A DNA stretch of 33,367 bases from a virus. Position 1 is the stretch's first letter. Every line of letters starts with the position of its first letter. Of the stretch, positions 1 through 33,367 are shown in pieces. The notes below the pieces were generated by a model. The model was not told where the DNA came from. It did not search any database and saw only the letters and a program-made list of their open reading frames with translations. The stretch lies in the IMG/VR virus record IMGVR_UViG_3300032046_003129, positions 1 to 33,367 of that record. One strand, given 5' to 3'. Position numbers and translations under genes: made by a program.

Positions 1-1
1 A

Positions 2-3000
2 GGAGTAATCGTTAATTCTGAAAGAGATGCAATTATTGTAGGTAAGTCAATTTCAGTTTCAGAACGGAATGCAGTAATTTCAGGAAAATTAAGTATTAAT
101 TCAGAACGAAATGCTGTTGTAACTGGTAAGTCAATATCTAATTCGGAACGAGGTGCAGTTATTACAGGTGGTTTAATTGTAAGTTCAGAACGAGATGCGA
201 TTATATCTGGTAAGATAGTTATTAGCAGTGAGAGAAATGCAATATTAAACGGAAAGGATATTTCAAATTCTGAACGAAGTGCGGTTATAACAGGTAAATC
301 AACTTCAAATTCTGAACGAGGAGCTGTTATAGCGGGTAAATCAATTTCAAGTTCTGAACGTGGTGCTATTATAACGGGAAAATCAGTATCTAATTCGGAA
401 CGAAATGCGATTATTCATGGCGGTTTGGCTGTAGGTTCTGAACGTAATGCTGTAATAGTTGGTAAATTAACCTCTTATAGTGAACGAGGAGCAATTATAA
501 CAGGCGGAGTTGTTTCGGTTTCGGAACGAGATGCAGTTATAACAGGCGGAGTTGTTTCGGTTTCGGAACGAGATGCAGTAATAACTGGCAAAGCAATTTC
601 AACTTCTGAAAGGAATGCAATTATAGCAGGTAAATCAACTTCAGATTCGGAACGTAATGCTGTTATTACTGGTAAATTATCTGATAACTCGGAACGAAAT
701 GCTATCATAACAGGTAAATTATCTAGTTATTCAGAACGAAATGCAATTATAATAGGTAAATTATCTATAAGTTCCGAAAGGAATGCTATTATAACTGGTA
801 AATTGACAAGTAATTCAGAACGAGACGCAATTATAATAGGAGGTATTGTTTCAACTTCTGAGCGAAATGCAATAATTACTGGTAAGTCAAGTACATTTTC
901 GGAACGTAATGCTACAATTAAAGTTGAAGGTAGTGTTAGTTCAGAACGACTTGCTATTATTACTGGTTTTCTAATTACTAATTCAGAACGAGATGCGGTT
1001 ATACATGGTAGTATCGATGTAAGTAGTGAACGAAGTGCAGTTATTCATGGTAAAAATATAGGCAACAGCGAGAGAGATGCGGTTATACATGGTAAGTTAA
1101 GTGATAACTCAGATAGGAACGCTGTAATTCACGGCAAGGATACAGCTAATAGCGAACGGAATGCAGTAATTCATGGTAAAGATACAGCTAATAGCGAAAG
1201 AGATGCGGTTATACGTGGTAAACTAGAGGCCAATTCGGAACGAAATGCTAAAATACATGGTAAAGCGTTAGCAGTTTCGGAGCGATATTGTACGATAATA
1301 GGTGAAGGTATTACATGTACTTCTGGTAGATTAGGTATTAGAACTTATATTAGAGAGAAGAAAACTTATGCTCAAGTTTCAGATAAAAATGGAAATTATT
1401 TAGGTGTTATACCTGAAATTATAGATGTGCAATTTTCAAGTATTATGAATGGCGGAAGTGCGAATATGACTATTTCAATACCTGAGGAGATAGAAGATAT
1501 AGAAACAAATCAATTATATAATGGTGGTAATCAAGTAGTAATCTGGGTTCAAGATAGAGATACTCCGTCTGGCGTAAGAATATATTGCGGTTTAATTGGT
1601 ATAGTACAGGGAACAGTTCGTGGGAATGCAGAATATGTAGAATTGGGAATAGAGGGCTACACTTCGGAATTTGAGAAGACTCCGTATATAGATAGTGGGG
1701 ATGCTTCAATACAGCATACAGACCAGTTGCCATCAGATGTTTTCAAAAGTATTGTTGATAAATATAGAGCGTTTAGAGATAATCCGCACATGAATTATTC
1801 GGCTAGTAGTGTCGATTCGATAGGTGTTAGTTATTTAATAACATATCCATTTAATCATAAAAATTGTTTTGAAGCTTTAAATGTTTTGATGGAGAGTTGT
1901 CCTGTTGATTGGTACTGGTATCTTGATAATGAAGGAATATTGTATTTTAAGCAGATTTCAAATATACCAGACCACTTATTCACATTTGGTAGAGATATAG
2001 TTGATGAGTTTTCGTTTCAAAAGAGTTATGGAAATATTAGAACTGGTATTTTATTTTGGAATAATGAAGCTCAAACTGCAAGTGATAGAACTAGATTAGT
2101 ATTCAGACAGACAGCAGTTGATGATTATGATAAGAATATTCAAATTGTAAATGATGGAAATATAACGAGATGGGATACGTTTGCTAGAATTACAGAAAAG
2201 TATCTTGATAGTTCTAGTCAGCCTTTAAGTGCGGTTAGTTTTATTATATTCGACAATAATAGCGGAATTGGATATGATATCGAAAGTATTAAGCCAGGTG
2301 ATACTTGTAGGATACTAAATTTAAGCAGTAATTTAGATATAGGGGAAAACTTGATAATAACTACTACCGAATATCATTTAGATTATATTAAAGTTGTAGT
2401 AGAGGACAGGAGACAGTTTATTACACGACAGTTAATGGATATTAATAGGCGATTGAATAATCAAGAATATTCAAGTTCGTCTTATAAAGTCGGTATAGGC
2501 ACTTACGAAATGGGTAAGATGACAGTAAATAAAGATTTAGTTGAAATTGCATATAGAAGGAAATATAAAGACCCGATTTTAGTTGCTTGTATGAATACTT
2601 ATAATGATTCTGAAGAAAGTAATGTAATAGCGGATATAACTGGTAATGAAGATGAGCAGGTAATTAAGGTTCGAGTAATTGAAACTCCTGAAAATACAGA
2701 TGACCATGCAAATGAAAGTGTGGCGTATATGTTAGTAGAGACAGGTACAGGTTATTTGCCAAGCGGTATTTATTTTGAAGCTAACAAGGTAGAGGAAAAT
2801 GATGGCAATTTTAGCTCTGTAGCCTTTTCAGAAACTTTTGTAAATACACCAGTAGTACTTTGCAGTTATCAGACTTCCGATGGTCATTATTGCAATGTAA
2901 GAATCCAAAATCGAACTACTGCTGGATTTCAGGTTAAACTAGAAAATGCTCAGGGAGATAGCACTACAATAAATGGTACAATTTATTGGATTGCTTTAGA

Positions 3001-3304
3001 TATGACAAGTGATAATACGTTCTTGCCGATTGACTTAGAAGTTCCAACAGATGTGCAGGGTATTTCAGATGGCTGGAAAACTGTGACTTGGACTCAGACT
3101 TGGAGTAATAATCCGTTAATATTTCATCAAATACAGACTTATTCCGATACAGACCCGTGCAGTTCTAGAATTAAAGAACTTGGCACAACTGATGTAAAGG
3201 TAGTTTGTGAGGAAGATAAAAATAGCGGCCCTGAGCAAAACCATAATGCAGAAACAGTTGCATTAATTGGATTTCCGTATAATAATAGTGATGGAATAAC
3301 TTAA
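2..3304 (+). CDS. Tail hub/fibre protein with repeat array and lectin-like C-terminus (5' partial)
   Basis: The frame is open from base 2, so the gene begins left of the window; the TTG at 425 is internal and not a real start. Three regions are visible. Bases 17-1318 encode 31 tandem 14-residue repeats of the type SERNAxIxGK plus four variable residues. Bases about 1330-2470 encode a segment with DKNGNYLGVIPEI, FSSIMNGGSANMTISIP and a Trp/Tyr-rich WYWYLDNEGILYFK, which resembles baseplate-hub (Tal or ReqiPepy6 Gp37-like) proteins. Bases about 2490-3290 hold three related beta-rich modules, each with a 'PhhhxxxxTY/TS' strand and a later hydrophobic strand, resembling H-type lectin domains. The likely role is tail-tip assembly and receptor or glycan binding outside the cell. 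The repeats lying before the hub domain is odd, since fibre repeats usually follow the tail-attachment domain. The family assignment is by eye; a tail role is likely, the exact subtype is not certain. Confidence 0.75.
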   Translation, partial: GVIVNSERDAIIVGKSISVSERNAVISGKLSINSERNAVVTGKSISNSERGAVITGGLIVSSERDAIISGKIVISSERNAILNGKDISNSERSAVITGKSTSNSERGAVIAGKSISSSERGAIITGKSVSNSERNAIIHGGLAVGSERNAVIVGKLTSYSERGAIITGGVVSVSERDAVITGGVVSVSERDAVITGKAISTSERNAIIAGKSTSDSERNAVITGKLSDNSERNAIITGKLSSYSERNAIIIGKLSISSERNAIITGKLTSNSERDAIIIGGIVSTSERNAIITGKSSTFSERNATIKVEGSVSSERLAIITGFLITNSERDAVIHGSIDVSSERSAVIHGKNIGNSERDAVIHGKLSDNSDRNAVIHGKDTANSERNAVIHGKDTANSERDAVIRGKLEANSERNAKIHGKALAVSERYCTIIGEGITCTSGRLGIRTYIREKKTYAQVSDKNGNYLGVIPEIIDVQFSSIMNGGSANMTISIPEEIEDIETNQLYNGGNQVVIWVQDRDTPSGVRIYCGLIGIVQGTVRGNAEYVELGIEGYTSEFEKTPYIDSGDASIQHTDQLPSDVFKSIVDKYRAFRDNPHMNYSASSVDSIGVSYLITYPFNHKNCFEALNVLMESCPVDWYWYLDNEGILYFKQISNIPDHLFTFGRDIVDEFSFQKSYGNIRTGILFWNNEAQTASDRTRLVFRQTAVDDYDKNIQIVNDGNITRWDTFARITEKYLDSSSQPLSAVSFIIFDNNSGIGYDIESIKPGDTCRILNLSSNLDIGENLIITTTEYHLDYIKVVVEDRRQFITRQLMDINRRLNNQEYSSSSYKVGIGTYEMGKMTVNKDLVEIAYRRKYKDPILVACMNTYNDSEESNVIADITGNEDEQVIKVRVIETPENTDDHANESVAYMLVETGTGYLPSGIYFEANKVEENDGNFSSVAFSETFVNTPVVLCSYQTSDGHYCNVRIQNRTTAGFQVKLENAQGDSTTINGTIYWIALDMTSDNTFLPIDLEVPTDVQGISDGWKTVTWTQTWSNNPLIFHQIQTYSDTDPCSSRIKELGTTDVKVVCEEDKNSGPEQNHNAETVALIGFPYNNSDGIT
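17..1318 (+). repeat. 31 in-frame 42-bp repeats (14 residues each)
   Basis: The period is exactly 42 bases for 31 consecutive units, with the first Ser codon at 17-19 and the last unit ending at 1318; the array probably continues left of the window. Consensus is S-E-R-[ND]-A-[VI]-I-x-G-K-x-x-x-[NSV]. Most units differ at synonymous sites, so the protein pattern has been kept for a long time. The units at 479-562 are nearly identical over 40 bases, and those around 1130-1200 share a long identical stretch, which points to recent duplications. A 14-residue period with Ala-hydrophobic-Ile-x-Gly recalls the YadA-head beta-roll, so a beta-solenoid shaft is a reasonable inference. Confidence 0.95.
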
Positions 3305-3320
3305 TTCTTATTTTATATAA

Positions 3321-3593
3321 GTGAATGATGTTTTAGATAACTCACAAATTGATAGTGCAGTAATGGAGGGAGTACAAATTTCTCCAGAAGTTAGAAATTG
3401 GATTAATGAAAGGCAAACAGCTATTATGCAAGTTGTTTTAGGTTTTTTATATAAAGCTAGTATTGGTTATCCTTTAATAGTTTCAGAACAGGATTTATAT
3501 GGTATAGTGACAGATTATGTTTTAAAAGAATATAGGAATTTGAATCAGCAGGTTAGGGAGTTGTCTGCTAATAGACAGAACTTGACAGAATAA
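3321..3593 (+). CDS. Small hypothetical protein after the tail gene
   Basis: This 90-residue ORF starts with GTG 16 bases after the tail gene stop and is preceded by the A/T-rich element seen before many genes here (around 3305-3319). It is mostly predicted helical: a central amphipathic/hydrophobic stretch (AIMQVVLGFLYKASIGYPL) is followed by a polar helix ending NRQNLTE. It has no recognised domain. An in-frame ATG at about 3363 could be an alternative start. Its position makes it the last gene of the late tail operon, just before a strong terminator. It could be a tail accessory or chaperone protein, but nothing in the sequence proves this. Confidence 0.6.
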   Translation: MNDVLDNSQIDSAVMEGVQISPEVRNWINERQTAIMQVVLGFLYKASIGYPLIVSEQDLYGIVTDYVLKEYRNLNQQVRELSANRQNLTE

Positions 3594-3672
3594 AAATTTT
3601 CAATTATTATTTATCTGAATACATTTTGTACAGTTCGTCTTTCTTTTTTGCGGATAGGTTTCGTGGCAGTTT

Positions 3673-3710
3673 AGAGAGTTTCCTAGGGCAGATAGGGACT
3701 CTCTTTTTTT
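3673..3710 (+). terminator. Rho-independent terminator of the late tail operon
   Basis: AGAGAGT at 3673-3679 pairs with ACTCTCT at 3698-3704. The helix extends by two G-U pairs and one C-G pair to about 10 bp, and a run of seven T bases follows. It sits about 80 bases after the last tail gene and just before a promoter. Confidence 0.85.
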
Positions 3711-3712
3711 AC

Positions 3713-3741
3713 TTGACATTTAAATAGATTTCTAGTAAATT
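3713..3741 (+). promoter_or_regulatory. Sigma70-type promoter at the late/early junction
   Basis: TTGACA at 3713-3718, a 17-base spacer and TAAATT at 3736-3741. The -35 is perfect and the -10 matches 4 of 6 positions. It lies immediately after the terminator, so it would start new transcription into the junction region. Confidence 0.6.
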
Positions 3742-3747
3742 GTAATT

Positions 3748-3828
3748 GCATTTCTTCTAAAATGCGTTTTGTGTTAAAGTTAAATAGCAAGAGTCCCCAT
3801 TTCCTCGTTGGACATAGTGGGGATTTTT
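3748..3828 (+). ncRNA. Possible small two-hairpin RNA
   Basis: A promoter (3713-3741) predicts a start near 3748. From there the sequence forms GCATTT/AAATGC (3748-3753 with 3760-3765) and then a terminator-like hairpin ending in five T bases near 3828. No ORF fits between them. This would be an independent RNA of about 80 nt. It may instead be a leader or a second terminator for read-through from upstream. Confidence 0.4.
3792..3828 (+). terminator. Terminator-like hairpin
   Basis: AGTCCCCA at 3792-3799 pairs with TGGGGATT at 3818-3825 (8 bp with one G-U pair), and the T run 3824-3828 follows. It would close the candidate small RNA or act as a back-up terminator. Confidence 0.6.
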
Positions 3829-3836
3829 GCATTTTA

Positions 3837-3865
3837 TTGACTTTTTTTTTGTCTTGTGCTATTTT
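3837..3865 (+). promoter_or_regulatory. Second sigma70-type promoter in the junction
   Basis: TTGACT at 3837-3842, a 17-base spacer rich in T, and TATTTT at 3860-3865. Transcription would start at about 3871-3873, right at an ATG, so the first gene would be nearly leaderless. The promoter follows the second terminator-like hairpin directly. Confidence 0.45.
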
Positions 3866-3870
3866 TAAAT

Positions 3871-4191
3871 ATGTTCAACAAGAATTTAAAATACAAAAAG
3901 ACATTTACTTCAAGTAATTATTTTAATTATCCTAGATATAATAGACGCAGGGCTTCAAATGCTTATTTGTCGTCTATAAATAAACTTCCAAGCATTCTAG
4001 GTATGCAGAATAAGCAGCCACACACAGTGGGTTGGTACTCCTGCCAATACGTACTCTCTAGGCTATATGATGAGATTTTAAATGATGAGGTATTAAATAG
4101 TGGAGAACTGGTCAGTGTGGAAAGAAAGAAAGGGATTGCTCACGTCAAACAAGCCCCTTTCCCTTCAATTACTATTATAACACAATTATAA
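3871..4191 (+). CDS. Doubtful basic hypothetical protein
   Basis: The reading frame is open from a GTG at 3856. I chose ATG 3871 because the preceding bases look like a promoter -10. The product (106 residues) is basic and Asn/Ser/Tyr-rich at its N-terminus, with no recognised domain. Its codon use includes many C-containing codons unlike its neighbours. The 3' part overlaps partly self-complementary sequence (AAAGGG near 4127 and CCCTTT near 4156), and a 13-base segment inside it (4056-4068) recurs at 4304-4316. This may be a noncoding regulatory or packaging-related stretch rather than a gene. Confidence 0.3.
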   Translation: MFNKNLKYKKTFTSSNYFNYPRYNRRRASNAYLSSINKLPSILGMQNKQPHTVGWYSCQYVLSRLYDEILNDEVLNSGELVSVERKKGIAHVKQAPFPSITIITQL

Positions 4192-4458
4192 TACACTTTG
4201 AAGCTGATAGGTTGACAATAATAGACCCTCAAATAAAAAAGAGACAAGTCGTTATAAATTTAATCTCCTTTATGGGGGAGGGGGGGGCTACCAACAAACT
4301 TAGCTCTAGGCTATATAAATTCGATTTAATTTTAAAAATAACCGATATATAGCAATATAAATGTAATTATTAAAGGAAACTAGAATAGCGTTTAAAAAAG
4401 AAATAAACAATTTATGTAAGTAATATAAAAATAATTAATAATTTAATTATAAAACAAA
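4192..4458. other. AT-rich intergenic stretch with a G tract
   Basis: No ORF of note is present. The stretch contains G5-A-G8 at 4274-4287, exceptional in this AT-rich window, and a second copy of CTCTAGGCTATAT (4304-4316, first copy 4056-4068). A TTGACA at 4212-4217 has no convincing -10 partner. The last 120 bases are almost pure A/T and lead into the replisome-organiser gene. Confidence 0.6.
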
Positions 4459-5268
4459 ATGGCACAACGTAGGATGTTTTCAAAAACAATAACTAATTCC
4501 AGCAATTTTCTAATGATGCCACAGTCGGCACAAAATTTATATTTTCACTTAGGTATGAATGCAGATGATGATGGATTTTGTGAGCATTTTACGATTATGA
4601 GAATGACAGACTCCAAACCTGATGATTTAAAAATATTAAAAGCAAAAGGATTTGTAGAGATATTTGATGATAGGGTTTTAGTAGTTTTAAATTGGAAAGA
4701 AAATAATGTTATTAGGAAAGATAGATATACTCCTTCAAAATATTTAAAAATATATAAGAGAGAACTTAAATTACTTGCAGATTCAACTAATAATCGACTT
4801 GGTAAACCAGATGACAACCAAATGGCAACCAATGGTAAACCAGATGACAACCAAATGGCAACCAATGGTAAACCAAATGACAACCAAAGGTTGCCACAGG
4901 TTAGGTTAGGTAAGGTTAGGTTAGGTAAGAATACTACTACTAAAGTAGTAGGTAAACCAAAGGTTTACAAACACACCCGCGAAAACTTAAAGATAAGTGA
5001 ATGTATTAGTTTTTTTGAAGGTAAAATACAGGGAACACTTGACGGTTCTAGTAAACAAAACCGTCAATATTGCCGTCTCGTGTTTTTAAGGCTAAAAAAG
5101 ATTGCTCCCGAAAGAGATGAAGTAGAGAGTTTTAAAATTCTGATTCAAATAGGTTTATCGAATAAATGGTTTGTTTCAAATCTAACTTCTATGAGGTATT
5201 TATTTTATAACATTCAAAGGATTATTCAAACTTACAAATCTAAAAGAAAGGAGGTAGTAAAAATATGA
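4459..5268 (+). CDS. Phage replisome organiser / replication initiator
   Basis: The 269-residue product starts with RRMFSKTITNSSNFLMMP and LYFHLGMNADDDGFC, the pattern of phage replisome-organiser N-terminal winged-helix domains (DnaD/replication-initiator type, residues about 1-110). A low-complexity linker (about 113-155) carries repeated GKPDDNQMATN units, and a helical C-terminal domain (about 165-260) may bind a helicase or loader. Such proteins bind repeats inside their own gene and open the origin, as lambda O does. Here the linker DNA holds the repeats described in the next entry. The start ATG has an A/T-rich leader and no Shine-Dalgarno. Its stop overlaps the next start by four bases (ATGA). 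It is the first clear gene of the early region. Confidence 0.75.
   Translation: MAQRRMFSKTITNSSNFLMMPQSAQNLYFHLGMNADDDGFCEHFTIMRMTDSKPDDLKILKAKGFVEIFDDRVLVVLNWKENNVIRKDRYTPSKYLKIYKRELKLLADSTNNRLGKPDDNQMATNGKPDDNQMATNGKPNDNQRLPQVRLGKVRLGKNTTTKVVGKPKVYKHTRENLKISECISFFEGKIQGTLDGSSKQNRQYCRLVFLRLKKIAPERDEVESFKILIQIGLSNKWFVSNLTSMRYLFYNIQRIIQTYKSKRKEVVKI
4801..4968 (+). repeat. Iteron-like repeats, probable replication origin
   Basis: A 33-base unit beginning GGTAAACCAGATGACAACCA occurs at 4801-4833 and 4834-4866 without change, with a partial third copy at 4867-4890. GGTTAGGTTAGGTAA occurs twice at 4899-4928. CTACTAC/GTAGTAG (4934-4940 with 4945-4951) forms a hairpin, and GTAAACC/GGTTTAC (4952-4958 with 4962-4968) is an inverted repeat that reuses the iteron core. 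All lie inside the initiator gene, the usual place for this class of origin. The melting region is not identified. Confidence 0.65.
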
Positions 5269-5645
5269 AATATATAAAATTATTTGATGGTGGTTTATTG
5301 GCAATAACAGATGAAGGAGCTGAAGAATTAAAGAAAATTATAGAAGCAGGTGTTGAGATTGTTCAGTTTGGTGAAAGCTGGTTTCGTTGCTCACATATAG
5401 TTGGTATATTTTCTGAGGAGCATATTATTGAAACACAAAAGTCGGCTAAAGGTTTATGGCAGTGTATATTTGGATATTGGCATACAAAAAATCAGGGTTG
5501 CAAAGATAATTGGAGTATAGATGTAAATGGCTGTAGCCTTAAAGAATTATTACCTCTGCCTAGAAAGCCAGTTGATACTAGCAAGACTGAAGGATTAGAT
5601 AGATTAGCTGATGGAATAAACAAAGATTTGGCAAAGATTGAATAA
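5265..5645 (+). CDS. Hypothetical protein coupled to the initiator
   Basis: The 126-residue protein starts within the stop of the replisome organiser (ATGA overlap) behind a good Shine-Dalgarno, AAAGGAGG, near 5248. That points to translational coupling and co-expression with replication. Residues 1-30 look like a small alpha/beta unit (MKYIKLFDGGLLAITDEGAEEL). Cys residues occur in FRCSH, WQCIF, QGCKD and NGCSL but not in a zinc-site spacing. The C-terminal 30 residues are polar. I do not recognise the family. Confidence 0.7.
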   Translation: MKYIKLFDGGLLAITDEGAEELKKIIEAGVEIVQFGESWFRCSHIVGIFSEEHIIETQKSAKGLWQCIFGYWHTKNQGCKDNWSIDVNGCSLKELLPLPRKPVDTSKTEGLDRLADGINKDLAKIE

Positions 5646-5674
5646 GTTTATTTTAATTTTTATAAAATCTATTT

Positions 5675-5917
5675 ATGAATAATAAAAAATCTCAGAAAGA
5701 AAGGATAATGGAGTTGTTGGAAGAAAGAGGTTATCAAGGAATTGGAAGTTTTGAGGGTTATTTGCATTTATATATACCTAGAATAAGTGCGATAATTTAT
5801 AATATTAGAAAAGATGGAATTTCAATATTTACAAAGAAAGGTATAAAACGAGGTGAAGTAATTTACTATCTGGGAAAGTTTCAAAAAGAGCAAACGAGTT
5901 TATTGAATAATCAATAA
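5675..5917 (+). CDS. Small winged-helix/HTH protein
   Basis: The 80-residue product reads SQKERIMELLEERGYQGIGS, then IPRISAIIYNIRKDGISI and a C-terminal beta hairpin ending GEVIYYLGKF. This is the pattern of small phage helix-turn-helix proteins in which a recognition helix ending in 'IxxLRxxGxxI' is followed by a wing (HTH_39-like). It probably binds DNA as an early regulator. The gene has no Shine-Dalgarno and is preceded by the TTTATTTTAATTTTTATAAAA element. A strong promoter follows it. Confidence 0.7.
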   Translation: MNNKKSQKERIMELLEERGYQGIGSFEGYLHLYIPRISAIIYNIRKDGISIFTKKGIKRGEVIYYLGKFQKEQTSLLNNQ

Positions 5918-5996
5918 ATATAATCAATATAGTTATAAAGCCTCTATTTTAAAGTTATAAGTCATAAATTAAATATAAATATTGACCGACAATCCC

Positions 5997-6025
5997 TTGA
6001 CATATACTTATTTATATTATATACT
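5997..6025 (+). promoter_or_regulatory. Strong sigma70-type early promoter
   Basis: TTGACA at 5997-6002, a 17-base spacer and TATACT at 6020-6025 (11 of 12 consensus positions). It lies in a 141-base gap and would transcribe the small-gene cluster from 6059. The sequence CCCTTGACATATA recurs at the 7033 promoter, so the two are probably co-regulated. Confidence 0.8.
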
Positions 6026-6058
6026 CTTTATAATAATTTAATTTTTTATTTTAATATT

Positions 6059-6295
6059 ATGATAAAAAAACAAGACATGTTAAAGGGAATGATTGTTGAG
6101 TATTTCGGAAACGGAATTTCATCCGATGAGATTGCTGAATTTTTGAAAAAAGATGAAGAAGTAATAGGTGAGATTATGGCACAAGCCCAGAGAGAATGGG
6201 ATACAGTAGAAGTAGATGAAGACGGCCCAAACAAGAAGCAAGATGCAGAATTGGATAATATAATAGATAATACAGTTGATGAATTGTTAAGTTAG
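6059..6295 (+). CDS. Small acidic HTH-like protein
   Basis: The 78-residue product contains GNGISSDEIAEFLKKDEEVI, which has the spacing of a resolvase- or sigma-type helix-turn-helix (residues about 17-36). A highly acidic C-terminal half follows (VEVDEDGP, then DNIIDNTVDELLS). It is the first gene after a strong early promoter, so it may be an early regulator or a host-directed small protein. It has no Shine-Dalgarno; the A/T-rich leader element is present. No family was recognised. Confidence 0.65.
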   Translation: MIKKQDMLKGMIVEYFGNGISSDEIAEFLKKDEEVIGEIMAQAQREWDTVEVDEDGPNKKQDAELDNIIDNTVDELLS

Positions 6296-6347
6296 GTTGA
6301 AGAATTTATAAAGTATTTATAATATTTTATTTTTTAAAATTAATAAA

Positions 6348-6488
6348 ATGAAACAAATATCAAAAAAAGAAGCAATAAGACGAGAAAGAATTGATAGAGA
6401 TTATCGGATAAAATGTCATAAGATAATATATAAGAATTTATTTAATGACTTTATAGGTAAGGAGGATTGGGACAATGAAATACAATAA
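6348..6488 (+). CDS. Small basic hypothetical protein (46 aa)
   Basis: The ATG at 6348 opens a 46-residue basic, helical protein (MKQISKKEAIRRERIDRDY and on). It is preceded by ATTTTATTTTTTAAAATTAA, the recurrent leader element. Its end overlaps the next gene by 14 bases, in which a good Shine-Dalgarno for that gene lies. That packing supports both genes being real. Function unknown. Confidence 0.55.
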   Translation: MKQISKKEAIRRERIDRDYRIKCHKIIYKNLFNDFIGKEDWDNEIQ

Positions 6489-6600
6489 TCGAGATTGTAA
6501 GAATATTAGAAATGTAAACGAGAATAAGTTTTTAACTAAAATATCTTGTGTAATTATGGTATTAGTGATGTGGGCTTTATATTGTTTATTCGGTTCTTAA
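6475..6600 (+). CDS. Small single-pass membrane protein (41 aa)
   Basis: The ATG at 6475 follows AAGGAGG by about 10 bases. After about 20 polar residues it has one transmembrane segment, ISCVIMVLVMWALYCLFGS, running to the C-terminus. The end of this segment (W-A-LYCLF) is shared with the 44-residue protein at 12968 (W-S-LYCLF), also visible at the DNA level, so the two may be related. It may act on the host envelope, but nothing specific can be assigned. Confidence 0.6.
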   Translation: MKYNNRDCKNIRNVNENKFLTKISCVIMVLVMWALYCLFGS

Positions 6601-6622
6601 TTTTATTTTTTAAATTATTAAT

Positions 6623-6793
6623 ATGAGTGCTTTTATAGTATCGATAAAAACTTATCAGATGGTTGGAAATGTTTTAGAAACTTTAGGAGTATTGAGTAAG
6701 TTTAAAATAAGTGCTGTGAGAAGTTTTATTGGTATGAATACTATAGATTTTGTAAATCATTTAATAGATATGAATTTTGAATCTGTGAATTAA
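6623..6793 (+). CDS. Small hypothetical protein (56 aa)
   Basis: The ATG at 6623 opens a 56-residue, probably helical protein (MSAFIVSIKTYQMVGNVLET and on) with no recognised domain and no membrane segment. It is preceded by TTAATTTTATTTTTTAAATT, the common leader element, 22 bases after the previous stop. Function unknown. Confidence 0.55.
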   Translation: MSAFIVSIKTYQMVGNVLETLGVLSKFKISAVRSFIGMNTIDFVNHLIDMNFESVN

Positions 6794-6844
6794 AGGTATC
6801 ATGAAATTAATAAGGGTAAGAAATATATTGAGGAAGTATATCTG

Positions 6845-7036
6845 GTGGATTTAGATACAAAGATTGTTTTACAATGTATAAAGTATTTACATTGTATAAG
6901 TTATCAATGTTGTGAAGGAGATGTGCCAGAAACGGAGTTGTATAAAAAATTGATAAAGTTGATTAGTACATTAGAATCTTTATATATTTATTGTTTTACA
7001 GGATATCAGAGTTTAGAGTGGTTGAACACCCCTTGA
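6845..7036 (+). CDS. Small Cys-containing hypothetical protein (63 aa)
   Basis: The GTG start at 6845 has GAGGAAG about 8 bases upstream. The product has Cys residues in VLQCIKYLHCISYQCCEGD and is otherwise helical. A very short ORF (6801-6854) overlaps its start and could be a leader peptide, but I cannot support it as a gene. The end of the gene overlaps the -35 of the next promoter. Function unknown. Confidence 0.5.
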   Translation: MDLDTKIVLQCIKYLHCISYQCCEGDVPETELYKKLIKLISTLESLYIYCFTGYQSLEWLNTP

Positions 7037-7061
7037 CATATATTAAATATTATGTTATTTT
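7033..7061 (+). promoter_or_regulatory. Sigma70-type promoter for the SSB-like/ATPase genes
   Basis: TTGACA at 7033-7038, a 17-base spacer and TATTTT at 7056-7061. The -35 region CCCTTGACATATA is identical to that of the 5997 promoter. It lies directly before the 7092 gene. Confidence 0.65.
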
Positions 7062-7091
7062 ATATATATTTAATTTTTTAAAATTCTAATT

Positions 7092-7955
7092 ATGGTAAAA
7101 AAGGAAAAAGCTTTAATAAAAGCAGATGAAAGTAAAATCAGTACGGATTTTGGAGGTGTTACTGGTTCTACTTACAAAAAGCTACAAACAAGTTATCCGT
7201 ATCTGAATATCTTACAATCTGATAAGCAGGTAGAGAAATTTAGTGATTTTGAGGATATTACAATGAAGGATTATGGTAAGTTATATATCAGAAGTCAGAA
7301 CGGTAATTCTAGTAAGGATTTGTTAGATAAGATTAGCGGTACAATTATAGGTGAGCAATCTGGTAGTGAGTTATGGGACGAAACGGGTATAGTTTATGGT
7401 AGTAAAGAGTTTGTTAATCAGGATATAAAAGATAAGTTTATATCAGAAAGAGGTTCTGCTCCTGATAATGTGGTTAAATTGCTTTTAAAATTAGATAAGG
7501 AGATAAAGTTGGATAATGGTGAGAAATATGGTTATGTAATGATTACTATTAAAAGAAGCGGCTGGGGAAATTATACAAAACTAATCGAGCAGGAGAAAAA
7601 TTTAGTTTTAAATAGTAAAGAAATAAATGCTCCGCTAGATGCAATTCCTGTATGCTTTTTTAATATAACTATTATAACTGAAAAAACAGAAGATAAGAAG
7701 TTAAAGCGTAGCTGGTATAATATGAAATTTGATGTAAAGATGAATAGTTATAAAGAATCAGTTGAGTTTTCGGAAGATGTTAAATCAGCTTCACAGGTGG
7801 ATTTTATAAGAGTAGGTTCTGGTAATACTGCTAATACTAGGAAAGTACCTGATAAGTCTTATGAAGATGAAAGTCTTACTAAAAGTGAAATTGTTGGGGA
7901 TAATGATAATCCTTTTAATGAAGGTGAGATTGTAGATGAAAAGGATAAATTATAA
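7092..7955 (+). CDS. Possible single-stranded DNA-binding or recombination protein
   Basis: The 287-residue product has a soluble alpha/beta core with many beta-like segments (residues about 60-230: YGYVMITIKRSGWGNY, PVCFFNITIITEK, RSWYNMKFDVKM). A low-complexity acidic tail follows (DESLTKSEIVGDNDNPFNEG, residues about 255-287). A negatively charged tail with an NPF-like motif recalls phage and bacterial SSB proteins, whose tail recruits partners. Its place directly before a Rad50/SbcC-like ATPase also fits a DNA-binding role. I saw no diagnostic OB-fold signature, so this is inference. It is preceded by a promoter and the A/T-rich leader element. Confidence 0.4.
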   Translation: MVKKEKALIKADESKISTDFGGVTGSTYKKLQTSYPYLNILQSDKQVEKFSDFEDITMKDYGKLYIRSQNGNSSKDLLDKISGTIIGEQSGSELWDETGIVYGSKEFVNQDIKDKFISERGSAPDNVVKLLLKLDKEIKLDNGEKYGYVMITIKRSGWGNYTKLIEQEKNLVLNSKEINAPLDAIPVCFFNITIITEKTEDKKLKRSWYNMKFDVKMNSYKESVEFSEDVKSASQVDFIRVGSGNTANTRKVPDKSYEDESLTKSEIVGDNDNPFNEGEIVDEKDKL

Positions 7956-7977
7956 ATTTATTTTATTTTAAAATCTA

Positions 7978-9756
7978 ATGAAGATAAAAAAGTTAATTGT
8001 TAAAAACTTTAAATCCTTTAAGGATAATAAATTTGAGTTTAAAGATTTGAATATTATAGAAGGCAGAAATGGTGTTGGAAAGAGTAGCATTCTGGAGGCT
8101 ATAACTTATGCGTTATTAAATACAACCCCATTCAATAGTTCGGATACTTCAAAATATATAAGAAATGGCGAGTCGGATATGAATGTTAGTATAGATGTTG
8201 AGGGCTTGGGGGTTGTTTCAAGGTCATTTTTAGGAAATAAAACTAATCTTACCTTTAATAACACTAAAGAGAGTTCTAGGGGCTTTGAAGACCGATATTT
8301 GGTTAAATCTGATTACCTACTCACTGCAATTAATCCTAATTACTGGTTAAGTCTTGGATTTAATGAACGCAGGGAAATAGTTTTAAATCTTATTCCCGAA
8401 ATAGATAGGAAGAAGATATTTCTTGATTTATATAAATGCAAGGATTTGTTAGATAGATTTATGATAGAGGAATATAGAGATATAAATGCAAAATTGAGAG
8501 CTACAGAAGGTGTGATTAAGGACTTAGAAGGGAAATTATCTCAAATGGGTATGGAAGTTGTAGATTTGCAGAGTTTTAGAGTATCTAATATTTCAAATGA
8601 AATTATTAATGAGTATCAAATATTAGAAGGTAAAGTTAAAAAAGGCTCGGCTTATAATTCTGATTATAATAAATTAGTAGAGGAAAAGAATAAAATTGAA
8701 AATAGTAATAACGAATTAATAGAAGCTCGGAAAAGTTTGAAGCAGGTAATTGAAGATATTAAAGATGATAGGATTAGTGTTAGTAATATAACTTCCAATC
8801 GAAATAAAATTATAAAGTCAATCGGTGGTGAGGATATGATGACAGTTATTAGAATTAAGCGGGAGTCGGTTTCTAATAGTATTAAAAGTATTGAAAAGAG
8901 TAAAGATAAATGTCCGTTATGCGGTAGTAAGTTTGATACAAAGAAAATGATTAAGGAATTAATGAAAAAATATGATGAGTTAGGTGATAAATTAGCAAAG
9001 GTATCAGTAAATGACGAAATGATTAAAAGTCTTGGAGATAAAATTAATAAGATAAAGAATAATTTAGAAGTAAATAAAAGATTAAGACATGAAGTAATTA
9101 CTAAAATTGCTGACTTATCGAAAGTTACTCGGAAGAAGGTTAGTTTAATAAATGAAAAAATTAAGGAAATTGAAGGTAAAATGGTTAAGGATAGCGAGTT
9201 AAAAAGGTTTTGGGATTTGAAAGATAAGTATGAAAAGTATAAAGGGAATGTAGTTATTATGACTGATAGGAGAAATCGAATTGATAAATTGAAAAAAGGT
9301 GCAAAGGCTTTAAAACTTTTAATTCAGGAAAATTATAAAGAACTGGAAGATTTAAAGGTATTAAGTCAAGCATTATCGCCTAGAGGAGTTAGTGCAGAAA
9401 TTGTTAAGATTAAAACTGAGTTATTTGAGAAGCTTGTTAGTAGATATGCGTCTGGAGTTAAAATCAAAACTATTGAAAATCTCAAGTCAGTTGATGGAGT
9501 TAAGCAGGTATTTAATGTATTTAAAAGAGGTGTTAGAGAGTCGCAATTATCAACTGGTGAGAAAATGAAGTTATCAGTTGCATTTTCACTTGCTATAAGC
9601 GATTTAATCAAGCGAAAGTATAATAAAAACATAAACTTCCTCTTTATAGATGATGCCTCGCTAATTACTGATACGAGTGTTATTGAGAAGATTATAGGTA
9701 AGAGGCAGATATTTATTGTTAAAAATACAAGTGAAGATAATTTAAAATTAAATTAA
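7978..9756 (+). CDS. Compact SbcC/Rad50-like ATPase
   Basis: The 592-residue protein opens with IKKLIVKNFKSF and Walker A GRNGVGKSS (residues 29-37). Two coiled-coil arms (about 170-300 and 330-460) flank a CPLCG zinc hook (C312, C315). The C-terminal head has the ABC signature LSTGEKM (524-530) and Walker B NFLFIDDA (D558, D559). This layout is that of SMC-like exonuclease subunits (SbcC, Rad50, T4 gp46), which process DNA ends for recombination with an SbcD/Mre11 partner. At 592 residues it is much shorter than E. coli SbcC, similar to phage versions. No SbcD-like nuclease gene is visible in the window; it may lie elsewhere or the protein may use another nuclease such as the one at 14490. 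Confidence 0.85.
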   Translation: MKIKKLIVKNFKSFKDNKFEFKDLNIIEGRNGVGKSSILEAITYALLNTTPFNSSDTSKYIRNGESDMNVSIDVEGLGVVSRSFLGNKTNLTFNNTKESSRGFEDRYLVKSDYLLTAINPNYWLSLGFNERREIVLNLIPEIDRKKIFLDLYKCKDLLDRFMIEEYRDINAKLRATEGVIKDLEGKLSQMGMEVVDLQSFRVSNISNEIINEYQILEGKVKKGSAYNSDYNKLVEEKNKIENSNNELIEARKSLKQVIEDIKDDRISVSNITSNRNKIIKSIGGEDMMTVIRIKRESVSNSIKSIEKSKDKCPLCGSKFDTKKMIKELMKKYDELGDKLAKVSVNDEMIKSLGDKINKIKNNLEVNKRLRHEVITKIADLSKVTRKKVSLINEKIKEIEGKMVKDSELKRFWDLKDKYEKYKGNVVIMTDRRNRIDKLKKGAKALKLLIQENYKELEDLKVLSQALSPRGVSAEIVKIKTELFEKLVSRYASGVKIKTIENLKSVDGVKQVFNVFKRGVRESQLSTGEKMKLSVAFSLAISDLIKRKYNKNINFLFIDDASLITDTSVIEKIIGKRQIFIVKNTSEDNLKLN

Positions 9757-9761
9757 ATAAA

Positions 9762-10112
9762 ATGAAAATACTAAAAAATCTATTTAAGTTATTAAAAGTT
9801 AAGGATATGAGCAAGAAATATTTTAATTGTACGGAAGTGGCAAAGCTACACGATAAAAGTCGTGATTCTATTTATGAGAAGGCTAGAGTTGGCGAATTAA
9901 AGGTTATTGCAATAAAAAAGAATAAGCGGATTAGTTATAAATTTGATGCGGATTTAGTAAGGCTATCTATGAAAAAAGGATTTGATGTGTTTTATAAGAA
10001 TTATAAGGAAGAAAAGAAAGATAAGAAGATTAGTGTTAGAGATGAAAGTGAGAATATTTTAGGTAGCGTTCCAGCAGATGCAAGTACTATAAAAAAATAT
10101 GGTAATAGATAA
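9762..10112 (+). CDS. HTH protein (excisionase/MerR-like)
   Basis: From residue 16 the product reads MSKKYFNCTEVAKLHDKSRD and continues SIYEKARVGELKVIAI, typical of HTH_17/excisionase-type winged helices with a 'T/S-xxEhAxhhxhSxxxIYxxhxxG' pattern. The internal ATG at 9807 is the alternative start; 9762 was chosen because the A/T leader precedes it, six bases after the ATPase stop. A Lys-rich linker (about 85-95) and a polar tail follow. It probably binds DNA. It resembles the HTH protein at 13744 in type, not in clear sequence identity. Confidence 0.6.
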   Translation: MKILKNLFKLLKVKDMSKKYFNCTEVAKLHDKSRDSIYEKARVGELKVIAIKKNKRISYKFDADLVRLSMKKGFDVFYKNYKEEKKDKKISVRDESENILGSVPADASTIKKYGNR

Positions 10113-10130
10113 TTTATTATTTATATCAAA

Positions 10131-10550
10131 ATGCAGAATAGTAAAAGTGTATTAGAGGAAATAAAATCTATGAAAATTAATGAGCTTGATTTAAAATTAG
10201 GCTCAGAGGATTTAAAACAGATATTGTTAAGAATACCTGAATATTTGAGGATTAAGAATATGAGTTACTTTGAGGCACTTAGAAAAATGAAGGATTTAAA
10301 GAGGAGATTAAAAGAGGTAGATGGAAATATTGTTTTGGGTTTGGATAGTAGAGAGTTTAAGAATAAGGAAATGCGGGAGGCTGCTTTATTTACTCATTCT
10401 GACCATTTGAGAGTACAAGAATTACTTGATAATGCTGAAATAGAAGTAGAACGATTAAGAGAGAATTACTGGATACATAAGTCTTTAGAATCTAATTTAA
10501 AGTCTCTAGCTGAGTTGAGGACTCAGGAATTAAAATCATTAGGAGTATAA
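10131..10550 (+). CDS. Helical hypothetical protein (139 aa)
   Basis: The product is almost entirely charged helix (for example YFEALRKMKDLKRRLKEVDG and NAEIEVERLRENYWIHKSLE), suggesting a coiled-coil dimer or oligomer. It has no membrane segment and no Cys. The gene starts 18 bases after the HTH gene with an A/T leader. Its location in the replication/recombination block is the only hint of function, and I do not recognise the family. Confidence 0.65.
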   Translation: MQNSKSVLEEIKSMKINELDLKLGSEDLKQILLRIPEYLRIKNMSYFEALRKMKDLKRRLKEVDGNIVLGLDSREFKNKEMREAALFTHSDHLRVQELLDNAEIEVERLRENYWIHKSLESNLKSLAELRTQELKSLGV

Positions 10551-10551
10551 A

Positions 10552-10662
10552 ATGTTAAGCAATCAAGCAATACATGAGAATAAGAAAAGGTTTTTAGATA
10601 AGAAGAAATATAATCATTTGAGAAATAAAAGGGCTAGAAAGACTAAACAGAAAAAATATTAA
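10552..10662 (+). CDS. Tiny highly basic protein (36 aa)
   Basis: The ATG at 10552 lies one base after the previous stop, and GGAG at 10541-10544 gives a short Shine-Dalgarno. About half of the 36 residues are Lys or Arg. It may bind nucleic acid or may be non-functional. It is similar in character to the 24-residue basic ORF at 15476. Confidence 0.45.
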   Translation: MLSNQAIHENKKRFLDKKKYNHLRNKRARKTKQKKY

Positions 10663-10694
10663 TTAACTTATTAAAATAAAAGCAATAAAACAAA

Positions 10695-10714
10695 AAGTTC
10701 TCAAAAGAGAACTT
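10695..10714 (+). terminator. Perfect 8-bp hairpin, possible terminator or processing site
   Basis: AAGTTCTC (10695-10702), loop AAAA and GAGAACTT (10707-10714) form a perfect stem-loop in the 146-base gap 10663-10808. There is no proper T run after it, so it may be an RNA processing or stability hairpin rather than a strong terminator. Confidence 0.5.
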
Positions 10715-10808
10715 CTTGAAGAATTGTAGTTATATTTTATCATATAAGAAAATAAAAAACAAAATCGGAGTAATTTTATATTTTTTACATGAGATTACAT
10801 AAGAATAC

Positions 10809-11036
10809 ATGAGAATGAAAACTAAAAGGAAAATAATAATAAAGATATTAAACAGAGATATAAGTGAAATTGATGCTATAAATAAAGTTCTTACAGTTAT
10901 ACAAGAAGGTAGAGTATCTATTGGAGCAAAAGATAAGAAACATTATTGTTGGATTACTGCGTTTATGGATGGAGGAATTGTGAGTGTAACACCAAAATAT
11001 AAGACAGATAGTGATATATTTACAGTTTACAAGTAA
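10809..11036 (+). CDS. Small hypothetical protein (75 aa)
   Basis: The 75-residue protein is basic at its N-terminus (MRMKTKRKIIIKILNRD) and then mixed alpha/beta (KHYCWITAFMDGGIVSVTP). Its leader contains two copies of TACATGAGA-like sequence (about 10786-10806), perhaps a regulatory repeat. An alternative ATG lies two codons in. No family was recognised. Confidence 0.55.
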   Translation: MRMKTKRKIIIKILNRDISEIDAINKVLTVIQEGRVSIGAKDKKHYCWITAFMDGGIVSVTPKYKTDSDIFTVYK

Positions 11037-11095
11037 TTTAATTAACTTATTAAAATGAAGATTAGATAGAATTTTGGATATTATAAAAAGTAAAA

Positions 11096-11242
11096 ATGAA
11101 TAGTAATAAAAAATTAAAACAAAAATCTAATACTCTAGTTGATATTATTACAAATACATTTCTTTTATCTTGTTTAGTTATAGGTTTATTTATAATCGGA
11201 ATTATTATTAAATTCCTAATGAAAGTTTACTTTAAAATATAA
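11096..11242 (+). CDS. Small single-pass membrane protein (48 aa)
   Basis: The ATG at 11096 opens a 48-residue protein with a polar Lys/Asn-rich N-terminus and one long hydrophobic segment (FLLSCLVIGLFIIGIIIKFL, residues about 22-41). It is probably an inner-membrane protein. No Shine-Dalgarno is seen. The gap before it contains only a four-codon ORF. Function unknown. Confidence 0.5.
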   Translation: MNSNKKLKQKSNTLVDIITNTFLLSCLVIGLFIIGIIIKFLMKVYFKI

Positions 11243-11255
11243 CAAGTAGATATAA

Positions 11256-11510
11256 ATGAAAAAGAATAAAATAAAAACTTTAATTAAAATTTTAGAAAAT
11301 CTAAAAGAAGATGGAGTACTTTGTGTGGATACTAGAAAAAAACTTAGAAGTGTTTTAAAAGTTGTTGGATTTGATGAAGGGACAGAAGAAAGATTCGATT
11401 ATACGATGAGTCTCTTAGAATATATTTTTAATAAAGATTATAAAAGAGGATATAGAGCAGGTTTTAGTGACGGATATGATAGTGGTCAAGACGATGGATA
11501 TTATTACTAA
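11256..11510 (+). CDS. Small hypothetical protein (84 aa)
   Basis: The product is helical for residues 1-60 (NKIKTLIKILENLKEDGVLC and on) and ends in a Gly/Tyr/Asp-rich tail, YRAGFSDGYDSGQDDGYYY. That tail recalls the 'GY..G..DG' segments at the ends of several small phage proteins. No enzyme motif is present. It starts 13 bases after the membrane gene. Confidence 0.55.
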   Translation: MKKNKIKTLIKILENLKEDGVLCVDTRKKLRSVLKVVGFDEGTEERFDYTMSLLEYIFNKDYKRGYRAGFSDGYDSGQDDGYYY

Positions 11511-11526
11511 TTTTTAAATAAAAGAG

Positions 11527-11658
11527 ATGAAAGTATTTCACGAATGGCTTAAAAAAGAAGATAGGGAGAATTGGGAGATTGAAAAGTATGTAGAAGATTT
11601 ATTGAAAGAAAAGGAAAGAATGATAGACTTGCTTATTTTAGGTTATATAAAAAGATGA
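11527..11658 (+). CDS. Tiny hypothetical protein (43 aa)
   Basis: The ATG at 11527 opens a 43-residue amphipathic helical ORF ending in TGA. It is charged (MKVFHEWLKKEDRENWEIEK and on) with a short hydrophobic patch (MIDLLILGYI) near its end. The A/T leader TAATTTTTAAATAAA precedes it. It is the last ORF before the structured-RNA region. Confidence 0.45.
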   Translation: MKVFHEWLKKEDRENWEIEKYVEDLLKEKERMIDLLILGYIKR

Positions 11659-11663
11659 ACATA

Positions 11664-11692
11664 TTGATACCTTAATTAAGATTAAAACTAAT
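11664..11692 (+). promoter_or_regulatory. Possible promoter of the structured RNA
   Basis: TTGATA at 11664-11669, 17 bases, then ACTAAT at 11687-11692 (5/6 and 4/6 matches). It predicts a start near 11699, about 12 bases before the closing helix of the RNA. Confidence 0.4.
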
Positions 11693-11698
11693 TCTTAG

Positions 11699-12030
11699 CA
11701 CCTTAAAAACAGAAGCGAGCTAGTATGTGGCAGTAATTATATAATATTCTGCCTTGGATTATTATATCTCTGTCAATGGCTTGATATTGAAGTTAGACAC
11801 TTATCAGTCTAACCTTGCGAATACTTCAGATATAATAATTGACGTCTCGATACCAATTCGACCTTGATACGGTAAGAGAAGTTAGATGAATTAAAGGGAT
11901 AAAGGAAATATCATGAATCGCCCAGCAAGGAGTAAACCTTCTCAATGAAAACGGAAAAGCGAAAAGTATAGATAGAAAGACTTATACCATGCTAGCTCAC
12001 TTCTTGGAGTAGTACGAGAAAATCGTACAA
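11699..12030 (+). ncRNA. Large structured noncoding RNA, family unknown
   Basis: This 398-base gap (11659-12056) has no credible ORF and is less A/T-pure than other gaps. Bases 11711-11727 pair with 11988-12004 over 17 positions (one C/A mismatch, one G-U), joining the ends of a domain of about 290 nt. Inside, 11757-11769 pairs with 11828-11840 over 13 positions. GTTAGAC/GTCTAAC (11792-11798 with 11807-11813) makes a hairpin. TCTC and TACC (11845-11854) pair with GGTA and GAGA (11871-11879). GTATA/TATAC (11966-11970 with 11983-11987) adds another short stem. A purine-rich, probably unpaired core lies at about 11895-11935. After the closing helix, GTACGA/TCGTAC (12012-12017 with 12023-12028) forms a hairpin. 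I could not match it to RNase P, tmRNA, a group I intron or a riboswitch. It may be one of the large phage RNA classes or new. Confidence 0.75.
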
Positions 12031-12056
12031 CTAATTAATTTATTTAAAGAATTAAA

Positions 12057-12212
12057 ATGGAAAAGTTATATTCTATTGAAGATTTTATCTCTTGGATTCA
12101 AAAATACAACAATGGAACAATGAAAGAAAAAGTTTATACTCACAGTCAAATTGCAACAATTATAGCAAAAGGAATGTTAGATTTTTTTGATGAAACTAAT
12201 ACGAATTACTAG
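12057..12212 (+). CDS. Small hypothetical protein after the RNA (51 aa)
   Basis: The ATG at 12057 follows the leader TAATTTATTTAAAGAATTAAA and ends in TAG. The 51-residue product (MEKLYSIEDFISWIQKYNNG and on) is soluble and helical with no Cys. It is the first ORF downstream of the structured RNA and could be expressed with it. Family not recognised. Confidence 0.5.
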   Translation: MEKLYSIEDFISWIQKYNNGTMKEKVYTHSQIATIIAKGMLDFFDETNTNY

Positions 12213-12257
12213 CATAAGAGAGAAAGCAGAAGAGATTTAATTTATTAAAATAAAAAT

Positions 12258-12755
12258 ATGTCAAATTACTCTTGCAACTCTTGCAACTCTTGCGACTCTT
12301 GCGACTCTTGCAACTCTTGCAACTCTTGCAACTCTTGCTACTATTGCAACTCTTGCAGAGATTTAAGGATGACAGAATACAATATTTTCTGTTATTCAAA
12401 GGAATTTAATGATGAAAATTCATTTCAGCAAAAAAGATATAGAGCTTTTAATAAGGAAGTGGGAAAAGAGAGATATAATGAGATTGTAGGGGAAGTAGGA
12501 GATATTTTAGGAGAAGATTTTGTGTCGGGCTCAGACAAAAAAACATGGGAGGAATGCTGGGAACAGGTAACATCAGAGCAATGGAAGAAGCTGCTTGCGA
12601 TACCAGAGGCGAAGAATTTTAAGGAGGGATTTGAATTTATAACAGGAATTGAAATAGACATTGAAAAGAACAATAAGAAGCAAGAGTTATTGGATAAGGC
12701 AGATGAATTGATTGAGAAAGCGGAACAATTACGAGAGAAAGCAGAGGAAATTTAA
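12258..12755 (+). CDS. Protein with N-terminal Ser-Cys-Asn repeats and coiled-coil end
   Basis: The 165-residue product begins with ten tripeptides of the form S-C-[ND] (residues 5-34), so a Cys recurs at every third position. A soluble domain follows from about residue 37 (MTEYNIFCYSKEFND, later WEECWEQVTSEQWKKLLAIP and FKEGFEFITGIEI), then a charged coiled coil (KKQELLDKADELIEKAEQLR). An internal ATG at 12369 could be the ancestral start, making the Cys repeat an added leader. The soluble part looks like a conserved small phage protein of unknown role. Regularly spaced thiols could bind metal or form disulfides. The repeat DNA could gain or lose 9-base units without shifting frame. Confidence 0.65.
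   Translation: MSNYSCNSCNSCDSCDSCNSCNSCNSCYYCNSCRDLRMTEYNIFCYSKEFNDENSFQQKRYRAFNKEVGKERYNEIVGEVGDILGEDFVSGSDKKTWEECWEQVTSEQWKKLLAIPEAKNFKEGFEFITGIEIDIEKNNKKQELLDKADELIEKAEQLREKAEEI
12270..12359 (+). repeat. Ten 9-bp in-frame repeats (TCTTGCRAC)
   Basis: Ten consecutive 9-base units lie in the coding frame; seven are TCTTGCAAC or TCTTGCGAC exactly and three (8, 9, 10) vary. Near-identity at DNA level suggests recent slipped-strand expansion. Confidence 0.95.
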
Positions 12756-12784
12756 TTTACCAAAAAGAAAAATGAGAAAACAAA

Positions 12785-12967
12785 ATAAAAATAGACAAAG
12801 AATTTTTTGAAAAACTAGAGAAGAAACTTGATGAATTATATCCAAAGGGTGAGTGTGGGAATGCGAGAAGTAAAGTATTAGTTTTGTTTGCCTATGCAAA
12901 TATGTTTCACGATACAATATTGAAAAATTTAAAAAATGAACATAGCGAAAATTTTAAAGAAGTTTAG
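12785..12967 (+). CDS. Small helical protein ORF without a standard start codon
   Basis: The frame 12785-12967 encodes a well-formed 60-residue protein: KIDKEFFEKLEKKLDELYPK, then a Cys-containing turn and SKVLVLFAYANMFHDTILKN. Its composition is like a real small phage protein. It has no ATG, GTG or TTG before the helix starts; the options are ATA at 12785 or 12791. An ATG at 12772 in another frame would join it if one A of the AAAA run at 12782-12785 were absent. So this is a gene with AUA initiation, a frameshift, or a sequence error. The next gene begins immediately after its TAG, which supports a real coding frame. Confidence 0.5.
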   Translation: MKIDKEFFEKLEKKLDELYPKGECGNARSKVLVLFAYANMFHDTILKNLKNEHSENFKEV

Positions 12968-13102
12968 ATGATGATTATGGGGAAATTTCAGAGGATACAA
13001 GATAAAAGAAAATTACAAATATATTTAATTATTGATTTAGTTGTGTGGTCTTTATATTGTTTATTTGTGAGTATCTGGTTTTTGAAGCATTTTATTATTT
13101 AA
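12968..13102 (+). CDS. Small single-pass membrane protein (44 aa)
   Basis: The ATG at 12968 abuts the previous TAG. A basic N-terminus (GKFQRIQDKRKLQ) is followed by one hydrophobic span, IYLIIDLVVWSLYCLFVSIW, and a short end. The inside-positive charge suggests N-in topology. The segment W-S-LYCLF matches W-A-LYCLF of the 6475 protein, so these may be paralogues. Confidence 0.55.
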   Translation: MMIMGKFQRIQDKRKLQIYLIIDLVVWSLYCLFVSIWFLKHFII

Positions 13103-13119
13103 TTTTTTATCTTAATCCT

Positions 13120-13692
13120 ATGAAAGAGAAAAAGGGAAATTCACTGCTAAAAATAATAGTGTTCGCAGTGTCTTTTATTATTGTTTTGTGTATTTGTTCT
13201 GTTTGTTGTTCAACTGGTATGCCTGATAAAAAGGTTGTAGAAAATAAGCAGGTTGAGGAAGTAACTGCTGATATAGAAATGGAAAAGAATGGTATAGAAA
13301 TGGAGAAGAATAAGGATTTAGAAGTATATAATCAGAAAATGTCTGAGGTTTTAATAGCAGTTTCAAATTCTTTTGATTATATGTCTGATAAGTTAATAAA
13401 TACTCCTGAGTTTTGGAATTGGAGTGATGCAGATGCGGTTATATTTGTGAGTCATGCTGTAAATGTAAAAAATAACTATAAAGTAGTAAAAGAAATGACT
13501 CCACCTGAAGAAATGGTATCTATTCATAATTTAATATTAGAAGGAATGGGATATTATGATAGTGCAATAGATGATATGATTAAAGGAATGGATAGTTATA
13601 GTGCGGATTTATTTAATTCTGCTACTGTAAAAATATATAAGGGTAACGAGTTGATAGACCAAGCTACATTAGAAATAAAAGAAATGGAGTAA
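13120..13692 (+). CDS. Membrane-anchored extracytoplasmic helical protein
   Basis: The frame is open from 13045, but ATG 13120 is the better start: it follows the A/T leader and puts a basic tail (MKEKKGNSLLK) directly before a membrane segment (IIVFAVSFIIVLCICSVCC, residues about 11-29). The rest (about 160 residues) is a soluble, mainly helical domain rich in Met and acidic residues. The Cys pair after the segment could be lipidated but is not a standard lipobox. A phage-encoded envelope protein facing outward suggests superinfection exclusion or host-surface modification, but this is inference. The stop lies just before the 13698 promoter. Confidence 0.6.
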   Translation: MKEKKGNSLLKIIVFAVSFIIVLCICSVCCSTGMPDKKVVENKQVEEVTADIEMEKNGIEMEKNKDLEVYNQKMSEVLIAVSNSFDYMSDKLINTPEFWNWSDADAVIFVSHAVNVKNNYKVVKEMTPPEEMVSIHNLILEGMGYYDSAIDDMIKGMDSYSADLFNSATVKIYKGNELIDQATLEIKEME

Positions 13693-13697
13693 GTCTA

Positions 13698-13737
13698 TTG
13701 ACAACCCATTGTCAATATGTTAATATAAAATAGGAGG
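13698..13737 (+). promoter_or_regulatory. Promoter overlapping an inverted-repeat operator, with Shine-Dalgarno
   Basis: TTGACA at 13698-13703, a 17-base spacer and TAATAT at 13721-13726 form a promoter. TTGACA and TGTCAA (13710-13715) are a perfect inverted repeat around a 6-base centre, so a dimeric repressor bound there would cover the -35. AGGAGG at 13732-13737 is the ribosome binding site for the 13744 gene. Confidence 0.7.
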
Positions 13738-13743
13738 TAAAAT

Positions 13744-14016
13744 ATGGTAGAGAAAATAAAATATAATGGAATAGAGGTAGAAGCCGACCCTAATCGTATA
13801 ACGGTATTTCAGGCTGGTTTATTATTGCAGGTTAGCAGGAAAAGGATTTGGGAACGGATTAAGTATTATTTAAATAATAATGGAAAGAAAGGTGGTCTTG
13901 AAGGGTATTGTGATAAGAAAATTGATAGGTATTTTACTACGTTAGAAGCGGTTAAAAGATATGATATTCAGCGTAGAGAGAGAATGGTTAATATGTTTAA
14001 ATTTAGAAATGGATGA
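13744..14016 (+). CDS. HTH-like DNA-binding protein, operon leader
   Basis: The 90-residue product contains ITVFQAGLLLQVSRKRIWER, which fits the 'hTxxxAxxhLxVSxxxIxxxh' pattern of excisionase/HTH_17 proteins, then a basic segment and DRYFTTLEAVKRYDIQRRER. It probably binds DNA. Being first in an operon whose promoter contains an inverted repeat, it is the obvious candidate for autoregulation. It has the best Shine-Dalgarno in the window (AGGAGG, 6 bases before ATG). The stop overlaps the next ORF. Confidence 0.65.
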   Translation: MVEKIKYNGIEVEADPNRITVFQAGLLLQVSRKRIWERIKYYLNNNGKKGGLEGYCDKKIDRYFTTLEAVKRYDIQRRERMVNMFKFRNG

Positions 14017-14272
14017 TAAGAGGATTTATATTATAAATATATTTGTTTTAAATGGTACTCAATTCACTTATGAGATATCTTGGAGGCAAAGAAGGAATAT
14101 TGTTGAGCAATGGGATAAAAATGGTGACTTGAAGTTTCAGTCAGATAATAAAAAGATTTATTTTAAGTATTCGCAAATTGCAGGAATGATATTAGAACCA
14201 GTAGTGCAAGAAGATAGACCAGTTAATGTGATATCAAAATCAGCTAAAAAATTGAGTATGTCTTGTAGTTAA
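14009..14272 (+). CDS. Small hypothetical beta-rich protein
   Basis: The ATG at 14009 overlaps the end of the HTH gene and gives 87 residues; the longer frame from 13961 would overlap the HTH gene by 56 bases and is less likely. The product has alternating beta segments (RIYIINIFVLNGTQFTYEIS, then GDLKFQSDNKKIYFKYSQIA), suggesting a small beta-barrel or SH3-like fold. Its stop overlaps the HNH start (TAATGA). Function unknown. Confidence 0.55.
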   Translation: MDDKRIYIINIFVLNGTQFTYEISWRQRRNIVEQWDKNGDLKFQSDNKKIYFKYSQIAGMILEPVVQEDRPVNVISKSAKKLSMSCS

Positions 14273-14493
14273 TGAATAAGAAGAAAATCGAGAAAATTTG
14301 TGAAAAGTATAGTAATTGTTGTGTTTTATGCTCAGAGTATTTATTCAAAGAACCTTGGGGATTACATCATCTAAAAAAGCGAAGTCAAGGAGGTGATGAT
14401 AGTTTTAATAATTTAGTTCCTTGTCATAATAGGTGTAATCAGGAAATTGAGGATTTTCCAGATAAATTTAAAAAACGAGGTTTTGTTTTATGA
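14272..14493 (+). CDS. Small HNH endonuclease
   Basis: The 73-residue protein has Cys17-x2-Cys20, then GLHHLKKRSQGGDDSFNNLV (His32-His33, Asn47) and PCHNRCN (His52, Cys51/Cys55). These are the elements of an HNH nuclease with a structural zinc site. It is near the minimum length for the fold. Free-standing HNH proteins in phages can be homing endonucleases or can help the terminase cut DNA. Here it lies in an operon with an HTH protein and a PD-(D/E)XK nuclease, far from the terminase, so a recombination or host-DNA role is possible. Confidence 0.8.
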   Translation: MNKKKIEKICEKYSNCCVLCSEYLFKEPWGLHHLKKRSQGGDDSFNNLVPCHNRCNQEIEDFPDKFKKRGFVL

Positions 14494-15242
14494 GGAGTCA
14501 ATTAGATAAGCAAAAACATTTGAGTTATTCGCAAGTTGATTTATACGAAACTTGTAGTTTGAAATATAAATTCGATTATGTAGCGGGCAGGAAGAAAGAG
14601 GAATTTGTATCTTATTATAGTATTGGTAGTGCGTTCCATGCTGGTTTAGAAACTTTACATAATACTGGCAGGATTAAAGATGCAATTCAATATGCAAGGA
14701 AATTATTAAATGAAGATATTGATAAATTAAGTGATACGGATAGAAGTTCTTTTTCAGTTCTTTTATGGAATTTAGAGGTATATGCAAAATCGGTTTATTT
14801 AACATATAAGAATAGTGTTATAGGAATTGAGAAAAGATTTGAGTTGAATTTACCTGATGTTGATATTCCAATTATAGGTTATATAGATTGTGTATTGAGA
14901 GCAGGTTTTATAGATTATAAGACGGTTTTTGGTAGTGGTGGAAGTTTTAATATCTGGCAAGTATATATTTATTCACTTTGGTATTTAAAGGAATATGGCA
15001 GTTTGCCTAGACAAGTTGAGATTCACTGGTTTTCAAAATCGAACAGAGCTATAGGTATAAATGATAAAAAGGCATTTGGTGTTGATAGAATTAATATAAA
15101 TATGGAAAATATAAATAGAATGAAGGCTCATTTAATTGGAGTTTGGAAAGGCATTAAGAATGGAGTATTTTATCCGAATATAAGTAGTGCTTGTAATACT
15201 TGTCCTTATGTTAAAGATTGTATAGAATTTTGTAATGAGTAA
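14490..15242 (+). CDS. PD-(D/E)XK nuclease with an Fe-S cluster (RecB/Cas4-like)
   Basis: The 250-residue protein has the RecB/Cas4-family order: LSYSQVDLYETC (Cys22), GSAFHAGLE (His50), EKRFEL (Glu114/Glu118), IIGYID (Asp133) and DYKT (Asp142, Lys144), with Cys235, Cys238 and Cys244 at the end. The first Cys plus three late Cys are the classic ligands of a 4Fe-4S cluster, as in AddB and Cas4. It probably acts as a DNA exonuclease on single strands or ends in phage recombination. It starts 3 bases inside the HNH stop and overlaps the next gene. A partner role with the SbcC-like ATPase is plausible but unproven. There is no CRISPR array or other cas gene here. Confidence 0.85.
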   Translation: MRSQLDKQKHLSYSQVDLYETCSLKYKFDYVAGRKKEEFVSYYSIGSAFHAGLETLHNTGRIKDAIQYARKLLNEDIDKLSDTDRSSFSVLLWNLEVYAKSVYLTYKNSVIGIEKRFELNLPDVDIPIIGYIDCVLRAGFIDYKTVFGSGGSFNIWQVYIYSLWYLKEYGSLPRQVEIHWFSKSNRAIGINDKKAFGVDRININMENINRMKAHLIGVWKGIKNGVFYPNISSACNTCPYVKDCIEFCNE

Positions 15243-15462
15243 TATAATAATTGCAAGAAAACAAGGTGAGTTTGTTAAACTATTAGTTTTGCTTAGGCGG
15301 AGGTTAAGTGTTTATTGTATATTGAACGATGAGAAAGGTCAGATAATGAGGTTGAGAAAAGGGAATAATTTGATTGTTTTGAGTAGAGCTTATGTAGATG
15401 ATTTGGTAGATGTTTTGAAACAGCATGAAGAAGTTTTAAATATTAAACAGATTTTAAATTAG
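15235..15462 (+). CDS. Small hypothetical protein (75 aa)
   Basis: The ATG overlaps the end of the nuclease gene. The product is basic and beta-rich (SNIIIARKQGEFVKLLVLLR, then QIMRLRKGNNLIVLSRAYVD), ending in a helix. It has no recognised domain. Overlap suggests translational coupling with the nuclease. Confidence 0.55.
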   Translation: MSNIIIARKQGEFVKLLVLLRRRLSVYCILNDEKGQIMRLRKGNNLIVLSRAYVDDLVDVLKQHEEVLNIKQILN

Positions 15463-15475
15463 TTTTTTTAATTAG

Positions 15476-15550
15476 ATGGCATGTAAAGGAAAAAGCAAGT
15501 GGTATTACATTAATAAAACTAAAAAGAAAAAGAAAAAAAAGAGAAAATAA
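15476..15550 (+). CDS. Tiny Lys-rich ORF (24 aa)
   Basis: The ATG at 15476 opens 24 codons ending in a run of Lys/Arg after MACKGKSKWYYINKTK. The A/T leader TTTTTTTAATTAG precedes it. It could be a genuine nucleic-acid-binding peptide or a chance ORF in A-rich DNA. Confidence 0.3.
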   Translation: MACKGKSKWYYINKTKKKKKKKRK

Positions 15551-15567
15551 TCTATTATTTGTATTAA

Positions 15568-16533
15568 ATGAAAATACTGTTTGGTAATCGGAAATTAACA
15601 TGGAAAGGAGGCGATTCCATGAAAGTAGGCAAATTTGCAGAGGCTTTGATAAGTTTTGGGCATGAAGTTATTATTGCAGACCCTGATACGGTTCTAACTG
15701 ATGATATAGATATAGTCCATTCTTATAATTTGAATTATTCTTGGTCTTATTATTTTTATAGCTGGGCTAAACAGAATAATAAGCCTTTTGTATTATCAAC
15801 GATTAATTTTAGTATTGATAGTGATTTAAATAAAGAAAAGCAGAAGGAAATGATTTTGGGTAGTGATATGTTGCTTATGTATTCGATTAAAGAGAAAAAA
15901 TCAATTCAAAACTACTTAAATATAGGTATATGGGGAAATAATACACTATACTTCATTAATGGAGTTTCAAACGTTTTTAAAGATACTACAGAGTGGAAAA
16001 ACAGGCAATTTGAAGTTATCTCAGTAGTAAATGAGTACCACCCACGAAAAAATCTTGTTCTACTTGCTAAGGTGTTAAAGGAAATGCGAATTAAAGGATA
16101 TATATTTGGTTCAGCAGGTAGATATGATGGCTCTTCAGGATTTCATGTAAACGAGTTGGAAAATGTTAAAGAGGCTGGCGAGGATTATATTGAGTGCAGG
16201 AATAAATTTTTAAGTCATGAGGAATTGGCTGAAGTTTATAATAATGCTAAGGTTGTTTGTCAGCCTTCTTTAAATGACCCGTTTCCTAATCCAGTTTATG
16301 AAGGTATTAATTCTGGCTGTAATGTTATAGTAAGTAAAAATACTTTTGTTAATTTGAGAAATGAAGGTTTGGCTTATTGCGAACCTGATAATATTCATAA
16401 TATAGAGTTGTGGATTAAAATAGCAGTTCAAGAGCAATGGAATCGGGTATGTTTACCGAGTTGGGAAGAGCAGAGTAAAAAGTTAATCAGTTTATATCGT
16501 AGTTTAGTTCGTAAAAAAAAATGGGTAAATTAA
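15568..16533 (+). CDS. Glycosyltransferase, GT4-like (GT-B fold)
   Basis: The 321-residue product starts with KILFGNRKLTWKGGDSMKVG, where the Gly-rich loop after strand 1 is typical of GT4 N-domains. It also has FEVISVVNEYHPRKNLVLLA at the start of the C-domain and PSLNDPFPNPVYEGINSGCN with the Glu of the E-x7-E region. It transfers a sugar from a nucleotide-sugar to an acceptor that cannot be named. It opens a five-gene glycan cassette with 4- to 13-base overlaps, so the genes are probably translated together. Host-surface or virion glycan modification is the likely purpose. Confidence 0.8.
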   Translation: MKILFGNRKLTWKGGDSMKVGKFAEALISFGHEVIIADPDTVLTDDIDIVHSYNLNYSWSYYFYSWAKQNNKPFVLSTINFSIDSDLNKEKQKEMILGSDMLLMYSIKEKKSIQNYLNIGIWGNNTLYFINGVSNVFKDTTEWKNRQFEVISVVNEYHPRKNLVLLAKVLKEMRIKGYIFGSAGRYDGSSGFHVNELENVKEAGEDYIECRNKFLSHEELAEVYNNAKVVCQPSLNDPFPNPVYEGINSGCNVIVSKNTFVNLRNEGLAYCEPDNIHNIELWIKIAVQEQWNRVCLPSWEEQSKKLISLYRSLVRKKKWVN

Positions 16534-17087
16534 GGCAGAGTAAGTTTTATGATGAGATTTATGATAAGTATGAATATTATAAAGGCTGTTATAAAAAATC
16601 GCCTTTTTTACAGGTCTGGGTTTTGGCTGCGGATATTGTAGAAAGTTTTGATATTAAGGATATATTTGAAATAGGCTGTGGTACTGGTCAGTTTGCTCAT
16701 TTAATATCAGATACTTTTGATACTAGTTCTTTTAAATATTATGGTTTTGATTTTAGTAAAGTTGCAATTCAGATAGCTAAGAGTAGAAATTTGGCTAATT
16801 GTATATTTGAAGTTAAAGATGCTTTAAATGAGGAAGTTTATGATAGGAATTATAATATAGCAGTTGCAACTGAGGTGTTAGAGCATACCGATGACATGAA
16901 GATTATTTCTTTTATTAAAAGTGGTACTAAGTTTATATTTAGTGTACCGACTTTTGATGACCCAGCTCATGTTAGGTTTTTTAAAACCCAAAATGATATT
17001 TGGGAACGGTATAAAAATGTTCTTGAAATCTTGAGTGTAGATTGTTTATTCAATAAATATTTTATATGTAATTCAATAAAGAAGTAA
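16521..17087 (+). CDS. SAM-dependent methyltransferase (class I)
   Basis: Motif I is IFEIGCGTGQFAHLI (residues about 51-65), followed by FKYYGFDFSKVAIQIAKSR with the acidic residue that binds the SAM ribose. AVATEVLEHTDD is the post-motif region seen in methyltransferase type 11/12 proteins. The substrate is unknown; its position between two glycosyltransferases suggests methylation of a sugar. At 188 residues it is near minimal. It overlaps the previous gene by 13 bases and its last base is shared with the next start. Confidence 0.8.
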   Translation: MGKLRQSKFYDEIYDKYEYYKGCYKKSPFLQVWVLAADIVESFDIKDIFEIGCGTGQFAHLISDTFDTSSFKYYGFDFSKVAIQIAKSRNLANCIFEVKDALNEEVYDRNYNIAVATEVLEHTDDMKIISFIKSGTKFIFSVPTFDDPAHVRFFKTQNDIWERYKNVLEILSVDCLFNKYFICNSIKK

Positions 17088-17764
17088 TGGCTAGAATTGC
17101 CTGTTATACTCTAACTTGGAATAGGTTAGCATTTACAAAAAAGTGTTTTTCTACAATGTATGAAAAAGCTGGTGTTAAGTTTGACCATTATATTGTAGAT
17201 AATGGTTCAGATGATGGTACGTCTTTATGGCTAAGAAAGAAGTTTTATTCTGGACAATTTAAAGGTATTATTCTGAATAATCAGAATATGGGTATTATAT
17301 ATGCTCAAAATCAATTATGGCAGACTTTATGTAATTATGATTATATTATTCGTACTGATAATGATGTAATTTACGAAAGTGAGAATTGGTTATTAAGAAC
17401 TTTAGAAGTAAGTAATAAATTAGGTGATAAATGTGTTTTGTGTCCGAGGATTAGAGGTTTAGTTAAGCCTTTAATTGGTTATAATCCTGTTAAAATTTTA
17501 AATGAAATAGTTTATCATGTTAATTCGATAGGGGGATTTTGGTTTGTTCCGTTAAGTTTATGGCTTGAGTATAAACTTGATTTTTCTAATAGGTCTAAAC
17601 ATAGTTTTTCGGATTTTAATGGTATTATAGAAATTGCAAAAAGGAAGAATTATTTACTTGGTATGATTAAAGATGTGGTTATATTTCATGATTCTTTAAA
17701 TCAGCCTAAGGTAGATGGTAAATATAATAGAGAAAGAGAATTAGCTAGAAAGGAGTTATTATGA
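17087..17764 (+). CDS. Glycosyltransferase, GT2 family (GT-A fold)
   Basis: The 225-residue product has the GT2 layout: ACYTLTWNR at strand 1, YIVDNGSDDGTSLWL (nucleotide binding), NNQNMGIIYAQNQLW, and IIRTDNDVIY containing the D-x-D-like metal motif. It then reads GGFWFVPLSLW and ends near HDSLNQPKVDGKYNRE. It is shorter than many GT2 enzymes but has all core strands. It probably adds a sugar in the same pathway as its neighbours. Its stop overlaps the next start. Confidence 0.8.
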   Translation: MARIACYTLTWNRLAFTKKCFSTMYEKAGVKFDHYIVDNGSDDGTSLWLRKKFYSGQFKGIILNNQNMGIIYAQNQLWQTLCNYDYIIRTDNDVIYESENWLLRTLEVSNKLGDKCVLCPRIRGLVKPLIGYNPVKILNEIVYHVNSIGGFWFVPLSLWLEYKLDFSNRSKHSFSDFNGIIEIAKRKNYLLGMIKDVVIFHDSLNQPKVDGKYNRERELARKELL

Positions 17765-18216
17765 AAAGGAAAATAAATCTAGGTGCTGGCAATAAAATAA
17801 TGGATACTAAAATCTGGATTAATCATGATATTCGGTATCATAGAGCAGAGATAGAACAGGCTTGGGATTTGAATGTATATCCTTATCCGTGGTTAGATAA
17901 TAGTTTTAATGAAATAAAGTGTTATGATGTATATGAACATTTAAGAGAACCGTTTCCTAGATTTTTTAATGAGTGCTGGCGTATATTAGAAAGAAATGGT
18001 ACTTTATGTATTAGAGTAGCTGGAGTTGATAGTGAGCATTGCTGGTCAGACCCTACTCATTTCAGACCTTTTAATATTAATAGTTTTGATTTTTTAGATA
18101 TGAGTACGGACTTTGGTAATAGATATAGTTTTTATACTGATAAAAAATGGCAAATTTTGGAAGGTTTTATTGATATAGCTAAGGAATTAATATTTAAAAT
18201 GATACCTATAAAGTAA
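17761..18216 (+). CDS. SAM methyltransferase-like protein
   Basis: The 151-residue product starts with RKINLGAGNKIMDTKIWINH, the 'hNLGxGxxxxxGWhNxD' opening of small methyltransferases found in sugar-modifying clusters. LDNSFNEIKCYDVYEHLREP and FNECWRILERNGTLCIRVAG match the post-I and later core motifs. It probably methylates a sugar, but the acceptor is unknown. It has an excellent Shine-Dalgarno (AAGGAG) inside the end of the previous gene. TAATG overlap with the next gene implies coupling. Confidence 0.75.
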   Translation: MKRKINLGAGNKIMDTKIWINHDIRYHRAEIEQAWDLNVYPYPWLDNSFNEIKCYDVYEHLREPFPRFFNECWRILERNGTLCIRVAGVDSEHCWSDPTHFRPFNINSFDFLDMSTDFGNRYSFYTDKKWQILEGFIDIAKELIFKMIPIK

Positions 18217-19856
18217 TGTATGTAAATATAGTTACTGAAAAAGATAATTGGATATTTAATAGAATGGCAAAGGAGATATTAAGTAATTGTGATGGCAGGC
18301 TTAGTAATTTTATAGACCCAAGTGCAGATATTAATTATTTTATGAATTATGGTTATTTTAGTCCTGTGGATACTTTAAAAGTTGCTTTTTATACTCATTT
18401 TGATTCTAATCTTAACTTGGTTTGGAAGGTGTCGGAAAAGAATGTTGATTTGGGTCTTTATATGGCTAAAAGATATGAACCGAATGTTAAGTTTAGACAG
18501 CAGTTAATTCCAGCAGGATTAGATATTTTTGATAGAAAGAAAGTTTGTGTTGGTGTAATTGGCAGAAGGTATAAAAGTGGCAGAAAAGGTGATAGCGATT
18601 TGAGGAAAATATTAAAATCAACTTCTTATATTCATTGGTTATTTGTGGGAGATGATAGTTGGGAAAGTTTGAGGGATTACTTGAATAGTAATTCTAATAT
18701 GGAAGTTGTTGACTATATTGACGATAAAGTGTCTTTATTTAATTATAAGAAAATGGATTTTATTTTATGTATGAGTAAAATTGAAGGAGGACCAGTTCCA
18801 TTGTTAGAAGGAGCTAAACTTGGTATAAAACTAATTACAAGGGATATAGGAAATAGTGAGATTTGGGGTAGGTATGGTGATGTTGAATTTATTGATAGTT
18901 ATAAAGATGTAATTAACTATCTGAATATTAAGTTAAATAATAAGTTTGATTCTAATATATTGAGAAATATTACTTGGGATAGATTTGGAAATGAGAATAT
19001 AATTTATATGAATAAATTAATAGAAGGTAAATATATTGAAAGATGTGCAGATGTTAATGATTTAACTGTTGTTATACCAGTTTTTAATCAGAAGTTTTAT
19101 CTAAAAAGGTGTATTGATTCGTTATCAAATATAACGAGTATTATAATTGTTGATGACTGTAGTACGGATTTAGAAACTAGAAAGTATTTAAAGGATATTA
19201 GTGAGAATGAAGGTAGGATTAAGGTAATTTGGAATGGTAGAAATTTAGGTTTTGCAAAGAGTTGTAATAGAGGTTTTAGTAAAGTTAAAACTGACTTTGT
19301 TTGTTTTTTAAACAGTGATATTGAAGTTCCAGTTAGTCAAAGTGAATGGTGGGATGATTGTGTTTCTAGACTTATGGTTTGTCCTGAAATTGGAATTATA
19401 GGAGTTCGATTATTATTTGATAATTGTAAAATACAGCATGGTGGTTCTATGATAGATTGGTCTGGTGATTTTATTCCTAGACATAGATGGGTAGGTGAAG
19501 CTGGATTTTATAATGGCTATTGTAAAGTTCAGGAAGTGGATTTTGTAACTGGTGCTTGTATGGTAATGAGAAGTGATGATTTTGAGAAAGCTGGTAAATT
19601 TCAGACTTGTTATGGTAGAGGCTATTATGAAGATTGTGATTTATGCTGTAGTATTTTAAAGTTAGGTAAAAAGGTTGTTTATGATGGTAGTGTTTGGTTA
19701 TATCATTATCACAATAAATCATTTTTTGGCAATTCTAGTGAAGAAGGAATTTATAGGAATCATTTAATTTTTAAGAAAAGGAATTTGAGTTTTTTAAAGT
19801 ATATTTATGGTATAAATAAGCATGGCAGTAAATTGGGAAAACGTAAAAATAATTAA
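18216..19856 (+). CDS. Two-domain glycosyltransferase (GT4-like plus GT2)
   Basis: The 546-residue protein joins two enzyme domains. Residues about 1-270 resemble the C-terminal half of a GT-B enzyme (GVIGRRYKSGRKGDSDLRKI, then MSKIEGGPVPLLEGAKLGIK with the Glu-rich donor loop). Residues 282-546 are a GT2 domain: DLTVVIPVFNQ, IIIVDDCSTD, NLGFAKSCNRGF, FLNSDIEV with the metal-binding Asp, then HGGSM, GACMVMRSDDFEKAGKF and GYYEDCDLC, as in rhamnosyltransferase-like WbbL proteins. Two activities on one chain suggest synthesis of a disaccharide repeat. The gene is the last and largest of the glycan cassette. Confidence 0.8.
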   Translation: MYVNIVTEKDNWIFNRMAKEILSNCDGRLSNFIDPSADINYFMNYGYFSPVDTLKVAFYTHFDSNLNLVWKVSEKNVDLGLYMAKRYEPNVKFRQQLIPAGLDIFDRKKVCVGVIGRRYKSGRKGDSDLRKILKSTSYIHWLFVGDDSWESLRDYLNSNSNMEVVDYIDDKVSLFNYKKMDFILCMSKIEGGPVPLLEGAKLGIKLITRDIGNSEIWGRYGDVEFIDSYKDVINYLNIKLNNKFDSNILRNITWDRFGNENIIYMNKLIEGKYIERCADVNDLTVVIPVFNQKFYLKRCIDSLSNITSIIIVDDCSTDLETRKYLKDISENEGRIKVIWNGRNLGFAKSCNRGFSKVKTDFVCFLNSDIEVPVSQSEWWDDCVSRLMVCPEIGIIGVRLLFDNCKIQHGGSMIDWSGDFIPRHRWVGEAGFYNGYCKVQEVDFVTGACMVMRSDDFEKAGKFQTCYGRGYYEDCDLCCSILKLGKKVVYDGSVWLYHYHNKSFFGNSSEEGIYRNHLIFKKRNLSFLKYIYGINKHGSKLGKRKNN

Positions 19857-20019
19857 GGAGTATTTTGGTAGTAAGATTGTTAAACGATATGTATATAGAG
19901 ACGAAAAAAAGAATTGTTTGAAGTGTAGTTATTATTTAAAGAAGAAGCATTTCTGTAATAAATTGAATTGCAGAATAAATAGTTATAAAAAAGCGTGTGT
20001 TATATTTAAAATTAGTTAA
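19822..20019 (+). CDS. Small basic Cys-rich protein (65 aa)
   Basis: The ATG at 19822 lies inside the end of the glycosyltransferase gene. The product is Lys-rich with CLKCSYYLKKKHFCNKLNC, a C-x2-C and C-x4-C pair that could form a small zinc site. GGCAG before the ATG is a weak ribosome binding site at best. Function unknown. Confidence 0.5.
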   Translation: MAVNWENVKIIKEYFGSKIVKRYVYRDEKKNCLKCSYYLKKKHFCNKLNCRINSYKKACVIFKIS

Positions 20020-20027
20020 TTTATATT

Positions 20028-20366
20028 ATGAAAAAACTTAGGTTTTCTAGTATTTCGTTTATGGTTTATTCTCTTGTTATTTTTGGTTTAGGTATGATTT
20101 TTGGAGTTGTAGTATTTAAGACTGATTGTGTTAATGCAGATGTAGTAGTTGAAGATAATATTCAGGTAGATAATATTCAGTTATGGTATAACCCAGATAG
20201 AGAACATAATTTTGATGATAGAACTATTGGTTGTACTATGCACTGTCAGGCTGGAGTAGCTCTATTTTGTAATGGTATGTCGCCAGATAAAAAGAGTTGT
20301 AAAATGCACTATGTAGAAGGTAGTGAGAAGAACTTTAATATAGAGGAATTTTGTAATAGTAGATAA
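20028..20366 (+). CDS. Membrane-anchored, Cys-containing secreted protein
   Basis: The 112-residue product starts with a basic tail and one long hydrophobic segment (FMVYSLVIFGLGMIFGVVVF, residues about 11-30), a signal anchor or signal peptide. The remaining 80 residues would be outside the membrane and have Cys in RTIGCTMHCQAGVALFCNGM, KKSCKM and EEFCN, perhaps disulfide-bonded. It may modify the cell surface. It lies between the glycan cassette and the packaging module. Confidence 0.6.
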   Translation: MKKLRFSSISFMVYSLVIFGLGMIFGVVVFKTDCVNADVVVEDNIQVDNIQLWYNPDREHNFDDRTIGCTMHCQAGVALFCNGMSPDKKSCKMHYVEGSEKNFNIEEFCNSR

Positions 20367-20474
20367 TTTAGTTAATTTATAATTTAATTTTAAACATAAA
20401 ATTAAAAAAGGAATATAAATAATCTTATAAATTCAAATGAAATTATTGAGAATATAATTAAAAAACAGCAGAAA

Positions 20475-20504
20475 TTGATAAAAAGTGTGATATAATTTTA
20501 TAAT
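20475..20504 (+). promoter_or_regulatory. Promoter before the packaging genes
   Basis: TTGATA at 20475-20480, an 18-base spacer and TATAAT at 20499-20504. A second TATAAT lies at 20491-20496. The expected start (about 20511) is very close to ATG 20514, so the transcript would be nearly leaderless. The 147-base gap 20367-20513 holds no other clear feature. Confidence 0.5.
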
Positions 20505-20513
20505 TTAGAGTTT

Positions 20514-21269
20514 ATGAGTAGAAAAAAGGGGAGATTTCCTTATCAGAATAGGACTCTTGCTCGAAAGATAGGTAAAATTCGTAAGGCTGGATTTAAAACT
20601 GCAGTTCACGCTTTGCCGATTGAGGCTAGAGCTTATATAGATGATTGTTTAGGTAAAGGGAAAACTGTTAATTTTATTGTTGGCTCGTTAGAGAAGGAGT
20701 TTCCGAATTTGCTTGAAGAGGCAAATGGAGTATTAGAAACTTATCCGAGTAGATGGGCTATTACTACATATAAGAAGAAGTATTTTGGTGGTGAGGCTAT
20801 TCAGGCGGCTAGTAAGCTTGTTGGTGATATAAATACTCAAGATATTATAGATAGATTATGTAAAACTATATCTAAATTGCGAAAGGATTTGTATGGTAAG
20901 TGGAATCCGTTAATTATATCAGTAACTAGATTAAAGAAAATGGTAAAAAAACTAGATGGATATTATCGTTCTACTAAAAATGCAAAAGTGTCATTTATGA
21001 GTTTATTATTCTGGGAAAAGGAGGTTAGAGAAATGTGTGTAGTTATTGATAAAATGATGAGGGATAATGGTATGTTGAGAAGTACTGAAAGTTATTTTGC
21101 TAAAATAGTTTTAAAAGATAATAAAGATGATAAAGGACAATTGGTTAGTGCCGAAAATGGTTTTGAATACGAACAACTTGCAGAACGTATCAAAAGAATG
21201 TTTGCAAATGGCATTGAGCTTGTGGACAAAAAATCCACTAGAGGCGGAGCAAGTTCTGAGTTGTCTTAA
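20514..21269 (+). CDS. terS: Candidate small terminase subunit
   Basis: The 251-residue protein sits directly before the large terminase and overlaps it by 62 bases in another frame, the usual place of terS. It is basic at the N-terminus (MSRKKGRFPYQNRTLARKIG), has a possible DNA-binding helix pair (AYIDDCLGKGKTVNFIVGSL) and then long helices that could build the oligomeric ring. The tail is Gly/Ser-rich. Small terminases bind the packaging site and load the large subunit. Sequence similarity to a known terS family was not recognised; the call rests on position and architecture. Confidence 0.5.
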   Translation: MSRKKGRFPYQNRTLARKIGKIRKAGFKTAVHALPIEARAYIDDCLGKGKTVNFIVGSLEKEFPNLLEEANGVLETYPSRWAITTYKKKYFGGEAIQAASKLVGDINTQDIIDRLCKTISKLRKDLYGKWNPLIISVTRLKKMVKKLDGYYRSTKNAKVSFMSLLFWEKEVREMCVVIDKMMRDNGMLRSTESYFAKIVLKDNKDDKGQLVSAENGFEYEQLAERIKRMFANGIELVDKKSTRGGASSELS

Positions 21270-23838
21270 TGAAAACGAAAGGGTCTATGTTTTAAAAACT
21301 ATAAAAGACTTGGTTTCTAAATCTTGGTATGATTCATTTGGTGTGTTTTCATCTTATTATTTGGGTGGTTATACGCCTGATTGGTCAAGAGATGGAATAC
21401 ACCATTTCCAATGGAATGCAATTATTGAAAATCGTTTAATTCAGAAGAAGTTGAGTTCTGATGAAGAAGAATTTTCGCCTGATACGTTGATATTGAATAG
21501 TGATGGTAAGGTTAATAATCGAATTGTTATTGAAGCTCCAAGAGATAGTGCGAAAAGCACAAAATTTACAGTTCATTATCCTATTTGGGAATTATATAGA
21601 AATTCAAATCAAAGAATTGTATTAGTATCGAATACATCATCTCAAGCAAAATCATTTTTGAGAGAAATTAAAGACCACTTGAAAAGAAATGATGTTCTTA
21701 TTAATGAATTGGGTACGCTTATTCCAAAGTATCCTGATATATGGACTCAAAATGAAATTACTGTTAAAAGAATAGCTAAGTATAAGGATGCTAGTATTTC
21801 GGCCGTTGGTGCTGGAGGAAGTATTTTATCTCGTAGAGCTGATATATTGATATGTTTTCCAGGTTATACAAGAATTGAACTGAAGGATGGAAGTAAGAAG
21901 ATTAGAGATGTATGTGTTGGTGATATGGTTAAAACACATCTAGGAAATTTTAAAAGAGTTACAAAGCTGTATAGACATAAGTTTTGTGGAGATATGCTGA
22001 AAATTTGTACGAAATATCAGAAGGTAGTAGTTACAAAAAATCACCCTTTCTTTGTTGGTGGTAAATGGATTAGGGCTAAGAATTTAAAAATTGGGGATAG
22101 ACTTACTCGACATTTTTGTAAAAAGAGAAGTTGTATTCATTTTCCCAAAGGAAGATATCATAATGCCGAGAAGAGGATTAAAGATTTTGAGATTTATGAG
22201 AGTTTTGCTAAATGGTTAGGTTTCTATGTTGCAGAAGGATGCACTAAAAATAACAATACAATTGCTTTTACGTTTAATAGTAAAGAGAAAGAATATATAA
22301 AATTTATAAGGAATGTTGGGGAAAGGTATTTAGGCAAGTCTTATATTGATAGACATTTAGAGTGGGCTACCAGTATTTTATTCTATTCTAGTAGATTTGC
22401 TCATACGTTACGTTATCTTTTTGGTAGTTACGCAACTACTAAGTGTTTACCTGAACTTGTATTTAGATTCAATGATATATTGAAGGCTAATTTTTTGTTT
22501 GGGTTATTTATGGGCGATGCTCATATTTGTAAAAATGGAGCTTTTCAATTTAGTAGTGCCTCTAAGAAACTAAGAAATAGTGTTGTTGGTTTGTTAAAAA
22601 CAATCGGTATTTCTGCTACGTGTTTATATGATTATAAGAATTTACAAGGGACATATGGTAAAGCGAATAGTTATCGGTTATATGTTAATTCTATAGATGC
22701 AAATAAGATACGAGCTATTGCGGAAAATGATTATGTTATTAAGAATATTCAAAAGGTAGAAAATTATACAAGGTATATATATAATCTTGAAGTTGAGGGC
22801 GATAATTCATATATTGCAAACGGATTTAATGTTCATAATTGTGATGATATTTTGAGGCTTGAAAATACTCGTACAGAGGAACAGCGTATAAAGGTTAAGG
22901 AGTGGTTCAATAAAGTGTTATTGCCTATTTTAGTTCCTAATGGTAGATTAGTTTTTGTGGGTACGGTATGGCATCCTGTTGATTTAATTGAGGAAATGAT
23001 GGCAGACCCGACTAACGATATAAGAGTTAGATATAAAGCTATTTTGGATTTTGATAATCAAGAGGTTTTATGGCCTGAAAGATATTCTTATGATACTTTG
23101 ATAAAGAAAAGGGATAGTCCTACTTATGGAAGATTAGCTTTTAATATGTCTTATCAAAATGAAGTTAGTGATGACGAAACAAGTTTGATTAAATATTCCT
23201 GGGTTAAAGATGCTAAATTGGCAGGGAGTAAATATAAGTTATGGGATAGATGGAATGAGGCAGAAAATCCATTTGATAGAGTTATAATAGTTGGTGGTGT
23301 CGATTTGGCTATTAGTCAGAGTATTACTGCTGATTATTTTGCTTTTGTTACTCTTGCAATAGAAGTGTCTAGTGGTAAGCGTATTGTACTTGATATAGTT
23401 AGGGAGAGATTAACGCCTTCCCAGCAGAGAGCATTAATAGCAGATAAATTTGAAAAGTTTAAACATTCTGTTATAATGGTAGAAAGCAATGCTTATCAAG
23501 CAGCTTTGGTTAAAGATATGAAGGAATATACTAGTATTCCTATAAAATCGTTTATAACTTCAGAGGAGAAGTATGACCCGTTATTAGGAATTAACTCGAT
23601 TGCAGTTCTTTTAGAAAATAAAAAGTTTGTGTTTCCTTCGGATTTTAGTGATATTAGGACAAAGGATAATGTAGGATATTTATGTGATGGATTAATTACT
23701 TATAGACCTGACAAGCATACGGAAGATACTGTAATGGCTTTATGGTTTGCGAATACAGCAGGTAGGAAACTTGAAATGACATTTTCTAAGGAAGAGTATG
23801 AGGTTGAGTCTAATTTATTTAATTTTGAAAAAATATGA
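21208..23838 (+). CDS. terL: Terminase large subunit containing an intein
   Basis: The frame extends back to 21127, but that part is a shadow of the previous gene; ATG 21208 gives 876 residues, or about 547 after removal of a 329-residue intein. The ATPase has APRDSAKST (Walker A, 21535-21561) and ADILI/CDD (Walker B, split by the intein). A motif III-like RLVFVGTVWHPVDLI follows, then an RNase H-fold nuclease with VGGVDLA, VESNAYQ and HTEDTVMALW as the likely metal-binding acidic positions. It cuts concatemers and pumps DNA into proheads using ATP. Activity requires splicing, since the Walker B acidic residues follow the insertion point. The portal gene overlaps its stop by 4 bases. Confidence 0.9.
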   Translation: MALSLWTKNPLEAEQVLSCLNENERVYVLKTIKDLVSKSWYDSFGVFSSYYLGGYTPDWSRDGIHHFQWNAIIENRLIQKKLSSDEEEFSPDTLILNSDGKVNNRIVIEAPRDSAKSTKFTVHYPIWELYRNSNQRIVLVSNTSSQAKSFLREIKDHLKRNDVLINELGTLIPKYPDIWTQNEITVKRIAKYKDASISAVGAGGSILSRRADILICFPGYTRIELKDGSKKIRDVCVGDMVKTHLGNFKRVTKLYRHKFCGDMLKICTKYQKVVVTKNHPFFVGGKWIRAKNLKIGDRLTRHFCKKRSCIHFPKGRYHNAEKRIKDFEIYESFAKWLGFYVAEGCTKNNNTIAFTFNSKEKEYIKFIRNVGERYLGKSYIDRHLEWATSILFYSSRFAHTLRYLFGSYATTKCLPELVFRFNDILKANFLFGLFMGDAHICKNGAFQFSSASKKLRNSVVGLLKTIGISATCLYDYKNLQGTYGKANSYRLYVNSIDANKIRAIAENDYVIKNIQKVENYTRYIYNLEVEGDNSYIANGFNVHNCDDILRLENTRTEEQRIKVKEWFNKVLLPILVPNGRLVFVGTVWHPVDLIEEMMADPTNDIRVRYKAILDFDNQEVLWPERYSYDTLIKKRDSPTYGRLAFNMSYQNEVSDDETSLIKYSWVKDAKLAGSKYKLWDRWNEAENPFDRVIIVGGVDLAISQSITADYFAFVTLAIEVSSGKRIVLDIVRERLTPSQQRALIADKFEKFKHSVIMVESNAYQAALVKDMKEYTSIPIKSFITSEEKYDPLLGINSIAVLLENKKFVFPSDFSDIRTKDNVGYLCDGLITYRPDKHTEDTVMALWFANTAGRKLEMTFSKEEYEVESNLFNFEKI
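21853..22839 (+). mobile_element. Intein with LAGLIDADG homing endonuclease
   Basis: The segment is 987 bases in frame (329 residues), from Cys1 (CFPGYTRIELKDG) to the final VHN, followed by Cys+1 of the host protein. N-terminal Hint blocks include VVVTKNHPFFVGGKWIRAKN, and the C-terminal block is YIYNLEVEGDNSYIANGFNV. WLGFYVAEG (22213-22239) and LFGLFMGDAH (22495-22524) are the two endonuclease motifs, both with an acidic residue at the end. All splicing residues (Cys1, block-B His, His-Asn, Cys+1) are present, so it looks active for splicing. Confidence 0.92.
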
Positions 23839-25481
23839 ATATATCACAGCGTTTTGTTAATAGCAGATTAGGTAAAGGTGTTCGAGGAGTATTAAAAAGA
23901 GTTTCTGAAATGAAGGTTATTAATAGGAATTATTTATTAAGCGATTTAACGTATAGGCTTCAAACTTATTTCAATTTTTTTTCATTAAGTCCGACTGTTG
24001 ATGAAAGCAGGGTAAATTATTTTCTGGCACGAGCTTTATATAAAGGAAGTGTTATATCTGATGAGGTAGGTAATAGTTATGGTGAGGAATATTTATTATC
24101 TTCACCATTTTCAAAAGCTATTGTTAATGCTACTGTTGCGTTTATGTTAAATGAAATGCCTAGAGTAAATTATGAAGATGCTAGTTTTGATGAATATGAG
24201 GATTATGTAAATCAGTGGATAGACACTAATAGTACAGATGTATTTAAGGTGATACAGAAAGCATTATCAGAAGGTGATGGTTATATTTTAATTAAGAATG
24301 AATTTAATGCACCTGTAATTAGATTAAGACCTGAAAATGTTACTAAGATTGTGAATGTAAATGATTATACCGATTTGATTGGTTATAATGTAGATAATGT
24401 AGTTTATGAAACAGATAGTGAGGATAGTTCTAAGATTAATAAAATTCAATATAAAACAATGTATAGGAAATTTGCTCCGTATGTAGTTACTGTTAGAACA
24501 GATAAAGATAATAATCATACAGTTGTAAAAATTGATGGAGAAGATACTAATATTCCGTATGAAAATCCTAGTTTTAATAATGAAAGTTTAGCTTTAGTTG
24601 ATGATTTTAAAGATTTGTTTAATGATGTGGTTCAAGAGGAAAGACCTTTGCCGATTATACAATTTTCGAATGAATTAGATGAGGAGAGTATTTATGGTGA
24701 GAGTGAGTATAGGAATTTATATTATTTATTTCTCAGATATCATCAAGTATTAGATAATGCAATAAAAAATAATGTATTTAATTCTGTAAGTATGCCGATA
24801 ATAAAAGGAGTTACAGATATGGGTACTTTTTTGAGTGAGAATGGTGTCTGGGATGATGTGGAGAAAAAATATAAATTGAAGTTAGACCCGAAAAAGGTTA
24901 TAGTAGGTGGTGAGGGTTTTGATATCAGTATGTTAAGTGCTTATGATAGTGTTGGAGGTGCTAAAGATTTATTAAATATCTTATTCTGGTTAATAGTTCA
25001 AGCGAGTGAAGTACCTGAGTTTGTATTTGGAACAGCAGTTCAGAGTTCAATGGCGAGTGTTAGTGAGCAGATGCCTGTAATGGTTAGGAAAGCTAAAAAG
25101 AAACAGAAAGAATTTAATACCTCTATAAAACAGTTAGTTGAAACGGCTATTTATTATATGAGTATAAATGGAAATACTGATGTTGAGGTTGGAGATATAA
25201 AAATTATTTGGGGTTCGATACTTGACGAGGATATGGAAAAACGTATAAGATTAGTTGAAACTTTAGATAGTATGGGGTTAGTAACTGATAAAACAAAAGC
25301 AGAGATATTGCAGGTTGGTAAATATGTATCAGATGTTGAAGATGAAGTTAGTGAGGCAAGTTCTGAGGCTAAAGATAGGATGGAGGAATTTCAGTTTAAA
25401 CCAGCAGGAGTAGCTCGGGAAGAGGAAACTTCAAATAAGGGGAAACAAACTCCGATTGAAGGAGAAGGTGAGGAAGTTTAA
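23835..25481 (+). CDS. Portal protein
   Basis: The 548-residue product follows terL, overlapping its stop. It has the features of SPP1 Gp6-like portals: a mixed N-terminal part with GEEYLLSSPFSKAIVNATVA, a clip/stem region, LPIIQFSNELDEESIYGESE, LFLRYHQVLDNAIKN and a later QASEVPEFVFGTAVQSSMAS segment. The C-terminus is acidic and low-complexity. It forms the dodecameric ring at the capsid vertex through which DNA is packaged. The size and context are right for this family. Confidence 0.85.
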   Translation: MNISQRFVNSRLGKGVRGVLKRVSEMKVINRNYLLSDLTYRLQTYFNFFSLSPTVDESRVNYFLARALYKGSVISDEVGNSYGEEYLLSSPFSKAIVNATVAFMLNEMPRVNYEDASFDEYEDYVNQWIDTNSTDVFKVIQKALSEGDGYILIKNEFNAPVIRLRPENVTKIVNVNDYTDLIGYNVDNVVYETDSEDSSKINKIQYKTMYRKFAPYVVTVRTDKDNNHTVVKIDGEDTNIPYENPSFNNESLALVDDFKDLFNDVVQEERPLPIIQFSNELDEESIYGESEYRNLYYLFLRYHQVLDNAIKNNVFNSVSMPIIKGVTDMGTFLSENGVWDDVEKKYKLKLDPKKVIVGGEGFDISMLSAYDSVGGAKDLLNILFWLIVQASEVPEFVFGTAVQSSMASVSEQMPVMVRKAKKKQKEFNTSIKQLVETAIYYMSINGNTDVEVGDIKIIWGSILDEDMEKRIRLVETLDSMGLVTDKTKAEILQVGKYVSDVEDEVSEASSEAKDRMEEFQFKPAGVAREEETSNKGKQTPIEGEGEEV

Positions 25482-25498
25482 TTTATTTTGATAATACA

Positions 25499-25705
25499 AT
25501 GCCAGACTTTAAAACTTTAGCAGATGCAGGTAGTGTTGGTGTTAGTTTAGCATTAATAGCAATGGTTTGCTTTTTAGCGAAGTTATTAGGCAATCATCTT
25601 GACCATTTGAATAAGGCAATATTAGAGATGACTGTAGTATTAGCTAAGCTAGGTTCTACAGTTGATAAGGCTTTGAATAAGATAGAAAAGAAATATAATA
25701 AATAA
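25499..25705 (+). CDS. Small membrane protein, possible holin-like
   Basis: The 68-residue product has a short soluble start, one membrane segment (VGVSLALIAMVCFLAKLLGN, residues about 13-32) and a helical tail (HLNKAILEMTVVLAKLGSTV) ending in Lys. This is the shape of small phage proteins of the BhlA/hemolysin-XhlA type and of some holins. It lies before the endolysin, so a lysis role is possible. The A/T leader precedes it. Confidence 0.6.
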   Translation: MPDFKTLADAGSVGVSLALIAMVCFLAKLLGNHLDHLNKAILEMTVVLAKLGSTVDKALNKIEKKYNK

Positions 25706-25722
25706 TATTTTATTATTAATTT

Positions 25723-25863
25723 ATGAAAAAGCAAAAGTTTGCAAGTATTAGTAAGATAAAAAAAGAGGATAAGGTAATTGATTATGATGAGGAAAATGTA
25801 GATACGAATATAACGAGAAAAATGTTTGAAAAAGAATATAAGGAAAGGAGGAAAAAGAAATGA
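25723..25863 (+). CDS. Small charged hypothetical protein (46 aa)
   Basis: The ATG at 25723 opens 46 codons of mostly charged residues (MKKQKFASISKIKKEDKVID and on), with the stop overlapping the endolysin ATG. The AGGAGG that serves the endolysin is inside its end. The tight overlap supports it being translated. Function unknown. Confidence 0.5.
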   Translation: MKKQKFASISKIKKEDKVIDYDEENVDTNITRKMFEKEYKERRKKK

Positions 25864-26939
25864 GTGATTTTAAATTTAATGTTCCGAAACTACTTGAAAA
25901 AGGTGCTTGGTTTGATTATAGATTTTTAAAAGGTGGTTATATATCACGAGGTAATAGAGATTTGAATAAAGTTAGCACTTTGTTTATACATCATACAGTT
26001 ACGAATCAAGAAAAGAATCTGGATAAGGAAGTTCGGTATGTTCATTATCTGCATACTGATATAAGAAAATTTAATAGCATCGGGTATAATTTTATTGTTA
26101 GTAGTGAGGAAATAAATGGTTATGCAAAAGTAGCATATACGCTAGATTTAATTCAGATAGGATATCATACAGCTAATTTAAAGGGCTGTAAGGGAGTACC
26201 TGCAAGGCTTGGAAATGTATATGGTATAGGAATAGCAATAGTGGGTAATTTTGTAAATGTAAATCCAAACAATGCACAACTAAGGTCTATTCATGAGCTA
26301 ATTAAAGAATTGGTTTATCAGGAAGATAGCAGGTTACCTCTTTTAAAAGATTGGGATGTAATGATTCCGCATTATTTAGCAGATGCAACTGCCTGTCCAG
26401 GCAATTGGAATAATTATAAGCCTCTGGTAATAGACCCGCCTGTCATTGAACCTCAAAAAGATAACCTATATCATGTATATCGAAATGACACTGAATTAGG
26501 GGCTTACAGCTCTGAATCTAAGGCGTTAGATAAGTTTATAGATGACGCTGCTAATAAAGTGTTGTATAATAATGTTGACTTAACTTTTCAATTTAAAAAT
26601 AATATGAATAGATTAGAACAGGCAATTTCGGATTTAACAACTGAAATGAAAAAATTAAAAGAAGATTTAAGTAAATATCAGATAAATGAAAAGAAGTTTG
26701 AGCAGATTATTGAAAATATGCAGGAGGATTTGAAAAATAAAATTATGGATATAAATAATAAATATACTAGCGTTTATAAGGAAATTGGTTTGGAAGATAA
26801 AGACCGTAATCCTGAAATGTTAAAGGAAGCTATAATAGAGATTAAATCTCAGATAGGTAAAGGTAAGGTTTTTGATAATATTTTAAATTTTATTAAAGAT
26901 ATATGGCAGAAAATAAAGTCTCCGAAAAAAGACAAATAG
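25860..26939 (+). CDS. Endolysin: N-acetylmuramoyl-L-alanine amidase with coiled-coil tail
   Basis: Residues about 38-185 are an Amidase_2 domain: TLFIHHTVTN (His44/His45), GYNFIVSSEEINGYAKVAYT, GYHTAN (His103), GIGIAIVGNF and IPHYLADATACPGNW (His171, Cys179). These are the zinc and catalytic positions of amidases that cut between muramic acid and L-Ala of peptidoglycan. The C-terminal half (about 225-345) is a long charged coiled coil, not a known cell-wall-binding repeat, which is unusual. A strong Shine-Dalgarno (AGGAGG at 25846-25851) gives efficient translation. The holin gene overlaps its end by 37 bases. Confidence 0.85.
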   Translation: MSDFKFNVPKLLEKGAWFDYRFLKGGYISRGNRDLNKVSTLFIHHTVTNQEKNLDKEVRYVHYLHTDIRKFNSIGYNFIVSSEEINGYAKVAYTLDLIQIGYHTANLKGCKGVPARLGNVYGIGIAIVGNFVNVNPNNAQLRSIHELIKELVYQEDSRLPLLKDWDVMIPHYLADATACPGNWNNYKPLVIDPPVIEPQKDNLYHVYRNDTELGAYSSESKALDKFIDDAANKVLYNNVDLTFQFKNNMNRLEQAISDLTTEMKKLKEDLSKYQINEKKFEQIIENMQEDLKNKIMDINNKYTSVYKEIGLEDKDRNPEMLKEAIIEIKSQIGKGKVFDNILNFIKDIWQKIKSPKKDK

Positions 26940-27178
26940 CGTTAAGTACGTTTTGGGATATGGTAGATGTATTGAGATGGAGTGGTATTCCAGCAACTGG
27001 AGTATCTGCATTTTTTCTTTTACTAAAAGAAATTATTGAAGTATCGTATGTGGAGAATGTACCTGCTTGGGTTGCTTTAATTCCTTATATAGGTGTTGGT
27101 ATTAATGTTATCTGGTTTGGTATCAAGAGATATAGAGAATATGCGTTAGGAGAAAGAAAGATTGAGGTAAAAAAATAA
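26903..27178 (+). CDS. Holin-like protein
   Basis: The 91-residue product has a charged N-terminus and two membrane segments: WSGIPATGVSAFFLLLKEII (about 26-45) and PAWVALIPYIGVGINVIWFG (about 54-73), then a basic end. Size, two-helix topology and overlap with the endolysin gene are typical of holins that open the membrane for lysis. A run of seven A bases directly precedes its stop codon; see the next entry for a possible frameshift. Confidence 0.7.
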   Translation: MAENKVSEKRQIALSTFWDMVDVLRWSGIPATGVSAFFLLLKEIIEVSYVENVPAWVALIPYIGVGINVIWFGIKRYREYALGERKIEVKK

Positions 27179-27357
27179 TAGATGATTTACTGCCTGATAA
27201 AATTAATGGCTGGGATAGATTATCTAGGGATTCGGATATTCGCAGAAAGATAAAAGAAATAGGAACTTCGTCTGAGAGATTGACTTGCTTATTTGGCTGT
27301 ATATTATTTAGTGTACTAGTTTCGATATTATTAGTTTGTTTTATTTATAATGGCTGA
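27175..27357 (+). CDS. Membrane-protein ORF with no ATG/GTG/TTG start near its front
   Basis: The frame encodes DDLLPDKINGWDRLSRDSDI, then a basic stretch and a hydrophobic end, CLFGCILFSVLVSILLVCFI, followed by three residues. It fills the gap between the holin and the next gene and overlaps the next ATG by 8 bases, so it looks real. No ATG or GTG exists in frame and the only TTG (27280-27282) would drop most of it. Candidate starts are ATA at 27175 or 27178, with GAGGT at 27164-27168 as a ribosome binding site. Alternatively, A-AAA-AAA just before the holin stop (27169-27175) could give a -1 frameshift that fuses holin and this ORF. A spanin-like or second lysis-membrane role is possible but unproven. 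Confidence 0.5.
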   Translation: MIDDLLPDKINGWDRLSRDSDIRRKIKEIGTSSERLTCLFGCILFSVLVSILLVCFIYNG

Positions 27358-28309
27358 TAAGTCTATTCTACCTGTAAAAGTTCGTAGTTCGATTAGGAAT
27401 ATAATTTCAGATATTAATAGAAATTATAAATCGCTTGGTAAAAAACTAGCAAGTGTTTCAAAAAAGATTAAAACTAAAAGTAATTTTGAACTCCGTAAAT
27501 CTGAAATTCATTATTTAATTAGTAAAACAAACAATGAAACTAAAAAAGAAATTGCTGAATATAGTCATGTATTAGCTAAGGCAGGCGTTATTAAGAATAT
27601 AAATGAGTTTACTAAATTAGATATTCCAAAAGTTTTACCTGACAAATGGTATGAGTATTTAGATGTTGTAAATGATATTTTGAGACGGAAGGTAATTTAT
27701 TATTATAATTTGGAACAGGAAGATGGTCGAACACTTGAGGAACGGATTAAGACTTTAATTTATGGTGCAGAGGAAACAGTTGAAGCTTTAATTAAGCAAG
27801 GTATAGAGGAAGGCTGGAGTGCATGGGAATTAGCAAATAAAATCGAGCAATATATTTCACCTGATAGAAGAAGTAAGTTAGTATCACCTTGGTCAATTAT
27901 TCGGGCAGATAAGGATATGCCTATTTCATATATACCTGAAAATGTACCAGCAGGTGCAGTTGATTTTAATGCATATCGAATTGCTATAACTGAATTAACA
28001 AATCATTATCGTTGGGCAGTTGTAGATTCAAGCAAAGATTGTCCGTTTGTAGTTGGTTGGAGATGGGTTTTAAGTCCTTTGCACCCCAAAAAAGATATTT
28101 GTGATGATTGGGCTTCACATGAGGAAGGTATAGGTTTTGGAGTTTATAGTGATGCAGATGAGATTATGAAATTTGGGCATCCGTTTTGTAAATGCGATAT
28201 ATATACAATTACGGTATTTCACAAAGAATTTAAAAAGTATTTTGATAAAGCGTATAAAAAGTTAGATATTTCAGATAAGATTTTAGAGTCTGCTGGATTG
28301 CTTGAATAA
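27350..28309 (+). CDS. Minor head protein (Mu gpF / SPP1 gp7-like)
   Basis: The 319-residue product is helical for about 160 residues and then contains AYRIAITELTNHYRWAVVDS, GWRWVLSPLHPKKDICDDWA and a final GHPFCKCDIYTITVF. The His-Pro-x-Cys-x-Cys end is the hallmark of the Mu F-like minor head domain. Such proteins sit near the portal inside the head and are needed for head assembly or DNA delivery. It comes soon after the portal, as expected, but separated from it by the lysis genes. Confidence 0.85.
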   Translation: MADKSILPVKVRSSIRNIISDINRNYKSLGKKLASVSKKIKTKSNFELRKSEIHYLISKTNNETKKEIAEYSHVLAKAGVIKNINEFTKLDIPKVLPDKWYEYLDVVNDILRRKVIYYYNLEQEDGRTLEERIKTLIYGAEETVEALIKQGIEEGWSAWELANKIEQYISPDRRSKLVSPWSIIRADKDMPISYIPENVPAGAVDFNAYRIAITELTNHYRWAVVDSSKDCPFVVGWRWVLSPLHPKKDICDDWASHEEGIGFGVYSDADEIMKFGHPFCKCDIYTITVFHKEFKKYFDKAYKKLDISDKILESAGLLE

Positions 28310-28374
28310 AGTTTGGAGATTTGTTATATTATGTCAATGAGTTTATACTCTAATTAAATTATTAAAATATATTT

Positions 28375-28716
28375 ATGTTAAAAAGAATCTTATGTCCTAG
28401 AGAAGGTTGTGAGGGTATTATAGCTCATATTACAGGTACTAGAATGGTAAGTATTAAACGGTCTAATCAGCGATTTCAGATAATTGGAAGTGATTATTCT
28501 TTAATAGCTACATGCCCTTATAGCACCTGTCCAGCAGAGGTGAGTATTATTTGTAAAAATGGTATAATAGACGAAACTTTATTAAAAATCGAAAAACAAG
28601 ATTTAAATTTAGATAATAAAAAAAATGGAGAAATCAAAAACAATATTGAGGGAGGAACAGGGGAGTCAGGAGAAGATAAAGACAAATCCAAAAAGAATAA
28701 AAAAGTTAAAAAATGA
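28375..28716 (+). CDS. Small zinc-ribbon-like protein
   Basis: The 113-residue product has LCPREGCEG and ATCPYSTCPAEVSIICKNG, two Cys pairs that look like a small zinc ribbon (residues about 6-62). A highly charged, disordered tail of Lys, Glu and Gly follows. It starts after a 65-base gap with an A/T leader. The last 92 bases overlap the next ORF in another frame. It could bind nucleic acid or be a structural accessory; the family was not recognised. Confidence 0.55.
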   Translation: MLKRILCPREGCEGIIAHITGTRMVSIKRSNQRFQIIGSDYSLIATCPYSTCPAEVSIICKNGIIDETLLKIEKQDLNLDNKKNGEIKNNIEGGTGESGEDKDKSKKNKKVKK

Positions 28717-28993
28717 AGATGATATAGAGGTAGTTGAAAAGGTAAAAAAGACAAAACGGATAAAGATGGAAATTCCACCTCAGCCAAGATATGATATTTC
28801 TGATATTAAAGGAAAGTTAAATTTAATGCAATTTAGAGCTAGAATATTTATGTTATCAAGAGAGGATGTTATAAAAGATTTTACTTTTTTAGTTAAGAAT
28901 AATAAATTAGTAAATGCTCGGTCTTGTTTTCTTGAATTAAAACGTATTGGTTTTGGCAGCCTTCTTGCTACTAGCGGTATAGACTTAAAATAA
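28625..28993 (+). CDS. Head-region hypothetical protein overlapping the zinc-ribbon gene
   Basis: The frame is 122 residues; the first 47 are Lys/Glu-rich and overlap the previous gene, and an internal ATG at 28766 would give a 75-residue form (MEIPPQPRYDISDIKGKLNL and on). The part after the overlap is a compact helical domain (FRARIFMLSREDVIKDFTFL) with no known motif. Either this is a real out-of-frame overlap or the true start is internal. It precedes the protease/scaffold gene, so an assembly role is possible. Confidence 0.5.
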   Translation: MEKSKTILREEQGSQEKIKTNPKRIKKLKNEDDIEVVEKVKKTKRIKMEIPPQPRYDISDIKGKLNLMQFRARIFMLSREDVIKDFTFLVKNNKLVNARSCFLELKRIGFGSLLATSGIDLK

Positions 28994-29005
28994 GTTTAAT
29001 TAAAT

Positions 29006-30112
29006 ATGAAGAAAGATTTTATTACAAATGCAAAGTTTTATAATACAAGTAAAATTCGTATTAGTGAACAACTTGCAAAGGATAGTGAACTTGATATAGA
29101 ATTAGCTAAGAATATAGATATAAAGAAATTAACTGAAAAGGATAATAATCCTATGTTTGTAACCGTAGAGGCATTAAACGAATCTATATCGGGAAATAGA
29201 AATTATTATAGCAAGGAAGTTTTGGAAAATATAAAAACTCAAATTCTGCTAAAAAAACCCAACTTATATAAAGGACACGTCAAGGATGGTGATGAAGGTG
29301 ATGTTACACCAGAACCAATGATTATTTGGCTGGGAGCTGGTGTTAAAAATATTAAAGATAAATCAAGGTTATTTATAAAAGGATACGTCTTGCCAACTGC
29401 TAAAAAACTAAGAACTTATTTAAGAACAGCAGTTGCGGTTGGGAAGGATTTTGCAGTTTCTGTTTTTGGGAAGGCAAATATAACTAGAGATTTTTCTCGA
29501 AACATAAATATAATAAAGGAGTTTTTTCTGGATAGTATTGATTGGGCTAGAGAGTTTAATGAAGGAGTACAAGATAAGGCAGGTATTTTGTATTTAACTT
29601 CTGAAATGAAAAAATCAAAAGAGCAATTTTATTTTAGTAAGGATAAAAATATGAAAGTTGATTATAAAAACGTAAAAATAAGCGAATTAAAAAAGGCAAG
29701 ACCTAAACTAGTTGAGCAGATAGAAAGTGATGCATTAATTAAAATATCGGAAATGTTAAAAGTGGAACCGAATAAGATTTTAGATGAGATTGGGAAAACT
29801 GTAAAAGAATCTCAAGACTTATCAAAAAAGGTAAAGGAATTTGAATTTGATAAATCGGTTAGAATTGCAGAACAGATTTTATCGGAAAAAGTAAAAAAAC
29901 CAGCAGTATTTAATGTTATAAAAACTATTGTTATTGCTGAAATGAAAAACTTAAAAGAATATACTAACGAAGCTATCGAAGCTAAAGTGAAGGAAACATT
30001 AAAAACTGAGGAAGTAATGACTTTATTAAAGGAACAAAAAGATAAAACAGTTTCAGTATCTCAAAATGAAGATATAAAAAATCAGAGTTCTGAACTGATT
30101 TCGATTAGTTGA
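29006..30112 (+). CDS. Candidate prohead protease fused to a scaffold
   Basis: The 368-residue protein has an N-terminal domain (about 45-200) with LYKGHVKDGDEGDV (His91), IWLGAGVKNIKDKSRLFIKG, DFAVSVFGKA (Ser152) and FLDSIDWAREFNEGVQDKAG, which matches the general plan of phage head maturation proteases (S78/U35-like His and Ser). Residues about 210-368 are a charged coiled coil like a scaffolding domain. It lies directly before the decoration and major capsid genes, the expected place. It would template capsid assembly and then cut the scaffold. The catalytic assignment is by eye. Confidence 0.6.
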   Translation: MKKDFITNAKFYNTSKIRISEQLAKDSELDIELAKNIDIKKLTEKDNNPMFVTVEALNESISGNRNYYSKEVLENIKTQILLKKPNLYKGHVKDGDEGDVTPEPMIIWLGAGVKNIKDKSRLFIKGYVLPTAKKLRTYLRTAVAVGKDFAVSVFGKANITRDFSRNINIIKEFFLDSIDWAREFNEGVQDKAGILYLTSEMKKSKEQFYFSKDKNMKVDYKNVKISELKKARPKLVEQIESDALIKISEMLKVEPNKILDEIGKTVKESQDLSKKVKEFEFDKSVRIAEQILSEKVKKPAVFNVIKTIVIAEMKNLKEYTNEAIEAKVKETLKTEEVMTLLKEQKDKTVSVSQNEDIKNQSSELISIS

Positions 30113-30134
30113 TTTTATTTTAGTTTATGTAATC

Positions 30135-30485
30135 ATGGCAAAGAATCATCAGGTTTCAGATGGTGAGACAGTACAAATCACACTGATGGCTACAAAAGAG
30201 AAGGGAACTCCATGGTATCAGGATAAGTTTCATGGTTTTATTTGTGAAGATGGAAGTTCTGGAGATAGTGTAGCATTAGATATTGCATTAAGAGAATGGC
30301 AAGTTAATATAGGTCAGCTTACTGCAGGTAAAGGAGATGTGATTTATATTAATATCACTTCAGGTGCGTTATCAAATACAAATACTGATAGACCTTTTGC
30401 AAGAGTTTCACAAGCTAAAGATGCGAATAATGTTGCATGGTTGGTATTACTACCACAATGTGCAACTGAAGCAGAATTAGTTTAA
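30135..30485 (+). CDS. Head decoration/stabilisation protein
   Basis: The 116-residue product is beta-rich with SDGETVQITLMATKEKGTPW, SGDSVALDIALREWQVNIG and GDVIYINITSGALSN, and sits just before the major capsid gene. Small beta-barrel proteins there (gpD-like or DUF2190-like) bind the outside of the expanded shell. The A/T leader precedes the start. Function is inferred from size, fold impression and position. Confidence 0.6.
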   Translation: MAKNHQVSDGETVQITLMATKEKGTPWYQDKFHGFICEDGSSGDSVALDIALREWQVNIGQLTAGKGDVIYINITSGALSNTNTDRPFARVSQAKDANNVAWLVLLPQCATEAELV

Positions 30486-30508
30486 TTTTATTTTAGTAAT
30501 TGTTGAAA

Positions 30509-31570
30509 ATGAAAATTTCAGAATTAGAGAAAATTTGTAAAGAATCAGCTGAGATTGCTCAAGCAAAGGTAAAGGAAATGAAAAGTCCAGAAGATATTAA
30601 AATAGATTGGAGTGAAAAAGTGCAAGAAGGTTTAGTAAAAGTTAAAGAGCAAATCAGTACATCAGATGGCGGAAAAGCCTATGTTCAGAAAATAACTTAT
30701 GATGCTTATAGAGGGCGAGAAAATATGCCTCTGCTTTATAAGGAATTATATACTACGCAGGTTAATGCGGCATATCCTGAGCTTATAACAGCTAAGGAAA
30801 TGGGACCAGTTCAGGTTGTGTTTTTAAGGGTAACGGAGGGTGGAAGTGTTAAGTTTGGTACACTAAAAGCAGGTATAGAATCTGTCGTTAAATTTTATAC
30901 TTATGCGGCTGGTATCGAAATAACACAAGATATGATTGAATATAATAAGACATGGGAAATTACGGATGTAGCAGTTGCGTTTGGTGAGAATTATAATAAA
31001 CTTTTAAATCACCTTCATTTAAGTCCGATTATTGGTGGTTCTTATACAACTACTGGTGGTGGACTTGCAGGTCAGAAAACAGCTCAAGAAGATGAAGATG
31101 CACCAGTTGCTCAGTTGATTGCATGGGATACGGATTTAAAGAAAACTCTGAGAAATGCGTTACAGATATTGCCTAGAGGGACTTGGATACTTGCGAATAG
31201 TGCAGACCAGTTCGTATTAGAGGAAGCTATTGTAACCGCATTTTATGGTACTACTAATAATGAACTTACTAGAATACCTACTACAGTTCAGAGAATGTTG
31301 TCGCCGAGTAAGATAATCTATTATGATGGTGAGGAAGTTAGAGTTGGTGATAAAGTTTATACTTATGATGGTGTAACAGCAGGTTATGCTTATCTTATTG
31401 TTCCAAAGGTTCAGTTTCAAGAGAAAATCAAACATGATTTGAGAATGGAAGCACTTAGTGTTAATCCTCGAAGATTAGTACAAGGTGGTCAAGTTGGAGT
31501 AACTCGAAGAGCTACTTATTATAAACTTGGTGGAAAATATGGTGCAATTAAGATTGACATAGCTGCTTAA
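30509..31570 (+). CDS. Major capsid protein (HK97 fold)
   Basis: ATG 30509 was chosen over the in-frame TTG at 30500 because it follows the A/T leader at the usual distance; it gives 353 residues. The N-terminal 60 residues are a helical arm (EKICKESAEIAQAKVKEMKS). The core has GSVKFGTLKAGIESVVKFYT, AAGIEITQDMIEY, a Gly-rich loop at about 185-197, and ILPRGTWILANSADQFVLEE as in HK97-type A-domain strands. A late VNPRRLVQGGQVGVTRRATY and YGAIKIDIAA close the fold. It builds the icosahedral shell. Order protease-decoration-capsid supports the call. A strong hairpin follows the stop. Confidence 0.85.
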   Translation: MKISELEKICKESAEIAQAKVKEMKSPEDIKIDWSEKVQEGLVKVKEQISTSDGGKAYVQKITYDAYRGRENMPLLYKELYTTQVNAAYPELITAKEMGPVQVVFLRVTEGGSVKFGTLKAGIESVVKFYTYAAGIEITQDMIEYNKTWEITDVAVAFGENYNKLLNHLHLSPIIGGSYTTTGGGLAGQKTAQEDEDAPVAQLIAWDTDLKKTLRNALQILPRGTWILANSADQFVLEEAIVTAFYGTTNNELTRIPTTVQRMLSPSKIIYYDGEEVRVGDKVYTYDGVTAGYAYLIVPKVQFQEKIKHDLRMEALSVNPRRLVQGGQVGVTRRATYYKLGGKYGAIKIDIAA

Positions 31571-31587
31571 ATCGTTTAGATTTGGAA

Positions 31588-31622
31588 AGGTAGGTGGGGA
31601 GCGACGAACTCTCCGCCTATCT
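31588..31622 (+). terminator. Strong hairpin after the major capsid gene
   Basis: TAGGTGGGGAG (31591-31601) pairs with CTCTCCGCCTA (31609-31619): 11 bp with two G-U pairs and a 7-base loop, extending by up to three more pairs to 31588-31622. It is the most GC-rich helix in the window. A T run lies about 10 bases later (31632-31636), so it may be a leaky terminator or an mRNA-stabilising end for the abundant capsid message. Confidence 0.7.
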
Positions 31623-31649
31623 CTACATATAAGTTTTTAACTTTGATTC

Positions 31650-32747
31650 ATGGAGGATATTATTGTTAATTGGTATGGTACACCTTCACAAGGTCAAGGT
31701 TATTCTGGTCAAAGCGAGTTGTTAGCAATAGGATTAAATAAGGTATTTGATGTTCATGTTTTAGCTCCGTCTAAGGTTATCCGAGAAAATCTCACAGAAG
31801 AAGGCAAGAAATTAATTGATAAGCCTTTTAAATTAGGTAATGTTGGTATTTGTTTTGGATTTCCAAACGCTTTTACTTCCATTATTAATAAATTTAAAAT
31901 TGGTTTCACAATGTTTGAAACCGATAAGTTGCCAAGTGGTGAAGTTAGTAATCAGCCAAATGATTGGTGTGGTATTACAGGTAAGGCAAGTGATATTATA
32001 AATACATTAAATCAATTATGGCTACCAAGTAAGCAAAATGTAGAGCTTTTTAAAAGAGAAGGAGTAACAATTCCAATTAAGAAAGTCGGATTAGGATTTG
32101 ATAAAAAGATGTATTTTGATATGACTAAGGAACGGGATTTGAGTAGAAAGAATAGACCTTTTACGTTTTTAATGTTAGGGGGTTTAACAAGCAGGAAGAA
32201 TCCAGGTGCGGTTATTATGTCGTTTATGAATTTGTTTGCTGGTAGGAAAGATGTGCAATTAATATTGAAAACGCATAGTGGTACGCTGGGGCATTTAATG
32301 TTTCCTAGTAATATGAATATTAAAATTATAGATAAGTATATATCTGTAAAGGATATGCAGGATTTATATAGAAATGCAGATTGTTTTGTATTCCCAAGTC
32401 GAGGTGAAGGTTTCGGTTTACCGCCTCTTGAGGCTATGGCAACTGGACTGCCTGTTATTCTGGCAGATAATACTGGTATGAGTGATTATTGTAATGAGGA
32501 ATATAATTATCCTATTAGAAAACATATAAAAGTTAAAGCTATGAGGTTTCCTAGAAGATGGGGAAATGTTGGAAATATGTTTGACCCTGATTATAAAGAA
32601 TTAAGAAATTATATGTTGTATATTTATAATCATCAAAAAGAAGTTAGAGAAAAAGGCATTAAAGGTATGAATTGGGTTCATGCTAATTTTACTATTGAAA
32701 ATACTGTTAAAGTAATGGAAAATAATATTCGTGAATTATTTGTTTAG
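31650..32747 (+). CDS. Glycosyltransferase, GT4-like, inside the head module
   Basis: The 365-residue product begins NWYGTPSQGQGYSGQSELLA (N-domain Gly-rich loop), has RPFTFLMLGGLTSRKNPGAV at the C-domain start and PSRGEGFGLPPLEAMATGLP, the donor-binding E-x7-E motif of GT4 enzymes. It is therefore a retaining sugar transferase using a nucleotide-sugar. Its place between the capsid and head-completion genes suggests that it decorates a virion protein, such as the capsid, or is a moron gene set off by the hairpin upstream. Only a GAG-type weak Shine-Dalgarno precedes the ATG. Confidence 0.85.
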   Translation: MEDIIVNWYGTPSQGQGYSGQSELLAIGLNKVFDVHVLAPSKVIRENLTEEGKKLIDKPFKLGNVGICFGFPNAFTSIINKFKIGFTMFETDKLPSGEVSNQPNDWCGITGKASDIINTLNQLWLPSKQNVELFKREGVTIPIKKVGLGFDKKMYFDMTKERDLSRKNRPFTFLMLGGLTSRKNPGAVIMSFMNLFAGRKDVQLILKTHSGTLGHLMFPSNMNIKIIDKYISVKDMQDLYRNADCFVFPSRGEGFGLPPLEAMATGLPVILADNTGMSDYCNEEYNYPIRKHIKVKAMRFPRRWGNVGNMFDPDYKELRNYMLYIYNHQKEVREKGIKGMNWVHANFTIENTVKVMENNIRELFV

Positions 32748-32787
32748 ATATTGTATAATAATTTAATTAAGGTTTTAAAATTATAAA

Positions 32788-33367
32788 ATGACAAGTTTAG
32801 AAATTGTAAGAAATGCTATAGGAGATATTAAAAAGTATGGTGATGATAGATTTAAAGGAAATGGGGCTCGGAAGGTTTATAAGTTATCTCATAAGCATAT
32901 TGATAGTGCAAGTTTACAGGTTTATAAAGATGATGTTATAGTAGCTCCTGCTAATTATGTTTTAAGTGCAGATTATGGTATTTTAACTTTTACAGCAGCA
33001 CCAGCAGACAATAGTAATATTTGGATTTTGTACAATTTCTCGGCATTTACGGATACAGAAGTAAATGCTTTTATATCTCAATATGGTGTTAAGGTAGGTG
33101 CGGTAAAACTTATTGAGGCATTGTTAGCAGATGCAGCTCGAAGGTTTGATTATTCAACTGGATTAGAAAGCATGAATCCATCTCAGATATTTGAGCATTT
33201 AAAAGATTTAAGAGATATTGTAATAAAATCAGATAATGACTTATCTAGTTCGGGTGGTGTAAAAGTAGTTGATAGAGTAAGTGGTTATTCTATAGATGAT
33301 AATAATCCGAATTATGATGAGCCTTACGATTCCCGTTTTAATTCTAATTATAATAGACATATAAATG
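32788..33367 (+). CDS. Candidate head-completion/connector protein (3' partial)
   Basis: ATG 32788 opens a frame that runs to the right edge without a stop (193 complete codons). The N-terminal third is beta-rich (ASLQVYKDDVIVAPANYVLS), the middle helical (VNAFISQYGVKVGAVKLIEA) and the visible end is Asp/Asn/Ser-rich. The position after the capsid gene and the mixed fold suggest a head-tail connector or completion protein; no specific family was recognised. The A/T leader precedes the start. Confidence 0.5.
   Translation, partial: MTSLEIVRNAIGDIKKYGDDRFKGNGARKVYKLSHKHIDSASLQVYKDDVIVAPANYVLSADYGILTFTAAPADNSNIWILYNFSAFTDTEVNAFISQYGVKVGAVKLIEALLADAARRFDYSTGLESMNPSQIFEHLKDLRDIVIKSDNDLSSSGGVKVVDRVSGYSIDDNNPNYDEPYDSRFNSNYNRHIN

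Follow-up and report, generated by a model that had tools for sequence, protein, structure and literature searches.

An orphan candidate RNA with a long closing helix in the early gene block of a tailed-phage contig

Introduction

To our knowledge, large structured RNAs of phages are few, and the best known of them, ROOL and GOLLD, are without an established function. In the msr-msd RNA of retrons a long helix joins both ends of the molecule around hairpins, and RNAs of the CsrB type, which act as protein sponges, have several GGA motifs where purine-rich sequence is left unpaired. Phages often place functions of host takeover or counter-defence in their variable early regions. Many GOLLD RNAs are longer than 800 nt, and both ROOL and GOLLD are often located near tRNA islands, a neighbourhood that is typical and not strictly required (PMC12286853). 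Structured RNAs in AT-rich genomes have been sought by a signature, namely long intergenic regions that are enriched in G+C (PMC8632094).

The present study concerns a gap between early genes in a virus contig of IMG/VR (IMGVR_UViG_3300032046_003129), of which the whole stretch of 33,367 nucleotides is called the window here. The terminase, portal, head morphogenesis and capsid genes of the contig match families of tailed phages, and the capsid and portal proteins have distant relatives in phages of Bacillus, Weizmannia and Clostridioides. The segment 11699-12032 is described as an orphan candidate RNA. Its source is an uncultured tailed phage of low G+C, and in the variable early region of this phage the segment is most likely an accessory piece. 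We consider the chances about equal for and against its being a free-standing structured RNA element of no described class.

Results

In the gene list of the whole window, a gap of 398 bases (11659-12056) extends from the stop at 11658 to the ATG at 12057. It is flanked by two small ORFs on the plus strand, one upstream (11527-11658, 43 aa, no family) and one downstream (12057-12212, 51 aa, no family above the cut-off). Among the gaps between listed genes inside the window it is the longest, and it has the highest G+C of the inner ones. The gap was initially annotated as being without a credible ORF, and this is borne out, as it contains no ORF of at least 40 aa and Pfam gave no match to seven of its longest stop-to-stop stretches. 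Two mini-ORFs were rejected: one of 11 aa, read by eye from an ATG at 11913, is tiny and uses the codon CGC, which occurs in the window at a frequency of 0.3 per 1000, and the other, MKTEKRKV from 11945, is too small with its 8 aa.

Within this gap the candidate structured non-coding domain occupies 11699-12032, with no ORF, 36% G+C and a z-score of -3.9 to -4.2. Its length is about 294-334 nt, 294 nt being enclosed by the closing helix P1. The plus strand is assumed from the plus-strand order of the genes, and all parts of the domain are given on it. P1 joins 11711-11727 to 11988-12004; its 17 positions consist of 16 standard pairs, one U-G among them, and one C-A mismatch (88% complementary), and the pair probabilities are ~1 except at the end pair and the mismatch. 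The multi-branch domain closed by P1 is made up of P2, P3, P4, an open purine-rich region and a further hairpin. P2 is a hairpin of the form GGCAG...CTGCC at 11729-11753 (pair probabilities ~0.99). The P3 arm (11757-11840) has a helix of 13 pairs, 11757-11769 with 11828-11840, around hairpins at 11773-11790 and 11792-11813, and the inverted repeat 11758-11769/11828-11839 in it is 100% complementary. P4 (11841-11883) is an interrupted hairpin for which the MFE and centroid folds are the same. The region 11884-11965 is purine-rich and mostly unpaired (mean pairing ~0.31-0.47), and contains the SD-like AAGGAG/AAAGGA and four ANGGA motifs. The hairpin at 11966-11987 adjoins the 3' strand of P1, with 11966-11971 paired to 11982-11987 in both the MFE and the centroid. 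Outside P1 there is a 3' hairpin at 12008-12032, in which the six pairs of the inner stem (12012-12017/12023-12028) have a probability of ~1. The 17-position long-range helix and the 13-position internal helix of the initial annotation are therefore present where it had placed them, mostly with pair probabilities of ~1, and the several hairpins and the purine-rich probable loop core that it had described are likewise present in the predicted fold. A nine-base direct repeat, GAAGTTAGA, occurs within the candidate RNA at 11789-11797 and 11878-11886. Competition by the second copy is conceivable, either for the partner of the first copy or for the 3' strand of P1, but its predicted pairing probability with the former is ~0.

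Against dinucleotide shuffles, the fold is better by 3.7-4.2 SD. For 11690-12040 the MFE is -84.9 kcal/mol (z -3.84), and none of 100 shuffles folded equally well. The stretch 11699-12030 gave z -3.88 with 300 shuffles and z -4.24 with 200, the entire gap 11659-12056 gave z -4.23, and the sub-domain 11727-11841 reached z -3.8 when folded alone. The best ungapped helix, which is P1, was matched by only one of 1000 shuffled gaps, and the pairing probabilities of P1, P2 and P3 are ~1 over most of their length. The structural signal of 11699-12032 is real. It should be noted here that z-scores of about -3 to -4 also occur elsewhere in the window, in a few stretches that include terminators (stretch ~3680-3835) and coding sequence, so that the fold score alone is not unique to 11699-12030.

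Base pairing needs balanced G and C. The genome as a whole has a strong skew of G over C, and the GC skew of the domain is only 0.07, which is in the lowest 2% of windows. The G+C content is 36% in the domain against 30% in the genome, and C is nearly doubled (16.8% against 9.5% genome-wide). This composition supports a structured RNA. It could be argued that the domain is an AT-rich spacer or a decayed gene and owes its good fold to chance, as comparable z-scores occur elsewhere in the window and no conservation was found. Such an origin by chance is improbable in the face of a z-score of about -4, a helix seen once in 1000 shuffled gaps, raised G+C and C, and the lack of any protein-family trace in the frames tried, when these are taken in combination.

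The domain was compared with the known classes of RNA. A covariance search of the whole window with Rfam 15 (4227 models) gave no match at the gathering scores, and a search of 11500-12300 up to E 10 gave four sub-threshold matches to unrelated families, none of them fitting. The absence of a known RNA signature, as it had been reported initially, is thus upheld by the covariance search, and the description as a structured RNA of unknown class fits a strongly folded, non-coding domain with raised C and G+C that matches no Rfam family. No tRNA or tmRNA was found in the window (ARAGORN for tRNA), the record being a fragment. The proposed likeness to ROOL or GOLLD is not supported, as there is no Rfam match at the gathering scores, no fitting match up to E 10, a length of only ~294-334 nt and no tRNA or tmRNA in the window. 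The covariance models of RNase P, tmRNA, riboswitches, 6S and other Rfam families were not matched. A group I or group II intron was rejected because no host frame crosses the element and no Rfam intron model matched. A CsrA sponge was also rejected, as the GGA count is not clearly above chance for the composition of the candidate, and so was an antisense RNA to the rest of the window, for which there were two 12-nt matches, approximately the chance expectation.

Signals for transcription were considered around the domain. A promoter of its own at 11664 had been thought possible; this is not confirmed, as the scan of the window lists no promoter-like site there and the AT-rich motif of the early genes is weak before the candidate RNA (rank 189). 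Before gene 12057 the same motif is strong and ranks 12th in the window; this gene has an AT-rich leader of the standard type at 12033-12056 on the plus strand, with the motif ATTTAATTTTTTATAA directly 3' of the last hairpin. The motif recurs at a near-fixed position, ~24 nt upstream of the start codon in many early genes (e.g. at 6036, 6324, 6600, 7068, 12033 and 12235). The genes that carry it are mostly without a Shine-Dalgarno sequence, and a few genes carry GGAGG. The hairpin 12008-12032 was not scored as a terminator, its AT-rich tail being without a T run. With a complete leader of gene 12057 after the last hairpin, the domain is placed between gene units that are finished in themselves. 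Neither a strong promoter nor a strong terminator belonging to the domain is visible, so that it would share the transcription of the early genes, and the early transcript probably carries it.

A location of this kind could also suit an element that acts in cis on the early polycistronic mRNA, that is, a structured spacer for RNase III cutting, a block to 5'/3' decay or a site where transcription into the downstream genes is attenuated. This is the main rival explanation, and it would agree with the lack of an own promoter, with neighbouring genes on a shared strand, with a position between two small ORFs and with a final hairpin directly before the leader of gene 12057. However, the domain is far larger and more branched than a processing site requires, gene 12057 has a complete standard leader, and no T run stands behind the last hairpin. 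We regard a cis-acting element as rather unlikely; a chance fold and a DNA-level element are less likely than this.

Comparison of the neighbouring proteins with viral contigs revealed two related records, G001, a 43.5-kb relative from IMG/VR, and G002, a 13.8-kb fragment of the tail region. The capsid end of the window has a nearly identical counterpart in G002, which showed no match to the early genes. G001 has early and head genes in common with the window, at ~35-70% identity and in broadly the same order. The candidate RNA is absent from G001, which alone of the two related records spans the early region, and also from G002. In G001 a homologue of gene 10131 is directly followed by a homologue of gene 13744, and a counterpart of the small ORFs at 10809-12212 and of the candidate RNA was not detected there, which places the RNA in a variable block. 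A pentapeptide-repeat gene precedes these two homologues in G001; its product has 22% identity to that of window gene 12258 and a similar repetitive start, and it may be the counterpart of this gene. The neighbouring genes are thus kept in G001, and the block of the candidate is replaced and rearranged. The spacer of G001 before the repeat-protein gene (16842-16992) is not structured, and the stretch 10050-10367 of G001 (z about -3.5 to -3.9) was rejected as a relative of the RNA, as it contains a terminator and a promoter.

Gene 12258-12755 of the window begins with a 9-nt tandem repeat in 10 copies encoding SCN/SCD units; its possible counterpart in G001 (16993-17676) has at its start pentapeptide-type repeats, NSGNW/NSGHR (Pfam Pentapeptide_2), of a different unit. 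G001 has two consensus TTGACA-17-TATAAT promoters, at 10306-10334 and 18306-18334, with CCCC before both, and the window has no exact promoter of this form. The N terminus of the tail protein of the window (425-3304) contains about twenty 42-nt repeats of the SERNAVITGK type. The stretch 3594-4458 after the tail gene is raised in C and low in GC skew; it has little coding content that convinces and only sub-threshold Rfam matches, and two hairpins in it are followed by T runs (~3683-3712 and ~3795-3832). In the large terminase subunit (21127-23838) two halves match terminase families, with ~330 aa between them (roughly residues 243-573), and this insert resembles an intein that includes an endonuclease portion.

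Homologues of the domain were sought by several routes, none of which yielded one. With blastn, the region gave only short chance matches to phages and plasmids. A scan of viral contigs with the core pattern gave five matches, which by eye are coding or chance, and a scan of genome contigs gave one, in a MAG of Planctomycetota just before an apparent protein start, which was judged to be chance. The closing-helix pattern and the arm sequence AGAAGYGAGCTAGYATG were without a match in viral contigs; pattern scans of this type require exact matches and may miss diverged relatives. Covariance models built on the single sequence, run against the related records and three cultured phages, found the window itself and one match of 8.6 bits (E 0.7), taken as chance.

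When the minus strand of the candidate RNA is folded, the result is almost as good (z -3.1 to -3.4), and the strand is therefore not fixed by the helices. Folding alike on both strands, a 17-bp imperfect inverted repeat around 260 nt and absence from the relative G001 would agree with an element that acts as DNA, either as a MITE-like insertion with the P1 arms as terminal inverted repeats or as an inverted-repeat region of an origin or a protein-binding site. Nevertheless, no target-site duplication of at least 5 bases surrounds the arms, no second copy was found in the window, in phages or in plasmids, and viral contigs gave no match to the arm sequence. The GC skew keeps its sign here, the region has no tandem repeats or iterons, and the interior is itself strongly structured. 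An element of this kind at the level of DNA is improbable.

Discussion

The preferred reading of 11699-12032 is a structured RNA. The transcription, strand, processing and role in trans that we infer for it could be pictured as follows. The RNA would be transcribed together with the early genes and would fold into a domain with its ends joined by P1 and with a tall P3 arm. It could then be excised from the early message or protected within it. Its likeliest role would be in trans during early infection, by binding a protein or an RNA of the host, and the unpaired purine-rich strand is the likely contact surface. An accessory trans-acting early RNA with such an open strand is proposed with low confidence, and a new class of phage RNA of ~300 nt, with a 17-position closing helix and acting in trans early in the infection of an uncultured host, is a tentative possibility. 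As the candidate is a single sequence without conservation, it is a lead and not a class.

Among the known systems, the candidate resembles the msr-msd RNA of retrons in the long helix that joins its ends and encloses hairpins. It differs in matching no Rfam family and in having no reverse transcriptase among the genes scanned; none was seen by PHROGs among 20 main proteins, neighbours included. With sponges of the CsrB type it shares the size range and GGA motifs in unpaired purine-rich stretches, but it has only six GGA and four ANGGA motifs and again no Rfam match. Like ROOL and GOLLD, it is non-coding and structured and belongs to a phage genome. Unlike them, it is shorter (294 nt inside P1), has no Rfam match and no demonstrated conservation, and lies in a window without tRNA. 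If it is transcribed and conserved, the candidate would add to these RNAs a smaller class of structured phage RNA, situated in a variable early region.
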